A DNA stretch of 64,000 nucleotides from Sphingobium fuliginis (GTDB lineage Bacteria > Pseudomonadota > Alphaproteobacteria > Sphingomonadales > Sphingomonadaceae): assembly GCF_004152845.1 (NCBI RefSeq), contig NZ_SEON01000011.1, forward strand, positions 1 through 64,000, given 5' to 3'. The notes beneath the pieces were generated by a model. That model searched no databases and had not been told where the DNA came from. It worked only from the letters and a program-made list of their open reading frames with translations. Shown one piece after another: positions 1 through 64,000 of the stretch. Both the position numbers and the translations under genes were made by a program. Position 1 is the first letter of the stretch. Each line of letters opens with the position of its first letter.

Positions 1-51
1 GAACTCCCGCAGCCGCTCCCACTGATCATCCCGCAGCACTTCGCCTTCCAC
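1..51 (-). CDS. IS5-like transposase, N-terminal fragment
   Basis: Only the first 17 codons are in the window. A GTG start at 49-51 has a GGAGG ribosome-binding site about five bases upstream. The peptide begins MEGEVLRDDQWERLREF; the pattern L-x-D-x-Q-W-E-R is typical of the start of IS5-family DDE transposases. An alternative GTG start lies ten codons upstream (79-81) without a clear binding site. The gene continues past the left edge, so whether it is intact cannot be judged. Confidence 0.5.
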   Translation of the reverse strand, partial: MEGEVLRDDQWERLREF

Positions 52-121
52 GCCAGCCTCCAAAAGCCAGCCTTGAATCACAAATCCAAACCGTCGTGAA
101 TCCCTAAAATGTCACTACTGC
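1..121 (-). mobile_element. End of an IS5-like insertion sequence (partial)
   Basis: Read on the minus strand, the element starts near position 121 with about 70 bases of non-coding end sequence and then opens a reading frame that resembles an IS5-family transposase. The rest lies outside the window. A CTAG tetranucleotide at 122-125, a target used by some IS5-family subgroups, abuts the apparent end and contains the stop codon of the neighbouring DUF72 gene. This fits insertion at the 3' end of that gene. The exact terminal inverted repeat cannot be verified because only one end is visible. Confidence 0.5.
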
Positions 122-844
122 CTAGCCTTTCTCCGTCAGCGCCTTCAATATCCGGGCGTCGGCAATTGCCTGCGCGTCATAGTCATTGTTGAAATAGGCC
201 CAGACGGTCCGGCCGTCGCTGCTCTGCGCCTTCATCCATTCGGCCCAGTCCGCCAGCCTTTCACGCGAATAGCCGCCGCGATATTTCCCCGTCGTGCCGT
301 GGAAGCGGACATAGGCGGTCGAGCCGACACCCAGCCGGGGACTGGCCGAGCCGGGCATGTCATGCACGCAGAGAGCCGCTCCGTACCGCTCCAGCAGCGC
401 AAAAAGTTCATCCACATACCAGCTTGAATGGCGGAATTCGAAGACCGGCACGGGATCGCGCGGCGCGATGCGGAGGAATGCCTCCAGCCTTGGCAGGTCG
501 AGCGAGAAATGCGGCGGGAGTTGATAGAGGACCGGCCCCAGCGTCGGGCCGAAATGCGCGAAGGACTCCATCATCCTTGCCAGCGGTTCCTCGCAATCCT
601 TGAGCTTCTTCATCTGCGTCAGATAGCGGTTCGCCTTGGCCGCATAGCAAAAGGCCCCGGGCGCCTGTTCGCGCCATTTGTCGACGGTTTCCGGCCGGGG
701 CAGGCGATAGAAGCTGTTGTTGATCTCTACCGTGTCGAACTGCTGGGCATAGTAAGCGAACCAGTTTTTCGCCGCCAGCTTCTCCGGATAGAAGCGCCCG
801 CGCCAATCCCGGTAATTCCATCCCGAACATCCGATCCTGATCAT
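122..844 (-). CDS. DUF72 (YecE-like) family protein
   Basis: The 240-aa protein matches the DUF72/YecE family, predicted TIM-barrel proteins of unknown activity. The N-terminal [17 protein letters not shown] and the segment [12 protein letters not shown] are characteristic, as are the FEFRHSSW and [13 protein letters not shown] segments later on. Length is normal for the family. The stop codon lies inside the CTAG next to the IS end, so the last residues could have been altered by the insertion, although ALTEKG is a plausible natural C-terminus. The gene is divergent from thiE. No signal peptide or membrane helix is seen, so it is presumably cytoplasmic. Confidence 0.85.
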
Positions 845-919
845 GCAGGGAGAACGCGGGTGAGGGCCGATCGGCTCCGCCCTTTTCCAACGCCATCAAA
901 AGCGGCTAAGGCGGGACAC

Positions 920-1615
920 ATGACCGAATTTACCGATGAAGAATTGGCTCTCGACCCGAATTTCGCAGCCCGGTTCGACAGCGATGACCGGCGGCCGCCC
1001 TGTCAGCTCTACCTGATCTCCCCGCCGGCGATCGATGCGGGCTTTGTCGACAGTCTCGCCGCCGCCTTCGATGGGGGCGATGTCGCGGCGTTCCAATTGC
1101 GGTTGAAGGGCGTGGGTGACGACGCCATCGCCCAAGCCGCCGCGCCGCTGCAAAAGCTCTGCGCGGAACGGGATGTCGCGTTCATCATCAACGACAGCAT
1201 GAGCCTGGCGAAGCGCCTGGGGGCCGACGGCGTTCATCTGGGGCAGGGCGACGGCGACCCTCGCGAGGCGCGCAAGCTGCTCGGTCCTTCGGTGCAGATC
1301 GGCGTCACCTGCCATGACAGCCGCCATCTGGCGATGGAAGCCGGGGAAGCAGGGGCGGACTATGTCGCGTTCGGGGCCTTCTATCCTACGACCACCAAGG
1401 AAACGATTCATCGCCCCGACCCATCGATCCTGGGCTGGTGGACGGCATTGTTCGAACTGCCCTGCGTGGCGATTGGCGGGATAACGCCCGGCAATGCCGC
1501 GCCGCTGGTGAAGGCCGGGGCGGATTTCCTGGCGGTGAGCGGGGCGGTATGGGGCCATTCGGATGGGCCGCAAGCCGGCGTGGCGGCATTCCGGGCGGTG
1601 TTGGCGCAGGAATAA
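920..1615 (+). CDS. thiE: Thiamine phosphate synthase
   Basis: The 231-aa TIM-barrel enzyme joins HMP diphosphate with thiazole phosphate to make thiamine monophosphate. The family signatures are QLRLKG (diphosphate-contacting region, about residue 60), [24 protein letters not shown] (described here in parts: IINDS and GADGVHLGQ), GVTCHDS and [10 protein letters not shown] near the C-terminus. The frame is open far upstream, but that part overlaps the antisense DUF72 gene; the ATG at 920 follows a purine-rich AAGGCGGGA and starts the protein close to the conserved core. No other thiamine gene is adjacent. The N-terminus has about 30 extra residues before the first barrel strand, which is common in alphaproteobacteria. 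Confidence 0.88.
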
Positions 1616-1685
1616 CGGTATAAGGCGGCAGGCAGCTTTCCTGCACTTCAGGCGTTTTCCCTTCCACAAATGGGAGAGTATCGCC

Positions 1686-2765
1686 TTGAAAACCAATCCG
1701 CTGATCCTGACGCTGCTCTGTGCGGCCTGCAACATGACGGTGACGGAAGCCAATGAGAGCGCACCGTCGAACCAGGCGACCGGCCAGGCTGCGCGGCCTG
1801 CCGGCGATCCCTACGCCTTCACCGTGGTGCCCGAGCCGACAGGCGCGCCTGCGCGGGTGGAATCGGTGCTGCAGGCGCAGGTGGCGCTGGACCGGGCCGG
1901 CTTCTCGCCCGGCGTATTGGACGGGAAGGAAGGCATGTCCTTCACCACCGCGCTCAGGGGTTTCCAGGAGGCGAAGGGCCTGCCGACCACCGGGGAATAT
2001 GATGAGGCGACGGCCAAGGCGCTGCTGGGCGACCGGCCGCAGCCCGCGACCTGGCTGGTGAAGATACCGGCGGATTTCGCCAGGGGACCGTTCTTTGCGG
2101 TGCCCAGGGAACTCAACGATCAGGCGAAGCTGCCCGCCCTTGGTTATCGCAACCTGCTGGAGAAGCTGGCCGAACGTTTCCACACCCGGCCGGAGGCGCT
2201 GCTCGCGCTCAACCCTCCGAACACGAAGCTCGGCGCGGGAGCCACGATCCGCGTACCTGCCATCGCCAACCAGCCGGTTGCCCGGATCGAAGGCGACGAG
2301 CGCGGCTGGGGCGAGACGCTTGCCGGCCTGGGCGTGGCCAAGGAACAGCCGCAGGCCGACCATATCGTCGTGGACAAGTCGGACGGGGTGCTCCGGGCCT
2401 ATGACGCGCAGAACCGGCTGATCGCGCAATTTCCAGCCACCATGGGGTCGCAGCATGATCCCCTGCCGATCGGAACGTGGGAAATCAAGGGGTTGAGCCG
2501 CAATCCCGACTTCCACTATAATCCGGACCTGTTCTGGGATGCGTCCTCCACCGACCAGAAGGCGGTGCTGAAGCCCGGTCCCAACGGCCCGGTCGGCGTG
2601 GTGTGGATCGACCTGTCGAAGCCGCATTACGGCATTCACGGCACGCCGGAGCCGCAGACCATTGGCCGGACGGAAAGCCATGGTTGCATCCGGCTCACCA
2701 ATTGGGACGCGGCGCGGCTCGCCCAGATGGTGAAGTCCGGCGTGAAGGCGGTGTTCCAGCCATGA
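1686..2765 (+). CDS. L,D-transpeptidase with peptidoglycan-binding domain
   Basis: A secreted cell-wall enzyme of the YkuD family that forms L,D-crosslinks or attaches proteins to peptidoglycan. I chose the TTG at 1686 because GGGAGAG lies nine bases upstream and it provides a hydrophobic export signal (LILTLLCAAC, a weak lipobox). From the N-terminus come the signal, a PG_binding_1-like helical repeat (around residues 55-105, VALDRAGFSPGVLDGKEG), a LysM-like stretch (about 150-190), and the catalytic YkuD domain ending in HGTPEP and SHGCIRLTN, which holds the catalytic Cys and His. An ATG at 1734 is an alternative start but would remove the signal. The stop overlaps the start of the downstream M23 peptidase, implying co-translation. 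Confidence 0.87.
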   Translation: MKTNPLILTLLCAACNMTVTEANESAPSNQATGQAARPAGDPYAFTVVPEPTGAPARVESVLQAQVALDRAGFSPGVLDGKEGMSFTTALRGFQEAKGLPTTGEYDEATAKALLGDRPQPATWLVKIPADFARGPFFAVPRELNDQAKLPALGYRNLLEKLAERFHTRPEALLALNPPNTKLGAGATIRVPAIANQPVARIEGDERGWGETLAGLGVAKEQPQADHIVVDKSDGVLRAYDAQNRLIAQFPATMGSQHDPLPIGTWEIKGLSRNPDFHYNPDLFWDASSTDQKAVLKPGPNGPVGVVWIDLSKPHYGIHGTPEPQTIGRTESHGCIRLTNWDAARLAQMVKSGVKAVFQP

Positions 2766-3322
2766 GGGCGCGCGGTTGGGCCGGCATCGGCCTGGCCGTC
2801 CTGATCGGCGCGGCCCTCCTGCGCACCTTCGTGCGGATCGTGCCGGCGGACGCGCCTGAGCCTTCCCGGCCTGCGGCGGCGGAAGCCGGTGCCCTGCTGA
2901 TCCCGGTCGAGGGCGTGCCGCCCTCCGCGCTGAGCGATACATTCGCCCAGGCGCGGGCGAGCGGCGCGCGCGCCCATGACGCCATCGACATCATGGCGGC
3001 GCGGGGCAGGGCGGTGCTGGCGGCGGCGGACGGACGGATCGAAAAGCTGTTCTGGAGCGAGGAAGGCGGGCGCACGATCTATGAACGCTCGCCCGACGGA
3101 CGGCGCATCTATTATTATGCGCATCTGGACGGCTATGCGCCGGGCCTTGCGGAAGGGCAGGCGGTTCGGCGCGGACAGCGCATCGCGACCGTCGGCAGCA
3201 CCGGCAATGCCGATCCGGCAGCGCCGCACCTGCACTTCGCGGTGCATGAACTGCGTCCGGGAGAGCCCTGGCATGGCGGGCGGGCGATCAATCCCTATCC
3301 TTTGCTGGCGAAACCGCGATAG
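2762..3322 (+). CDS. M23 family metallopeptidase
   Basis: A 186-aa LytM/M23 zinc peptidase with an N-terminal membrane anchor or uncleaved signal (GIGLAVLIGAALL, residues 7-19). The zinc-binding HxxxD is seen in AHDAID and the second motif in APHLHFAVHE; AHLDGY and GSTGNADP are also conserved. All zinc and catalytic residues appear present, so it should be an active endopeptidase rather than a degenerate regulator. Its start overlaps the L,D-transpeptidase stop by four bases, so the pair is probably one operon for peptidoglycan remodelling in the periplasm. Confidence 0.86.
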   Translation: MRARGWAGIGLAVLIGAALLRTFVRIVPADAPEPSRPAAAEAGALLIPVEGVPPSALSDTFAQARASGARAHDAIDIMAARGRAVLAAADGRIEKLFWSEEGGRTIYERSPDGRRIYYYAHLDGYAPGLAEGQAVRRGQRIATVGSTGNADPAAPHLHFAVHELRPGEPWHGGRAINPYPLLAKPR

Positions 3323-3421
3323 GCGCCGCCTCTTGCCCTTTCGCCCTCATCCATGTAAGGGCGCGGCCAGCCTCCAGAGGCCGGCTCTTTTCACCTTCAG
3401 ACATATAGGCAGGCTCTTCCC

Positions 3422-3985
3422 ATGAAGATCAGCGGCGTCGAGATTCGTCCCGGCAACAACATCGAATATGACGGCAGCCTGTGGCGCGCCGTGAAGATCC
3501 AGCATACCCAGCCCGGCAAGGGCGGCGCCTATATGCAGGTGGAACTGAAGAACCTGATCGACGGGCGCAAGAACAACGTCCGCTTCCGGTCGGCCGAGAC
3601 GGTGGAGCGCATCCGCCTCGACACCAAGGATTTCCAATATCTCTATGCAGAGGGCGACATGCTCGTCTTCATGGACACGGAAACCTATGAGCAGATCAAT
3701 CTGCCGCAGGATCTGGTGGGCGATGCGTCGGCCTTCCTGCAGGACGGCATGATGGTCATGCTGGAAATGTATGAGGAACGCCCGATCTCCGTGCAGCTTC
3801 CCGAAACGGTCGAGGCGACCGTGGTGGAAGCCGACGCCGTGGTGAAGGGCCAGACCGCTTCGGCGAGCTACAAGCCCGCCATCCTCGACAATGGCGTGCG
3901 CGTCATGGTGCCGCCGCACATCGTCACCGGCACGCGCATCGTCGTCGACGTGTATGAGCGCGAATATGTGAAGCGCGCGGATTGA
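3422..3985 (+). CDS. efp: Elongation factor P
   Basis: A 187-aa translation factor that relieves ribosome stalling at polyproline stretches. The N-terminal KOW-like domain contains the loop QPGKGGAY with Lys33, the position modified in other bacteria, followed by two OB-fold domains ([18 protein letters not shown] and [21 protein letters not shown], given in pieces). Length is standard. I see no epmA/epmB-type modification genes nearby. The gene lies alone between the cell-wall pair and suhB, and a palindromic repeat immediately follows it and may act as its 3' structure. Confidence 0.95.
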
Positions 3986-3994
3986 TATTCGATA

Positions 3995-4127
3995 CCCCCT
4001 CCCGCAGGCGGAAGGGGGTCAGGGGGTGGGTGGCGAGCATGAGCGAGCTTCCTGCCCTTTCCCTTTTTAGAGTGCCGCTATTGCGGCATGCCCACCCCCG
4101 GTCCCTCCCGTTTGCGGGAGGGGGGAG
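3995..4127 (+). repeat. GC-rich palindromic intergenic repeat, copy A
   Basis: The element has a hairpin at each end (CCCTCCCGCAGGCGG with AGGGGG on the left, CCCTCCCG with CGGGAGGG on the right) and a central part with GGGTGG, GAGCGAGCTTCC and GCCCACCCC. The same architecture and much of the sequence recur at 38206-38333, so this is a dispersed family and not local structure alone. The right-hand arm ends in GGAGGGGGGAG at 4118-4126, ten bases before the suhB start codon. Confidence 0.8.
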
Positions 4128-4136
4128 ACAAGAAAA

Positions 4137-4949
4137 ATGGTATCGCACTCGGGCCTTTTGACCGTCATGGAACGCGCCGCGCGCAAGGCTGGCTCCAAGC
4201 TGCGCCGCGACTTTGGCGAGGTCGAACATCTGCAGGTGTCCCGAAAGGGGCCGGCGGACTTCGTGTCCAAGGCCGACCAGCAGGCGGAAAAGACGCTGGT
4301 CGAGGAATTGCAGAAGGCGCGGCCCGATTGGGGTTTCCTGCTGGAGGAAGGCGGCGAGATCGCGGGCGATCCGGGCAAGCCGCGCTGGATCATCGATCCG
4401 CTCGACGGCACCAGCAATTTCCTGCACGGCATCCCGCACTTCGCGATCTCCATCGCGGTCGAGGAGCCACTCTACGGCGGCAAGCGGGAGGTGACGACCG
4501 GCCTCATCTACCAGCCGGTGACCGACGAAAGCTATTGGGCGGAAAAGAGCCGGGGCGCCTGGCGGCATGACCAGCGGCTGCGCGTTTCGGCGCGGCGCGA
4601 TCTGGGCGACTGCCTGATCGCCACGGGCATCCCCTTCCTGGGGCATGGCGATTTCGCGCAATGGACGCGCATCTTCGGGGCCGTAGGGCCCTCGGTGGCC
4701 GGAATCCGGCGCTTCGGCGCGGCCTCGCTGGACCTCGCCCATGTCGCCTCCGGCCGCTATGACGGCTTTTGGGAAAGCGGCCTGCAACCCTGGGACGTGG
4801 CGGCGGGCCTGCTGATGGTGCGGGAAGCGGGCGGCTTCGTGTCGGATTTCCGCGGCGGCGACCAGCCGATCGAGCGCAAGGAAGTCATCGCGGGCAATGA
4901 TGCGATCCACAGCAAATTACATAAGTTGGTGGCAGGAGCGCTGCGCTGA
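4137..4949 (+). CDS. suhB: Inositol monophosphatase family protein
   Basis: A 270-aa member of the Li+-sensitive, Mg2+-dependent phosphatase family. The metal-binding signature WIIDPLDGTSNFLHGIPHF is intact near residue 85-103, and the second family signature appears as LQPWDVAAGLLMVREAGG near residue 220. The upstream acidic pair is EEGG (around residue 70). The substrate could be myo-inositol phosphate or a related sugar phosphate; suhB-like is the closest label. Its ribosome-binding site appears to be supplied by the end of the preceding repeat element (GGGGGAG, ten bases before the ATG). Confidence 0.85.
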   Translation: MVSHSGLLTVMERAARKAGSKLRRDFGEVEHLQVSRKGPADFVSKADQQAEKTLVEELQKARPDWGFLLEEGGEIAGDPGKPRWIIDPLDGTSNFLHGIPHFAISIAVEEPLYGGKREVTTGLIYQPVTDESYWAEKSRGAWRHDQRLRVSARRDLGDCLIATGIPFLGHGDFAQWTRIFGAVGPSVAGIRRFGAASLDLAHVASGRYDGFWESGLQPWDVAAGLLMVREAGGFVSDFRGGDQPIERKEVIAGNDAIHSKLHKLVAGALR

Positions 4950-4989
4950 CGGCTTGCTTTTGGTAGCGTGATCAGGTCGCCGCCATTGT

Positions 4990-5004
4990 TGCGAATCATT
5001 CTCA
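4990..5004. promoter_or_regulatory. Fur-like operator candidate upstream of nuo
   Basis: TGCGAATCATTCTCA follows the 7-1-7 Fur pattern TGATAAT-N-ATTATCA with 11 of 14 matching positions. It sits about 75 bases upstream of the nuoA start, where a promoter would be expected. Binding by Fur, or by another iron regulator of the same superfamily, is inferred only from the pattern. Confidence 0.4.
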
Positions 5005-5079
5005 TGCCTCCGGGCCTTGCTTCGCATATGCAGCGGGCCTAAAGCGCGCCCGTAAATCATTTTCGCCCAGGGGATTCCG

Positions 5080-5454
5080 TTGGTCGATCTAGCCCAATAT
5101 CTGCCGATCCTGATCTTTCTCGGGATCGCCTTGCTGCTTTCGAGCGCATTCGTGTTCCTGCCGATGCTGGTGGGGCGCCTGACCGGCGCGCATCAGCCCG
5201 ATCCGGCCAAGCTCAGCGAATATGAATGCGGCTTTCCTGCGTTCGAAGAACCGCGCAGCCAGTTCGACGTGCGATTCTACCTCGTCGCGATCCTGTTCAT
5301 CATCTTCGACCTGGAAGCGGCGTTCCTCTACCCTTGGGCGGTCAGCCTCGACCAGATCGGCTGGGCCGGCTGGGCGACGATGATGATCTTCATAGCGGAG
5401 CTGGTGCTCGGCCTCGTCTATGCGTGGAAGAAGGGAGCACTCGATTGGGAGTAG
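5080..5454 (+). CDS. nuoA: NADH-quinone oxidoreductase subunit A
   Basis: A 124-aa inner-membrane subunit of complex I with three transmembrane helices (about 8-30, 65-85, 92-115). The loop between helices 1 and 2 has the conserved [20 protein letters not shown]. Translation begins at a TTG preceded by CAGGGGA. This is the first gene of a 14-gene operon in the standard order; its last codons overlap the start of nuoB by ten bases, pointing to translational coupling. Confidence 0.95.
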
Positions 5455-5999
5455 AACTTGAGCGGCCCGCGCCCGGCACCTTGTTGCCCGCGGGGACCCA
5501 GCCCGACCAGGATTTCTTCAACGCGCTGAACAGCGAGGTCAGTGACAAGGGCTTCCTCGTCACCTCGACGGAGGAACTGTTCCAGTGGGCCCGCACCGGC
5601 TCGCTCTGGTGGATGACCTTCGGCCTGGCCTGCTGCGCGGTGGAGATGATCCACGTCAACATGCCCCGTTACGACATGGAACGCTTCGGCGCCGCGCCGC
5701 GCGCCTCGCCGCGCCAGTCCGACGTGATGATCGTCGCGGGGACGCTGTGCAACAAGATGGCTCCGGCGTTGCGCAAGGTTTACGACCAGATGTCCAATCC
5801 GAAATATGTGATTTCTATGGGCAGCTGCGCGAATGGCGGTGGCTATTATCACTACAGCTATTCGGTCGTGCGTGGCTGCGACCGCATCGTGCCGGTCGAC
5901 ATCTATGTGCCGGGTTGCCCGCCGACAGCGGAAGCCCTGCTTTATGGCGTGATGCAGTTGCAGCGGAAGATCCGCCGCATCGGAACGGTTGAGCGCTGA
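5445..5999 (+). CDS. nuoB: NADH-quinone oxidoreductase subunit B
   Basis: A 184-aa peripheral subunit that holds cluster N2, the terminal 4Fe-4S cluster that reduces quinone. The cluster cysteines are visible as the tandem CC in [10 protein letters not shown], the Cys in GSCANGGG and the Cys in [10 protein letters not shown]. The reading frame is open upstream into nuoA, but TTG at 5445 is favoured: it follows AAGGGAG by about eight bases and gives an N-terminus of normal length. It overlaps the end of nuoA. Confidence 0.94.
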
Positions 6000-6000
6000 T

Positions 6001-6837
6001 ATGGGTCATTCTGCTCCTAGGATCGCGGCCATCGATGGGATCGCGCAGGAAATCGCCGGTCTGCTGGGACCGATGCTGGTCGAAACCGTCGACCATGCCG
6101 ATGAACTGAGCTTCACCGTCGTCCGGGAAAAGCTGGCCGACGCGATGGTGCTGCTGCGGGATCGCGCGCAATATCAGCAGCTCATGGAAATTGCAGGCGT
6201 CGATTATCCGGATCGTCCGGAGCGCTTCGAGGTCTGCTACCATCTGCTCAGCGTCACGCGGAACCACCGCGTCCGCGTGAAGGTGCAGACCGACGAGGAC
6301 ATGCCCGTTCCCACCGTCACGCACATCTGGCCGGTCGCCGGTTGGCTGGAGCGGGAGGTGTTCGACATGTACGGCGTCATCTTCGAGGGGAACGCCGATC
6401 TGCGCCGCATCCTGACCGACTATGGTTTCAAGGGCCATCCGCAGCGCAAGGACTTCCCGCTGACCGGCTATGTCGAGATGTGGTATTCCGAAGAGGACAA
6501 GCGCGTCGTCTACAAGCCGGTGAAGCTGGCGCAGGATTTCCGGCAGTTCGACTTCATGAGCCCGTGGGAAGGCGCGCAATATGTGCTGCCGGGCGACGAA
6601 AAGGCGCCGCAGGCGCCGGGAGCGCCGACACCTGTCACAGCCCCGTTGCCGGCCGCTGCGGCTCCCAAGGGCGAACCGGCCGGTGCCACGCCCAAGGTCA
6701 CCGAAAAGTCCGAGGATACCGGTGCAGGTGAACCCGCCAACAGCAAGGGTGCGGAAAAGTCGCCCAACGCTCCGGTAAAGCCCGAAGAGCACACAGATGA
6801 AGGCAAAGGCGCTGCCAAGCCTGAGGATAAGGCCTGA
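6001..6837 (+). CDS. nuoC: NADH-quinone oxidoreductase subunit C
   Basis: A 278-aa peripheral-arm subunit (30-kDa type). The core ends near residue 195 with the family segment [17 protein letters not shown] followed by a short linker. The last 75-80 residues are a low-complexity tail rich in Ala, Pro, Lys and Glu, with no family counterpart in the E. coli enzyme. A TTG four codons upstream is possible, but ATG 6001 directly follows the nuoB stop. The stop overlaps the ATG of nuoD by one base. Confidence 0.94.
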
Positions 6838-8072
6838 TGTCCGACTATCTGGAAAAGCTGGACCATGTGACCGACGCGGCGGACCCGTCCTACGGCGACA
6901 CGGAAATCCAGAACTACACGATCAACTTCGGTCCGCAGCACCCTGCCGCGCACGGCGTTCTGCGCCTGGTCATGGAACTGGACGGCGAGATCGTCGAGCG
7001 CTGCGACCCGCATGTCGGCCTGCTGCATCGCGGCACCGAGAAGCTGATCGAGCACAAGACCTATTTGCAGGCGCTGCCCTATTTCGACCGGCTGGACTAT
7101 TGCTCGCCGCTCGGCATGGAGCACAGCTATGTCCTCGCCATCGAGAAGCTGCTGAACCTGGAAGTGCCGTTGCGCGCGCAATATCTGCGGGTGTTCTTTG
7201 CGGAACTGACGCGCATCTGCAATCACATGCTGAATCTCGGCTCGCACGTGATGGACGTGGGTGCGATGACGCCGAACCTGTGGCTGTTCGAAATCCGGGA
7301 GGATTGCCTCAACTTCTTCGAACGGGCATCGGGCGCCCGCATGCATGCGGCCTGGTTCCGGCCGGGCGGCGTGCATCAGGATGTGCCGCTGAAGCTGTTG
7401 ACCGACATTGGCGACTGGCTCGACACCCGTTTGCCGCGCCTGTTCGAGGACGCGATGAGCCTGGTGGTCGACAACCGCATCTTCAAGCAGCGCAATGTGG
7501 ACATCGCGGTCGTCAGCAAGGAAGACGCGCTGAAATGGGGCTTCTCCGGCCCCATGATCCGGGGATCGGGCATCCCCTGGGACATCCGCAAGGCGCAGCC
7601 CTATGACGTCTATGACCGGATGGAATTCGACGTTCCGGTGGGCACCAATTTCGACTGCTATGACCGCTTCATGGTCCGGGTCGAGGAAGTCCGCCAGTCC
7701 GCGCGGATCATGAAGCAGTGCCTCAGCGAAATGCCGGAAGGCCCGGTGGCGAGCTTCGACCGCAAGGTGGTGCCGCCCAAGCGCGGCGAGATGAAGCGCT
7801 CGATGGAAGCGCTGATCCACCACTTCAAGCTTTATACCGAGGGCTTCCATGTCCCGGCGGGCGAAGTCTATGTCGCGACCGAAAGCCCCAAGGGCGAATT
7901 CGGCGTCTATCTGGTCGCGGACGGCTCCAACAAGCCTTACCGCTGCAAGATTCGCCCGACCGCCTTTAGCCACCTTCAGGCGATGGATTTCATGATGAAA
8001 GGCCACATGCTGGCCGACACCACCGCTGTCCTGGGCGCCATGGACATCGTGTTTGGAGAATGTGACCGCTAA
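6837..8072 (+). CDS. nuoD: NADH-quinone oxidoreductase subunit D
   Basis: A 411-aa 49-kDa-type subunit that forms the quinone-binding pocket with NuoB. The conserved [28 protein letters not shown] and C-terminal DIVFGECDR are all present. Full length. C and D are separate genes here, unlike the nuoCD fusion of enterobacteria. Start and stop codons overlap both neighbours by one base. Confidence 0.96.
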
Positions 8073-8740
8073 TGGCTGACGCAGTTCATATCCCGGACGA
8101 GGCCGAAACGCGCGCGCGCTGGGGCGCGTTCGCCTGGACGGCCGAAAATGCCGAGCAGGCGAAGAAGGTCATTGCCCGTTATCCCGCCGGGCGTCAGCAG
8201 TCGGCGGTGATGCCGCTGCTGGACCTCGCCCAGCGCCAGGTCGGTGCGGAAACGCAGACCCAGGGCTGGCTGCCGGTGCCGGTGATGGAATATATCGCCG
8301 ACCAACTGGAAATGCCGTATATGCGCGTGTACGAGGTCGCGACCTTCTACACCATGTACAACCTCGCGCCCGTGGGCCGCTATCATGTGCAGGTCTGCGG
8401 CACGACGCCCTGCATGCTGCGCGGCTCCGACGATGTGTTCTCCGCCTGCAAGAACAAGGGGCTGGTGAAGGGCGGGACGACGCCCGACGGCCTGTTCACG
8501 CTGACCGAGGTCGAGTGTCTGGGCGCCTGCGCCAACGCGCCGATGGTCCAGATCAACGACGATAATTTCGAAGACCTGACCTATGACAGCATGAGCGCGA
8601 TCCTCGACGATCTCGCCGCTGGCAAGCAGCCCAAGATCGGGCCGCAGATCGATCGTCAGACCAGCTGTCCGGAGGGTGGTCCGACCACGCTCAAGGATAT
8701 GGTCAACGAAAATCACGACTATCGGGGCGAATGGGCATGA
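8072..8740 (+). CDS. nuoE: NADH-quinone oxidoreductase subunit E
   Basis: A 222-aa thioredoxin-fold subunit carrying 2Fe-2S cluster N1a. The cluster cysteines are in [10 protein letters not shown] and CLGACANAP. The C-terminus carries a roughly 45-residue extension (after [14 protein letters not shown]) of a kind often seen in alphaproteobacteria. It overlaps nuoF at its 3' end through ATGA. Confidence 0.95.
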
Positions 8741-10053
8741 GCGACGTGATCGCGCCTCTCAGCGACAAGGATCGCATCTTCACCAACGTCTATGGCTTCC
8801 AGGATTGGGGCATCGACGCGGCGATGAAACGCGGCGATTGGGACAATACCAAGGCCCTGCTGGAAATCGGCCAGGACGACATCATAGAGCGCATCAAGGC
8901 CAGCGGCCTGCGCGGCCGTGGCGGCGCCGGCTTCCCGACCGGCATGAAGTGGAGCTTCATGCCCAAGGAGAGCAGGGACGGCCGTCCGAGCTTCCTCGTC
9001 ATCAACGCCGATGAATCCGAGCCGGGCTCGTGCAAGGACCGCGAGATCATCCGCCACGATCCGCACAAGCTGATCGAGGGCGCGCTGGTCGCCGGTTTCG
9101 CGATGCGGGCGCGCGCCGCCTACATCTATATTCGCGGCGAGTTCATCTATGAGGCGAAGGTGCTCTTCGCCGCCGTCGAGCAGGCCTATGAAAAGGGCTT
9201 CCTCGGCAAGAATGCCTGCGGGTCCGGCTATGATTTCGACGTCTTCGTCCATCGCGGCGCGGGCGCCTATATCTGCGGAGAGGAAACCGCCCAGATCGAA
9301 AGCCTGGAGGGCAAGAAGGGCCAGCCGCGCCTGAAGCCGCCTTTCCCGGCGGGCGCGGGCCTTTATGGCTGCCCCACCACGGTGAACAATGTGGAATCGA
9401 TCGCGGTCGCGCCGACGATCCTGCGGCGCGGGTCCGAATGGTTCTCCAGCTTCGGCCGGGAGAACAACAAGGGCACGAAGCTCTTCCAGATCAGCGGCCA
9501 TGTGAACAAGCCCTGCGTCGTCGAAGAATCGATGGGCATCAGCTTCAAGGAACTGATCGACCGGCATTGCGGCGGCATTCGCGGCGGCTGGGACAATCTG
9601 TTGGCGGTCATCCCCGGCGGTTCGTCGGTGCCTTTGGTCCCGGCGAAGGAGATCATGGACGCGCCCATGGATTTCGATGGGCTGCGTGCGCTCGGCTCGG
9701 GCCTTGGCACCGCCGCCGTCATCGTCATGGACAAGTCGACCGACATCGTCCGCGCCATTTCGCGGCTCAGCTATTTCTACAAGCATGAGAGCTGCGGCCA
9801 GTGCACGCCCTGCCGCGAAGGCACCGGCTGGATGTGGCGCGTAATGGAGCGGCTGCGCACCGGCGATGCCGACCAGAGCGAGATCGACATGCTGTTCCAG
9901 GTGACCAAGCAGGTCGAAGGCCACACCATCTGCGCGCTTGGCGACGCGGCGGCTTGGCCGATCCAGGGCCTGATCCGGCACTTCCGTCCGGAAATCGAGC
10001 GCCGGATCAACGAAAACAAGGGTAGCGCCCCGGTCATGGAGGCAGCGGAGTAA
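8737..10053 (+). CDS. nuoF: NADH-quinone oxidoreductase subunit F
   Basis: A 438-aa subunit with the NADH-binding site, FMN and 4Fe-4S cluster N3, where electrons enter complex I. Visible motifs are [13 protein letters not shown] (FMN/NADH loop), [12 protein letters not shown] and the cluster segment [14 protein letters not shown] 8731 and ATG 8737 are both possible; 8737 is favoured because GGGG at 8724-8727 is nine bases away and the codon overlaps the nuoE stop as ATGA. Confidence 0.95.
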
Positions 10054-10055
10054 CC

Positions 10056-12062
10056 ATGCCGAAGGTCAAAGTAGACGGCGTAGAACTCGAAGTCCCGGCG
10101 GGCGCCACGGTCCTCCAGGCCTGCGAACTGGCGGGGAAGGAAATCCCGCGTTTCTGCTATCATGAGCGCCTCAGCATCGCGGGCAATTGCCGCATGTGCC
10201 TGGTCGAGGTGAAGCCCGGACCGCCCAAGCCGCAGGCTTCCTGTGCGCTGCCGGCCGCGGAGAATCAGGAAATCTTCACCCAGACCGAGATGGTCAAGAA
10301 GGCGCGCGAAGGAGTGATGGAGTTCCTGCTCATCAACCACCCGCTCGACTGCCCGATCTGCGACCAGGGCGGCGAATGCGACCTTCAGGACCAGTCGGTC
10401 GCCTACGGCAAGGGCAGCAGCCGCTTCGACGAGAATAAGCGCGCCGTCACCGAGAAATATATGGGCCCGATCGTCAAGACGGTCATGACCCGCTGCATCC
10501 AGTGCACCCGCTGCGTGCGCTTTGCCGAGGAAGTCGCGGGCGTGCCGGAAATCGGCGCCATCTATCGCGGCGAGAACATGCAGATCACCACCTATCTCGA
10601 ACATGCCGCCAAGAGCGAGCTTTCGGGCAATGTGGTCGATCTTTGCCCGGTCGGCGCGCTGACGTCCAAGCCCTATGCGTTCGAAGCGCGTCCCTGGGAA
10701 CTCAAGAAGACCCACGCGATCGACGTGATGGACGCGGTCGGCACCAACATCCGCCTCGACAGCCGCGGCCGTCAGGTGCTGCGCGCCGTGCCGCGCATCA
10801 ATGACGACGTGAATGAGGAATGGGCCAGCGACAAGACCCGGCACAATGTCGATGGTCTGGTCCGCAAGCGGCTCGACAAACCTTATGTCCGCAAGGACGG
10901 CAAGCTGGTTCCGGCAACCTGGAACGAGGCGTTCGCGACGATTGCCGCCGTCAAGCATGGCGGGTCGGTGGCTGCGCTGGCCGGTGATCTGCTCGATTGC
11001 GAGACGATGTTCGCGGGCAAGGTGCTGGTCGAGAGGCTGGGTGGCTCGCTGCTCGAAGGCCGTCAGACCGGGCTCGCCTATGACGTGTCGAGCCTGAGCG
11101 CGGTCAACTTCAACACCACGCTCAACGGTCTTGAAACCGCTGACGTGATCCTGCTGGTGGGCACCAATCTGCGCTGGGAAGCGCCGCTGGTGAACACCCG
11201 CATCCGCAAGGCGATCAAGAAGGGCGCGAAGGTCTTTGCGCTCGGTCCGCAGGTCGACCTCACCTACAAGGTCGAGTGGCTGGGCAATGACGCGTCGCTG
11301 CTTGGCCGTCTGCCCGAAGCGGTGGTGGAAGCCTTCGGCAAGGCCGCGCGTCCGGCGATGATCGTCGGCGGCGGCGTGCTGGCGAAGGACGGCGCCCATG
11401 GCGATACGCTGGCGCTGGTCGAGACGCTGGGCCTCGTGAAAGAAGGCTGGAACGGCTATAATGTCCTGCATTTCGCGGCGGCGCGCATGGGCGGGCTGAT
11501 GCTCGGCTATGCGGCGCAGGGCGGCATCAAGGCGGTGGCTGCGGCGAAGCCCAAGCTGCTCTTCTCGCTGGGCGCGGACGAGGTCGATTATTCGGCCTTC
11601 CAGGATAGCTTCAAGGTCTATGTCGGCCACCATGGCGACAAGGGCGCGCATGCGGCGGACGTGATCCTGCCGGGCGCGAGCTATGCCGAGAAGGCCGGCA
11701 CCTACGTCAATCTGGAAGGCCGGGTGCAGCGCGGCGAAAAGGCCGTATTCGCGCCGGGCGACGCCCGCGAGGATTGGTCGATCCTGCGCGCCCTGTCGGA
11801 AGTGCTGGGCGCGACGCTCCCCTTCGACAGCTTCGAGCAGCTTCGCGCCGAAATGGCCAGGGCGGTTCCGGCGCTGGGCGTTGAGGGTCTGGCCGATTAT
11901 GGCTGGTCCGTTCCGTCGCTGCCGACCGGCGCCAGCGGTGAGTTCGGCTTTCCGATCAAGGATTTCTACCTGACCAACGCCATCTGCCGCGCCAGTCCGA
12001 CGATGCAGCAATGTTCGGCCGAACTGATCCACGGCGAGACGTATGCGGAGGCCGCAGAGTGA
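10056..12062 (+). CDS. nuoG: NADH-quinone oxidoreductase subunit G
   Basis: A 668-aa 75-kDa-type subunit with the iron-sulfur chain N1b, N4 and N5. The N-terminal ferredoxin-like part has [15 protein letters not shown], then [18 protein letters not shown] (containing the N5 ligands) and [10 protein letters not shown]. The C-terminal two thirds is a molybdopterin-oxidoreductase-like domain without its own cofactor function. The stop overlaps the GTG start of nuoH. Confidence 0.95.
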
Positions 12063-13108
12063 CCGCTTTCTTCCAAAATCTCGGCCTGCCGTTCGAGGGC
12101 GCCTGGCTGCTTTCGACGATCATCGGCATTCTGGTGATTGCGTTGCCGCTGATGCTGGCGGTGGCGATGATCATCTACGCCGACCGCAAGATCTGGGCGG
12201 CGATGGCGCTGCGCCGCGGCCCGAACGTCGTCGGTCCCTTCGGTCTGCTCCAGTCCTTCGCGGACGGCGCCAAGGTCTTCCTGCAGGAAACCATCATCCC
12301 TTCGGCGGCCAACCGCACGCTTTTCCTGATCGCCCCGATCATCACCTTCACCGTCGCTCTGATGGCCTGGGCGGTGATTCCGTTCCAGGTGGGCGTGGTG
12401 CTGGCCAACATCAATGTCGGCCTGCTCTACATCCTCGCCATCTCGTCGCTCGGCGTCTATGGCGTGGTGCTGTCGGGCTGGGCGTCCAATTCCAAATATC
12501 CCTTCTATTCGGCGATCCGCGCCAGCGCGCAGATGATCAGCTATGAAGTCTCCATCGGCTTCATCCTGATCACCGTCGTGCTTTGGGCCGGCAGCTTCAA
12601 TATCTCGGCCATCGTCGAGAGCCAGAAGGGCTATTATGGCTTCCTGAACGGCAACGGCTTCAACCCGCTGCTCTTCCCGATGGCGATCATGTTCCTGATC
12701 TCGGCCATGGCGGAAACGGCGCGTGCGCCCTTCGACCTGACCGAAGCGGAATCGGAACTGGTCGCGGGATATCAGACCGAATATTCGTCCATGGCCTTCG
12801 CGCTGTTCTGGCTAGGCGAATATGCGAACGTGATCCTGATGTGCGCCCTGAACGCCATCCTGTTCTGGGGCGGCTATCTGCCGCCGATCGACTGGGCGCC
12901 GCTTTATTATGTGCCCGGCATCATCTGGCTGTTCGCCAAGATATTCTTCTTCTTCTTCGTCTTTTCCTGGGTGAAGGCGACGGTGCCCCGTTACCGCTAT
13001 GACCAGCTTATGCGGCTGGGCTGGAAGATATTCCTGCCGACCTCGCTGCTGTTCGTCTTCCTGGTGTCGGGCTTCCTCATGTTCACGCGTTACGGAGGCG
13101 CTCAATGA
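12059..13108 (+). CDS. nuoH: NADH-quinone oxidoreductase subunit H
   Basis: A 349-aa membrane subunit with about eight helices that links the quinone site to the proton-pumping arm. Conserved segments are [17 protein letters not shown] and [21 protein letters not shown] chose the GTG at 12059 over an ATG 48 bases upstream because it overlaps the nuoG stop and starts just before the first helix. It overlaps nuoI through ATGA. Confidence 0.95.
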
Positions 13109-13590
13109 GCCTCGGCTATTATGTCAAATCCTTCACCCTCTGGGAGTTTGTGAAGGCGCACGCCCTGACCTTGAAATATTTCTTCAAGCCCAAGGCGACG
13201 ATCAACTACCCCTATGAGAAGAACCCGATTTCGCCGCGGTTCCGGGGGGAGCATGCGTTGCGCCGCTATCCCAATGGGGAAGAACGCTGCATCGCGTGCA
13301 AGCTGTGCGAGGCGATCTGCCCCGCCCAGGCGATCACCATCGAAGCGCAGCCGCGCGATGACGGCAGCCGCCGCACGACGCGCTACGACATCGACATGAC
13401 GAAGTGCATCTATTGCGGCTTCTGCCAGGAAGCGTGCCCGGTGGACGCCATCGTCGAGGGCCCGAATTTCGAGTTCTCCACCGAAACGCGCGAGGAGCTG
13501 ATCTACGACAAGGCCAAGCTCCTTGAAAATGGGGACAAGTGGGAGCGGGCGATTGCCGCGAACCTTGCCGCCGATGCGCCCTACCGTTAA
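13105..13590 (+). CDS. nuoI: NADH-quinone oxidoreductase subunit I
   Basis: A 161-aa subunit of the peripheral arm that carries two 4Fe-4S clusters (N6a and N6b). Both ferredoxin motifs are intact: [12 protein letters not shown] and [12 protein letters not shown]. The N-terminal amphipathic segment (about residues 1-30) attaches it to the membrane. Thirty bases separate it from nuoJ, one of the few gaps in the operon. Confidence 0.96.
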
Positions 13591-13620
13591 GCCGCAGCCG
13601 CCGAAGGGGAACATGATCCT

Positions 13621-14232
13621 GTGATTCACGTGCTTGCCTTTTACCTGTTCGCCGCGATCGTGGTGTGCAGCGGCGCGCTTACGATCCTGTCGCGCAATCC
13701 GGTTCATTCGGTGCTGTGGCTGATCCTTGCCTTTTTCAACGCGGCGGGGCTGATGGTCCTGCTGGGCGCCGAATTCATCGCGATGCTCCTTGTCATCGTC
13801 TATGTCGGCGCCGTTGCCGTGCTGTTCCTGTTCGTCGTGATGATGCTCGACATCGATTTCGCCGAACTGCGCGCCGGTTTCGTCGATTACCTTCCCTTCG
13901 GGCTGCTGATTGCGCTGGTGCTGCTGGCGGAGATCGTGCTGGGCATCGGCCTGTGGAGCGCGGGCCCCATAGAACTGGCGCAACGCGCGGCTCCGGTGAA
14001 CCCGGAACTCAGCAATATCCAGGCGATCGGCGCGCTGCTCTACACCCGCTACATCTTCCTGTTCGAAGCGGCGGGCATCGTCCTGCTGGTCGCGATGATC
14101 GGCGCCATCGTGCTGACCCATCGCGCCCGTAGCGGCGTGCGCGGCCAGAACATCGCCCGCCAGAACCGCCGCCGTCCCGAAGACGCGGTGCGCAACGTCA
14201 ATCAGCCCGTCGGGCAGGGGGTGGAGCTGTGA
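13621..14232 (+). CDS. nuoJ: NADH-quinone oxidoreductase subunit J
   Basis: A 203-aa subunit with five transmembrane helices (roughly 3-22, 28-48, 54-75, 92-112, 142-162). The third helix region [20 protein letters not shown] is typical. Translation starts at GTG 13621. The hydrophilic C-terminus is rich in Arg and Asn. The stop overlaps the GTG start of nuoK. Confidence 0.94.
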
Positions 14233-14534
14233 TCGGCCTTCAGCATTATATGGTGGTCAGCGCGATCCTCTTCGTGATGGGCGTGCTGGGCATCTTCATC
14301 AATCGCAAGAACGTCATCATCATCCTGATGGCGATCGAGCTGATCCTGCTCAGCGTGAACATCAACCTTGTCGCCTTCAGCGCCTTCCTGGGCGATCTGG
14401 TGGGACAGGTGTTCAGCATGTTCGTGCTGACCGTCGCGGCGGGTGAGGCGGCCATCGGCCTTGCCATCCTCGTCATCTACTTCCGCGGTCGCGGCACCAT
14501 CGCCGTCGACGATGTCAACCGGATGAAGGGCTAA
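14229..14534 (+). CDS. nuoK: NADH-quinone oxidoreductase subunit K
   Basis: A 101-aa, three-helix antiporter-like subunit related to MrpC. The conserved glutamates in the second and third helices are visible in [11 protein letters not shown] and [10 protein letters not shown]. It starts with GTG overlapping the nuoJ stop and ends six bases before nuoL. Confidence 0.96.
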
Positions 14535-14540
14535 AGCTCG

Positions 14541-16640
14541 ATGATCCAGCTTATCGTCCTTCTCCCGTTGCTGGCTGCTGCCATCGCCGGTCTTGGCAAC
14601 AAGGCCCTTGGCAAGCTGCCCGCGAAGATCGTCACCACCGGCGCGCTGTTCGCATCCTGTGCGATGAGCTGGCCGATCTTCATCGGCTTCCTGACCGGCC
14701 ATGCCGAGCCCTATGTGGTCCCGGCCTTCACCTGGATCCAGTCGGGCAGCTTCGATGCGCAATGGGCGCTGCGCGTCGACACCATGACGGCGGTCATGCT
14801 GGTGGTCATCACCAGCGTGTCGAGCCTCGTCCATCTCTATAGCTGGGGCTATATGGAGGAGGAGCCGGACCAGCCGCGCTTCTTCGCCTATCTGTCGCTC
14901 TTCACCTTCGCGATGCTGATGCTCGTGACGGCGAACAACCTGCTGCAGATGTTCTTCGGCTGGGAAGGCGTCGGCCTTGCTTCCTATCTGCTGATCGGCT
15001 TCTGGTTCCGTAAACCCTCCGCAAATGCGGCCGCGATCAAGGCCTTCGTCGTCAACCGCGTCGGCGACCTCGGTTTCATGATGGGCATTTTCGGCACCTA
15101 TCTGGTGTTCAACACCATCTCGATCCCGGAAATCCTGGCGGCCGCGCCATCGATGGCCGGTTCGACCATCGGCTTCCTGGGCCATCGTTTCGACACCATG
15201 ACCGTGCTCTGCCTGCTGCTGTTCATCGGCGCGATGGGCAAGTCGGCGCAGCTTGGCCTCCACACCTGGCTGCCGGACGCGATGGAGGGCCCGACCCCGG
15301 TGTCGGCGCTGATCCACGCGGCGACCATGGTGACCGCGGGCGTGTTCATGGTGTGCCGCCTGTCGCCGATGTTCGAAACCTCGCCGACGGCGCTTGGCTT
15401 CGTGACCTTCACCGGCGCGGCCACCTGCCTTTTCGCGGCGACCGTGGGCACGGTGCAGAACGACATCAAGCGCGTCATCGCCTATTCGACCTGCTCGCAG
15501 CTCGGCTACATGTTCTTCGCGGCGGGCGTCGGCGCCTATGGCGCGGCGATGTTCCACCTCTTCACCCACGCCTTCTTCAAGGCGCTGCTGTTCCTTGGCG
15601 CGGGCTCGGTCATCCACGCGATGCACCATGAACAGGACATGCGCTACTATGGCGCGCTCCGGAAGGAGATCCCGATCACCTTCTGGACGATGACGCTGGG
15701 CACGCTGGCGATCACCGGCGTCGGCATTCCGCTGGTCGGCTATGGCTTTGCAGGCTTCTATTCGAAGGACGGCATTCTCGAAGCAGCCTATGCGTCTGGC
15801 GGTGCGGGCGTCGGCGCCTATCTGGTCGGCGTGTTTGCGGCGCTGCTCACCAGCTTCTACAGCTGGCGCCTGGTGTTCCTGACCTTCTTCGGCAAGCCCC
15901 GCTGGGCCGCATCGGAGCATATCCAGCATGCCGTCCACGACGCACATGGCCATGGTCATGACGAACATGCCACCCACGGTCATGGCGCGGAGGACGACAA
16001 CGCACCGGCGCAGGAGCATGCGGGTCACGATCCGCACGGGCATGAAACCGATGCCCATGCCCTGCCGACCGGCACCGGCGGCTATCATCCGCATGAAAGC
16101 GGCTGGGTGATGCTGATCCCGCTGGTGGTGCTGAGCCTGGGTGCGGTGTTTGCGGGCTTCCTCTTCCATGACCAGTTCATCGGGCCGGAAGGCGGCATAG
16201 AGTTCTGGAAGGGCGCGCTGGCGTTCGACAGTCATCTGATGCACGCCGCGCATGAAGTGCCGACCTGGGTCAAGTTCGGACCGTTCACGGTGATGCTGAC
16301 CGGCTTGGTCATAGCCCGGCTGGCCTATATCAAGCACACCGACTGGCCGCGGCGCTTCGTCGCCACCTTCGGCGTGCTGTACCAGTTCCTGCTCAACAAA
16401 TGGTATTTCGACGAGCTGTATCATTTCATCTTCGTCAAGCCTGCCTTCGCCATCGGCCGCTTCTTCTGGAAGTTCGGTGACGTGGGCTTGATCGACCGCT
16501 TCGGGCCTAACGGCCTGGCTGCGCTGGTCGTGCAGGGCAACAAAGTCACCCGTCGGCTTCAGTCCGGCTACCTCTACACTTACGCGCTGGTGATGCTGAT
16601 CGGCCTCGCCGCGGCTGCAACCTGGGCGATGACACGATAA
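14541..16640 (+). CDS. nuoL: NADH-quinone oxidoreductase subunit L
   Basis: A 699-aa proton-pumping subunit of the Mrp-antiporter type, with about 16 helices and a C-terminal lateral helix. Conserved motifs include [39 protein letters not shown] and [13 protein letters not shown] loop at about residues 460-515 (15919-16095) holds some 16 histidines in HGHGHDE- and HGHE-type runs together with Asp and Glu; this is a lineage-specific insertion, not a core element. Stop and nuoM start overlap by one base. Confidence 0.96.
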
Positions 16641-18196
16641 TGAGCGGCTTCCCCATCCTTTCCCTGATGATGGCAGTGCCGATGGCGGGGGCCATCGCCT
16701 GTCTGTTCGCAGGCGCCAATCAGGCCCGCTGGATCGCGTTGGTCGCAACGCTGGTCGATCTCGTGCTGGGCGTCATCCTCTGGATGAATTTCGACCAGTC
16801 GGGGACCGCCGCCCAATGGCAGTTCCAGGAATATGCGCCGATCTTCGGCCGTTTCGCCTGGGCGCTCGGGATCGACGGCATCGCGCTGCTGCTGATCGCG
16901 CTCACCGTATTCCTGATGCCGATCTGCATCGGCGCGAGTTGGATCGCGATCGAGAAGCGCGTGCCGGAATATATGGCGGCCTTCCTGTTCATGGAGGTGC
17001 TGATGATCGGCGTCTTCACGGCGCAGGATCTCTACCTCTTCTACATCATGTTCGAAGCCGGCCTGATCCCGATGTACCTGATCATCGGCATCTGGGGCGG
17101 CGCGGATCGCATCTACGCTTCGTACAAATTCTTCCTCTACACGCTGCTCGGCTCGGTGCTGATGCTGATCGCGATGATGTGGATGGTGCATGAAGCGGGC
17201 ACGACCGACATCCCGACATTGATGGCCTATCATTTCGATCCGCATATCCAGACATGGCTGTGGCTTGCCTTCTTCGCCAGCTTTGCCGTCAAGATGCCGA
17301 TGTGGCCGGTCCACACCTGGCTTCCCGACGCGCACGTTCAGGCGCCGACCGCCGGTTCGGTCATCCTGGCGGGCGTGCTGCTGAAAATGGGCGGCTACGG
17401 CTTCATCCGCTTCTCGCTGCCGATGTTCCCGGAGGCGTCCGCGCAACTGGCGCCGCTGGTCTGGGGCCTGTCGATGGTCGCGGTGGTCTATACCAGCCTC
17501 GTCGCGCTGGTTCAGTCGGACATGAAGAAGCTGATCGCCTATTCATCAGTGGCGCACATGGCCATCGTCACCGTCGGCCTGTTCGCCTTCAACCAGGCGG
17601 GCATCGAAGGCGCGATGATGGTGATGCTGGGCCATGGCCTGGTGTCGGGCGCTCTCTTCCTCTGCGTCGGCGTCATCTATGATCGGCTCCATACCCGCGA
17701 GATCAGCCGTTATGGCGGCCTCAGCATCAACATGCCGAAATATGCGGTGCTGTTCATGCTGTTCACCATGGCGTCGGTCGGCCTGCCGGGCACCAGCAAC
17801 TTCGTGGGTGAATTCCTGTCGCTGATGGGCATCTACCAGGCGTCGAGCTGGGTGGCGCTGGTCTGCACCACCGGCATCATCCTGGGCGCGGCCTATATGC
17901 TCTATCTCTACCGCCGGATCGCCTATGGCGAGCAGAAGAATGCCGATGCGGCCGCGATGCCGGACCTGTCCGCGCGCGAAATCTGGCTGCTGGCGCCGAT
18001 CGCGGCGGCGGTGCTGTGGATGGGCGTCTATCCGGAGAGCTTCCTGGCGCCCATGCGTTCCGATATCCGCGCGCTCGAAGCGCGCGTCGCCTCCGCCAGG
18101 CCGGCGGGCGATTCCCAGATCAAGATGGGGGCGGCCGTTCCGGCTGCCGAGGCTGCCCATCATGAAGAAGCCCCTGCGCACGGGGAGGCGCACTGA
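16640..18196 (+). CDS. nuoM: NADH-quinone oxidoreductase subunit M
   Basis: A 518-aa, 14-helix antiporter-like proton-pumping subunit. The segments [20 protein letters not shown] and [21 protein letters not shown] carry the conserved Glu and the lysine-neighbour region. The C-terminal 40 residues after the last helix are hydrophilic and end in a His/Glu-rich [14 protein letters not shown]. The stop overlaps the nuoN start by one base. Confidence 0.96.
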
Positions 18197-19632
18197 TGAT
18201 TGATTCCGCTTCCCTTCTGGCGGTCTTGCCGGAACTGATCCTGACGGCCGGCGGCCTGATCCTGATGCTGATCGCAGCTTATGGCGGCGATGCGACGGCG
18301 CGGCTGGTGAACTGGCTGTCGGTGCTGACGCTGGCTATCGCAGGCCTGGCGCTGTCCACTTCGCTGGCGCATGGGCCCGATGCCTTTGACGGGCTGGTGC
18401 GCGCCGATGCCTTCTCCGTCTTCGCCAAGGCGCTAATTTATGGCGCGGGGGCGGCGGCCATCCTGCTTGCGCCGCGCTACTTCCTGGTGGGTGGCGCGCT
18501 GCGGGCCGAATATCCGGTGCTGATCCTCTTCTCCTCGATCGGCATGGGCATGATGGTGTCGGCGGGCGACCTGCTGACGCTCTATGTCGGCCTCGAAATG
18601 CAGAGCCTTGCCGCCTATGTGCTGGCGAGCTTCATGCGGCAGGACGAGCGGTCGTCCGAAGCGGGCCTTAAATATTTCGTCCTGGGTTCGCTGGCGAGCG
18701 GCATCCTGCTCTATGGTTCGGCGCTGCTCTATGGCTTTACCGGCGGCACCAGCTTCGACGGCATCGCGGTCGCGCTGAGCGACGGTGTGTCGAAGGGCGA
18801 GCTTTTCGGCCTGGTGTTCGTGCTTGCCGGTCTCGCCTTCAAGATCAGCGCCGTGCCGTTCCACATGTGGACGCCGGACGTCTATGAAGGTGCGCCCACC
18901 CCGGTCACGACTTTCTTCGCCAGCGCGCCCAAGGTGGCGGCCATCGGCCTTACCGTCCGCGTCGCGATAGAGGCGCTGGGGCCGGCGGGCCTCGACTGGC
19001 AGCAGGTCGTGATCTTCGTTGCGCTCGCCTCGATCCTCTTCGGTGCGGTGGCGGCCATCGGCCAGACCAACATCAAGCGGCTGATGGCCTATTCGTCGAT
19101 CAACAATGTCGGCTTCGCGTTGATCGGCCTTGCCACCGGCACGCCCGCGGGCGCGGCGGCGACGATGAGCTACATGGCGATCTATGTCGTCATGACCATC
19201 GGCGGTTTCGCCTGCATCCTGCAGATGCGCGATGCGGAGGGGCGTCCGGTCGAGACCATCGCCAGCCTTGCGGGCCTTTCGCGCTCGCGCCAGGGTCTGG
19301 CGGCGGCGCTGGCGATCTTCATGTTCTCCATGGCCGGCATTCCGCCGCTCTTCGGCTTCTGGGCGAAGTTCCTGGTGTTCGACGCGGCCGTCGCGGCGGG
19401 CCTGACGGCGCTGGCGGCCTTCGGTATCGCCATGTCGGTGATCGGCGCCTTCTATTATCTGAAGATCATCAAGACGATGTATTTCGACGAGCCGGCGGCG
19501 CCCTATGAAGCGCGTGGCGGTGCGGTTGAGAATATCATCCTGACGGCCTGCGCCGTGGTGATCGTCTTCGGCTATTTCCTCAATCCCGTCCTCGACAAGG
19601 CGAGCGCGGCGGCCGCGGCGTCGCTGTTCTGA
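18196..19632 (+). CDS. nuoN: NADH-quinone oxidoreductase subunit N
   Basis: A 478-aa, 14-helix antiporter-like subunit and the last of the complex I genes. Conserved parts are YVGLEMQSLAAYVLASF, HMWTPDVYEGAPTPVTTFFA and MAYSSINNVGFALIGLATG. Full length. The last codons overlap the apparent start of birA, so translation of the following biosynthetic genes is probably coupled to the nuo operon. Confidence 0.96.
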   Translation: MIDSASLLAVLPELILTAGGLILMLIAAYGGDATARLVNWLSVLTLAIAGLALSTSLAHGPDAFDGLVRADAFSVFAKALIYGAGAAAILLAPRYFLVGGALRAEYPVLILFSSIGMGMMVSAGDLLTLYVGLEMQSLAAYVLASFMRQDERSSEAGLKYFVLGSLASGILLYGSALLYGFTGGTSFDGIAVALSDGVSKGELFGLVFVLAGLAFKISAVPFHMWTPDVYEGAPTPVTTFFASAPKVAAIGLTVRVAIEALGPAGLDWQQVVIFVALASILFGAVAAIGQTNIKRLMAYSSINNVGFALIGLATGTPAGAAATMSYMAIYVVMTIGGFACILQMRDAEGRPVETIASLAGLSRSRQGLAAALAIFMFSMAGIPPLFGFWAKFLVFDAAVAAGLTALAAFGIAMSVIGAFYYLKIIKTMYFDEPAAPYEARGGAVENIILTACAVVIVFGYFLNPVLDKASAAAAASLF

Positions 19633-20336
19633 CCGAGCTTCGCTTCGTCGAGGAGACTGGCTCCACCAATGCCGACATGCTGGCGTTGGTGGAGCAAGGC
19701 GTTTCTGAAGGCTGCTGGTTGCGCGCGGGGCGGCAGACCGGCGGACGCGGGCGCATGGGGCGCAGCTGGGAAAGTCCCGACGGCAATCTCTATTGTTCGA
19801 CGCTGATCCGGTTGCGGGGGGGCGACCCGTTGCCGCATACGCTGGCGCTGGTCGCGGGCAACGCCGTGCATGCGTTGGTGGCGCCGCTTTGCAAGGGGCA
19901 GGCGCGGATCAAATGGCCCAATGACGTGCTGGTGGACGGCGCGAAGATCGCCGGCATCCTCCTGGAGCGGGCGGGCGATGCCATTGTTGCGGGGATCGGC
20001 GTCAACGTGGCCGGGCATCCGACCGGGTTCGACCGGCCGGTGACGAGCCTATTCGCGCAGGGCGCGCCAGAGGCCGACGCGGCTGCTCTGCAGGTGCGGC
20101 TTGCGGAATTGTTCGCCCATTGGCTGGCGATCTGGCGCGCGCAGGGGCTGGAGCCGGTGCGGACGCATTGGCTGCTCAATGCCCATCCTGCCGGCACGCC
20201 GATGCGCGTGGTGCAGCCCGATGGCGACACGGTGGAAGGCACATTCGACACGCTCGACCGCCATGGGATGCTGATCCTGCGCTTGGCGAATGGCGAGAGC
20301 CGTGCCATTCATGCCGGCGACATCCTTCTCATCTGA
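19629..20336 (+). CDS. birA: Biotin--[acetyl-CoA-carboxylase] ligase
   Basis: A roughly 235-aa biotin protein ligase that attaches biotin to the carboxylase carrier protein. The catalytic domain shows GRGRMGRSW (biotinyl-AMP loop) and IKWPNDVLVDGAKIAGILLE. There is no N-terminal helix-turn-helix, so it is a ligase without the repressor function of the E. coli protein. The conserved N-terminal VEETGSTNADML lies upstream of the first ATG (19677). In that frame I found no ATG, GTG or TTG before it, so the best candidate is the CTG at 19629, which overlaps the nuoN stop (CTGA). If translation did start at 19677, the substrate-binding STN motif would be lost. Confidence 0.85.
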   Translation: MTELRFVEETGSTNADMLALVEQGVSEGCWLRAGRQTGGRGRMGRSWESPDGNLYCSTLIRLRGGDPLPHTLALVAGNAVHALVAPLCKGQARIKWPNDVLVDGAKIAGILLERAGDAIVAGIGVNVAGHPTGFDRPVTSLFAQGAPEADAAALQVRLAELFAHWLAIWRAQGLEPVRTHWLLNAHPAGTPMRVVQPDGDTVEGTFDTLDRHGMLILRLANGESRAIHAGDILLI

Positions 20337-20351
20337 CATCGGGGATCGGCC

Positions 20352-21134
20352 ATGCTTCTCGCGATCGACGCGGGTAACACCAATGTGGTTTTTGCGCTGC
20401 TCGAAGGGCGGGAGATTCGCGCCCGCTGGCGGATCGCGACCGATCCGCGGCGCACCGCCGACGAATATGCGGTATGGCTGAACCAGCTCCTGATGCTGGA
20501 GGGCTATAAGATTGCCGATGTGGAGGCGGTCATCATCGCGACCGTCGTGCCGCGCGCGCTGCACAATCTTCAGGTGCTGGCCGATAAATATTTCAGGACG
20601 ACCGCGCTCATCGCCGGTCAGGCGCCGGTGGAGTGGGGCATCGAACTCGACGTGGCCGAACCGGCCTCGGTCGGAGCGGACCGGGTTGTAAACGCCATCG
20701 GCGCGCACCATCTCTATCGCGAGGATTTGATCGTCATCGATTTTGGTACGGCGACGACCTTCGACGTCATCGACTATCACGGCGCTTACAAGGGCGGCAT
20801 CATCGCGCCGGGCATCAACCTGTCGCTGGATGCGCTGGTCGCGGCGGCGGCGAAGCTGCCCAAGATCGCGATTGCGCCGCCGGAGAACCGGTCGGTTATC
20901 GGCCGCACCACCGAAGCGCAGATGCATATCGGCGTCTTCTGGGGCTATGTGGCGATGATGGAGGGGCTGGTCGCCCGCATACGTGCGGAAATCGGCCGTC
21001 CCGCCAAGGTGATTGCAACGGGGGGCCTGGCGGTCCTCTTCGACGACAATAGCGATATTTTCGATGCGATCGCGCCCGATCTCACGATCCAGGGCCTCGC
21101 ATTGCTGTATGAACGGAGTTTGAAAACAGAATGA
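20352..21134 (+). CDS. coaX: Type III pantothenate kinase
   Basis: A 260-aa ASKHA-fold kinase for the first step of coenzyme A synthesis. The phosphate-binding motif [13 protein letters not shown] is at the N-terminus, [11 protein letters not shown] near residue 110, and [13 protein letters not shown] near 130. These are the type III signatures. A coaX gene downstream of birA and before rnj is a common alphaproteobacterial order. The stop overlaps the rnj start. Confidence 0.93.
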
Positions 21135-22768
21135 TACCCGGAAATGAGCTGATCTTCCTGGCCCTTGGCGGCTCGGGGGAGATCGGCATGAATGTCAATC
21201 TCTACGGTTGCCAGGGCAAATGGGTGATGGTCGACTTGGGCCTGACCTTTGCCGATCCCGCCTATCCCGGCGTGGAGCTGGTGCTGCCGGACCTGAGCTT
21301 CATCGAGGATCGCAAGGACGATCTGCTGGGCATCGTGCTGACCCACGGGCATGAGGACCATATCGGCGCCATTCCCTATCTCGCGGCCGATCTGGGCGTG
21401 CCGCTCTATGCGACGCCCTTCACCGCGGGGCTGATCCGGCTGAAGCTGGAGGAAGAGGGGCTGACCCAGGATGTCGAGCTCAACGTGATCGACAATGAGG
21501 GCAGCTTCGCCCTGGGGCCCTTCGGTTTCCGCTATGTGCCGCTGGCGCATTCGATTCCCGAAGGCAATGCGGTGCTGATCGACACGCCCTATGGCAAAAT
21601 CTTCCATACCGGCGACTGGAAGCTGGACGAAACGCCGCTGCTGGGCCAGCCCTCCACGCCCGAGGAACTGGCGGCCATTGGCGACGAGGGGGTGCTGGCG
21701 CTGGTGTGCGACAGCACCAACGTCTTCAATCCCGAAGCCAGCGGCTCCGAAGGCGATGTGCGCGTGGGGCTTATGCAGACCATCGAGGGCGCTAAAGGGC
21801 GCGTGCTGGTCACGACCTTCGCGTCCAATGCCGCGCGGTTGCAGACCTTGGGGGAGGTTGCCAATGCCATGGGGCGCAAGCTCTGCGTGGCGGGGCGGTC
21901 GCTCGACCGGATCATCTCGACGGCGCGGACGGCGGGTTATCTCAGGGATTTCCCGCCGACCGTCGATTGGGACGATGCGATGGCCTTGCCGCATAATGAG
22001 GTGATGATCATCGCCACTGGCGGGCAGGGGGAGGCGCGGGCCGCCTTGTCGCGCATCGCCTTCGACAGCCACCCCATCAAGTTGGACGAGGGCGATCTGG
22101 TCGTCTTCTCCTCGAAGCAGATTCCGGGCAATGAGATCGCCATCGGCCGCATCCAGAACGCACTGGCGGCCAAGGGCGTGCTGATGGTGACGGATCGTCA
22201 GGCGGAGGTGCATGTTTCCGGCCATCCGGGTCGTCCCGAGTTGGAAGCCATGTATCGCTGGGTACGGCCGCAAATCCTGCTGCCGGTCCATGGCGAGCGG
22301 CGGCATATGGCCGAGCAGGCGCGGCTGGGTCTGGCGAGCGGCGTTCCCCATGCGGTGGTGCAGTCCAATGGCGATGTGCTGCGGCTGGCGCCCAACGGGC
22401 CGGAGGTCATCGGCAACGAAACGACGGGACGGCTGGTGCTGGATGGCGACGTCATCCTGCCCGCTGACGGAGCGACGATGAACGAGCGGCGCAAGGTTGC
22501 GCTGCATGGCCAGATCAGCGTCGCGGTGGCGCTGGACGGCAAGGGCAGGGTGATCGGTTCCCCCGCCTTGCGCACCCAGGGCGTGCCGGTGGAAGAGGAC
22601 AAGGCCGCCTTTCTGGAGGAGGCGGCCGAGGAGGCTGCGGGCGCTGTACCCAAAGGATCGCAGGAGGAAGAGGCGCTGCGTGAACGGGTCAGGCTGGCGG
22701 TACGGCGCACGGCCACCCGCTGGACGGGCAAGAAGCCGGTGGTGGACGTGCTGCTCATTCGCGCCTAA
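21131..22768 (+). CDS. rnj: Ribonuclease J
   Basis: A 545-aa metallo-beta-lactamase/beta-CASP nuclease that acts in RNA processing and decay with 5'-3' exo- and endonuclease activity. The zinc motif [10 protein letters not shown] is present near residue 75, as are [17 protein letters not shown] and the beta-CASP segments [11 protein letters not shown] and [12 protein letters not shown]. Length agrees with the alphaproteobacterial RNase J. The ATG at 21131 overlaps the coaX stop. Confidence 0.94.
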
Positions 22769-22779
22769 GCCCTTTGCGC

Positions 22780-23040
22780 ATGAATTGGTATGCGATCTTT
22801 GCCATTTACGTGCTGTTCTGGGTGATCAGCGCCTTCATCGTGCTGCCCTTCGGCATTCGCACGCCCGATGAAACGGGCGAGGCGCTGCGGCCGGGGCAGG
22901 CGGACAGCGCGCCCAGCAATTTTCGTCCGGGCGTCGTTGCCCTTCGGGCGACGGTCCTGTCGGCGGTTCTGTTCGGCCTCTATTATGCCAATTATGTGGA
23001 AGGCTGGATCACGCTGGAGCGGTTGACGCATATCGGCTGA
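22780..23040 (+). CDS. DUF1467 family membrane protein
   Basis: An 86-aa protein with two predicted helices (residues 3-23 and about 52-72). The motif LPFGIRTPDE after the first helix is the mark of the DUF1467 family, which is restricted to alphaproteobacteria and has no assigned function. ATG 22780 was chosen over the in-frame TTG six bases upstream. It lies 11 bases after rnj and probably ends the nuo-birA-coaX-rnj transcription unit. Confidence 0.85.
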   Translation: MNWYAIFAIYVLFWVISAFIVLPFGIRTPDETGEALRPGQADSAPSNFRPGVVALRATVLSAVLFGLYYANYVEGWITLERLTHIG

Positions 23041-23299
23041 GTGTCTGGCCGGAACCGACGGGCAACGCTGTTGCGTAAGCTTGAGTAGGGGCTTCACGAC
23101 AGAGTTTTGACGTTCGCCCCAGGCCGCATCATGCTCCTGCGAAGGCACTCGAACGAGGCGCGCGACTCGTTTCGACGCAGCGTACTTCAATATGTGGGCA
23201 CCGGAGGCGCAGAAAGCCGCCATTTGCAGCCCGTCATGGGCCGAATCCCCGCATATTCTGGGCGGGCGAGCCCTCGGGCAGGCTCCGCAGCGAGATGGC
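23041..23299. other. Intergenic region, no gene seen
   Basis: About 260 bases between the DUF1467 gene and the convergent GNAT gene. A short inverted repeat, GCAAC-GCT-GTTGC, lies at about 23062-23074 and could be a transcript-end structure, although no T run follows. Otherwise I recognise nothing. Short frames here are not supported by codon pattern or a ribosome-binding site. Confidence 0.5.
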
Positions 23300-23980
23300 T
23301 CAGATCCGGGCGACCACCATCATGTGCATCCGCGCCCTTATCCGAAAGCCGAGCGTTTCGTAGAGCGCCACCGTCGCCTCATGTGCGGCATAGGCATGCA
23401 GGAACGGCATTTCTCCGCGTTCCAGCATGGCCCTGGCAACGATCTGCATCAGACCCTTCGCATAGCCCCGCCCGCGATGGTCGGGATGAGTGCAGACGCC
23501 GCTGACCTCGGCAAAGCCCGGCATACGCATCCGCTCTCCCGCCATGGCGATCAGCCTGCCCCGCTCCTTGATGCCGATGAAGCGACCGAGCCGATGGGTC
23601 AGCGGCAGGAAGGGACCAGGCTTCGTCATCAATGCAAGAGCACGCATTTCCGTCGCATCATCATCTGTCAGCACGACGGGTTCCAAGGACGGCGCATCGC
23701 CCGGAATCTCCTCCGCCACCATCTGCGCCAGCATCGCTTCGCGGACCAGGCGCGTGCCGGCCGGCGGCGTTTGCGCATCGGGTTCGACGATCCACAGCTC
23801 CCCCTGTTCGGGCACAAGCGCAGCCAACGCCGATCGCGCCGCCGGACTGCCGTCCGCCGCAGCGGCAAAGGGCCCGTAGCGAGGATCGATCCGCAGCGCG
23901 AGCGCATCCCCTTCGGCCAAGGGCTTCCAGCCGCTGTTGAGGGCGTTCCAGACCGGGCGATGCAGAGGATGATATGACAC
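23300..23980 (-). CDS. GNAT family N-acetyltransferase
   Basis: A 226-aa protein whose C-terminal half is a GNAT domain. The acetyl-CoA-binding motif A is seen as SGVCTHPDHRGRGYAKGLM near residue 155, followed by motif B with FLHAYAAHEATVALYETLGF. The N-terminal half resembles the FR47-like subgroup. The substrate cannot be told from the sequence. It is divergent from the GGDEF-EAL gene and stands alone. Confidence 0.85.
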   Translation of the reverse strand: MSYHPLHRPVWNALNSGWKPLAEGDALALRIDPRYGPFAAAADGSPAARSALAALVPEQGELWIVEPDAQTPPAGTRLVREAMLAQMVAEEIPGDAPSLEPVVLTDDDATEMRALALMTKPGPFLPLTHRLGRFIGIKERGRLIAMAGERMRMPGFAEVSGVCTHPDHRGRGYAKGLMQIVARAMLERGEMPFLHAYAAHEATVALYETLGFRIRARMHMMVVARI

Positions 23981-24150
23981 GATGACGCTATTTTCCGGCT
24001 ACGATCGGGGAAAGCAAGCCCCTCTTGCCCTGCCTTGCGAGCATAGGTCGCGATGGCCGGTCGATTCCGTAACAATCCGCTAATTCCCGCTTCTTTTGGA
24101 CGGCGCGATTTACCAAATGGAAATCATGTTTCGGCAATGGTGGCGATGAC

Positions 24151-26139
24151 GTGTCACGCCCTGAACGAAACTTGCTCGCATCCCTGCGAGGGCGCATGAC
24201 GCCGGACACCCAGCAAAGCGCTGAAGTGCAGGCGAATCTCGTCAAATCCCTTTATGCCTCTCCCGCCTCGCTGATGATCGGTGCGGTTGCCGGCGGCGCG
24301 CTGGGGCTGGTGATCGCATGGCATGCGCGGCTACCCGCCATCACCGCGATTGCGGTCCTGATCTGTCTCGTCGGGCTCAGCCGGTCGATCTCGGCCGTTT
24401 ATTTCGAGCGGCAGCTTGCCCATCAGAACGGTGTAACCCAGCCTATTTGGGGACTGGCTTATGAATTGGGTGCCTGGGCCTATGCCGCGCTCCTCGGAAT
24501 ATTGACCTTCGCGACTCTCCTGCTTTCGGAGGACGCGACGCTCCACGTATTGGCCGTTTGCCTGGTGGCGTCCTATTCCGGCGGTATTTCAGGTCGTAAT
24601 GCTGGCCGCATTCACGTCGCGGTGGGACAGACATGTCTATCCCTGCTGCCTACCTCGCTGGGCCTCGTCCTCGCGGGTGGACTGAGTTATACGGTTCTGG
24701 GAATTCTCTGCTTCCTGATGATCTTCGCCATGGCGGACATTACCAAGACGACGCATCGCATCGTTCTGGAGGCATTGCAGGGCAAATATGAAAAGACGCA
24801 GCTCGCCACCAAGTTTGAGCGTTTGGCCCGCTTCGACAGCCTGACGGGTGTCGAAAACCGCATGGCGATGCAGATGCGGCTGCGCGAGATGTTCGATGGA
24901 CGACGATCCGATCAGGATCCGATGGCGGTGTTCTGGATGGATCTGGACCGCTTCAAGGAAATCAACGACTCCCTGGGACATATGATCGGCGACCAGCTTC
25001 TATGCAGGGTCGCTGAAAGGCTGTCTCGCGCGCTGGATGGGCGCGGCCATGTCGCGCGATTCGGAGGAGATGAGTTCGTGCTGATCTGCCCCGGCGCCAG
25101 CCGGGCCGAAGCGGAGCGGATCGCGGACGATGTAATGGCCGAATTCACGCATGATTTCGACGTCGGCGGCTATAGTCTCGGCGTGACCGCGTCCATGGGG
25201 ATCGCGGTTGCGCCGGGGGACGGACAGGACAGCGACGAACTGCTCCAGCATGCCGACATGGCGCTGTATCAGGCGAAGCATGCGGGCCGAAACCGCCATG
25301 CGCAATTCGCCTGGTCGATGAAGGAGCGGCAGAACCGCACCTACGATCTGGAAATGGGCCTGCGCGGCGCCATGGCGAATAATGAGCTGGTGCTGCACTA
25401 CCAGCCGATCTTCGACACGAAAACCGGCAAGATCACGATTTGCGAGGCCCTGATGCGATGGGATCATCCGACGCTCGGCCGCATTTCCCCTGCGGAGTTC
25501 ATCCCCATCGCGGAGAGCTGCTCGATGATCGAACCGATCACGGCCTGGGCGCTGGAGCAGGCCTGCCAGGATGCGATGGAATGGGATGAGAATGTCCGCG
25601 TCGCGGTCAATATCTCCCCGGTGTTGATCAAGAGCGACAGCCTTCCCCGCGCGGTCATCGCGGCGCTGATGCAATCAGGACTGAGGGCGCGTCGGCTGGA
25701 ACTGGAGGTGACCGAGTCGATCTTCCTGGAGGATAGCGGCCGGACCAACCTGATCCTGTCCGATCTCCAGCGGATCGGCCTGCGACTGGCGCTGGACGAT
25801 TTCGGGACCGGCTATTCCTCGCTGGGTTATCTGCGCGACTATGCCTTCGACACGATCAAGGTCGACCAGAGCTTCATGCGTGGCGTCGAGGAGAATTCAC
25901 GCCACAGGGCGATTGCCCAGTCGGTCGCCTATCTGGCCCACGCCCTGGATGTCGAAACCGTGGCGGAGGGGATTGAAACCGACGATCAACTGCGTTGCGC
26001 CCGCGAAATGGGCTTCACCAATGTGCAGGGTTTCGTGCTTAGCCGGCCAGTCCCTGCGGTGCAGGTGTTGGAGATGATGCGGCAGATGGATGACGATAGC
26101 GGCAGCGTCGCCATGCTCCAGGACCGGCGGCGCGCCTGA
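24151..26139 (+). CDS. Membrane-bound GGDEF-EAL c-di-GMP enzyme
   Basis: A 662-aa protein with three parts. The N-terminal 205 residues form about six transmembrane helices (near 39-57, 61-80, 104-126, 132-148, 156-176, 180-200) that match no sensor family I can name. A GGDEF domain follows with an intact active site, ARFGGDEFVL. The C-terminal EAL domain keeps CEALMRWDHP, ELEVTESIF, LALDDFGTGYSSL and VAEGIE, so both cyclase and phosphodiesterase catalytic motifs look complete. An RALD upstream of GGDEF is too far away to be a standard inhibitory I-site. Start is GTG 24151. The gene ends two bases from the convergent RpfF-like gene, which makes a functional link through DSF-type signalling worth testing. 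Confidence 0.92.
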   Translation: MSRPERNLLASLRGRMTPDTQQSAEVQANLVKSLYASPASLMIGAVAGGALGLVIAWHARLPAITAIAVLICLVGLSRSISAVYFERQLAHQNGVTQPIWGLAYELGAWAYAALLGILTFATLLLSEDATLHVLAVCLVASYSGGISGRNAGRIHVAVGQTCLSLLPTSLGLVLAGGLSYTVLGILCFLMIFAMADITKTTHRIVLEALQGKYEKTQLATKFERLARFDSLTGVENRMAMQMRLREMFDGRRSDQDPMAVFWMDLDRFKEINDSLGHMIGDQLLCRVAERLSRALDGRGHVARFGGDEFVLICPGASRAEAERIADDVMAEFTHDFDVGGYSLGVTASMGIAVAPGDGQDSDELLQHADMALYQAKHAGRNRHAQFAWSMKERQNRTYDLEMGLRGAMANNELVLHYQPIFDTKTGKITICEALMRWDHPTLGRISPAEFIPIAESCSMIEPITAWALEQACQDAMEWDENVRVAVNISPVLIKSDSLPRAVIAALMQSGLRARRLELEVTESIFLEDSGRTNLILSDLQRIGLRLALDDFGTGYSSLGYLRDYAFDTIKVDQSFMRGVEENSRHRAIAQSVAYLAHALDVETVAEGIETDDQLRCAREMGFTNVQGFVLSRPVPAVQVLEMMRQMDDDSGSVAMLQDRRRA

Positions 26140-26141
26140 TC

Positions 26142-27098
26142 CTATCTATGCAGGCGGGTTTGGGCCGAGGCCAGGCGGCGCATCATCCGCACGTCCTTCA
26201 GATCGAGCTTGAGTGCAGTGGCCGCCCAATTCTCGACGATGTCCTTCAGTTCCTCATACTCCAGCGGATCGACGCGTCGGCCTGCCTGGAACACCCCGAC
26301 ATGACCGGCATGATGGGGCAGGCTGGCCGCGATATAGTCGCGGACGGCCTGCTCACCCTCGCCATCCTCCACCAGCGTGTGGATAATGCCCATGTCGTGC
26401 ATCTCCTGCGCGGTATAGACCTTGCCGGACAGGATCATCCGTTCGGCCGCCAGCCGACCCAGCTTGCGCGCGAGGATGGAATAAGCCCCCATGCCGGGGA
26501 AAAGGCCGAACAGCATTTCGGGCAGACCGAAGCGCGCACTGCGTTCGGCAATCACGACATCGAAGCAGAGCAAGGCTTCGAAGCCGCCACCCAACGCATC
26601 GCCCTGTGCCAGCGCAATGGAAATAACGGGAAGGTCGCCATTGCGCCAGGTGCGATGAACCACGTCGATACAGGCATGGCCATAGTCGACAAGACCGGGC
26701 AGGTCGCCACGCTCGATGCAGCCGGCGAACAGTTCCAGATCGCCGCCCAGGTTGAAAACGCCGGGAAAACGCGATCCGGCCACCATATATTTGACCGGCA
26801 GCTTGCCCGCATCGAACAGTCGCTTGGTCTCCACATACCAATAGCGGACGTCACGCAACATGGCGGGGCTGAAATTCGGTCGATTCGATGGCGTCATGAA
26901 CGCCCAGAGCGTAGCGGCATCCGCCTCCCAGCTTATGTCGATCTGGCCGAGGTCGAACATGGTCGAGGTGCCGACGTCCGGCGTCGAGGCCATGCTTTCC
27001 GTAACGGCAGCCACGACATCCTCCTCCGCCGGAAGAGGGGCGGGAGTCAGATCGTCCATATGTTCACGGCCGGAATTAAATCGTCCGGAATCAACCAT
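26142..27098 (-). CDS. RpfF-like crotonase (putative DSF-family signal synthase)
   Basis: A 318-aa crotonase-superfamily protein that resembles RpfF, the enzyme making cis-2-unsaturated fatty acid (DSF) signals, more than it does ordinary enoyl-CoA hydratases. Matching segments are VFNLGGDLELF, ALAQGDALGGGFEALL and FGLPEMLFGLFPGMGAYS. The two glutamates that correspond to RpfF Glu141 and Glu161 are both present, 20 residues apart as in RpfF (Glu174 and Glu194 from this start). ATG 27098 is preferred because GGGGG lies six bases upstream; ATGs at 27155 and 27059 are alternatives. The substrate is not provable from sequence, and a housekeeping hydratase or thioesterase role remains possible. 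Confidence 0.75.
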   Translation of the reverse strand: MVDSGRFNSGREHMDDLTPAPLPAEEDVVAAVTESMASTPDVGTSTMFDLGQIDISWEADAATLWAFMTPSNRPNFSPAMLRDVRYWYVETKRLFDAGKLPVKYMVAGSRFPGVFNLGGDLELFAGCIERGDLPGLVDYGHACIDVVHRTWRNGDLPVISIALAQGDALGGGFEALLCFDVVIAERSARFGLPEMLFGLFPGMGAYSILARKLGRLAAERMILSGKVYTAQEMHDMGIIHTLVEDGEGEQAVRDYIAASLPHHAGHVGVFQAGRRVDPLEYEELKDIVENWAATALKLDLKDVRMMRRLASAQTRLHR

Positions 27099-27336
27099 CT
27101 GAGCCCCCAAACTGCAACAGATGTTAAGCAGAACAGGGTTGCCGCGCTTATGCAATCGCGCCGAAAGCTATTGCCCCGCAATTAACCATTTTTAACAGCA
27201 ACTGTTGCAGGGATGTCGCCTAAAAACTGGCCAATCGCGGAGTTTTGTTGTATTTATGCAACAAATAGCTTCTTTGAAAACTTGTCGCAAATCGGGCGCA
27301 GGCCTTTGTTAACCTTTATTAATTACGATCATCGCC
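27099..27336. promoter_or_regulatory. AT-rich intergenic region with TGCAAC inverted repeats
   Basis: About 240 bases, clearly more AT-rich than the neighbouring genes. It contains the palindrome GCAACTGTTGC (27198-27208), an inverted repeat TTGTTG-TATTTATG-CAACAA (27245-27264) and a further TGCAACA (27113-27119). The shared TGCAAC core suggests a regulator binding site controlling the RpfF-like gene (minus strand), the small ORF (plus strand) or both. No known operator was recognised. Confidence 0.4.
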
Positions 27337-28700
<1,364 letters not shown>

Positions 28701-28721
28701 GGGGGTAAGCTCCCCGAACGC

Positions 28722-30332
28722 CTATTCCAGCACCGTAATGACGATCGCATAGTCGCCCGTCTCCGGATCATGGTCCAGCGGTGCGCGCAACTGGCGTGAC
28801 AGGCCGGTGAGCACCCGTCCGTAGCGCTCCTCCAGCCGGGCAGTCATGTCCGGCGATCCGCGCAGCGCCGGCGAGAGGATGTGGAGCACCGCCCGGTCGG
28901 TGCGGCCCGGTTCCAGTTGCACGGAGATCCGCATCGCCGTGCGCGGATTGGACAGCATGGCAAGTTCCACCAGCTCGGTCAGCAGGAAGGCGATGGGCAC
29001 GGCGACGTCCTGGCTGATGTGCAGATTGTCGCTGTCGATCTGAATGGCGAAGCGGCGCGCCTCGGCCGGGGCGGTGCCGCGCAGGCTGGCCGACAGTTCG
29101 CTGATCAGCGACCGCACGCCGACGCCGCGATGTTCCTCCAACTCGGCATAATGGTTGCGGTGGACGACCGACAGCGCATCGACCCGCCGCTGGATAGTCG
29201 CATAGGCCTCGACCGCTTCGGCGTCATGGGCGGATCGCGCGTGCAGGTTGATCAGGCTCGCAATGATCTGGAGGTTGTTCTTGACCCGGTGATGGACCTC
29301 CCGCGTCAGCTTTCGCTGGGTTTCCAGGCCCTCCGCCATCTCCGCTTCATGGGTGGCGACATCCTCGCTGATTTCGCGGAAGGTGTCGCCCAGCGCCACG
29401 ATCTCCTGCGCCGGGGTGCGGATGCGGCGCATCGGTTCCAGCACCTGACCGGGTTCATAGGCCGCCACCGTGCGGCGCAGCAGCACCAGCGGCCGGATCA
29501 GAAGGCGGTTGACGACGAACCAGCCAATGGCCGCCGCGGCGAACCACATGACCAGCGGCAGGAACAGCGACAACATGCGCGCGATCGTGACCGGGGGATC
29601 GCGCACCGTCATGGTGAGGACGATGTCAGGCGGGTCGAGCCGGGCGGAAAGCGTGGTGCTATGCCCGCCCGAAAGGCCGGCCGGACGGGTGATGAGCAGG
29701 CTGCGGCCGCCCTCATTCAAGGTGATCTGCCGGTTCTGCAACGTGCCCGCCGGGTTGGTCATCGCCTCCAGATAGCCGCGCGGATAATAAGCGATGGCGA
29801 CCACCGCGCCGTTGGCGCTCCGCGCCCGGCTGATGAGATAGGGCGAATCCGTCAACAACTGCGCGGCGGCATCGCCGAAACGTTCCGACCGGGGAAGGCC
29901 CGGCGGTTCAGGCAGGGTGGAACCGCAAAGCCGCCGGCCCGAGCGGTCGTAGATATAATAGCGGCCGCCGCCACGGTCGTGAGAGGTCAGGAAGGCCGAA
30001 AGGCGCGCGCACATCGCCGGATCGGGGCCGGATGTCGCAAAGGCATTGGCCGTCAGCATCAGCGCCGTTCGGTCGGACGCGAGATCGGCGGACAATTTGC
30101 GCGCACTTTGCGTTACCGCCACGCGCAGCAGCGCTTCCTTTTCCAGGTCGGTGGTGCGGATCGCCTGAAGCGAAGCGACCAAGGCGATCAGGCCTAGCGG
30201 CAGCAGGGCCAGCGTCAGGATGAGGAACATCTTGACGCCGGTGGAATGGGAAACCGCGTTCAATCTCTGAATGAAGGAAGCGGCCGGGGGAGGCATGCCT
30301 TCGGCCGGCGGCGGTGGGGATATTCTGTCCAT
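28722..30332 (-). CDS. phyP: PhyP-like sensor histidine kinase homologue of the stress locus
   Basis: A 536-aa membrane protein. Helix 1 is at about residues 35-55, a periplasmic sensor domain spans 56-250, helix 2 is at 253-272, then HAMP, and then a HisKA_2 dimerisation domain with REVHHRVKNNLQ (His348 is the likely phospho-site). The ATP-binding half looks degenerate: the N-box reads ELVELAM, with Leu where the conserved Asn should be, and no clear DxG or GLG box follows. This fits PhyP, which acts as a PhyR phosphatase and negative regulator of the general stress response in Sphingomonas, rather than a kinase. It lies downstream of nepR on the same strand and close to phyR. The symbol is by position and architecture. 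Confidence 0.7.
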   Translation of the reverse strand: MDRISPPPPAEGMPPPAASFIQRLNAVSHSTGVKMFLILTLALLPLGLIALVASLQAIRTTDLEKEALLRVAVTQSARKLSADLASDRTALMLTANAFATSGPDPAMCARLSAFLTSHDRGGGRYYIYDRSGRRLCGSTLPEPPGLPRSERFGDAAAQLLTDSPYLISRARSANGAVVAIAYYPRGYLEAMTNPAGTLQNRQITLNEGGRSLLITRPAGLSGGHSTTLSARLDPPDIVLTMTVRDPPVTIARMLSLFLPLVMWFAAAAIGWFVVNRLLIRPLVLLRRTVAAYEPGQVLEPMRRIRTPAQEIVALGDTFREISEDVATHEAEMAEGLETQRKLTREVHHRVKNNLQIIASLINLHARSAHDAEAVEAYATIQRRVDALSVVHRNHYAELEEHRGVGVRSLISELSASLRGTAPAEARRFAIQIDSDNLHISQDVAVPIAFLLTELVELAMLSNPRTAMRISVQLEPGRTDRAVLHILSPALRGSPDMTARLEERYGRVLTGLSRQLRAPLDHDPETGDYAIVITVLE

Positions 30333-30460
30333 TTACCTGACGCTGAACATCGAACGCCGATTCTTCGGGGAGAGCGTCGCTCGCCGGCCGGATTTTACCA
30401 GATGCGCCATGTCCCCTCCGCTTGTTTCCGGCTCCCCCCGGTCCGGCCGATCAGGGAGAG

Positions 30461-30715
30461 TCAGTCGAGCTTGCTGAGAAGGTCAAGCATTTCCGCGGGA
30501 ATATCCTCGTCAACCGCGCGCTGATAGACGGATCGCAGGGCATTAGCGACCTGGCCGTCGTCCTTCGCGGCCGATGTGCGTTTCTTGCGGGCGACACTGC
30601 CCTTCACGCCAGAATCCGGAGTGTTGGTGCCGACATCTTTCTTGTCCCCTCCCGTCACATCCCGTTCCGTCGTTGAAGCAACCAAAACACGCCCCTCTGC
30701 AGCCATCAATGTCAT
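30461..30715 (-). CDS. nepR: Anti-sigma factor NepR
   Basis: An 84-aa cytoplasmic protein. The C-terminal half carries the NepR signature: ANALRSVYQRAVDEDIPAEM followed by LDLLSKLD. The N-terminal half is basic and disordered. NepR holds the sigma factor EcfG inactive until phosphorylated PhyR sequesters it. Here nepR is on the opposite strand from ecfG and phyR and precedes the phyP-like gene, whereas nepR and ecfG often form one operon in other alphaproteobacteria. The ATG at 30715 gives the longest form; the in-frame ATG three codons later is also possible. Confidence 0.88.
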   Translation of the reverse strand: MTLMAAEGRVLVASTTERDVTGGDKKDVGTNTPDSGVKGSVARKKRTSAAKDDGQVANALRSVYQRAVDEDIPAEMLDLLSKLD

Positions 30716-31068
30716 GCCAGCCTGCTCTTTTTGCGGCTTTCCCCTATGACGTCAATTCGGCGTCAGGGAAATCAAAACACAAAATTCCAAAGATTTTCGA
30801 AAAAACCGAACGGCAGTGAAACAAATCCGTTGGTCGTTGGTTCCCTTGGCGAAGCATTTTTTGCCCGCCGCACGAGGTCGGTGGCGAGAATGGAAGGCGA
30901 CGCGGGCGGTCATGCCCGAAGCATTTCCATTCTGAAAGGGGGTAAGGGGGCTTGCCACATCGGCATCGTCCATCCATCCTCCCATTCCGGCGAATGTTTC
31001 GGCATTTTGGTTAAGGCGTGGCTTTAACATAGGACAAGGCGCCCGATGGGCTGGGAGAATTTTTACAG
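30716..31068. other. Divergent intergenic region between nepR and phyR
   Basis: About 350 bases separate nepR (minus) and phyR (plus). Apart from the EcfG-type candidate pointing to nepR, I see no GGAAC element directed toward phyR. The part next to nepR (30770-30830) is AT-rich. A short frame on either strand is not convincing. The ribosome-binding site of phyR is GGGAG at about 31051-31055. Confidence 0.5.
30820..30844 (-). promoter_or_regulatory. EcfG-type promoter candidate for nepR
   Basis: On the minus strand GGAAC (30844-30840) is followed after exactly 16 bases by TGTT (30823-30820). The consensus for EcfG-dependent promoters is GGAAC-N16/17-CGTT, so one position of the -10 element differs. 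It lies about 105 bases upstream of the nepR start and points toward it. Induction of the anti-sigma factor by its own sigma factor would give the usual negative feedback. Confidence 0.55.
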
Positions 31069-31863
31069 ATGTCGCTTGGTCAGCAACTGCACCCCCACCT
31101 TCCTTTCCTGCGGCGCTACGCGCGTGCGTTGACGGGCAGCCAGGCGCACGGCGATGCCTATGTGCGCGCCACGCTGGAGGCGATCGTGGCGGCGCCCGAC
31201 GAATTCCCGTCGAATGTCGATCCGCGCCTTGGCCTCTACAAGACTTTCCATGCGATCTGGTCCTCGTCCCATCTGGAAGACGGGCCGGTGCTGACCGGCG
31301 CCGACGGGCAGGAGGCGATCGCGCAGGCACGACTCGCCCGCCTGACGCCGCTGCCGCGCCAGGCGCTGCTGCTGACGGCGCTGGAGGGATTTACCGTCGA
31401 TGACGTCGGCTATCTGATCGGCCTGGACAGCGACGACGTGGAAGCGCTGGTCAAGGAAGCGCTGAGCGAGATCGAGGCGCAGACCCGCGCCAAGGTGCTG
31501 ATCATCGAGGATGAGCCGATCATCGCGATGGATATAGAGACCATCGTTCGCGACCTGGGGCATGAAGTCACCGCCATCGCCGTCACGCGCGAGGATGCGG
31601 TGCGCGAAGCCATGGCGGAACGGCCCGGGCTGGTGCTGGCGGACATCCAGCTTGCCGACGATTCGAGCGGCATCGATGCGGTGAAGGACATCCTCGCCGA
31701 ATTCTCCGTTCCGGTGATCTTCATCACCGCCTTCCCCGAACGCCTGCTGACGGGCGAACGGCCGGAGCCGACCTTCCTCATCACCAAGCCTTTCCAGCGT
31801 TCGACCGTCAAGGCCGCGATTTCTCAGGCGCTGTTCTTCGACGAAGCGACCGCGCCGGCCTGA
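31069..31863 (+). CDS. phyR: Response regulator PhyR, anti-anti-sigma factor
   Basis: A 264-aa protein with an N-terminal sigma-factor-like domain (residues 1-135; HPHLPFLRRYARALTGSQ and TPLPRQALLLTALEGFTVDDVG) and a C-terminal receiver domain (about 140-258). The phosphorylation site is Asp192 in VLADIQLADDSSG, with the upstream acidic pair IIEDEP and the late Lys in FLITKPFQ. When phosphorylated, the sigma-like domain captures NepR and frees EcfG. The segment FITAFPERLLTGERPEPT is typical of PhyR receivers. It is the first gene of the plus-strand half of the stress locus. Confidence 0.95.
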   Translation: MSLGQQLHPHLPFLRRYARALTGSQAHGDAYVRATLEAIVAAPDEFPSNVDPRLGLYKTFHAIWSSSHLEDGPVLTGADGQEAIAQARLARLTPLPRQALLLTALEGFTVDDVGYLIGLDSDDVEALVKEALSEIEAQTRAKVLIIEDEPIIAMDIETIVRDLGHEVTAIAVTREDAVREAMAERPGLVLADIQLADDSSGIDAVKDILAEFSVPVIFITAFPERLLTGERPEPTFLITKPFQRSTVKAAISQALFFDEATAPA

Positions 31864-31902
31864 CGTCGCGCGCGGCTTTCTGAAATTAGGCTGGAAAGAA
31901 GG

Positions 31903-31927
31903 GGAACCCCGGTCCACGACCCGCGTT
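31903..31927 (+). promoter_or_regulatory. EcfG-type promoter upstream of the small protein and ecfG
   Basis: GGAAC (31903-31907), a spacer of exactly 16 bases, and CGTT (31924-31927) give a full match to the EcfG consensus. It begins 40 bases after the phyR stop and lies 28 bases before the ATG of the 44-aa membrane protein, so it would drive that gene and ecfG, giving positive autoregulation. Confidence 0.8.
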
Positions 31928-31955
31928 ATTGATGCGTAACGATCGGGAGCGACCC

Positions 31956-32090
31956 ATGGTCGAACAGGAGCAGCATATTGCGACGGAAGAAGCCAGGGCG
32001 GGCTCGACGCCGCATATCGTGCGTTACGTGCTCGGCGTTTCACTGACACTCGCGATCATCGTGATGATTGTGATATTGTGGGGCCATTGA
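31956..32090 (+). CDS. Small single-helix membrane protein between phyR and ecfG
   Basis: A 44-aa protein from ATG 31956, with GGGAG eight bases upstream. The first 20 residues are hydrophilic and acidic (MVEQEQHIATEEARAG), followed by one transmembrane helix (about 24-43, LGVSLTLAIIVMIVILW) and a short end. Position directly behind an exact EcfG promoter and before ecfG argues that it is real and stress-induced. No family was recognised. Confidence 0.65.
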   Translation: MVEQEQHIATEEARAGSTPHIVRYVLGVSLTLAIIVMIVILWGH

Positions 32091-32206
32091 ACGCGGTTGC
32101 GGCAATTGGTCCTTGAGAAGAAAAAGATTGGGATGCGGACGCACATATGGCTTTGACGACTTCCGTTCATGCAGCGAGGGCGACAGCCGGTGAAGGGGTT
32201 GTTACC

Positions 32207-32863
32207 ATGAGCGACGGCGTGGGCCAGGATGTTGAGCGCGAAACGCTTTCAGACACCGATTTCAAGCGGGAACTGGCGGCGGTCATCCCCCATCTGCGCG
32301 CCTTTGGACGGTCCCTGTCCGGCAATCGCGATGTCGCGGACGATCTGGTGCAGGAAACGCTGCTGAAGGCCTGGGCCGCGCGCAGCCGCTTCCAGGCGGG
32401 CACCAACATGCGTGCCTGGACCTTCATCATCCTGCGCAATCATTATCTGTCGCAGATGCGCCGTTCCCGCTTCCGGGGCGATTGGGACGATCTGGCGGCC
32501 GACCGCCTGCTTGCCGCGCCCGCCGGGCAGGACAAGCATGTCGAACTGTCCGACATGCAGCGCGCCTTGCTGCAATTGCCGCAGCCCCAGCGAGAGGCGC
32601 TGATCCTGGTCGGCGCGGGCGGCTTCGCCTATGAGGAAGCCGCCGAAATCTGCGGCGTCGCCGTGGGCACCATCAAGAGCCGCGTCGCCCGCGGCCGCGC
32701 CGCGCTGGAGCAGATATTGGAAAATGGCGAACTGCCATCCCGCCGCAGCCAGGAAAGCAGCGACGCCGCGGTGCTGGACGAGATCATGGACGATGTCGAC
32801 CGGTTGAGCCGGGGCCGGGAATCCCGGGAAACAGGTGAAGATACCGACTCCGACGTGGAGTGA
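32207..32863 (+). CDS. ecfG: General stress response ECF sigma factor EcfG
   Basis: A 218-aa ECF sigma factor (ECF15 type). Region 2 includes NRDVADDLVQETLLKAWAAR and RAWTFIILRNHYLSQMRRSR; region 4 includes LPQPQREALILVGAGGFAYE and GVAVGTIKSRVARGRAAL. The C-terminus is acidic and Ser-rich. It recognises GGAAC-N16/17-CGTT promoters of stress genes. ATG 32207 is preferred because GAAGGGG lies upstream; an ATG at 32147 would add 20 residues that are not typical of the family. Confidence 0.93.
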   Translation: MSDGVGQDVERETLSDTDFKRELAAVIPHLRAFGRSLSGNRDVADDLVQETLLKAWAARSRFQAGTNMRAWTFIILRNHYLSQMRRSRFRGDWDDLAADRLLAAPAGQDKHVELSDMQRALLQLPQPQREALILVGAGGFAYEEAAEICGVAVGTIKSRVARGRAALEQILENGELPSRRSQESSDAAVLDEIMDDVDRLSRGRESRETGEDTDSDVE

Positions 32864-32911
32864 TCTGTGCTATACTCTCCGCCTCGGTATGCGAGGATCG
32901 GGAGAAGGAGA

Positions 32912-33163
32912 ATGGACGAAGGTCGTAAGGACGAACCCTTCGAACCGGCTTCCTTGCCGGGCCGGTCGCGGGGAAGCCTGATCATATTCCTTCTGGTCGC
33001 CCTGGCGCTGGTGCTGGCGATCGGCTTTTTCTACATGACGAAGGAACGCGACGATAGCCGTGCCGACGCCCTTATGAAGGCAGCCGGTTCCGTCGACAGC
33101 GCCGCCCATGTGGTGGGGCACGCGGCGAAGAACGCCGCGGATGCGCTTCGCAACCAGAATTGA
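32912..33163 (+). CDS. Small membrane protein downstream of ecfG
   Basis: An 83-aa protein with a strong ribosome-binding site (GGAGAAGGAG) directly before ATG 32912. A charged N-terminus of about 22 residues is followed by one helix (SLIIFLLVALALVLAIGFFY, about 22-41) and a C-terminal part rich in Ala and His (AAHVVGHAAKNAADALRNQN), probably in the periplasm. It lies 48 bases after ecfG and may be co-transcribed. No known family; a stress-induced envelope role is only a guess. Confidence 0.7.
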   Translation: MDEGRKDEPFEPASLPGRSRGSLIIFLLVALALVLAIGFFYMTKERDDSRADALMKAAGSVDSAAHVVGHAAKNAADALRNQN

Positions 33164-33253
33164 TCGCCCCTGCCGCTTCGTCGGCATGGTCGGTGGTCCC
33201 GTTCAGAAAATCTTTGTGATTGTCGTGCATTGTCCCTGACAGTGTCGGATTTC

Positions 33254-33270
33254 CTTACAGCGCCTGTAAG
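33254..33270. promoter_or_regulatory. Perfect inverted repeat upstream of the EPS trio
   Basis: CTTACAG-CGC-CTGTAAG has perfect 7-base arms, about 50 bases before the sugar transferase start. It could be an operator for a dimeric regulator or a small hairpin. I did not find a convincing sigma-54 promoter (GG and GC spaced by ten bases) next to it. Confidence 0.4.
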
Positions 33271-33319
33271 CTGATCCGGCTGTCACCTGCCCGCCGGGCG
33301 CAGCGGGAACGCGCGACGA

Positions 33320-34708
33320 ATGATAAGATTGTTCAAACATTATGTGCCGCATGCGGTCCTGCTGCTCGGCCTTCTGGACTTCATGCTGCTGATGGCGGCG
33401 GCTGAAGGCGGGTGGATTCTGCGCGCCCGCCAGATCGGCATGGAGGTCGATCATGTGTCGACCCGCATCGCGCCGCTGCTCAGCTTCGGCCTGGCCATAC
33501 AGACAGCGATGATCGCGGTCGGCGTCTATGGGCCGGAGGCGCTGCAATCGATCCGCTACGCGCTGGCGCGGCTGCTGGTCGCGATTTCGCTGGGCGTGCT
33601 GTTCCTGTCGGTCATGCATTTCCTGCTGCCGGACATCACGCTCTGGCGGTCCAATTCGCTTTACGCCATGGGACTCGCCATTGCCCTGCTGCTGGCGATC
33701 CGCGTCCTTTTGGGATCGATGCTCGGCGGCGAAGCGTTCAAGCGGCGGCTGGTCGTGCTGGGCGCGGGCAATCGCGCCGACCGCATCCGGGAGATCGAGC
33801 AGCGCAAGGGATCGGGCTTCCTCGTCGTCGGCTACATCGCGATGAATGACGGCGCGCAGGTGATCCCGGAGGCGATCAACCGCAGCGCCATCTACAATCT
33901 CGCCGATTTCGTCGTCCGCCTGGCCGCGAGCGAGGTGGTGCTGGCGCTGGAGGAACGGCGCAACGCCTTGCCGCTGAGCGACCTGCTGCGCATCAAGACC
34001 ACCGGCGTCCATGTGAACGAGATCTCCACCTTCCTGGAGCGGGAAACCGGCCGTGTCGACCTGGACAGCGTGAATCCGAGCTGGCTGATCTTCTCCGACG
34101 GCTTTTCGGCGGGCCGCCGCCTGTCCAGCATCGCCAAGCGGCTGTTCGACGTCCTCGCCAGTTCGATCCTGCTGCTGCTGACCGGCCCCATCATCCTGCT
34201 GGCCGCCCTGTTGGTGAAGCTCGACAGCAAGGGCCCCGCATTCTACCGCCAGCAGCGCGTCGGCCTTTATGGCGAGGAATTCTGGATCGTGAAGCTGCGC
34301 ACCATGCGGCAGGACGCGGAACTGTCCGGCCAGGCGGTCTGGGCGGAAAAGGACGATCCGCGCATCACCCGCCTTGGCTACTGGCTGCGCAAGCTGCGCA
34401 TCGACGAACTGCCGCAGACATGGACGGTGCTGAAGGGCGAGATGAGCTTCGTCGGCCCGCGCCCCGAACGCCGTCAGTTCGTCGAGGATCTGGAACAGCA
34501 TCTGCGCTATTATGCGGAGCGGCACATGGTGAAGCCCGGCATCACCGGCTGGGCGCAGATCAACTATCCCTATGGCGCGTCGATAGAGGATGCCCGGAAC
34601 AAGCTGGAATATGATCTTTATTACGCCAAGAACTACACGCCTTTCCTCGATCTGCTGATCCTCATCCAGACGCTGCGCGTCATCCTCTGGCCGGAGGGGG
34701 CGCGGTGA
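33320..34708 (+). CDS. EpsB-type polyprenyl glycosylphosphotransferase
   Basis: A 462-aa inner-membrane protein that starts exopolysaccharide repeat-unit assembly by moving a sugar phosphate onto undecaprenyl phosphate. The N-terminal half has about four helices (10-28, 48-70, 82-100, 112-130) and a Rossmann-like part (RRLVVLGAGNRADRI). The bacterial sugar transferase domain begins with RLFDVLASSILLLLTGPIIL and holds FYRQQRVGLYGEEF, KLRTMRQDAE, LRKLRIDELPQ and GPRPERRQF. It is the form associated with the PEP-CTERM/exosortase EPS systems, supported by prsK and prsR directly downstream. The stop overlaps the prsK start. Confidence 0.88.
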   Translation: MIRLFKHYVPHAVLLLGLLDFMLLMAAAEGGWILRARQIGMEVDHVSTRIAPLLSFGLAIQTAMIAVGVYGPEALQSIRYALARLLVAISLGVLFLSVMHFLLPDITLWRSNSLYAMGLAIALLLAIRVLLGSMLGGEAFKRRLVVLGAGNRADRIREIEQRKGSGFLVVGYIAMNDGAQVIPEAINRSAIYNLADFVVRLAASEVVLALEERRNALPLSDLLRIKTTGVHVNEISTFLERETGRVDLDSVNPSWLIFSDGFSAGRRLSSIAKRLFDVLASSILLLLTGPIILLAALLVKLDSKGPAFYRQQRVGLYGEEFWIVKLRTMRQDAELSGQAVWAEKDDPRITRLGYWLRKLRIDELPQTWTVLKGEMSFVGPRPERRQFVEDLEQHLRYYAERHMVKPGITGWAQINYPYGASIEDARNKLEYDLYYAKNYTPFLDLLILIQTLRVILWPEGAR

Positions 34709-36774
34709 GCGGCCTGCTGCAATTCGTCGGGGACTGGGGCCATGCGCTGGCCGCCGTGCTGTTCGCGGCGCTCGGCATTTTCGTCCTGCGCCGCCGGGAA
34801 GAAGCCGCCGAACAGCGCCTGCTGGCCGCGGCGCTGCTGCTGACCGCCTGCTGGTCGCTCTATGTCTCCTTCGGCGGGGTGGGCAAGCCGCTGACCGGCA
34901 TCGGAGAAAATATCCGAAACGCGGCCTGGCTGCTGCTGCTGTTCGCGATGCTGCGGCGGAACGGCGCGGTGCGGGGAGAATCCCTGCTGGCGATCGGATC
35001 GGTCTATGCCGCCGTGGCGGGAATCATCCTGCTTCAGACCTTCACCGACCTCATCTGGCGGCAATTGCCGGAGCCTAGCGACCTGCACCGCGCGCTTCTT
35101 CATGCCTCGCTGGTGCTGCACCTGATGACCGCCATCGGCAGCCTGATGCTGGTCCATCATCTCTATATCAGTTGGCCGGTGCGGGAACGGGAGCGGGTGG
35201 CGCTGCTGCTGGGGGCGCTGGCGGCGATGTGGACATATGACCTCAATCTCTATGCCATCGCCACCTTCGCCATCGACCGGGCAAGCGATCTCTACGCGCT
35301 GCGCGGGCCGATGATGGCGCTGCTGGCCCCGGTGATCGCGGCGGGAATGCGCGCCGACATGGCCGGACGGCTGCAACTGTCCCGCGCCCTGACATTCCAG
35401 TCGCTCTCCCTCGCGGCCATCGCGCTCTACATCGTGGTGCTGGCGGCGGCGGCGGTGCTGGTGGAACTGGTCGCCGGGCCCTATGCCCGCGCGGTCGAGA
35501 TCGGCTGCGTCTTCTTCCTGGCGGTAAGCGCGCTCGTGCTGCTGCCTTCCCGCCGGCTCCGCGCCTTCTGGAAGGTGCAGGTGGCCAAGCATTTCTTCCA
35601 GCACCGCTATGACTATCGCACCGAATGGATGCGCTTCGGCGACACCATAGGCCGCCCCGGCGACAATGCCCTGCCTTTGGGGGAGCGCGTGGCGAAGGCG
35701 GTGGCCGACATCACCGATTCTCCCGCCGCCCTGCTGATGCTGCGTGCGGACGACGGCGCGCTGGCGTTCGAAACGCACTGGAACTGGCAGGGGGACAGGC
35801 CGGACGGATCGGTCGTGCCCGCCCCGCTCGCCGCCCTCATCGAACAGAGCGGCTGGATCATCGACATCGACCGCCCGCCTTCCGGGGCCGGGGAAATCAG
35901 TGCGCCGGGCTGGATGAGCCTGGACCGCCGCGCCTGGGCGCTGGTGCCGCTGATCCATTTCGGCCGGCTGATCGGCGCGATCCTGCTTGCCCGCCCGCCG
36001 ATCGACCGCCGGCTCGACTGGGAGGATTTCGACATGCTGCGCGCCGCCGGACGGCAGGCGGCCAGCTATCTGAGCGAGGCGCAGGGCCAGCAGGCGCTGG
36101 ACGACGCCCAGCGCTTCGAGGAGTTCAACCGCCGCTTCGCCTTCATCATCCATGACGTCAAGAATCTGGTGAGCCAGCTTTCGCTGCTCGCCCGCAATGC
36201 GGAGCGGCACGCCGACAATCCGGATTTCCGCACCGACATGGTGCTGACGCTGAAGGAATCGGTGGGCAAGATGAACGACATGCTCGCCCGCCTGTCGCAG
36301 CATAACAAGGGCCGGGCGGAGGAACCCCGGCCCATGGCGCTGCGCGAAGTGGCGGAGCAGGTCGCGCGCACCCGCTCGCGCCAGCACGAAATAGGCGTGA
36401 CCGGCGACGCGCCGCCCGTGCTGGCCGATCCCGCCAGGGTCGAGCAGATCGTCACCCACCTGCTCCAGAACGCCATCGACGCCAGCCGGCCGGACAGCCC
36501 CGTGGAATTGCGCTTGTCCGCCGATGGTGGCTGCGCCCTGCTGGATGTCGTCGATCAGGGCCGGGGGATGACCGCGGAATTCATCCGCCGCGAATTGTTC
36601 AAGCCCTTCTCCTCCAGCAAGGCGGGGGGCTTTGGCATCGGTGCGTTCGAGGCGCGGGCCCTGGCCCAGGCGATGGGCGGGCGGATCGATGTGGAAAGCA
36701 AGCCCGGCGTGGGGAGCCGGTTCACGCTGCGCCTGCCTTTGGCGCAACAGGATCTTAGGGGGAAGGCCGCCTGA
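34705..36774 (+). CDS. prsK: PEP-CTERM system sensor histidine kinase PrsK
   Basis: A 689-aa membrane sensor kinase. About eight helices fill residues 5-285, followed by a GAF-like domain (about 320-455) and a kinase core. The H-box reads FIIHDVKNLVSQLS with His483; the N-box is HLLQNAIDAS, the D-box DQGRGM and the G-box GFGIGA, so the kinase looks active. This architecture, with eight helices and a GAF domain next to an NtrC-type partner, is that of PrsK, the kinase associated with PEP-CTERM/exosortase loci. Start is a GTG overlapping the sugar transferase stop. Confidence 0.88.
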   Translation: MSGLLQFVGDWGHALAAVLFAALGIFVLRRREEAAEQRLLAAALLLTACWSLYVSFGGVGKPLTGIGENIRNAAWLLLLFAMLRRNGAVRGESLLAIGSVYAAVAGIILLQTFTDLIWRQLPEPSDLHRALLHASLVLHLMTAIGSLMLVHHLYISWPVRERERVALLLGALAAMWTYDLNLYAIATFAIDRASDLYALRGPMMALLAPVIAAGMRADMAGRLQLSRALTFQSLSLAAIALYIVVLAAAAVLVELVAGPYARAVEIGCVFFLAVSALVLLPSRRLRAFWKVQVAKHFFQHRYDYRTEWMRFGDTIGRPGDNALPLGERVAKAVADITDSPAALLMLRADDGALAFETHWNWQGDRPDGSVVPAPLAALIEQSGWIIDIDRPPSGAGEISAPGWMSLDRRAWALVPLIHFGRLIGAILLARPPIDRRLDWEDFDMLRAAGRQAASYLSEAQGQQALDDAQRFEEFNRRFAFIIHDVKNLVSQLSLLARNAERHADNPDFRTDMVLTLKESVGKMNDMLARLSQHNKGRAEEPRPMALREVAEQVARTRSRQHEIGVTGDAPPVLADPARVEQIVTHLLQNAIDASRPDSPVELRLSADGGCALLDVVDQGRGMTAEFIRRELFKPFSSSKAGGFGIGAFEARALAQAMGGRIDVESKPGVGSRFTLRLPLAQQDLRGKAA

Positions 36775-38138
36775 TGAGCGACATGCGACCGAAACTGCTG
36801 ATCGTCGAGGACGATCCGGGCCTGCAACGGCAATTGCGCTGGGCCTATGAGGAATATCAGCTCTTCATCGCGGGCGACCGGGAGGAAGCGATAGAGATGC
36901 TGCGCGAGCAGGCGCCCGATGTGGTGACGCTGGACCTGGGCCTGCCGCCCGATCCCGACGGCACCAGCGAAGGGTTCGCGACGCTGGCGGAAATGCTGCG
37001 GATCAAGCCGGACACGAAGGTCATCGTCGCGTCCGGCCATGGGGCGCGGGAAAGCGCGCTGCAGGCCATTTCCGGCGGCGCCTATGATTTCTACCAGAAG
37101 CCGGTCGACATCGATGAGCTGGGGCTGATCGTCCGCCGCGCCTTCCACGTTCATGCGCTGGAGCGGGAAAATGCCCGGCTGGCCGAAACCGCGCCGGAGG
37201 GCGGGCGCGTGCTGGGCCGGCTGATCACCGCCGCGCCGGAAATGATGAAGGTCGCCCGCACCATAGAACGGGTGGCGGCCGCGGACGTCTCCGTCCTGCT
37301 GCTGGGCGCAAGCGGCACCGGCAAGGAATTGCTGGCGCAGGGCCTGCACGATGCCAGCCCGCGCCGGGACGGGGCCTTCGTCGCGATCAACTGCGCGGCG
37401 ATTCCCGAAACATTGCTGGAGGCCGAACTGTTCGGCCATGAGAAGGGCGCCTTCACCGGGGCGATCAAGACCACGCCCGGCAAGATCGAGCAGGCGCAGG
37501 GCGGCACGCTCTTCCTGGACGAAGTGGGCGACATACCGCTGGCCTTGCAGGTGAAGCTGCTGCGCTTCCTGCAGGAGCGGGTGATCGAACGGATCGGCGG
37601 ACGCCAGCCCATATCGGTCAACACGCGGATCGTCTGCGCCACGCATCAGGATCTGGAAGCCATGATCGCGGCGGGCACTTTCCGGGAGGACCTCTATTAT
37701 CGCCTGGCGGAGATCGTCGTGCGCATTCCCGCTCTCCGGGAGCGGCCGGGCGATCCGGCGCTGCTGGCGCGGCATTTCCTCCACCGCTTCGCCAAGGAGA
37801 TGAATCCGCAGGTCAAGGGGCTCGCGCCCGATGCGCTGGCGGCGCTCGACGCCTGGGGCTGGCCGGGCAATGTGCGAGAGCTGGAAAACCGCATGAAGCG
37901 CGCCGTCATCATGGCCGACGGCAAGCATGTGACCGCGGCCGATCTCGATCTGGACGGAGATCGCGCCGAAGGCGGTGATGTGGTGAACCTGAAGGCGGCG
38001 CGGGAAATGGCCGACCGCCGCGCGATCCGCCGGGCGATTGCGCGGACGGACGGGAATATCTCCGGCGCGGCGAAGATGCTGGGGATCAGCCGGCCGACGC
38101 TCTACGATCTGCTGAAGCAATATCGGATGCAGAATTGA
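36774..38138 (+). CDS. prsR: PEP-CTERM system sigma-54 response regulator PrsR
   Basis: A 454-aa NtrC-type activator. The receiver domain (1-125) has Asp54 in TLDLGLPPDPDG; the AAA+ domain has Walker A GASGTGKELL, the sigma-54 contact loop GAFTGA, and GGTLFLDEVGDIP; the C-terminus is a Fis-type helix-turn-helix (GNISGAAKMLGISRPTLYDLL). It needs RpoN, so its targets should carry sigma-54 promoters, probably EPS genes elsewhere in the genome. The ATG overlaps the prsK stop by one base, so kinase and regulator are translated together. Confidence 0.92.
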   Translation: MSDMRPKLLIVEDDPGLQRQLRWAYEEYQLFIAGDREEAIEMLREQAPDVVTLDLGLPPDPDGTSEGFATLAEMLRIKPDTKVIVASGHGARESALQAISGGAYDFYQKPVDIDELGLIVRRAFHVHALERENARLAETAPEGGRVLGRLITAAPEMMKVARTIERVAAADVSVLLLGASGTGKELLAQGLHDASPRRDGAFVAINCAAIPETLLEAELFGHEKGAFTGAIKTTPGKIEQAQGGTLFLDEVGDIPLALQVKLLRFLQERVIERIGGRQPISVNTRIVCATHQDLEAMIAAGTFREDLYYRLAEIVVRIPALRERPGDPALLARHFLHRFAKEMNPQVKGLAPDALAALDAWGWPGNVRELENRMKRAVIMADGKHVTAADLDLDGDRAEGGDVVNLKAAREMADRRAIRRAIARTDGNISGAAKMLGISRPTLYDLLKQYRMQN

Positions 38139-38205
38139 AGGCCCTGATTGTACCAAAGCGCGCCGCGTCCATTGGAGTGCGGGGAAATGGCCAATCCAAG
38201 ACATT

Positions 38206-38333
38206 CCCCTCCCGCAGGCGGGAGGGGTTAGGGGTGGGTGCGAGCGCAGCGAGCTTCCAGCTTAGCCGTTGCAAATTCCCGCTGATGTCGCGCCAGCCCA
38301 CCCCCTAGCCCCCTCCCGCTTGCGGGAGGGGGG
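38206..38333 (+). repeat. GC-rich palindromic intergenic repeat, copy B
   Basis: This copy has the same layout as 3995-4127: CCCCTCCCGCAGGCGG and GAGGGGTTAGGGGTGGG on the left, GCGAGCTTCC in the middle, and GCCCACCCCC with CCCTCCCGCTTGCGGGAGGG on the right. It lies between prsR and the convergent GntR gene and may serve as a two-way transcript end. Confidence 0.8.
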
Positions 38334-38428
38334 ATGGCAGGAAACCACCCAAATCAGCCAGCCCGGCGGCTCACGAACTTATCACGTCACCCGCACCCAC
38401 TGCACTCATGGAAAAACGCAGCGCGATC

Positions 38429-38773
38429 CTAGGCTCGTTGCAAATCCAGATCCGCCGCGCTGATTCCCAGCCTCCTGATCTGCTCCGCCACAGGCGGCCA
38501 TACGGTCTCCATGAAGCGCGCCCGTTCCATTTCCCGCAACCGCCGCGTCGCGCCGTCGGCGACGAACATGCCGACGCCGCGCTTCACCACGATCAGCCCA
38601 TCGTCCTGAAAGCATTGATAGGCCTTCGCTACCGTCAGCGGATTGGCGCCCTGCTGCGCGGCCAGGGCACGCACCGAAGGCAGCATGTCCCCATCGCGAA
38701 ACTCCCCGTCCAGAATAGAAGCGGCGATGATCTCCCGAAGGCGGAGATAGACGGGTTTTGAGTCGTCGGCCAT
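38429..38773 (-). CDS. GntR-family transcriptional regulator (short, YtrA-like)
   Basis: A 114-aa regulator with an N-terminal winged helix (LREIIAASILDGEFRDGDML, then PSVRALAAQQGANPLTVAKA, then LIVVKRGVGMFV) and only a short helical tail, as in the YtrA subgroup. Such proteins normally control nearby transporter genes. No ABC transporter is adjacent; the nearest genes are a nitroreductase and a peptide transporter. It is likely autoregulatory, but no operator was identified. Confidence 0.85.
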   Translation of the reverse strand: MADDSKPVYLRLREIIAASILDGEFRDGDMLPSVRALAAQQGANPLTVAKAYQCFQDDGLIVVKRGVGMFVADGATRRLREMERARFMETVWPPVAEQIRRLGISAADLDLQRA

Positions 38774-38845
38774 GGTGCATCAGTGCCATAATACAGCGTG
38801 GCAGGTCAAGCGACGCCCTTGCGCCATATCCGGCTGAACATGTAA

Positions 38846-39424
38846 CTATCTGTCCCAGACAGAAACTATATTGTCATATTCTGGCCGAGGACGCTCTTCC
38901 TGTTCCCGTCCCGCAGTGCCGATGAAGACGAAGCCCGCGATCCGCTCCCCGGCCTTCGCAAAGGCGGCGCGCACATCCTCATTATAGCTGGCCCAGCCCG
39001 TCAGCCAGCCCGCCGCAAAGCCCAGCGCATGCGCTGCATGGAGCAGATTCATGATCGCCGCGCCCGCCGACAGTTCCTGTTCCCACACAGGGATCTTGCT
39101 ACCCTCTACCGGCGCGGACAGCGCGACGACCAGCGTGGGCGCCTGATGCGCGAACTGGCGCATTGACTCCATCTCCAGCCGCCCGGCATCGGGCTTTTCG
39201 GCGCGATACGCCGTCTCGAGCAATGCCGCGAGAGCGTCCCGCTTCTCCAGCGGCACGATCACGAAGCGCCAGGGCGCCAGCTTGCCATGATCGGGCGTGC
39301 GCTGCGCCACCTCCAATATCTTGCGGAGCTGGCCTTCGTCCGGTCCCGGCGCGATCAGGTCGCGCGGCTTGCCCGATCGGCGGGTCTGGAGAAGCGAGAG
39401 CGGAGAACTGCGGTCGTTGAACAT
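38846..39424 (-). CDS. Nitroreductase family protein
   Basis: A 192-aa FMN-dependent NAD(P)H oxidoreductase of the YdjA-like nitroreductase subgroup. Family segments include LQTRRSGKPRDLIAPGP, AQRTPDHGKLAPWRFVIV, ELSAGAAIMNLLHAAHALG and GWLTGWASYN. The frame is open to 39544, but ATG 39424 gives the usual N-terminus before the first helix. The physiological substrate is unknown. It is divergent from the peptide transporter. Confidence 0.85.
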   Translation of the reverse strand: MFNDRSSPLSLLQTRRSGKPRDLIAPGPDEGQLRKILEVAQRTPDHGKLAPWRFVIVPLEKRDALAALLETAYRAEKPDAGRLEMESMRQFAHQAPTLVVALSAPVEGSKIPVWEQELSAGAAIMNLLHAAHALGFAAGWLTGWASYNEDVRAAFAKAGERIAGFVFIGTAGREQEERPRPEYDNIVSVWDR

Positions 39425-39475
39425 GGCCGTCCAGATGGCCCGGCGGCGGGCAGGACGCAAGGGCAGGGCCGCTCT

Positions 39476-39505
39476 TTGACAGACGAATAATTTCGGTTCT
39501 AGGCT
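39476..39505 (+). promoter_or_regulatory. Sigma-70-type promoter candidate for the peptide transporter
   Basis: TTGACA (39476-39481) is followed after 18 bases by TAGGCT (39500-39505). The -35 element is a perfect consensus and the -10 element is weak, which is common in alphaproteobacteria. It lies about 60 bases before the transporter start and points toward it. Confidence 0.4.
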
Positions 39506-39562
39506 GGCGGCGACAAGGGATGCGTTTCGCAGGGCCCGCAACAAGATAGGATAAGGGGCCGG

Positions 39563-41083
39563 ATGGCGACCTCCATTTCAACGCCCGCCGGGGCAGGAGC
39601 GGGCAGGACCTGGCTCGGCCATCCGCGTGGGCTGTTCCTGCTGTTCTTCGTGGAGATGTGGGAACGCTTCTCCTTCTACGGCATGCGTGCGCTGCTGATC
39701 TTCTATCTGACGCAGCATTTCCTCTTTTCCGATCGCGACGCCAGCTACGCCTATGGCGCCTATATGTCGCTGATCTACATCTCGCCGCTGATGGGCGGCT
39801 ATCTGGCGGACCGCTATCTCGGCCAGCGCAAGGCCGTGCTGTTCGGCGGTGTCGTCATCGCCGCCGGGCACATCATCCTGGGCATGGAAAGCGACGATGC
39901 GGGGGCCATGGGCCTTGGCCTGTTCTGGCTCGGCCTGGCGACGGTGATCACGGGTACGGGCTTCCTCAAATCCAGCGTTTCGGCACTGGTGGGGCAGCTC
40001 TATCCGCGCGACGACATGCGACGCGACCCGGCCTATACGATCTTCTACATGGGCATCAACCTGGGTGCGACAATAGGCCCGGTCATCTGCGGCTATCTGG
40101 GCCAGACATGGGGCTGGCACTGGGGCTTCGGCGCGGCGTCGGTCGGCATGATCGCGGGCGTGATCGGCTTCATGCTGTGCAGGCCGCTGCTTCAGGGCAA
40201 GGGCGAGCCGCGCGATCCCGAGCGCCTCAGGCAGCGTGTCGGCGGCATCCTCAGCCGCGAATGGCTGGTCTATCTCTCCAGCCTGGCGTTCATCGCGCTG
40301 TGCTGGTTCCTGATCCAGAATCATGTGATCGTCGGCTGGATGCTGGCGGCGGCAAGCGTCGCCGTCGTGCTGTACATCCTCTGGGAAGCGTTCGGCCGGA
40401 TGGAGCGGATCGGCCGCGACCGGATGCTGGCGGCGCTGTTCCTGCTGGTCATCAACCCGCTCTTCTGGGGCCTGTACGAACAGACGGGATCGTCGCTCAG
40501 CCTGTTCACGGATCGCTATACGGACCGGAACATCTGGGGCTTCAACGTGCCTGCCTCGATGTTCCAGTCCGTCAACGCCGCCTATATATTGATGTTCGGA
40601 CCGGTGATGGCGGGCTTGTGGATCTGGCTGGCGAAGCGGGGGTGGGAACCCTCCACTCCTGCCAAGTTCGGCATTGCGCTGGCGCTGGTGGGCGCGGGCT
40701 TCCTGATCCTGGTGGCGGGGACCGGCGCGCCCGGCACGCTGACGCCGGTGCTGTTCATCTTCCTGCTCTATCTTTGCCACACGCTGGGCGAACTCTGCCT
40801 GTCCCCTGTCGGCCTGTCCGCCATGTCGAAACTGGCGCCGTCGCGGATGATCGGCCTGATGATGGGCATCTGGTTCCTGGCCATGGCGCTGGGCGAATAT
40901 GCCGCCGGGCTGATTGCGGCGGCGACGGGCGGAGAGGGCGGCGCGGCCTCCCGCGGCGATGTGCTGGCGGTCTATGGCAGGATCGGCTGGTGGTCGGTCG
41001 GTGCGGGGCTGGTCGTCATGGCGCTGGCGCCGCTGGTGAAGCGGCTGATGCACGCCGACCGGTTCGACGAAGAGGGCGAGTGA
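39563..41083 (+). CDS. POT/PTR-family proton-coupled oligopeptide transporter
   Basis: A 506-aa inner-membrane protein with about 12-14 helices. The N-terminal helix has the POT signature EMWERFSFYGMRALL, and the following loop has GGYLADRYLGQRKAVL. The second PTR2 signature region (FYMGINLGATIGPVICGYLG) is also present. These are marks of di- and tripeptide proton symporters. Sphingomonads often carry several such genes. It stands alone, with a nitroreductase gene upstream on the other strand. Confidence 0.92.
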   Translation: MATSISTPAGAGAGRTWLGHPRGLFLLFFVEMWERFSFYGMRALLIFYLTQHFLFSDRDASYAYGAYMSLIYISPLMGGYLADRYLGQRKAVLFGGVVIAAGHIILGMESDDAGAMGLGLFWLGLATVITGTGFLKSSVSALVGQLYPRDDMRRDPAYTIFYMGINLGATIGPVICGYLGQTWGWHWGFGAASVGMIAGVIGFMLCRPLLQGKGEPRDPERLRQRVGGILSREWLVYLSSLAFIALCWFLIQNHVIVGWMLAAASVAVVLYILWEAFGRMERIGRDRMLAALFLLVINPLFWGLYEQTGSSLSLFTDRYTDRNIWGFNVPASMFQSVNAAYILMFGPVMAGLWIWLAKRGWEPSTPAKFGIALALVGAGFLILVAGTGAPGTLTPVLFIFLLYLCHTLGELCLSPVGLSAMSKLAPSRMIGLMMGIWFLAMALGEYAAGLIAAATGGEGGAASRGDVLAVYGRIGWWSVGAGLVVMALAPLVKRLMHADRFDEEGE

Positions 41084-41089
41084 GCGGCG

Positions 41090-41560
41090 CTACCCCGTCG
41101 CGCCCCATATGTCGCTGGCGCGGATGAAGCCCTTCTGCCCCCCTACGTCGAAGGCGCACCAGCCCTTGCCGCAGGAGGAAAGCCGCCCCACCACGCCCTT
41201 CTGCGCGCGGAACAGGGCGCGGGCGTCCTCGCTGGGGGAATCGCGCATCGGAGCGATGTCCGCCGTGACGATGGCGGTGGGGGTGTCGCTCAGCAGGCGG
41301 ACATGCATCCACCCCTGCGTGCCGGTCGAATCCTCCACCTTGCGCCACAGGCCCAGCACCTGCACCACCTTCACCGGCAGGTCGCGGCGGCGATAGACCC
41401 AGTTGGACGGGTAATCGAGGCTGGGGCCCACGCGCATGCGCGCCTCGGCCTGGGTCAGCGACGCCCAATAGGGCACCGGCTTCGCAGGCGCGGCCCATGC
41501 CCCGCCCGCCCAGCACAGCGCCGCGATCATGCCCGCGCCCAGATAGCCCTTCATGCCCAT
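41090..41560 (-). CDS. SH3 domain-containing secreted protein
   Basis: A 156-aa protein with a signal peptide (MGMKGYLGAGMIAALCWAGG, cleaved after AWA) and two bacterial SH3-like repeats: RMRVGPSLDYPSNWVYRRR with LWRKVED and GWMHVRLLS, then APMRDSPSEDARALFRAQKG with WCAFDVGGQKGFI. SH3b proteins bind peptidoglycan or proteins in the periplasm. Start 41560 was chosen for the signal; 41554 also works. It converges with the peptide transporter gene. Confidence 0.82.
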   Translation of the reverse strand: MGMKGYLGAGMIAALCWAGGAWAAPAKPVPYWASLTQAEARMRVGPSLDYPSNWVYRRRDLPVKVVQVLGLWRKVEDSTGTQGWMHVRLLSDTPTAIVTADIAPMRDSPSEDARALFRAQKGVVGRLSSCGKGWCAFDVGGQKGFIRASDIWGATG

Positions 41561-41678
41561 ATCGTCCCCGTTGCCTGACTGCCGGACCATAGCCGCTCGC
41601 AGCCATGACCGACAACCGCTCTCTTGCGGATATGGATAAGCGCTTGACCATCGTCCTCACGGGGAATAGCGGCCAGAC

Positions 41679-42677
41679 ATGGCCAAGAAACCGCGCCCCG
41701 CCACGCCGCGCGTCATCGTTACGCGCCGCCTGCCTCCCAATGTCGAGGCGCGCATGGCCGATCTGTTCGATACGGTCTTCAACATCGGTGACGTGCCGAT
41801 GGATCGCGCCGCGCTGACCCGCGCCATGGCGCAATGCGACGTGCTGGTGCCGTCCGTCACCGACCAGATCGACGCCGCGCTGATCGAGGCCGCGCCGGAG
41901 AGGCTGCAACTCATCGCCAGCTTCGGCAGCGGCGTCGACCATATCGACCTCAATGCCGCGCGGCAGAAGGGGATCATCGTCACCAACACGCCCGGCGTGC
42001 TGACCGAAGACACCGCCGACATGACGATGGCGTTGATCCTGTCGGTGCCGCGCCGTCTGGCGGAGGGGGAGAAGCTGGTGCGCTCTGGCGCGTGGACCGG
42101 CTGGAGCCCGTCGGGCATGCTGGGGCACCGCATCGGCGGCAAGAAGCTGGGCATCATCGGCATGGGCCGCATCGGCCGTGCGGTCGCGCGCCGGGCGGCG
42201 GCCTTCGGCCTTTCCATCGCCTATCACAACCGCCACCGCCTTCCCTTCGAAGTGGAGCAGGAATTGCAGGCGCACTGGCATGGCGATCTGGAGTCTCTGC
42301 TGGCGGGCAGCGACATCGTGTCGATCCACTGCCCGCTCAACGCCGACAGCCGCGGGATGATCGACGCCCGGCGGATCGCGCTGATGCGGTCCGACGCCTA
42401 TCTGATCAACACCTCGCGAGCCGAGATCACGGATGAACCGGCCTTGATCGGGGCGCTTGCGGAAGGACGGATCGCAGGGGCGGGGCTGGACGTCTATACG
42501 CATGAACCGGCGGTCGACGCCCGGTTGCTGGACCTCTCCAATGTGGTGCTGCTGCCGCATATGGGGTCCGCGACAATCGAAGGGCGCGACGCCACCGGGG
42601 CACGGGTGATCGCCAATATCCGCAGTTGGGTCGACGGCCACCGGCCGCCCAATCAGGTGCTGGAAGGTTGGGTCTGA
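41679..42677 (+). CDS. D-2-hydroxyacid dehydrogenase (glyoxylate/hydroxypyruvate reductase-like)
   Basis: A 332-aa NAD(P)H-dependent dehydrogenase. The substrate-binding part has LIASFGSGVDHIDL, the Rossmann motif is KLGIIGMGRIGRAVA, and the catalytic residues are Arg in INTSRAEI, Glu in the DVYTHEP segment and His in LLPHMGSAT. The residue after the catalytic Arg is Ala where Gly is more usual. The exact substrate is not decidable; glyoxylate or hydroxypyruvate is most likely from overall resemblance. Confidence 0.88.
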   Translation: MAKKPRPATPRVIVTRRLPPNVEARMADLFDTVFNIGDVPMDRAALTRAMAQCDVLVPSVTDQIDAALIEAAPERLQLIASFGSGVDHIDLNAARQKGIIVTNTPGVLTEDTADMTMALILSVPRRLAEGEKLVRSGAWTGWSPSGMLGHRIGGKKLGIIGMGRIGRAVARRAAAFGLSIAYHNRHRLPFEVEQELQAHWHGDLESLLAGSDIVSIHCPLNADSRGMIDARRIALMRSDAYLINTSRAEITDEPALIGALAEGRIAGAGLDVYTHEPAVDARLLDLSNVVLLPHMGSATIEGRDATGARVIANIRSWVDGHRPPNQVLEGWV

Positions 42678-42729
42678 AGCAACCGCCGGTGCGACGGGGA
42701 AATGGGTGGTAATCTGACGCCCACCTTAT

Positions 42730-42904
42730 CCCTCTCCCTTGAGGGAGAGGGCTGCGCAGACTTGGCAGCTTGCTGCCTGGTCGTAGCTGGGTGAGGGGAG
42801 CGCGATCCAACGGATCGCGCGGACCGCAAGCCCGCTTCCCTCCTCTAAATCAGCCCAGGCTCCTTCGTCGCCAAGGCTTCCATCCTTCTCCCTCAAGGAG
42901 AAGG
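42730..42904 (+). repeat. Composite palindromic intergenic repeat
   Basis: Three hairpins in a row: CCCTCTCCCT-TG-AGGGAGAGGG at 42730-42751, GCGCGATCC-AAC-GGATCGCGC at 42800-42820, and CCTTCTCC with GGAGAAGG at 42884-42904. The pattern is a common class of bacterial intergenic repeat and differs in sequence from copies A and B. It fills most of the 274 bases between the dehydrogenase and copD. Confidence 0.75.
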
Positions 42905-42951
42905 AAGGTCTTGAAATCGCCAATCCCAATCCTCCCCTCATCACCCACATT

Positions 42952-43800
42952 TCAAGCCAGTGGATCCAGGGTCCCAAGCGCCGCGACCAGTCCCAGGATG
43001 AGGACCGCCAGGCTGGTTTCCGCCAGCAGCGACAGGCGCAGATGGGCAACGCCTCCGTTCCTCTCCAGCATCGGCGTCAACCACCAGCGATTGGCGGCGG
43101 CGAGCAGCAGCATGCCGGCGAACAGCGCCAGCTTGGTGAGAAGCAGCCAGCCATAAAGGCCATGCAGAAGCGCGGGCAGTTGGGCTATACCGACGATCAT
43201 CACTGCGTTGAATGCGCCGGTCAGGATCAGCGTCGCGACGAAGATCGTGCCGAACAGGGAGAAACGCTCCAGCATATGGGCGGTTCGTCCGCTCTCCCTT
43301 CCCGACAGCACGGCATGCAGCAAGGCCAGCAGCGCACCGAACCATCCGGCGGCGGCCAGCATATGCAGCGCGTCCGCGATGCGGTGGGCGCTGCCGGCAA
43401 GGCCTTCGCTGGCGGCGGCATGGCCCGACCAGGCCAGGGTTGCGGCGGCGATGGCGGCGGGCAGGGCCAGGGCGGCGTTCCATCCGGCGCCCTGCCGGAG
43501 CAGCAGCGGCAGGATCGACAGCAGCGCGACGGCCCGCACCGCCAGCACCATGCCAAGCGGCGTTTCCTTGAGCAATATCCCGACGACGCCCCAGTCGGGG
43601 GGCAGGAACGGGGTTCCCGCCATGGCCGCCGCGCTGGCGAGCAGCCACAGGGCGGAGAGCGCAAGCCCGGCCACCGCCAGCGCGCCGATCGCCCCGCGCC
43701 GCGCGCTTCCGCCCATGCTCCACCAGAACAGCGGCAGGCCGGCAAGCGCTGCAAGATCGGCGTACAGGGCGAAACGGGCAGTGACGAGAAGCCAGTCCAT
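42952..43800 (-). CDS. copD: Copper resistance protein CopD
   Basis: A 282-aa inner-membrane protein with about eight helices, proposed to take copper across the cytoplasmic membrane together with CopC. Conserved family parts include WSGHAAASEGLAG, HRIADALHMLAAAGWFGALL and LTGAFNAVMIVG with GWLLLTKLALFAGMLLLAA. The start at 43800 was set from the first helix; the longer open frame upstream overlaps copC in another frame and is not real. It lies five bases after copC on the same strand. Confidence 0.88.
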   Translation of the reverse strand: MDWLLVTARFALYADLAALAGLPLFWWSMGGSARRGAIGALAVAGLALSALWLLASAAAMAGTPFLPPDWGVVGILLKETPLGMVLAVRAVALLSILPLLLRQGAGWNAALALPAAIAAATLAWSGHAAASEGLAGSAHRIADALHMLAAAGWFGALLALLHAVLSGRESGRTAHMLERFSLFGTIFVATLILTGAFNAVMIVGIAQLPALLHGLYGWLLLTKLALFAGMLLLAAANRWWLTPMLERNGGVAHLRLSLLAETSLAVLILGLVAALGTLDPLA

Positions 43801-43805
43801 CGACC

Positions 43806-44198
43806 TTATTTGACCGAGAAGCTGTATTTGCCCGCGATCTTGTGCTGGTCGGCGCCGACGATGTGCCAGTTGAGGTCGTAGCTGCCGGCCGGCAGCGCCC
43901 GGGGCAGGGTGACGATCATGGTCTTCCCGTCCCCGTCGACCGCTGTCTTGAAGCCCTTGATCGGCATCGGCGCATGATCGGCCATGCCCGGCATGCCGGT
44001 CATGGTGAGGTCCACGCCGCTCAAGGGCGCGAGCAGCTTTTCGGAAAAGCTGAGCGTCAGCCGGGTGGGTTTGGAGACGGTGGCGTCCGCCGCCGGGCTG
44101 GAGGAAAGCAGCTTCGGATGCGCCAGCGCTGCGGAGGGGAGGGCGGCAAGGCCGAAGGCGGCGGCCAGCATGGCGGGGGTGAACAGGTTGCGACGCAT
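43806..44198 (-). CDS. copC: Periplasmic copper-binding protein CopC
   Basis: A 130-aa periplasmic protein with a signal peptide (residues 1-26, cleaved after ALA). The mature N-terminus begins HPKLLSSSPAAD; the N-terminal His is a copper ligand in CopC, and the second half holds WHIVGADQHKIAG with another ligand His. The single Met-containing segment MTGMPGMADHAPMP may offer a Cu(I) site. It forms an operon with copD and is divergent from the sigma-factor operon, sharing the promoter region 44199-44399. Confidence 0.92.
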   Translation of the reverse strand: MRRNLFTPAMLAAAFGLAALPSAALAHPKLLSSSPAADATVSKPTRLTLSFSEKLLAPLSGVDLTMTGMPGMADHAPMPIKGFKTAVDGDGKTMIVTLPRALPAGSYDLNWHIVGADQHKIAGKYSFSVK

Positions 44199-44232
44199 GA
44201 TGATAGGCTCCCGATAGATTGCGGTTACGGAC

Positions 44233-44260
44233 CATTACGCATTGCGCTTTCCGACCCCTC
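44233..44260 (-). promoter_or_regulatory. Putative ECF promoter for copCD
   Basis: Read on the minus strand, this 28-base sequence starts GAGGGGTCGG and ends GCGTAATG. It matches the oppositely oriented sequence at 44286-44313 at 24 of 28 positions. The end of the element is about 35 bases before the copC start codon. The likely promoter elements are the GGGGTCGG block and CGTA about 12 bases later, probably read by the copper-locus ECF sigma factor. Confidence 0.6.
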
Positions 44261-44285
44261 GACCGGAGCGCAGGAATTTTTGCAT

Positions 44286-44313
44286 GAGGGGTCGGTAAGC
44301 GCCCTGCGTATTG
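44286..44313 (+). promoter_or_regulatory. Putative ECF promoter for the cnrYXH-like/copAB operon
   Basis: GAGGGGTCGG at the start and GCGTATTG at the end, with 24 of 28 bases identical to the divergent copy at 44233-44260. It lies about 87 bases upstream of the small membrane protein gene that begins the operon. Two matching sequences pointing toward two functionally linked operons are strong evidence for shared control. Confidence 0.6.
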
Positions 44314-44399
44314 CAGGCGACAGGACATGGTGTTTGTGGTGATTTCCGGCGTGGCGGATGATGCCCGCCGGCTTGAAGCCGCTATGTGGAGTGAAAGTG

Positions 44400-44678
44400 A
44401 TGAGCGACCTCGATCAGCTATTGGGCCAGGTGGCCGCCCAGATGCGGAACGCCCCCGCCGATCCGCGTCTGGAAAGGCTGGAGGACGCGGTGATGGCAGG
44501 CGTCGTCTCGCGCCGCGAACGGGCCGTGGCGCGGCGCAGCCTCGCGCTGGCGGGGATCGTCGCGGTCGGCATCGGGTGGATCGGCAGCGTGGTGCCCGGC
44601 AGCCCGGCGCAGGCGGCGTCCCGGCCCGCCATCATCGGCATGTCGGATTACGCACCCTCCCGCCTGCTGGGGCAGTGA
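44400..44678 (+). CDS. CnrY-like small membrane anti-sigma factor (putative)
   Basis: A 92-aa protein with a cytoplasmic N-terminus of about 45 residues (MSDLDQLLGQVAAQMRNAPA, with RLERLEDAVMAGV), one helix (LALAGIVAVGIGWIGSVV, about 48-65) and a short periplasmic tail. Size and topology match CnrY/NccY, single-helix anti-sigma factors that bind their ECF sigma factor with the N-terminus and the metal sensor in the periplasm. The ATG at 44400 has GGAGTG upstream; an ATG at 44358 is in frame. Direct sequence resemblance to CnrY is low and the assignment rests on gene order. Confidence 0.65.
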   Translation: MSDLDQLLGQVAAQMRNAPADPRLERLEDAVMAGVVSRRERAVARRSLALAGIVAVGIGWIGSVVPGSPAQAASRPAIIGMSDYAPSRLLGQ

Positions 44679-44698
44679 GTCATGCGGGGGGTAAGGGC

Positions 44699-45154
44699 AT
44701 GAGGGGAACCGCACGCTATGGGCTGGTCGCGCTGGTCGCCTTTGCAGCGGCGCTGGCGGCGGTGCTGGTGGCGCGGGCCTGGATCGCGCCGGAACCGCGC
44801 GTCGAAAGCGAGGTTCATGCCCTGATCCACCAGAAGCTGGAACTGGATGCGGCGCAGGAACGGCGCATTCACGCGCTGGAGGCTGATTTCGCGAGGCGGC
44901 GCGAGGCCATGGAGGCGGAGATGCGCGCCGACAATGCGCGACTGGCGCAGGCGATCGCGGCGGAGCATGGCTATGGCCCGAAAGTGGCCGAGGCCGTCGA
45001 CCGGTCGCATCACGTCATGGGCATGCTTCAGAAGGAGACGCTGAAGCATATCTTCGCGATGCGCGCCGTGCTGCGGCCGGATCAGGCGGCGCAGTTCGAC
45101 GCCGCCATCGTCAAGGCGCTGACCCGGCCAGCCCCCGTCCCGCCGGAGCGGTGA
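44699..45154 (+). CDS. CnrX-like periplasmic metal sensor
   Basis: A 151-aa protein with an N-terminal membrane anchor (residues 8-30) and an all-helical periplasmic domain. The residues that bind Ni or Co in CnrX (His42, His46, Glu63, His119, Met123) have counterparts at His40, His44, Glu61, His117 and Met121, with exactly the same spacing. The motifs are VHALIHQKLELDAAQ and KHIFAMRAVLRPDQ. In CnrX, metal binding releases the anti-sigma factor. The operon here continues into copper genes, so the metal sensed is likely copper, or copper among others. The stop overlaps the sigma factor start. Confidence 0.85.
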   Translation: MRGTARYGLVALVAFAAALAAVLVARAWIAPEPRVESEVHALIHQKLELDAAQERRIHALEADFARRREAMEAEMRADNARLAQAIAAEHGYGPKVAEAVDRSHHVMGMLQKETLKHIFAMRAVLRPDQAAQFDAAIVKALTRPAPVPPER

Positions 45155-45732
45155 GCCCGTCGCTCACCGAACGCGGCGATGCAGAGCTGGCCGCGCTGGC
45201 GCTCGCCGGGCAGCAGAGCGCCTATGGCGAGCTGATGCGCCGCCATCGCGACGCCGTGTTCCGTCTGGCGCGGGGACATGCGGGCGATGCGACGGAGGCG
45301 CTCGACATCACGCAGGAGACGTTCATCTCCGCCTTCGCCGCGCTTGGCCGCTATGATGGCGCGCGGCCCTTCCGGCTGTGGATCGCGCGGATCGCGGTGA
45401 ATAAATGCCGTGACTGGGCGCGGCGGCGGGCGGTGCGGCGCTTCTTCACCTTCGCCCGGCCGATCGAGGAAGCAGGCGCCGTGGCGGACGGCATGCCGAC
45501 GCCGGAGGAGGCTGTCCAGTCCCGGGCGGAGCTGGCGCATATCCATGCAGCCATCGCCGCATTGCCCGGCAATCTCAAGGACGTGCTGGTTCTGCGCGCC
45601 ATCGAGGGAATGAGCCAGGCGGAGGCGGCGCAGATATTGGGCATCAGCGAGAAAGCCGTCGAAACACGCCTCTACAGGGCGCGCAACAAATTGGCCGAAG
45701 GATTGAGGGATGGGGCGACGGGCCGCGTATAG
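45151..45732 (+). CDS. CnrH-like ECF sigma factor of the copper locus
   Basis: A 193-aa ECF sigma factor. Region 2 contains ALDITQETFISAFAALGRYD and RPFRLWIARIAVNKCRDWAR; region 4 contains LPGNLKDVLVLRAIEGMSQA and LGISEKAVETRLYRARNKL. It starts with GTG overlapping the stop of the CnrX-like sensor, as in the CnrYXH order. It ends 30 bases before copA and probably transcribes its own operon and copCD from the paired 28-base sequences at 44233-44313. Confidence 0.88.
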   Translation: MSPSLTERGDAELAALALAGQQSAYGELMRRHRDAVFRLARGHAGDATEALDITQETFISAFAALGRYDGARPFRLWIARIAVNKCRDWARRRAVRRFFTFARPIEEAGAVADGMPTPEEAVQSRAELAHIHAAIAALPGNLKDVLVLRAIEGMSQAEAAQILGISEKAVETRLYRARNKLAEGLRDGATGRV

Positions 45733-45762
45733 GGGGAAACCGTCCTTATTGCAGAGCTGTCC

Positions 45763-47529
45763 ATGGCCTTCACCCTTCCCGATGTCGATCGCCGCACCCT
45801 CGTCCGCAATCTTGGCGGACTGGGCGGCGCGCTGGCGCTGAGCCGGGTTTTCCCCGCCTGGGCGCGGAGCGGAACGGCCGGCCTGACCCCGGCCCCGGCC
45901 CCAGCCCCGGAAGTGCTGAGCGGCGAGGCCATCGCCCTGACCGTGGCGGAGGGGCATTTTTCGACCGGCGGGCGTTCGGCGCACGCGGTGATGATCAACG
46001 GCACGCTGCCCGCGCCGCTCATCCGCCTCAAGGAAGGGCAGAATGTCCGCCTGTCCGTCACCAACCGGCTGCGGGAGGATACGTCGATCCACTGGCACGG
46101 CCTGATCGTGCCCTTCCAGATGGACGGGGTGCCGGGGATCAGCTTTCCCGGCATCCGCCCCGGCGAGACCTTCACCTATGAATTCCCCATCCGGCAGTCC
46201 GGCACCTACTGGTATCACAGCCATTCCGGCATGCAGGAGGCCGTCGGCCATTATGGGCCGATCGTGATCGATCCGGCGGGAACCGATCCGGTGGAAGCCA
46301 CGCGCGAGCATGTCCTCATCCTGTCCGACTGGAGCCCGGTCCACCCGCACGTCCTGCTGAAGCGCCTCAAACAGATGGGCGGCTATTTCAACATGCAGAA
46401 GCAGACCTTGGCGGGGCTGCTGGCCGGGAAGGACCAGAACGCGAAGGAGCGCATGGAATGGGGCGCCATGCGGATGGACCCGACCGACATATCCGACATC
46501 ACCGGATCGACCTACAGCTTTCTGGTGAACGGCCATGGCACGGCGGAGAACTGGACCGGCCTCTTCACGCCGGGCGAGCGGGTGCGGCTGCGCATCATCA
46601 ATGCGGCGGCCATGACCAACTTCAACCTGCGGCTGCCGGGCCTGCCGATGACGGTGGTGCAGTGCGACGGCCAGCATGTGCAGCCGGTCGAGACCGACGA
46701 GTTCCAGATCGGCATCGCGGAAACCTATGATGTGGTGGTGCAGCCCGGGGAAGCGAAGCCCTACGCCCTGATCGCGGAAGCGATAGACCGATCGGGCCTC
46801 GTTCGGGCGACCCTGGCGCCGCGCATGGGCCTTGCGGCGGAGGTGCCGCCGCTGCGCGCCCGACCGCTGCTGGGCATGAAGGACATGGGCATGGACATGT
46901 CCGGAATGGACATGGGGCAGGGCGGAGTCATCGATCTCAGCCAGCCCGCCAATGAAGGCATGGCCGGCCATTCGATGAAGATGCGCGACAGGTCGGTGGC
47001 GCCGCAGGTGAAGATGGGGCCCGGCGTCGCGACGCTCTCGCCCATGCCGGCCGACAGGACCGCCGACCGCCCGACGGGGCTGGAGACCGTCGACCATCGC
47101 GTGCTGACCTATGCCGATCTCAAATCGCTGACTCCCCATGCGGACAGGCGTCCGCCGACCCGGACGCTCGACATCCACCTGACCGCGAACATGGAGCGCT
47201 ATATGTGGTCCTTCGACGGGGTGAAGCTGTCGGATGGGGCGGACCCCATTCCCTTCCGCCATGGGGAGCGGGTGCGCGTCAACCTGATCAACGACACGAT
47301 GATGCCGCACCCGATCCATCTGCATGGCCATTTCTTCGAACTGGTGACTGGCGCGGGCGACCATAATCCGCTCAAGCACACGGTGAACGTGCTGCCGGGG
47401 GGAAAGGTGAGTTTCGACCTTACCGCCGACGCGCTGGGCGATTGGGCCTTTCACTGCCATATGCTGATGCACATGCACACGGGGATGATGCGCGTCGTGA
47501 CCGTGCGGTACGCGGGGGACGCGGCATGA
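45763..47529 (+). CDS. copA: Multicopper oxidase CopA
   Basis: A 588-aa periplasmic copper resistance oxidase. The N-terminus has a Tat signal (DRRTLVRNLGG, then a hydrophobic stretch). Copper ligands are HWHGL (His110, His112), YHSHSG (His152, His154), HPIHLHGHFFEL and HCHMLMHMHTGMM near the C-terminus, which together make the type 1 and trinuclear sites. A Met-rich stretch at about residues 368-385 (GMKDMGMDMSGMDMG) is a likely Cu(I) binding loop. It oxidises Cu(I) to the less toxic Cu(II). The stop overlaps the copB start. Confidence 0.94.
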   Translation: MAFTLPDVDRRTLVRNLGGLGGALALSRVFPAWARSGTAGLTPAPAPAPEVLSGEAIALTVAEGHFSTGGRSAHAVMINGTLPAPLIRLKEGQNVRLSVTNRLREDTSIHWHGLIVPFQMDGVPGISFPGIRPGETFTYEFPIRQSGTYWYHSHSGMQEAVGHYGPIVIDPAGTDPVEATREHVLILSDWSPVHPHVLLKRLKQMGGYFNMQKQTLAGLLAGKDQNAKERMEWGAMRMDPTDISDITGSTYSFLVNGHGTAENWTGLFTPGERVRLRIINAAAMTNFNLRLPGLPMTVVQCDGQHVQPVETDEFQIGIAETYDVVVQPGEAKPYALIAEAIDRSGLVRATLAPRMGLAAEVPPLRARPLLGMKDMGMDMSGMDMGQGGVIDLSQPANEGMAGHSMKMRDRSVAPQVKMGPGVATLSPMPADRTADRPTGLETVDHRVLTYADLKSLTPHADRRPPTRTLDIHLTANMERYMWSFDGVKLSDGADPIPFRHGERVRVNLINDTMMPHPIHLHGHFFELVTGAGDHNPLKHTVNVLPGGKVSFDLTADALGDWAFHCHMLMHMHTGMMRVVTVRYAGDAA

Positions 47530-48440
47530 AGGCGCCGGTTTGCCTGGCCGCGCTGCTGCTCGCTTCCGGCGCCTTGCCGGCCTGGGCGCAGGATCATGGC
47601 GGGATGGACCACGGCGCCATGCAGCAGGAGGATCATTCCGACCATCCGCCTGCCGGGGACGCCCATGCCGGTCACGGCCAGCCCGCGCCCGATGACGGCG
47701 CGCCCGAGGGGGTAGCCCCTCCCATGCCGTCCGATCATGCCTCGGAAGCCTTTTACAACCCCGCCGAAATGGCGCGCGCCCGTGCCGCCATGCTCAAGGA
47801 AAGCGGCGGCATGACCTTCTCCCGGCTGATGCTCGACCGGCTCGAATATCGCATGGGCAGGGGCGCCGACGGCTATCATTGGGAAGGGGAGGGCTGGATA
47901 GGCGGCGACATCGACCGTTTCGCCTTCAAGACCGAAGGAGAGGGCGAATTCGGCGGCCCGCTGGAAAGCGCGGAGGTGCAGGCGCTTTACAGCCGCGCCA
48001 TCGATCCCTGGTTCAACCTGGAAGCCGGCGTCCGCCACGACATTCGCCCCGATCCGCAGCGGACTTATGCGGTGGTGGGGATAGAGGGCCTCGCCCCCTA
48101 TTGGTTCGAGGTCGGCGCGCAGGCCTTTCTGTCCGACAAGGGCGACGCGCATCTGCGGCTGGAGGGCAGCTACGACCAGCGCATTACCCAGCGCCTGATC
48201 CTGCAACCGGCGGTGGAGATCAACCTCGCGGCGCAGGACGTGCCGGAACTCGGCATCGGTTCGGGTCTTTCCGACATCGAGTTGGGATTGCGCCTGCGCT
48301 ATGAATTCGCGCGTGAATTCGCGCCCTATGTCGGGGTCAACTGGGAACGCAAGCTGGGCGACACCGCCCGCTTCACCCGGCGGGATGGAGAGCGGGCTGC
48401 AACGACGAGCCTGGTGATGGGCGTGCGCTTCTGGTTCTGA
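47526..48440 (+). CDS. copB: Outer-membrane copper resistance protein CopB
   Basis: A 304-aa outer-membrane protein. A signal peptide (residues 1-21, ending AWA) is followed by a His/Met/Asp-rich section (HGGMDHGAMQQEDHSDH and HAGHG) that can bind copper, and then the CopB beta-barrel with LMLDRLEYR, YHWEGEGWIGGD and ending in RFWF, a typical outer-membrane C-terminal Phe. ATG 47526 overlaps the copA stop. It probably works with CopA in periplasmic copper sequestration. Confidence 0.92.
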   Translation: MKAPVCLAALLLASGALPAWAQDHGGMDHGAMQQEDHSDHPPAGDAHAGHGQPAPDDGAPEGVAPPMPSDHASEAFYNPAEMARARAAMLKESGGMTFSRLMLDRLEYRMGRGADGYHWEGEGWIGGDIDRFAFKTEGEGEFGGPLESAEVQALYSRAIDPWFNLEAGVRHDIRPDPQRTYAVVGIEGLAPYWFEVGAQAFLSDKGDAHLRLEGSYDQRITQRLILQPAVEINLAAQDVPELGIGSGLSDIELGLRLRYEFAREFAPYVGVNWERKLGDTARFTRRDGERAATTSLVMGVRFWF

Positions 48441-48457
48441 TCGCCTGACCGCGGTCA

Positions 48458-48482
48458 GGAACCGGCGGTCCCGCCATCCGTT
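48458..48482 (+). promoter_or_regulatory. EcfG-type promoter for the DUF1328 gene
   Basis: GGAAC (48458-48462), a spacer of exactly 16 bases and CGTT (48479-48482) give a full match to the EcfG consensus. It begins 17 bases after the copB stop and ends 35 bases before the DUF1328 start. Confidence 0.78.
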
Positions 48483-48517
48483 GGAAGGAGCAGGTCTTTC
48501 ACCGGAAGGAGTGTCGC

Positions 48518-48706
48518 ATGATCCGTCTGGCCATTATTTCGCTCGTGATCGCCGCCGTGCTGGCCATATTGGGCTTCGGCGGCGCGGCGGGCGCCTTCGT
48601 GGGTATCGCGAAGTTCCTGTTCGTGCTGGCGATCGCACTGTTCGTCATCTTCCTCGTCCTTGGCCTGATGGCTGGCAAGGGGATCAAGAACGCGATAGAC
48701 CGATGA
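48518..48706 (+). CDS. DUF1328 family small membrane protein
   Basis: A 62-aa protein with two helices (about 4-24 and 30-52), GFGGAAGAFVGIAKFLF between them and the basic end GKGIKNAIDR. This is the YtjA/DUF1328 family, small membrane proteins often induced by stress and of unknown function. The ribosome-binding site GGAAGGAG is close to the ATG. An exact EcfG promoter upstream puts it in the general stress regulon. Confidence 0.85.
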   Translation: MIRLAIISLVIAAVLAILGFGGAAGAFVGIAKFLFVLAIALFVIFLVLGLMAGKGIKNAIDR

Positions 48707-48709
48707 CCC

Positions 48710-48913
48710 ATGACGGAGATCGGTGCTGGAGTGGATGAAACCGGGCGGCTGGTCCGCGACGAGGCGGGTTTTCTGCTCCAGCGCGATCTGGGCGGCAGTT
48801 TCCGCCTGGTGTTGCTGCGGGTGCCCGTCGACCATGTGGAAAAGCGGGTGCGGGTTCAGGGCTATTATGCCGGCGACGGCATAGTGGAGGTGGAGGGGGT
48901 GGCCGCGGCCTGA
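48710..48913 (+). CDS. DUF5818-like small protein
   Basis: A 67-aa protein starting three bases after the DUF1328 stop. The pattern HDETGRL-like (VDETGRLVRDEAGFLLQRD), then KRVRVQGYYAGDGIVEVEGV, resembles the DUF5818 family found in sphingomonads; its function is unknown. No helix or signal. Being directly behind the DUF1328 gene, it is likely read from the same EcfG promoter. Confidence 0.7.
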   Translation: MTEIGAGVDETGRLVRDEAGFLLQRDLGGSFRLVLLRVPVDHVEKRVRVQGYYAGDGIVEVEGVAAA

Positions 48914-48934
48914 CGGCGCGCAGCCCTCCTCCGA

Positions 48935-49201
48935 TCAGGGATTGATCGAGTCGCGCGGATCGCCGGACGCCATGACGTCATGCGTGCTGACGAAACGGGC
49001 GCAGGCTCCGAAACCACGGTTGTTCTCCAGGGGCAGGGCGGTTTCGCAATAGGCGCATTCGGCCATCAGCCGGCCGACCATCCACTGGCTGCGGCCGCAA
49101 CTGGGGCAGTGATTGGCTTCCCCCGGATGATAGTGGATGATGTAACCCCTTAAGGCCGGGTCGAAAGACTTGCCGGTCGCGAGGCTGGAAACTGGGCGCA
49201 T
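48935..49201 (-). CDS. Zinc-ribbon hypothetical protein
   Basis: An 88-aa protein with a zinc-ribbon-like pair, CPSCG and CAYC, about 18 residues apart, and a third Cys in GFGACARF. The N-terminus reads MRPVSSLATGKSFDPALRGY. The frame extends to 49234, but ATG 49201 has an excellent ribosome-binding site (GAGGAGGAAGAG) immediately upstream. I do not recognise the family. Confidence 0.65.
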   Translation of the reverse strand: MRPVSSLATGKSFDPALRGYIIHYHPGEANHCPSCGRSQWMVGRLMAECAYCETALPLENNRGFGACARFVSTHDVMASGDPRDSINP

Positions 49202-49616
49202 CGTCTCTTCCTCCTCAGACATATATCTCGGCATCGACGTAAAATTCGGAAATTTCCCCCGAGCTTCACATCAGCATTGATGCAACGACGAACGTCAGAG
49301 CGAGCGACCCTTTATCATCTCTGCAAAGCCCGCTCCTTGCACCAGAACGCGGCTGCAACCCAATGTATCCCGCCCCGGAGGACCGCGTCTACAAGAAAGA
49401 TTATCGAGGACCGTCCCATTTTCGCGCCTTCGCATTTGACTTGAGGCGCGCAGGCGCTATGGCGGCGCGCATCGGGACATATCCGCTTCGGCCGTGAGTT
49501 GGGGCGCATCCCGCCACCTTGCCGTCCGGTCTTTTTTCGCCGTCCGGCGAGCCTCTGGTGGAATAGCGTCATCCTGCCTGCTCCTGGCCGGGCAACTGCG
49601 AGGAGACGCACGACTC
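49202..49616. other. Intergenic region upstream of acnA
   Basis: About 415 bases. Besides the promoter candidate at 49436-49463 I see no gene or strong structure. The acnA frame is open back to 49494, but that part has no conserved sequence. Confidence 0.45.
49436..49463 (+). promoter_or_regulatory. Sigma-70-type promoter candidate for acnA
   Basis: TTGACT (49436-49441) and TATGGC (49458-49463) are separated by 16 bases. The -10 element is weak. It would give a leader of about 145 bases before the aconitase start. Confidence 0.3.
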
Positions 49617-52286
<2,670 letters not shown>

Positions 52287-52309
52287 CCGGCCAACGCATA
52301 AGGATGATG

Positions 52310-52343
52310 AAAAGGGCTCTCTCCATAAGGAGGGAGCCCTTTT
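52310..52343 (+). terminator. Rho-independent terminator after acnA
   Basis: A 15-bp stem (AAAAGGGCTC, then TCTCC; returning GGAGG, then GAGCCCTTTT, with one wobble pair) closes a four-base ATAA loop and ends in a short T run. The stem begins 24 bases after the acnA stop. This is the clearest terminator in the window. Confidence 0.88.
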
Positions 52344-52545
52344 CCTTTGGAGGCAAGGCCGAGATCGCAAGAGCCGCCGCATGGCCGCTTTCAGGTCAAT
52401 CCCCATCATCGACCGTGTCGGGCTCCTGCGCGGGCAGGGCAGGGTGCGCCCCAGGAAGAGGGCGGCAGGCGGAACGCGCGCTACCCACCCTTCATCGTCA
52501 TTCACCACCTGTTCAATGGCTCCCGGCTATGCCAAGGTCATGGAA

Positions 52546-52854
52546 ATGAAGCGGTTCAGACTGATAGCAGGCCTGGGGGCCATGGCGGTGCTTTTCGCCG
52601 CGAATCCTTCCGCTTATGCCAGCAGCCAGCGCGATGAGCAGGATGCCGCGCGCCGCGCGATGCTGGACGGGCAGGTCATGCCATTTTCCGTCATCAAGCG
52701 CCGGGTGGATGCCGCCATGGGCGGCGCCACCTATCTGGGCAGCGAATTCAACCCGTCCACCAATCGATACCGCCTGAAATATGTGAAGGACGGCAAGGTG
52801 CTATGGGTTGATGCGGACGGTCGCACGGGCGATATAATCGGCTGGGCGCGCTGA
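52546..52854 (+). CDS. PepSY domain-containing periplasmic protein
   Basis: A 102-aa protein with a signal peptide (MKRFRLIAGLGAMAVLFAAN, cleaved near AYA) and a C-terminal PepSY-like domain: PFSVIKRRVDAAM, YRLKYVKDGKVLWVDADGRT and GDIIGW. PepSY domains often regulate proteases or sit beside two-component systems. ATG 52546 is preferred to 52540 because of the distance to AAGG. It is 38 bases before the response regulator and likely in the same operon, perhaps as a periplasmic accessory to the sensor kinase. Confidence 0.78.
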   Translation: MKRFRLIAGLGAMAVLFAANPSAYASSQRDEQDAARRAMLDGQVMPFSVIKRRVDAAMGGATYLGSEFNPSTNRYRLKYVKDGKVLWVDADGRTGDIIGWAR

Positions 52855-52892
52855 CAGGCGCGCGTCGGGCATAACAACAGAAACGGGGCCAT

Positions 52893-53558
52893 ATGCGTCT
52901 GCTGATCGTCGAAGATGAACCTAGCCTTGGGCAACAGCTCCGCAACACGCTGGAAGGCGCGGGCTATGCCGTGGATCTGGCCGACGATGGCGAGGACGGG
53001 CATTTTCTGGGTGCGACCGAAAGCTATGACGCGGTCGTCCTGGATCTCGGCCTGCCCACCATCGACGGCCTTACCGTGCTGGACCGCTGGCGCAAGGAGG
53101 GACGCAGCTTCCCGGTGCTGGTGCTGACGGCGCGCGACAGCTGGTCAGACAAGGTGGCCGGGCTGGACGCGGGCGCCGACGATTATCTTGCCAAGCCTTT
53201 CCAGAGCGAGGAACTGATCGCCCGCCTGCGCGCGCTGATCCGCCGCGCATCGGGCAATGCGTCGAGCGAACTGACGGCGGGCGACGTAAGGCTGGATACG
53301 CGCTCGGGCAAGGTGACGCTGAAGGGCGAGCCGGTGAAGCTCACCGCGCAGGAATATAAGCTGCTGTCCTACCTCCTCCACCACAAGGGCAAGGTGGTGA
53401 GCCGCACCGAATTGATCGAGCATATCTACGATCAGGATTTCGACCGCGATTCCAATACGATCGAAGTGTTCGTGACCCGCATCCGCAAGAAGCTGGGCGC
53501 GGACGTCATCACGACGATCCGGGGCCTGGGCTACAGCCTGGATGAACCGGGGCGGTAA
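52893..53558 (+). CDS. OmpR/PhoP-type response regulator
   Basis: A 221-aa regulator. The receiver has the acidic pair IVEDEP, Asp51 in VVLDLGLP and the Lys in DDYLAKPF. The C-terminal winged helix has LTAQEYKLLSYLLHHKGKVV, RTELIEHIYDQD, NTIEVFVTRIRKKLG and TIRGLGYSL. It pairs with the sensor kinase downstream. The presence of a PepSY protein upstream is typical of PhoPQ-like systems in this class, but the stimulus is unknown. Confidence 0.92.
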   Translation: MRLLIVEDEPSLGQQLRNTLEGAGYAVDLADDGEDGHFLGATESYDAVVLDLGLPTIDGLTVLDRWRKEGRSFPVLVLTARDSWSDKVAGLDAGADDYLAKPFQSEELIARLRALIRRASGNASSELTAGDVRLDTRSGKVTLKGEPVKLTAQEYKLLSYLLHHKGKVVSRTELIEHIYDQDFDRDSNTIEVFVTRIRKKLGADVITTIRGLGYSLDEPGR

Positions 53559-53567
53559 TCGCTCATC

Positions 53568-53594
53568 TTCCGTTCGGGCTTCGGGCGAACGGAA
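53568..53594 (+). other. Stem-loop between response regulator and sensor kinase genes
   Basis: TTCCGTTCG and CGAACGGAA form a perfect 9-bp stem around a 9-base loop (GGCTTCGGG). No T run follows, so it is probably not a full terminator; an RNA stability or attenuation element between the two genes is more likely. Confidence 0.55.
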
Positions 53595-53612
53595 ACAAAG
53601 GCTTTTGCGTCT

Positions 53613-54965
53613 TTGACTGACCAGCCGCAAGTTAGCTCGACCGGATCGCTCAGCCGCCGCATGATCGGCATCGCGGCGCTGTGGATCAGCCTGCTGCTGC
53701 TGGGCGGCGGGCTGGCACTGGATCGGGTGCTGTCCGACGCGATCACGCGCAATTTCGACGACGGCATGAACTATGTCCTGACCGCCATGATCGCGTCGGC
53801 CGAGATCGGGCCGGACGGAGAGGTGCTGTTCAACCGCGAGCCTGCCGACCAGCGTTTCCTGGAGCCCAATAGCGGCATCTATTACCAGATCAGCGGCAAG
53901 GGGCATGAGGATTGGCGGTCGCGTTCGCTGTGGGACCGGGCGCTGAAGGTCAATCCGGAGCATCATGACGACGCCCCGCACATCTATGACAGCAACCAGT
54001 TTCCGGGCGAAGACCTGCGCGTGATGGAACGCAGCATCATCCTGCCCGGATCGGACACGCGCTGGATGTTCATGGTGGCGCAGGCGCGCGAGGGACTGGA
54101 CGCGCAGATCAAGACGCTGCGATCGACCCTGTTCGAGAGCTTTGCCCTGCTGGCGCTGGGGCTGATCGTGCTGGCGACGTTGCAGACCATTTACGGGCTG
54201 CGGCCGCTGCGCAAGGTGCGGCATGAAATCGTGCGGATGCGCGCGGGCGAGAAGAATCGCGTGACCGAGCCGATGCCCGCCGAGGTGCTGCCCATGGTCG
54301 AGGAACTGAATGCCCTGCTCGCTCATAATGAGCGGCAGGCGGAGGAAGCGCGGACCCATGCGGGCAATCTCGCCCATGCACTCAAGACGCCGCTGACCGT
54401 GATCATGAACGCCGCGACCGCGCAATCGCCCGATCTGGGCGATACGGTCATCCGGGAAGCGACGACGATGCGACGGCAGGTCGACCACCATCTGGCGCGG
54501 GCGCGCGCGGTCGGACGGCGCGGCGCGGCGCAGAGCCGGGCGGAAGTATGGGCCAGCCTGGATGCGGTGGAAAGGGCCGTCCAGCGGCTCTATCCCGAAG
54601 TCCGCATCGACATGGATGGCGACAAGGAAGCCGCCGTGCGGGTCGAACGGCAGGACCTGGACGAGATGCTGGGCAACCTGATCGAGAACGCCGCCAAATA
54701 TGGCGGGGGCAGCGTGTTCGCGACCGTAGGGCGCAAGGGGGCGATGGTCGAAATCCTGGTGGAGGATGACGGCACGGGCATTCCGCAGGCAGACCGCACG
54801 CGCATTTTCGACCGGGGCGTAAGGCTGGATTCGGGGAAGCCGGGAACAGGCCTTGGCCTCGCCATCGTGCGGGACGTCGCGGAAATCTATGGCGGGTCCG
54901 TCGCGCTGGAGGAAAGCGACGATCTGGGCGGAGTGCTGGTCCGGCTGCGGCTGCCCGCGGCCTGA
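53613..54965 (+). CDS. Sensor histidine kinase (PhoQ-like)
   Basis: A 450-aa inner-membrane kinase. Helix 1 is at about residues 20-40, a periplasmic sensor domain spans 41-165, helix 2 is at 167-190, then HAMP, HisKA with His255 in LAHALKTPLTVIMN, and HATPase_c with NLIENAAKYG, DDGTGI and GTGLGLAIV. All kinase boxes are intact. Start is TTG at 53613. It overlaps the YbaN-like gene by three bases and follows its cognate regulator. Confidence 0.9.
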   Translation: MTDQPQVSSTGSLSRRMIGIAALWISLLLLGGGLALDRVLSDAITRNFDDGMNYVLTAMIASAEIGPDGEVLFNREPADQRFLEPNSGIYYQISGKGHEDWRSRSLWDRALKVNPEHHDDAPHIYDSNQFPGEDLRVMERSIILPGSDTRWMFMVAQAREGLDAQIKTLRSTLFESFALLALGLIVLATLQTIYGLRPLRKVRHEIVRMRAGEKNRVTEPMPAEVLPMVEELNALLAHNERQAEEARTHAGNLAHALKTPLTVIMNAATAQSPDLGDTVIREATTMRRQVDHHLARARAVGRRGAAQSRAEVWASLDAVERAVQRLYPEVRIDMDGDKEAAVRVERQDLDEMLGNLIENAAKYGGGSVFATVGRKGAMVEILVEDDGTGIPQADRTRIFDRGVRLDSGKPGTGLGLAIVRDVAEIYGGSVALEESDDLGGVLVRLRLPAA

Positions 54966-55318
54966 TGCGGCGGCATCTCTATCTTGCCTGCGGTTTCCTG
55001 TCGCTTGGGGTAGGGGCGGTCGGAGCCTTCCTGCCGCTCCTGCCGACAGTGCCGTTCATGATCCTGGCGGCCTTCTGCTTCGCGCGGTCGAGCCCGGCGC
55101 TGGAGGCGCGCCTGCTGGAGCACCGCCATTTCGGCCCGCATATCCGGCATTGGCGGGAAAAGGGCGCGATCAGCCGGCGAGGAAAGAAGGCGGCGCTGGC
55201 GGCTTTTGCTTTCAGCATGGTGCTGGCGCTCATATTTTCGCCATTTCCGTGGTTCTTGGTCCCTGCGGCGGCCGCTGCGATCGGCGGGACATGGATATGG
55301 ACGCGGCCCGAAGCTTGA
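54965..55318 (+). CDS. YbaN/DUF454 family membrane protein
   Basis: A 117-aa inner-membrane protein with two helices at the N-terminus (about 5-25 and 28-45) and one or two near the C-terminus. LPLLPTVPFMILAAFCFARSS and HRHFGPHIRHWREKGAISR carry the DUF454 pattern. No function is established. Its ATG overlaps the kinase stop, so it may belong to the two-component regulon. Confidence 0.85.
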   Translation: MRRHLYLACGFLSLGVGAVGAFLPLLPTVPFMILAAFCFARSSPALEARLLEHRHFGPHIRHWREKGAISRRGKKAALAAFAFSMVLALIFSPFPWFLVPAAAAAIGGTWIWTRPEA

Positions 55319-55354
55319 AGCGCGACCTTATCCGCGCAGAAAGCGGGCAGGCCG

Positions 55355-55500
55355 TTTTTCTTCCCCCGTTCGCCCTGAGCCCGTCAAACCTGTCCTGAGC
55401 GCCGGCCTTGCACGCAGTCGAAGGGCGCTTCAGCTCTTCTTGAGAGAGGTCATTTCAGGAGAAAGGCGAAGGGCTTCGACAGGGCTCGCCCCGAACCGTG
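55355..55500. repeat. Degenerate inverted intergenic repeat
   Basis: The left end CGTTCGCCCTGAGCCCGTCAA and the right end GGGCTTCGACAGGGCTCGCC followed by CCGAACC (read in the opposite sense) are related to the GTTCG-N-GAGCNNGTCGAA repeat that is widespread between sphingomonad genes. The arms match only in part, so it is an eroded copy, about 145 bases long, between ybaN-like and the convergent DUF445 gene. Confidence 0.55.
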
Positions 55501-55544
55501 CTCTTATGTCCGTCCCTGGCCCTCATCCGCCAATCCCGCATTTT

Positions 55545-56810
55545 CTACAGCAGCGTATCGATGCTATGGATGGCAAGTCCCACCAGCCCGCCCACCAGCG
55601 TGCCGTTGACCCGGATATATTGCAGGTCGCGGCCGACCGCATGCTCAAGCCGGCTGGTGACGGTCCCCGCATCCCATCCGCGCACCGTCTCGCTGACCAG
55701 CTTGACGATGGCATCGCCATAGGCTGCCGTCGCCCCCACGGCGGCACGCCGCACGAAGCGGTTGATAAGGAACCGTAGCCGCGCGTCCTGTTGCAAGGTC
55801 GCGCCAAGCTGATGGAGCGCTTCGCCTAGACGCCCCGCCATCGCCTTGCCGGGATCGCGCACCGCGCGCAACAGCCCGCCGCGCGCCTGTTCCCACAGGC
55901 CATCGATCCAGCGCTGCATTGCCGGATTGTCGACAACCTCGTCACGGATGCGCGCCACGCGCGCCTGCATCTCCAGATCGAATTGCAGGTCGGCGGCGAG
56001 CTTCGTCAGGCCCTCCTCGGCCTTCAGGCGCAGGCTGTGGGCCGGGTCCTGCGCCATGTCGGCCAGCAGCTTGCGCAGCCCGTCGATGATCGCGTTGGAC
56101 AGATTTTCGTCAAGGCCGGTCCAGCGCATTATCTTGCCCGACCGGTCATGCACCATCTGCCGGATCAAATGGTCGTTCGCCTCCAGCGTGCGATCCGCCC
56201 ATAGGATGATGCCGTCCATCACCGGGGCGTGGCGCCCGTCCCGCATCGCGGCTTCCAGCGCTTGCCCGATCAGGGGGGCAAGGTTCATGGCGCGCAGGCG
56301 CTGGGCGATGGCGCCCTTCACCATGCCGCCCAGCCGTTCCTGGTCCAGCGCTTCCAATATATCGGCGGCGAGCCGGGACGCGCCCTCGCGCAGCCTGCCG
56401 TCGCCGCTGGAGGGACTCGACAGGAAGCGTCCCGCGGCGGCCGCCATGTCCAGCCGCTGCATCCGCCGCGCCACCACGGCGGGCGTAAGGAAATTGTCGC
56501 GCAGGAACAAAGCGAGCGTATCCCCGATTCGATCCTTGTTGCGCGGGATGATCGCGGTATGCGGGATCGGCAGGCCCAGCGGGTGGCGGAACAGGGCCGT
56601 GACGGCGAACCAGTCGGCCAGTCCGCCGACCATCGCCGCCTCGGCAAAGGCCTGGACGAAGCCGATGGCGGGGTGGAGGTGCGCCGTCGCCCGCGCCGCC
56701 AGGAACAGCGCCGCCATGACCAGCAGCATGCCCGTCGCCACCGTCCGCATGCGCCGCGCCGGATGGACAGGGCTGGCGACGGCGGGCCGGGGCGGAGCAA
56801 GCATCTTCAT
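55545..56810 (-). CDS. DUF445 family membrane protein
   Basis: A 421-aa protein with an N-terminal helix (about 27-45), a possible second near residues 50-70, a long helical middle and a C-terminal helix (GTLVGGLVGLAIHSIDTLL). Family marks are GGLADWFAVTALFRHPLGLP and IPHTAIIPRNKDRIGDTLA, as in YjiN/DUF445 proteins, which are of unknown function. A possible EcfG-type promoter (TGAAC-N16-CGTT) overlaps its short upstream region. Confidence 0.88.
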   Translation of the reverse strand: MKMLAPPRPAVASPVHPARRMRTVATGMLLVMAALFLAARATAHLHPAIGFVQAFAEAAMVGGLADWFAVTALFRHPLGLPIPHTAIIPRNKDRIGDTLALFLRDNFLTPAVVARRMQRLDMAAAAGRFLSSPSSGDGRLREGASRLAADILEALDQERLGGMVKGAIAQRLRAMNLAPLIGQALEAAMRDGRHAPVMDGIILWADRTLEANDHLIRQMVHDRSGKIMRWTGLDENLSNAIIDGLRKLLADMAQDPAHSLRLKAEEGLTKLAADLQFDLEMQARVARIRDEVVDNPAMQRWIDGLWEQARGGLLRAVRDPGKAMAGRLGEALHQLGATLQQDARLRFLINRFVRRAAVGATAAYGDAIVKLVSETVRGWDAGTVTSRLEHAVGRDLQYIRVNGTLVGGLVGLAIHSIDTLL

Positions 56811-56818
56811 GACCAGCT

Positions 56819-56843
56819 AACGGTTACGCCGCCGTTTCGTTCA
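56819..56843 (-). promoter_or_regulatory. Near-consensus EcfG-type promoter at DUF445 gene
   Basis: On the minus strand TGAAC (56843-56839) is followed after 16 bases by CGTT (56822-56819). One base of the -35 element differs from GGAAC. The -10 ends only nine bases before the start codon, so transcripts would be nearly leaderless; this lowers confidence or points to an internal start. Confidence 0.35.
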
Positions 56844-56910
56844 GGCAAGCGCTTCTTTTCCGGGGAAGGGGATGGACGGCCGGCAATTGGCCGAAGGGCG
56901 CCCCGCCACC

Positions 56911-57651
56911 TTATCTTTCCAGCGCATATTGCACCGTCAGCGTCACCGAGGACCCAACCTGTCCCGGCTCCACCGGCGTCGCAGGCGCTGAGTCCGCCTT
57001 GAACCGGGCCGCTGCCATCACCAGCATGGGCGGCTGCCCGCCGCTGTTGCTCTCCGCCAGCGAGACGAGCCTTGCCGAGCGATAACCTGCCGCCTGGGCA
57101 TAGAAATCGGCCTGCGCCCTGGCGGTCTTCAACGCCGCCGCCCGGGCCTGCGCCAGCATCGGCGCGGGATCGCTGATCGAGAAGCTCGGCCCGTTCACAT
57201 TGGTCGCTCCGGCCTCCACCATCGTGTCGAGCAGGGTTCCCACCTTCCTGATGTCGCGCAGCTTCACCGATAGCTGGTTCGAAGCCTCATAGCCGATGAA
57301 ACGCGGCCCGGCGGGCTGGCCGTCGCGGTTGCTATAGTCATATTGCGCGCTCAGATTGATGCCGCTGGTCTGGATGTCCTTCTTCGGAATGCCCGCCTTC
57401 ACCAGCGCGGCGACCAGCCTGTCCATCTGCACCGCATTGTCGCGCATCGCCTGCGCGGCGGTCTGGGCGCGCGTCTGGACCCCGGTACCCACCGTCGCCA
57501 TATCGGGCGCCGCCTCCACGGTCTCGGTGACGTTCAACGTCACGACCGGCGCGGTTTCTGCGATGGTCACGCTGGTCTGCGCAGCGGCCGCGACGGGCAG
57601 GGCGGCGGCGGCAACGACAGCGGATGCCATCAGGGCGAACGTGGATTTCAC
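56911..57651 (-). CDS. SIMPL domain (DUF541) periplasmic protein
   Basis: A 246-aa secreted protein with a signal peptide (MKSTFALMASAVVAAAALPV, cleaved after AAA). The SIMPL/DUF541 pattern includes VTETVEAAPDMATVGTGVQT, then IPKKDIQTSGINLSAQYDYS and AGATNVNGPSFSISD. Homologues (YggE, BP26) are stress- or immunogenicity-linked, with no clear biochemical role. The ribosome-binding site AGGAGAAA precedes the ATG. It stands alone. Confidence 0.88.
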   Translation of the reverse strand: MKSTFALMASAVVAAAALPVAAAAQTSVTIAETAPVVTLNVTETVEAAPDMATVGTGVQTRAQTAAQAMRDNAVQMDRLVAALVKAGIPKKDIQTSGINLSAQYDYSNRDGQPAGPRFIGYEASNQLSVKLRDIRKVGTLLDTMVEAGATNVNGPSFSISDPAPMLAQARAAALKTARAQADFYAQAAGYRSARLVSLAESNSGGQPPMLVMAAARFKADSAPATPVEPGQVGSSVTLTVQYALER

Positions 57652-57789
57652 AGGGCTTTCTCCTCAAGAAGCGATGCAGCGACATTGTGACGGCTGCGAT
57701 GAATGGACGCTGACATGCGTTGAAAGCCGTCAGACAGCTTCCGGTTCCCCCCCTTGCCCCAGGCGCGCCAAAGCCCTAGCTGCACGGCC

Positions 57790-59568
57790 ATGGCGGCTCC
57801 CATTCTCTCCTTCGAAAATCTTGGCCTGTCCCAGGGCACCCATTGGCTTTTCCGCAATCTCGACATTTTCGTCGGGGATCGGGATCGGCTGGCGCTGATC
57901 GGCCGCAACGGCGCGGGAAAGACCACGCTGCTGAAACTGATCGCCGGCCAGATCGAACCGGACGAGGGCACGCGCTCCGTCCGTCCGGGCGCCCGCGTCA
58001 TCATGCTGGAGCAGGACCCTGACGTTTCCGGCTTCGCCACGCTGCGCGACTTCGCGCTGGCGGGCCAGTTCGCGCCGCCCGCGCATGAGGTGGACGCCAT
58101 CGCCAGCCAGCTCGGTACGGACCTCAACCGAGAGGCCGCGACCGCTTCGGGAGGCGAACGCCGCCGCGCCGCCATCGCCCGCGCCCTCGCCAGCGAACCC
58201 GATCTGCTGCTGCTGGACGAACCGACCAACCATCTCGACATCGACGCCATCGACTGGCTGGAGGGCTGGCTCGGCCGCTATAATGGCGCGTTCATCGTCA
58301 TCAGCCACGACCGCGCCTTCCTGACGCGCCTCACGCGCCAGACGCTGTGGCTGGACCGTGGCGGCATCCGCCGCAACGAGATCGGCTTCGGGGGTTTCGA
58401 GCAGTGGATGGAAGCGGTCTATGCCGAGGAAGCCCGCGCCGCAGAGAAGCTCGACGCCCGGCTCAAGATCGAGGCGCACTGGCTGGAACGCGGCGTCACC
58501 GCCCGGCGCAAGCGCAACCAGGGCCGCCTTGCCAAGCTCCACGAAATGCGGGCCCAGCGCGCCGCCATGGTGGGACCGCAGGGTGTCGCGAAAATCGCCG
58601 TCGCCAGCGACGACAACAAGACGAAAAGCGTCATCACCGCTGAGCATGTCACGAAGAATTTCGGCGACCGCACCGTCATCAGGGATTTCTCGCTGCGCAT
58701 CCAGCGCGGCGACCGGATCGGCATCGTCGGCGGCAATGGCGCGGGCAAGACCACGCTCCTCAAACTGCTGACCGGTGAACTCGCGCCCGACAGCGGACAG
58801 GTCCGTCAGGCCAAATCGCTCGACATGATCTTCATCGACCAGCAGCGCAGCCTGATGCAGGCCGACAGGCGCGTGCGCGACGTTCTGGCCGAAGGCGGCG
58901 ACTGGATCGACGTGCGCGGCACGCGCAAGCATGTCCATGGCTATCTGAAGGAATTCCTCTTCGACCCCTCGCTGGCGGAGGCGCGCGTCGGCACCCTGTC
59001 GGGCGGCGAGCGCTCACGGCTGCTGTTCGCCCGCGAATTCGCCCGCGAATCGAACCTGCTGGTGCTGGACGAACCGACCAACGACCTGGACCTCGAAACG
59101 CTCGACCTGCTTCAGGAAGTCATTGCCGATTATGAGGGCACCGTCCTGATCGTCAGCCACGACCGCGACTTCCTCGACCGCACGGTGACGGTCACGCTTG
59201 GCTTGGACGGCTCCGGCACCGTCGACGTGATCGTTGGCGGCTATGCGGACTGGGCCGCCAAGCGCCAGCCGAAGAACGCGCCCAGGCAAGAGAAGAAGGC
59301 TGCGGCGCCGCCCCCGCCGAAAAGCGCGTCGACCAAGCTCAGCTACAAGGACCAGCGCGATTTCGACCTGCTGCCCAAGCGGATAGAGGAGATGGAGGCG
59401 GCCATTGCCCGCGATGAGCAAGCGCTGGCCGATCCCGATCTCTACAGCCGCGATCCCGGCAGGTTCGACCTGCTCAGCAAGGCGATCGAAAAGGCTCGCG
59501 CCGAAAAGGAAGCCGCAGAGGAACGCTGGCTGGAACTGGCGGAAAAGGCGGAAGGGCTGGGTACCTAG
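57790..59568 (+). CDS. ABC-F family ATPase (Uup-like)
   Basis: A 592-aa soluble protein with two ABC domains and no membrane part. Walker A motifs are GRNGAGKTT and GGNGAGKTT; the signatures are SGGERRRAAIARAL and LSGGERSRLLFARE; Walker B regions are LLLLDEPTNHLD and LLVLDEPTNDLD. A linker rich in Arg/Lys lies between them and a C-terminal coiled coil begins near residue 520 (KDQRDFDLLPKRIEEMEAAI). This fits Uup-type ABC-F proteins that act at the ribosome. ATG 57790 starts the first domain; the 12 codons before it lack conservation. Confidence 0.9.
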   Translation: MAAPILSFENLGLSQGTHWLFRNLDIFVGDRDRLALIGRNGAGKTTLLKLIAGQIEPDEGTRSVRPGARVIMLEQDPDVSGFATLRDFALAGQFAPPAHEVDAIASQLGTDLNREAATASGGERRRAAIARALASEPDLLLLDEPTNHLDIDAIDWLEGWLGRYNGAFIVISHDRAFLTRLTRQTLWLDRGGIRRNEIGFGGFEQWMEAVYAEEARAAEKLDARLKIEAHWLERGVTARRKRNQGRLAKLHEMRAQRAAMVGPQGVAKIAVASDDNKTKSVITAEHVTKNFGDRTVIRDFSLRIQRGDRIGIVGGNGAGKTTLLKLLTGELAPDSGQVRQAKSLDMIFIDQQRSLMQADRRVRDVLAEGGDWIDVRGTRKHVHGYLKEFLFDPSLAEARVGTLSGGERSRLLFAREFARESNLLVLDEPTNDLDLETLDLLQEVIADYEGTVLIVSHDRDFLDRTVTVTLGLDGSGTVDVIVGGYADWAAKRQPKNAPRQEKKAAAPPPPKSASTKLSYKDQRDFDLLPKRIEEMEAAIARDEQALADPDLYSRDPGRFDLLSKAIEKARAEKEAAEERWLELAEKAEGLGT

Positions 59569-59627
59569 AATGCCTTGCGCCATCCTCCTCATCTGGTAGC
59601 CAGATAGCGGAAAAAGGGGACAGGCGC

Positions 59628-60353
59628 ATGGAACAATCCGCGACGATGCAGGACAATGACATGATCGACGGCCATCATGCGGTCCATTATGTCAACCGCG
59701 TCGGCTGGCTGCGCGCGGCCGTTCTCGGCGCCAATGACGGCATCGTCTCCACCGCCAGCCTGCTCACCGGCATCGCTGCGTCGGGGGCGTCGCGGGATAC
59801 CATCCTTCTGTCGGGCATCGCCGCGCTGGTGGCGGGCGCCATGTCGATGGCCGCGGGCGAATATGTGTCCGTCAGCGCCCAGTCCGATACGGAACGCGCC
59901 GATCTGGCCAAGGAAAAGAAGGCGCTCGCCCAACAGCCCCATGTGGAATGGGAGGAATTGCGCGACATCTACGTCGATCGCGGCCTGACGGCTGACCTCG
60001 CGGGCCAGGTGGCGACGCAGTTGATGAATGTCGACGCGCTCGCCGCCCATGCGCGGGACGAACTGGGCATTTCCGACATCAGCACCGCGCGGCCCGTCCA
60101 GGCGGCGCTGACCTCCGCCGCGACCTTCTCCGCAGGCGCGGTCGCCCCTGTGCTGGCCGCCGTCGCCAATCCGTCGCACGCCATCGCGGCCGTCGCCGTC
60201 ACGTCGCTGCTGTGCCTTGCGGTGCTTGGCTATGTCGGCGCCCGCCTGGGTGGCGGCGGGGTAGCGCGGGCGGTGGCTCGCGTCGTCTTCTGGGGCGTTT
60301 TCGCGATGCTTGCGACCTCCGGGGTAGGCAAGCTCTTCGGCGCCGCCATATGA
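59628..60353 (+). CDS. VIT family iron/manganese transporter-like protein
   Basis: A 241-aa membrane protein of the VIT1/CCC1 family with about five helices. Conserved parts are VGWLRAAVLGANDGIVSTAS and GAMSMAAGEYVSVSAQSDTE; the hydrophilic middle (residues 85-140, rich in Glu and Asp) corresponds to the metal-binding loop. Likely moves Fe(II) or Mn(II). It is followed by gpx, a plausible pairing for metal and peroxide defence. Confidence 0.88.
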   Translation: MEQSATMQDNDMIDGHHAVHYVNRVGWLRAAVLGANDGIVSTASLLTGIAASGASRDTILLSGIAALVAGAMSMAAGEYVSVSAQSDTERADLAKEKKALAQQPHVEWEELRDIYVDRGLTADLAGQVATQLMNVDALAAHARDELGISDISTARPVQAALTSAATFSAGAVAPVLAAVANPSHAIAAVAVTSLLCLAVLGYVGARLGGGGVARAVARVVFWGVFAMLATSGVGKLFGAAI

Positions 60354-60388
60354 TGGGGGAAGCCGTCCATTCGCAAGGAGAGCATGCC

Positions 60389-60928
60389 ATGATCCAGCAA
60401 ATCCCGCTCAAGACCATCAAGGGTGCCGACGCCAGCCTGGCCGACTATGCGGGCAAGGTGGTTCTGGTGGTCAACGTCGCCTCCCGATGCGGCCTGACTC
60501 CGCAATATGAGGGGCTGGAAAAGCTCTATCGCGACTATAGGGACAAGGGGCTGGTCGTCGCCGGCTTCCCCGCCAATGACTTCGGTGCGCAGGAACCGGG
60601 CAGCAATGAAGAGATCGCGACCTTCTGCACGACCAATTTCGGCGTCGATTTCCCGATGTTCGAGAAGATCGTCGTCACCGGGCCGGAAAAGCACCCGCTC
60701 TACGCAGCGCTGACCGGCGCGCAGCCGAGTTCGCAGGGGGAGGGGGCCGAGTTCCGCGAAAAGCTGATCGGCTATGGCATCACGCCCAATCCCGAACCCG
60801 AAGTGCTCTGGAATTTCGAGAAGTTCCTGATCGCGAAGGATGGCAGCGTGGCCGCCCGCTTCGCGCCCTCGACCGCGCCCGACGATGCCGGGCTTATCGC
60901 GGCCATAGAGGCGGAACTGGCGAAATAG
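60389..60928 (+). CDS. gpx: Glutathione peroxidase
   Basis: A 179-aa thioredoxin-fold peroxidase. The active site is VNVASRCGLTPQYEGLE with Cys34 in place of selenocysteine; FPANDFGAQEPGSNEEI holds the catalytic Gln, and LWNFEKFLI the Trp and Asn. Many bacterial members use thioredoxin instead of glutathione. AAGGAGAG precedes ATG 60389; the longer open frame upstream overlaps the VIT gene and is not used. Confidence 0.93.
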   Translation: MIQQIPLKTIKGADASLADYAGKVVLVVNVASRCGLTPQYEGLEKLYRDYRDKGLVVAGFPANDFGAQEPGSNEEIATFCTTNFGVDFPMFEKIVVTGPEKHPLYAALTGAQPSSQGEGAEFREKLIGYGITPNPEPEVLWNFEKFLIAKDGSVAARFAPSTAPDDAGLIAAIEAELAK

Positions 60929-60944
60929 CGCCCAGCGCCGCCCC

Positions 60945-61577
60945 ATGAACCAGACGCTGCTGCCGCAAATCGGCCCGGTGCTGGAGACGCTCGGCATCGT
61001 CGGCACCTTCGTCTTCGCCGCGTCCGGGGCGCTGGCGGCCGCGCGCCTGCGCCAGACGCTCGTCACCTTCGCCTTCTTCGCGCTGGTGACGGGGGTAGGG
61101 GGCGGGACTGTCCGAGACCTGCTGATCGGCGCGCCGGTCTTCTGGGTCCGCGACGCCGTGCCCGCCATCGCCTGCATGATGGCGGCGCTGCTCGTCTGGT
61201 TCACCCCGCGCCGTTTGTGGAGCGACAGCGCTCTCGACTGGCTGGATGCGGTGGGGCTCGCCGCCTTCGCCGTCTATGGCGCGGCCAAGGCGATGAGCTA
61301 TGGCGTGCCGCCGCTGGTGGCGGCGATGATGGGCGTCGTCACCGGCTGCGTCGGCGGCATCATGCGCGACCTGCTGGCGGGGGAGCCGTCCATATTGTTG
61401 CGGCCGGAACTGTACGTGACGGCGGCGGCGCTCGCGGCGGGCCTGTTCGTCGTCCTGCGCTGGATCGGGCTGGACGTCCCCGTCGCGGGCGTCATCGCCG
61501 CGCTGCTCGGTTTCCTGCTGCGGGCCGTCGCGATGCGGAAAGGGCTCGGGCTGCCGCACTACCAGACGGAAGACTGA
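60945..61577 (+). CDS. Trimeric intracellular cation (TRIC) channel-like protein, UPF0126
   Basis: A 210-aa membrane protein with seven predicted helices in two repeats. The repeated glycine-rich motif appears as GVGGGTVRDLL and GCVGGIMRDLLAG. Bacterial TRIC-family proteins of this kind are cation channels in structural studies; the role in the cell is unclear. It lies 16 bases after gpx and may be in the same operon. Confidence 0.87.
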   Translation: MNQTLLPQIGPVLETLGIVGTFVFAASGALAAARLRQTLVTFAFFALVTGVGGGTVRDLLIGAPVFWVRDAVPAIACMMAALLVWFTPRRLWSDSALDWLDAVGLAAFAVYGAAKAMSYGVPPLVAAMMGVVTGCVGGIMRDLLAGEPSILLRPELYVTAAALAAGLFVVLRWIGLDVPVAGVIAALLGFLLRAVAMRKGLGLPHYQTED

Positions 61578-61604
61578 ACCGGCGTCCGCGGATAGCGTCC
61601 GCCA

Positions 61605-61910
61605 TCACCCATGCGCCTTTTTCCGCCGGGTTTCCCAACCCTTTCTGGCGGCGGCGGACCGATCGGCGGCCGGACGCCGGGCTGACGCCGCGCCGCCCTC
61701 CTTCCCGCCCTTGCGCGAGGAGGCATGGCTGTCCGGCTTGCCCCGGCCGGAGCCGGATTTGTTGCCGCCGCCCGATTCCTTGTTGACGGTCGCCCAGGCG
61801 CGCCGTTCCGCTTCCTTGCGGGACACGCCGCGATCCTCATAACCCTGCTCGATATGCTCCGCCTTGCGCTTCTGCTTGTCGGTGTAGCTGCTCTTGTCGC
61901 CCTGGGGCAT
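61605..61910 (-). CDS. Small basic stress-type protein (often called plasmid stabilization protein)
   Basis: A 101-aa hydrophilic protein. The N-terminus MPQGDKSSYTDKQKRKAEHI and RAWATVNKESGGG, followed by a Gly/Ser/Lys/Arg-rich tail, match small proteins that are usually labelled plasmid stabilization protein without experimental basis. The product is strongly basic and probably disordered in its second half, so nucleic-acid binding is possible. A near-consensus EcfG promoter lies upstream. The frame is open to 61976, but ATG 61910 is the natural start. Confidence 0.72.
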   Translation of the reverse strand: MPQGDKSSYTDKQKRKAEHIEQGYEDRGVSRKEAERRAWATVNKESGGGNKSGSGRGKPDSHASSRKGGKEGGAASARRPAADRSAAARKGWETRRKKAHG

Positions 61911-61940
61911 GATCGTCTCCTTTTCCTTGCATTCCAGGCT

Positions 61941-61965
61941 AACGATCGAACTGGCGGGCCGTTCA
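61941..61965 (-). promoter_or_regulatory. Near-consensus EcfG-type promoter for the small basic protein
   Basis: On the minus strand TGAAC (61965-61961), 16 bases, then CGTT (61944-61941). It differs from GGAAC-N16-CGTT at one base and lies about 30 bases before the ATG at 61910. Confidence 0.5.
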
Positions 61966-62007
61966 CATCGCTGCACAGGCGTTACGACGCGGGAACCGAA
62001 CGACGGG

Positions 62008-62032
62008 GGAACAGGGCGGTCCGGCCCGCGTT
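62008..62032 (+). promoter_or_regulatory. EcfG-type promoter at 62 kb
   Basis: GGAAC (62008-62012), exactly 16 bases, CGTT (62029-62032): a full match to the EcfG consensus. It faces away from the near-consensus copy at 61941-61965. The next ATG is only ten bases after the -10, so the first gene would have little or no leader. Confidence 0.72.
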
Positions 62033-62041
62033 CACCAGCGC

Positions 62042-62383
62042 ATGGAGCAGCGCATTCTTCTCGAACGGCTGGCGCGGCATCTGGCCGCCGGCAATCCCGA
62101 CCTGGGTCCGGATCGCTGGCAGGAACAGGTGGAAACCGCGGCAGGCCTGCTCGCCATCATCAAGGACCCTGACGATGCCATGCGGCAGGCGGGTGACGAA
62201 CGGGTCTGGCAGGCGATGATCGACGCCGCGCTGCGCCAGCGCTGGGCCGTCGCCTCCGCGCCGTCCGTGGAACCGCCGGGCGGCACCGACGAGGAAGGCG
62301 ACATCCCGCTGACGCCGGACACCGTCAGCGGCAACCGGGCCGAATGGGTCCATCTGCACCAAGCACAGGAGAAGCCGAAATGA
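62042..62383 (+). CDS. Hypothetical stress-regulated protein
   Basis: A 113-aa hydrophilic protein starting MEQRILLERLARHLAAGNPD. The N-terminal 75 residues are predicted helical, the rest is acidic and probably flexible (EEGDIPLTPDTVSG). No Cys, signal or membrane helix. No known family. An exact EcfG promoter ends ten bases before the ATG, which would make the mRNA nearly leaderless. The stop overlaps the next gene through ATGA, so the two are co-translated. Confidence 0.65.
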   Translation: MEQRILLERLARHLAAGNPDLGPDRWQEQVETAAGLLAIIKDPDDAMRQAGDERVWQAMIDAALRQRWAVASAPSVEPPGGTDEEGDIPLTPDTVSGNRAEWVHLHQAQEKPK

Positions 62384-62628
62384 AGGGGTTGTTGAAACTC
62401 GCATTCCTCACCGGACTGGGCGCCGTGGCGTGGAGGGGATGGAAGGAGTGGCAGGCGCAGCGCGACGCGGGCGACTATCGCGGGACCGGCTTCTCCTCCG
62501 GCCCGGTGCGCGATGCCGGGCCGGACGAGCAGCATATCGACGCGCGCGAATGGGACATGGTGGACGAGCAGGTCGATGAAAGCTTCCCTGCCAGCGACCC
62601 GCCGGGCAATTATCGCGGCCTGCATTGA
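62380..62628 (+). CDS. Small protein with C-terminal ESFPASDPP-type motif
   Basis: An 82-aa protein with a short hydrophobic N-terminus (MKGLLKLAFLTGLGAVAWRG), a charged middle and the C-terminal motif VDEQVDESFPASDPPGNY. That last motif is shared by many small proteins of alphaproteobacteria linked with stress and has no established function. ATG 62380 overlaps the previous stop; the longer frame upstream is the shadow of that gene. Confidence 0.68.
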   Translation: MKGLLKLAFLTGLGAVAWRGWKEWQAQRDAGDYRGTGFSSGPVRDAGPDEQHIDAREWDMVDEQVDESFPASDPPGNYRGLH

Positions 62629-62746
62629 GCCGCCGGCTCGCCCCCTTATCGATCCGATCGCTTCCCAATCCATTGCACCGCTTGCGCCCCGCCTCTATTG
62701 AGGCGGCTGCCGGTCCCATGCCGGGGCCAACAGGGGAATAATATCA

Positions 62747-63676
<930 letters not shown>

Positions 63677-63679
63677 TCG

Positions 63680-64000
63680 ATGCGTTCACCCTGGCGTCTG
63701 GAGGCCGGGGCGCTGACCGCGCTCGCGCTGCCGATGATCGCGGGCAATATCGCCTGGGCCGGCATCGCGGCGACCGACCTGCTGCTGCTGGGCCGGCTCG
63801 GCGCGGGCGCGGTGGCTTCGGGGGCGCTGGCGATCAACCTGTTCAACGCGCTGCTGATCTTCGGCATGGGGCTTGTCACTGCCGCCGCGCCGCTGATCGC
63901 CACGGAACGGGGGCGTCGGCGGCATTCGGTGCGCGACGTCAGGCGGACGGTGCACCAGACGCTGCGCGCGGCGACCCTGTTCGTACTGCCCGCCTGGGCG
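63680..64000 (+). CDS. MATE family efflux transporter (N-terminal part)
   Basis: The first 107 codons of a multidrug and toxin extrusion transporter, cut by the window's right edge. LTALALPMIAGNIAWAGIAA, then TDLLLLGRLGAGAVASGALA and FGMGLVTAAAPLIA match the first helices of NorM-type MATE proteins. It would export cationic compounds using a Na+ or H+ gradient. ATG 63680 lies three bases after the DUF808 stop. Confidence 0.85.
   Translation, partial: MRSPWRLEAGALTALALPMIAGNIAWAGIAATDLLLLGRLGAGAVASGALAINLFNALLIFGMGLVTAAAPLIATERGRRRHSVRDVRRTVHQTLRAATLFVLPAWA

Follow-up and report, generated by a model that had tools for sequence, protein, structure and literature searches.

The window, that is, the whole stretch of 64,000 nucleotides of Sphingobium fuliginis DNA that was analyzed, contains three consecutive genes on the forward strand (44400-45732), here named Y, X and H, which are flanked by the divergent pair copCD on one side and by copAB downstream. 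On the reverse strand, copC (43806-44198) encodes a periplasmic copper-binding protein (NF033814 copper_CopC, 124.4 bits vs. a cut-off of 95; PF04234), with copD (42952-43800) behind it encoding an inner-membrane copper resistance protein (PF05425, 1.9e-20, 73.6 bits vs. a cut-off of 32.1). The gene for Y (44400-44678) encodes a protein of 92 aa, a predicted membrane-anchored anti-sigma factor in the position of CnrY; the gene for X (44699-45154) encodes a periplasmic metal sensor of 151 aa; and the gene for H (45151-45732, GTG start) encodes a CnrH-type ECF sigma factor of 193 aa with 45% identity to CnrH and overlaps the X gene by 4 bases. The end of H is separated by 30 bases from the start of copA (45763-47529, forward strand), which encodes a periplasmic multicopper oxidase (TIGR01480, 780.4 bits vs. 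a cut-off of 478.95) and is followed by copB (47520-48440, forward strand), encoding an outer-membrane copper resistance protein (PF05275, 1.1e-92). No match to genes resembling cnrA, cnrB or cnrC was found within the window. A further ECF-type sigma factor stretch, with 26-31% identity to H and CnrH, is located at 32303-32728.

CnrYXH, a sigma/anti-sigma switch that senses metal in the periplasm, has been studied in detail and is known for nickel and cobalt. X is homologous to CnrX and its predicted fold is the CnrX fold, with an N-terminal helix, presumably the membrane anchor, and a periplasmic helical hairpin; about residues 31-151 make up the periplasmic part. In the alignment, residues H40, H44, E61, H117 and M121 of X correspond to the CnrX ligands H42, H46, E63, H119 and M123. 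The best PDB sequence for H was CnrH (4.9e-38), the next best yielding 5e-21; H contains a single Cys and ends shortly after region 4. The sequence-only reading had recognized a CnrYXH-type set of sigma factor, anti-sigma factor and sensor at 44400-45732, and this is borne out by the homology of X and H, the predicted fold, the ligands and the gene order. Its expectation that the five residues would come together in one site is consistent with the predicted CnrX fold and the alignment, as far as these go. A local accident or a chance spacing of the ligands was considered and rejected on account of the homology and the conserved context.

The assignment of Y is based on hydropathy, which shows a single helix with a peak of 2.06 at residue 47 (CnrY: 2.02 at residue 46), and on the C-terminal motif (A/S)PxxL, which is common to Y and CnrY. 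Y matched no NCBIfam family, including the CnrY model NF033790, against which CnrY itself scored 139 bits as a control, and BLAST yielded no similarity between Y and CnrY. A profile comparison of the two resulted in a probability of 74% and a pairwise E-value of 2.8e-5 over 33 columns; a relationship of Y to CnrY/NccY by profile comparison is only suggestive.

A comparison of intergenic regions revealed a mirror pair of elements, RAGGG-N16-CGTA, between copC and Y, one for each direction. In the window, they have the form GAGGG-N16-CGTA and are located at 44236-44260 (reverse strand, predicted H-dependent promoter of copCD) and at 44286-44310 (forward strand, predicted H-dependent promoter of Y-X-H); a third one, the predicted H-dependent promoter of copAB, lies within the last codons of H (45705-45729, forward strand), with its -10 running into the H stop codon. 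Among 78 distinct copC/Y regions drawn from 102 loci, the N16 element was present on the copC strand in 78, on the Y strand in 76 and on both strands in 76, to which one region with N17 on the Y strand may be added, these regions being related by descent and therefore not 78 independent cases. In 200 mononucleotide shuffles per region the element occurred at a rate of 0.17% per strand and never on both strands. The spacing between the mirror elements ranged from 4 to 68 bases; the spacer to CGTA was 16 bases in all matched cases but one.

Further counts were obtained from 80 named loci, the best 80 of at least 180 confirmed ones, nearly all of which are from sphingomonad genera, with a few MAGs without a genus. 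Within these best 80 of at least 180 loci the element precedes Y in 79 of 80 cases, copC in 75 of 75 and copA in 74 of 77, and copG-like genes in only two of 21. The 1.08 Mb of sequence covered by the same 80 loci yielded 263 matches to the element compared with 16 to the reversed pattern, and 230 of the 263 precede Y, copC, copA or copG. Thirteen of the 33 left-over sites were read, and in two loci (L033 and L050) the element was found before a copA gene. In three Sphingopyxis loci (L092, L096 and L102) the element precedes a P-type ATPase gene, the copper type of which was judged from motifs. An additional element in L096 (position 530, reverse strand) lies before a cytochrome c-like gene, as read from the sequence, and in L081 (1031-4383) a second, H-like sigma factor stretch is surrounded by five minus-strand matches. 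The leader of Y (44318-44402) exceeds that of the close relatives L036 and L038 by about 60 bases; an RNA leader element at this place was rejected (fold z -1.59, with 17 of 200 shuffles being as good), and Rfam yielded no match at E 0.1 in 43700-46000.

On pMOL28 of Cupriavidus metallidurans, AAGGG-N17-CGTATA is found before cnrY and GAGGG-N17-CGTATA before cnrC. The cnr transcription start sites have been reported at 24 bases upstream of cnrY and at 25 bases upstream of cnrC (PMC9045368), and, computed from these reported starts to about 1 base, both cnr -35 elements begin at -34 and both CGTATA motifs end 7 bases before the start. The element in the window is thus the cnr promoter element minus one spacer base, that is, it shares the -35 GAGGG (AAGGG before cnrY) and the -10 CGTA and differs in a spacer of 16 bases instead of the 17 in Cupriavidus. 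From their position, their conservation and their match to the CnrH promoters we infer that H probably directs transcription from these elements. By analogy with the cnr promoters, transcripts would begin near 44319 and 45738 on the forward strand and near 44227 on the reverse strand. The arrangement resembles that of CnrYXH in that Y and the first structural gene after H are each preceded by a promoter, but the copper set has an extra third promoter, the divergent one of copCD. The same source describes an additional RpoD promoter before cnrY (PMC9045368).

With regard to gene context, H, copA, copB and copC are all at the expected places in 71 of the 80 named loci (the best 80 of at least 180 confirmed) and a CopD homologue in 64 of the 80. 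The sequence-only reading had predicted the same order with copABCD in other sphingomonads, which was thus found, and it had described the set as wired to copper genes without cnrCBA nearby, which stands as well, given that the order recurs and that a shared ECF promoter element precedes the copper genes. Of the nine exceptions, L054, L086, L095 and L105 are short stretches of 5.7 to 9.0 kb; copC and copD were not found in L039, L059 and L065, nor copA and copB in L107. The ninth exception is L072 (a Sphingomonas laterariae contig with complete flanks), which, like L012, has a copper-clade YXH set but no cop genes in the stretch; next to this set are an RND-like gene (23-26% to CnrA) and a further sigma-like stretch. 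In L159 (3320-4024), a family member in whose stretch copC was not found, the mirror promoter opposite Y precedes a methyltransferase gene, which is followed by a CopG-like gene; the divergent output thus differs between lineages.

A count of 153 loci, a locus being scored as 'cop' if any part of its stretch matched CopA or CopB by tblastn, gave 137 with copA or copB, 8 with copC, copD or copG only, 5 with a CnrC-like pump gene and 3 with none of these. Some loci are contained twice in this count (e.g., L137/L171 and L146/L174), the number of distinct X sequences being 122, and L113-L133, L002, L140, L156 and L157 were omitted from it. Among 20 further stretches, some from low-scoring members of the family and some from other families of the class, 19 were cop-linked and one (L174) pump-linked. 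The pump-linked loci comprise two Cupriavidus plasmids (L134 and L135), L146/L174 (another family of the same phylum), L158 (same class) and six more, including L180, which is the same locus as L146. L158 (G935 C2:1742000) has a Glu/Ala sensor within the same class, together with CnrH-like and CnrC-like genes; no clear RAGGG-N16/17-CGTA element was found at the expected places in this locus.

X-like genes were found in 106 of 249 genomes of the family (E 1e-6), and in 5 of 385 genomes sampled from the class and 17 of 398 from the phylum (E 1e-8), each of these samples including the genome under study. The remaining 143 of the 249 family genomes had no match to X, so that the family as a whole is not dependent on the YXH switch. 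A search for Glu/Ala sensors in the family with P0155 as query (E 1e-20) matched 13 of 249 genomes, and all 12 loci examined were of the His/Met type beside cop genes. With CnrX as query, six loci were obtained from 6 of 200 genomes, all of the Glu/Ala type and located beside a CnrC-like gene.

The sensors were compared using 297 distinct X sequences, P0184 and P0185 having been dropped beforehand. In a tree rooted on a CnrX-type sequence, 230 of them form one clade (the copper clade) with a support of 0.904. His at position 104 and Met at position 107 are present in all 230 sequences of this clade, whereas Glu and Ala are found there in all 67 CnrX-type sequences. Position 53 (Gln vs. Glu, the exceptions being one Pro and one gap) and position 129 (Gln in the copper clade, His in the CnrX type) also split the two groups, and His90 occurs in 208 of the 230 copper-clade sequences, Pro being found at this position in 67 of 67 CnrX-type ones. 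Of the 297 sequences 122 had a known genome context, namely 118 from the copper clade (108 with copA or copB, 8 with copC, copD or copG only, 2 with neither) and four from the CnrX-type group, all of which are pump-linked. Further loci, 18 in total and partly repeating those already counted, were of the Glu/Ala type if pump-linked (six of six) and of the His/Met type if cop-linked (12 of 12).

Among the 108 distinct cop-linked X sequences 12 columns are invariant, including H104, M107, H44, E61 and H117; of the other two ligand positions, 40 is Asp in two sequences and 121 is Ile in one. H104 and M107 are predicted to lie, together with H117 and M121, on a helix spanning residues 94-123. Contact of H104 and M107 with the CnrX-type site is unlikely within one chain because they are 10 to 17 residues away from H117 and M121; they may form a second site or take part in dimer contacts. 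The split at 104 and 107 corresponds to one node of the tree and is therefore by itself no proof of a functional cause; it could reflect ancestry.

The genome contains a second, diverged YXH set on contig C20, with the layout copD-copC<>Y-X-H-copA and an X with 60% identity to the one in the window. All three promoter elements recur in this second set (C20:164365-165764), and about 9 kb away, at 174297, lies a DUF411 (CopG-like) gene that also has an element. As both sets have one type of promoter, cross-talk between the two sigma factors is likely. Another DUF411/CopG-like gene (C17:192423) lies on a contig which carries neither set, with an element 29 bases before its start. The two DUF411 proteins are related to the solved entries 6wis/6wje, and DUF411 proteins include the copper protein CopG.

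In the genome as a whole the element pattern yielded 21 matches compared with 90 for the reversed control, so the pattern as such is not enriched; in eight of the 21 cases the gene behind is copC, Y or copA of one of the two sets or one of the two DUF411 genes on C17 and C20. The fuller form GAGGG-N15-GCGTA occurs at 10 sites, of which seven are among those eight; behind the other three no clear gene is seen. The eighth is one of 11 less complete sites, and the other ten of these precede various genes or no clear gene. The 13 matches away from cop genes are poorer matches overall, some of them lying before genes without an evident copper role. Three CzcA-type pumps scored above the family cut-off in the genome (contigs C18 and C20), and none of the 21 element sites is near them. 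With N17 spacing 17 matches were obtained, all on contigs other than those carrying the two cop sets or the three CzcA-type pumps.

The set is best read as a copper-responsive sister lineage of CnrYXH with periplasmic copper resistance as its output, not as the nickel/cobalt system itself, to which reading we assign a probability of roughly 0.78. The roles of CopA, CopB, CopC, CopD and CopG-like proteins in copper defence are known from their families. By analogy with CnrYXH, Y would hold sigma factor H at the membrane in the absence of excess copper, with X, anchored by its N-terminal helix, keeping Y in this state. Periplasmic copper would bind X at the CnrX-type site (H40, H44, E61, H117 and M121), H104 and M107 would set or add copper selectivity, and the metal-induced change would cross the membrane to Y and free H. 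RNA polymerase would then be taken by H to the GAGGG-N16-CGTA promoters of copCD, of its own operon (a positive feedback) and of copAB, and CopA, CopB, CopC and CopD, along with the two CopG-like proteins encoded elsewhere in the genome, would lower periplasmic copper toxicity. For CnrYXH itself, signaling from the metal on X via Y to the release of H has been described (PMC7689651).

The metal sensed by X is most likely copper, judging from gene context, because the best-matching elements precede copper genes in the two sets, at unlinked sites of the same genome and in related genera. In C. metallidurans the cnr cluster as a whole was reported to be induced by copper (PMC7563307), and entry 3epv is, according to its title, a crystal form of CnrX with bound copper; the scaffold can therefore take copper. 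Met123 of CnrX is reportedly needed for the nickel and cobalt response (PMC7689651), and as the five nickel/cobalt ligands of CnrX, including the counterpart of Met123, are kept in X, a response of X to nickel or cobalt is possible. X might accordingly be a multi-metal or Ni(II)/Co(II) sensor, with the copper genes being induced within a general periplasmic metal alarm. Though the copper induction of cnr itself would fit this alternative, it is considered unlikely, given that seven of the 10 fuller elements in the genome lie before copper-type genes or adjoining YXH operons, that the CzcA-type pumps have no element nearby, and that the pair H104/M107, which is suited to copper, is absent from all 67 CnrX-type sequences.

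CopRS/PcoRS two-component systems control copABCD, i.e., the same kind of targets. The copper genes could be controlled by another regulator (CopRS/CusRS or CueR), with YXH being a passenger that controls only itself, and a response regulator and histidine kinase pair is indeed located about 4.5 kb after copB (52893-54965). This pair scored below the CopR and CopS cut-offs (206.9 vs. 279.2 bits and 106.4 vs. 292.55 bits, respectively), the CopR cut-off (TIGR01387) was reached by none of the 42 response-regulator matches in the genome, and the ECF element lies directly before copC and copA, all of which makes such a passenger role very improbable. Among the models listed, the nearest to the pair are PmrA/QseB and PhoQ, with scores below every cut-off. 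That the inverted repeat at 44251-44295, with its perfect 10-base arms in the window, is the operator of a dimeric repressor and not a pair of back-to-back ECF -35 elements has a negligible probability and was rejected: in related loci the two elements may be as close as 4 or as far apart as 68 bases, but each has its CGTA at a distance of 16 in every matched case except one, and a third copy occurs singly before copA.

The set in the window shares with CnrYXH of C. metallidurans pMOL28, which governs CnrCBA efflux, the Y-X-H order, the CnrX fold, the five ligands and a CnrH-like sigma factor. It differs in having copABCD and copG-like genes as output instead of an RND pump (cnrCBA/nccCBA), in H104/M107 in place of Glu/Ala, and in a Y that falls outside the CnrY model; NccYXH was compared only by the solved NccX chain and by name. 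Unlike in CopRS/PcoRS control, a sigma/anti-sigma switch adjoins the cop genes, and no response regulator at the level of CopR is found in the genome. CorE of Myxococcus xanthus is described in a 2023 review of copper signaling as a copper ECF sigma factor which drives copper genes including a multicopper oxidase and senses copper itself through a Cys-rich C-terminal extension and a CxC between sigma2 and sigma4 (PMC10141476), whereas H lacks a Cys-rich extension, has one Cys and is paired with a membrane sensor. SigF-NrsF of Caulobacter crescentus is a copper-induced alphaproteobacterial ECF system; its anti-sigma factor and targets differ, and pcoAB is not named in its regulon in the available text of the report (PMC8224329).

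In the literature accessible to us we found no alphaproteobacterial system of the CnrYXH type linked with copper genes, and the ECF reclassification (10.1093/nar/gkaa1229) may already tabulate such a context. A periplasmic heavy metal sensor and cop genes are named for one Sphingobium genome in the available part of PMC7355620 and are not connected there. Both CnrYXH and a copper ECF system (CorE, which works differently) being known, CnrYXH-type control of cop genes would, from the comparisons made, represent a new variant.

More tentatively, the copper clade may be a copper-sensing branch of CnrX in which H104-M107, with His90, form a second copper-selective site or retune the old one, so that a nickel/cobalt membrane switch became a main copper switch for many sphingomonads and their alphaproteobacterial relatives, with no clear CopR needed. 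If so, the choice of metal in the CnrX family would rest on a few swappable positions (53, 104, 107 and 129). What sets metal selectivity in this scaffold could be studied as a natural experiment in such a sister lineage, which keeps the ligands, has copper genes as outputs and a regulon that can be read, and differs by two fixed residues; the promoter element lets copper regulons be read from genomes. The finding also points to a way in which copABCD may be controlled in many alphaproteobacteria that have no recognizable CopRS.
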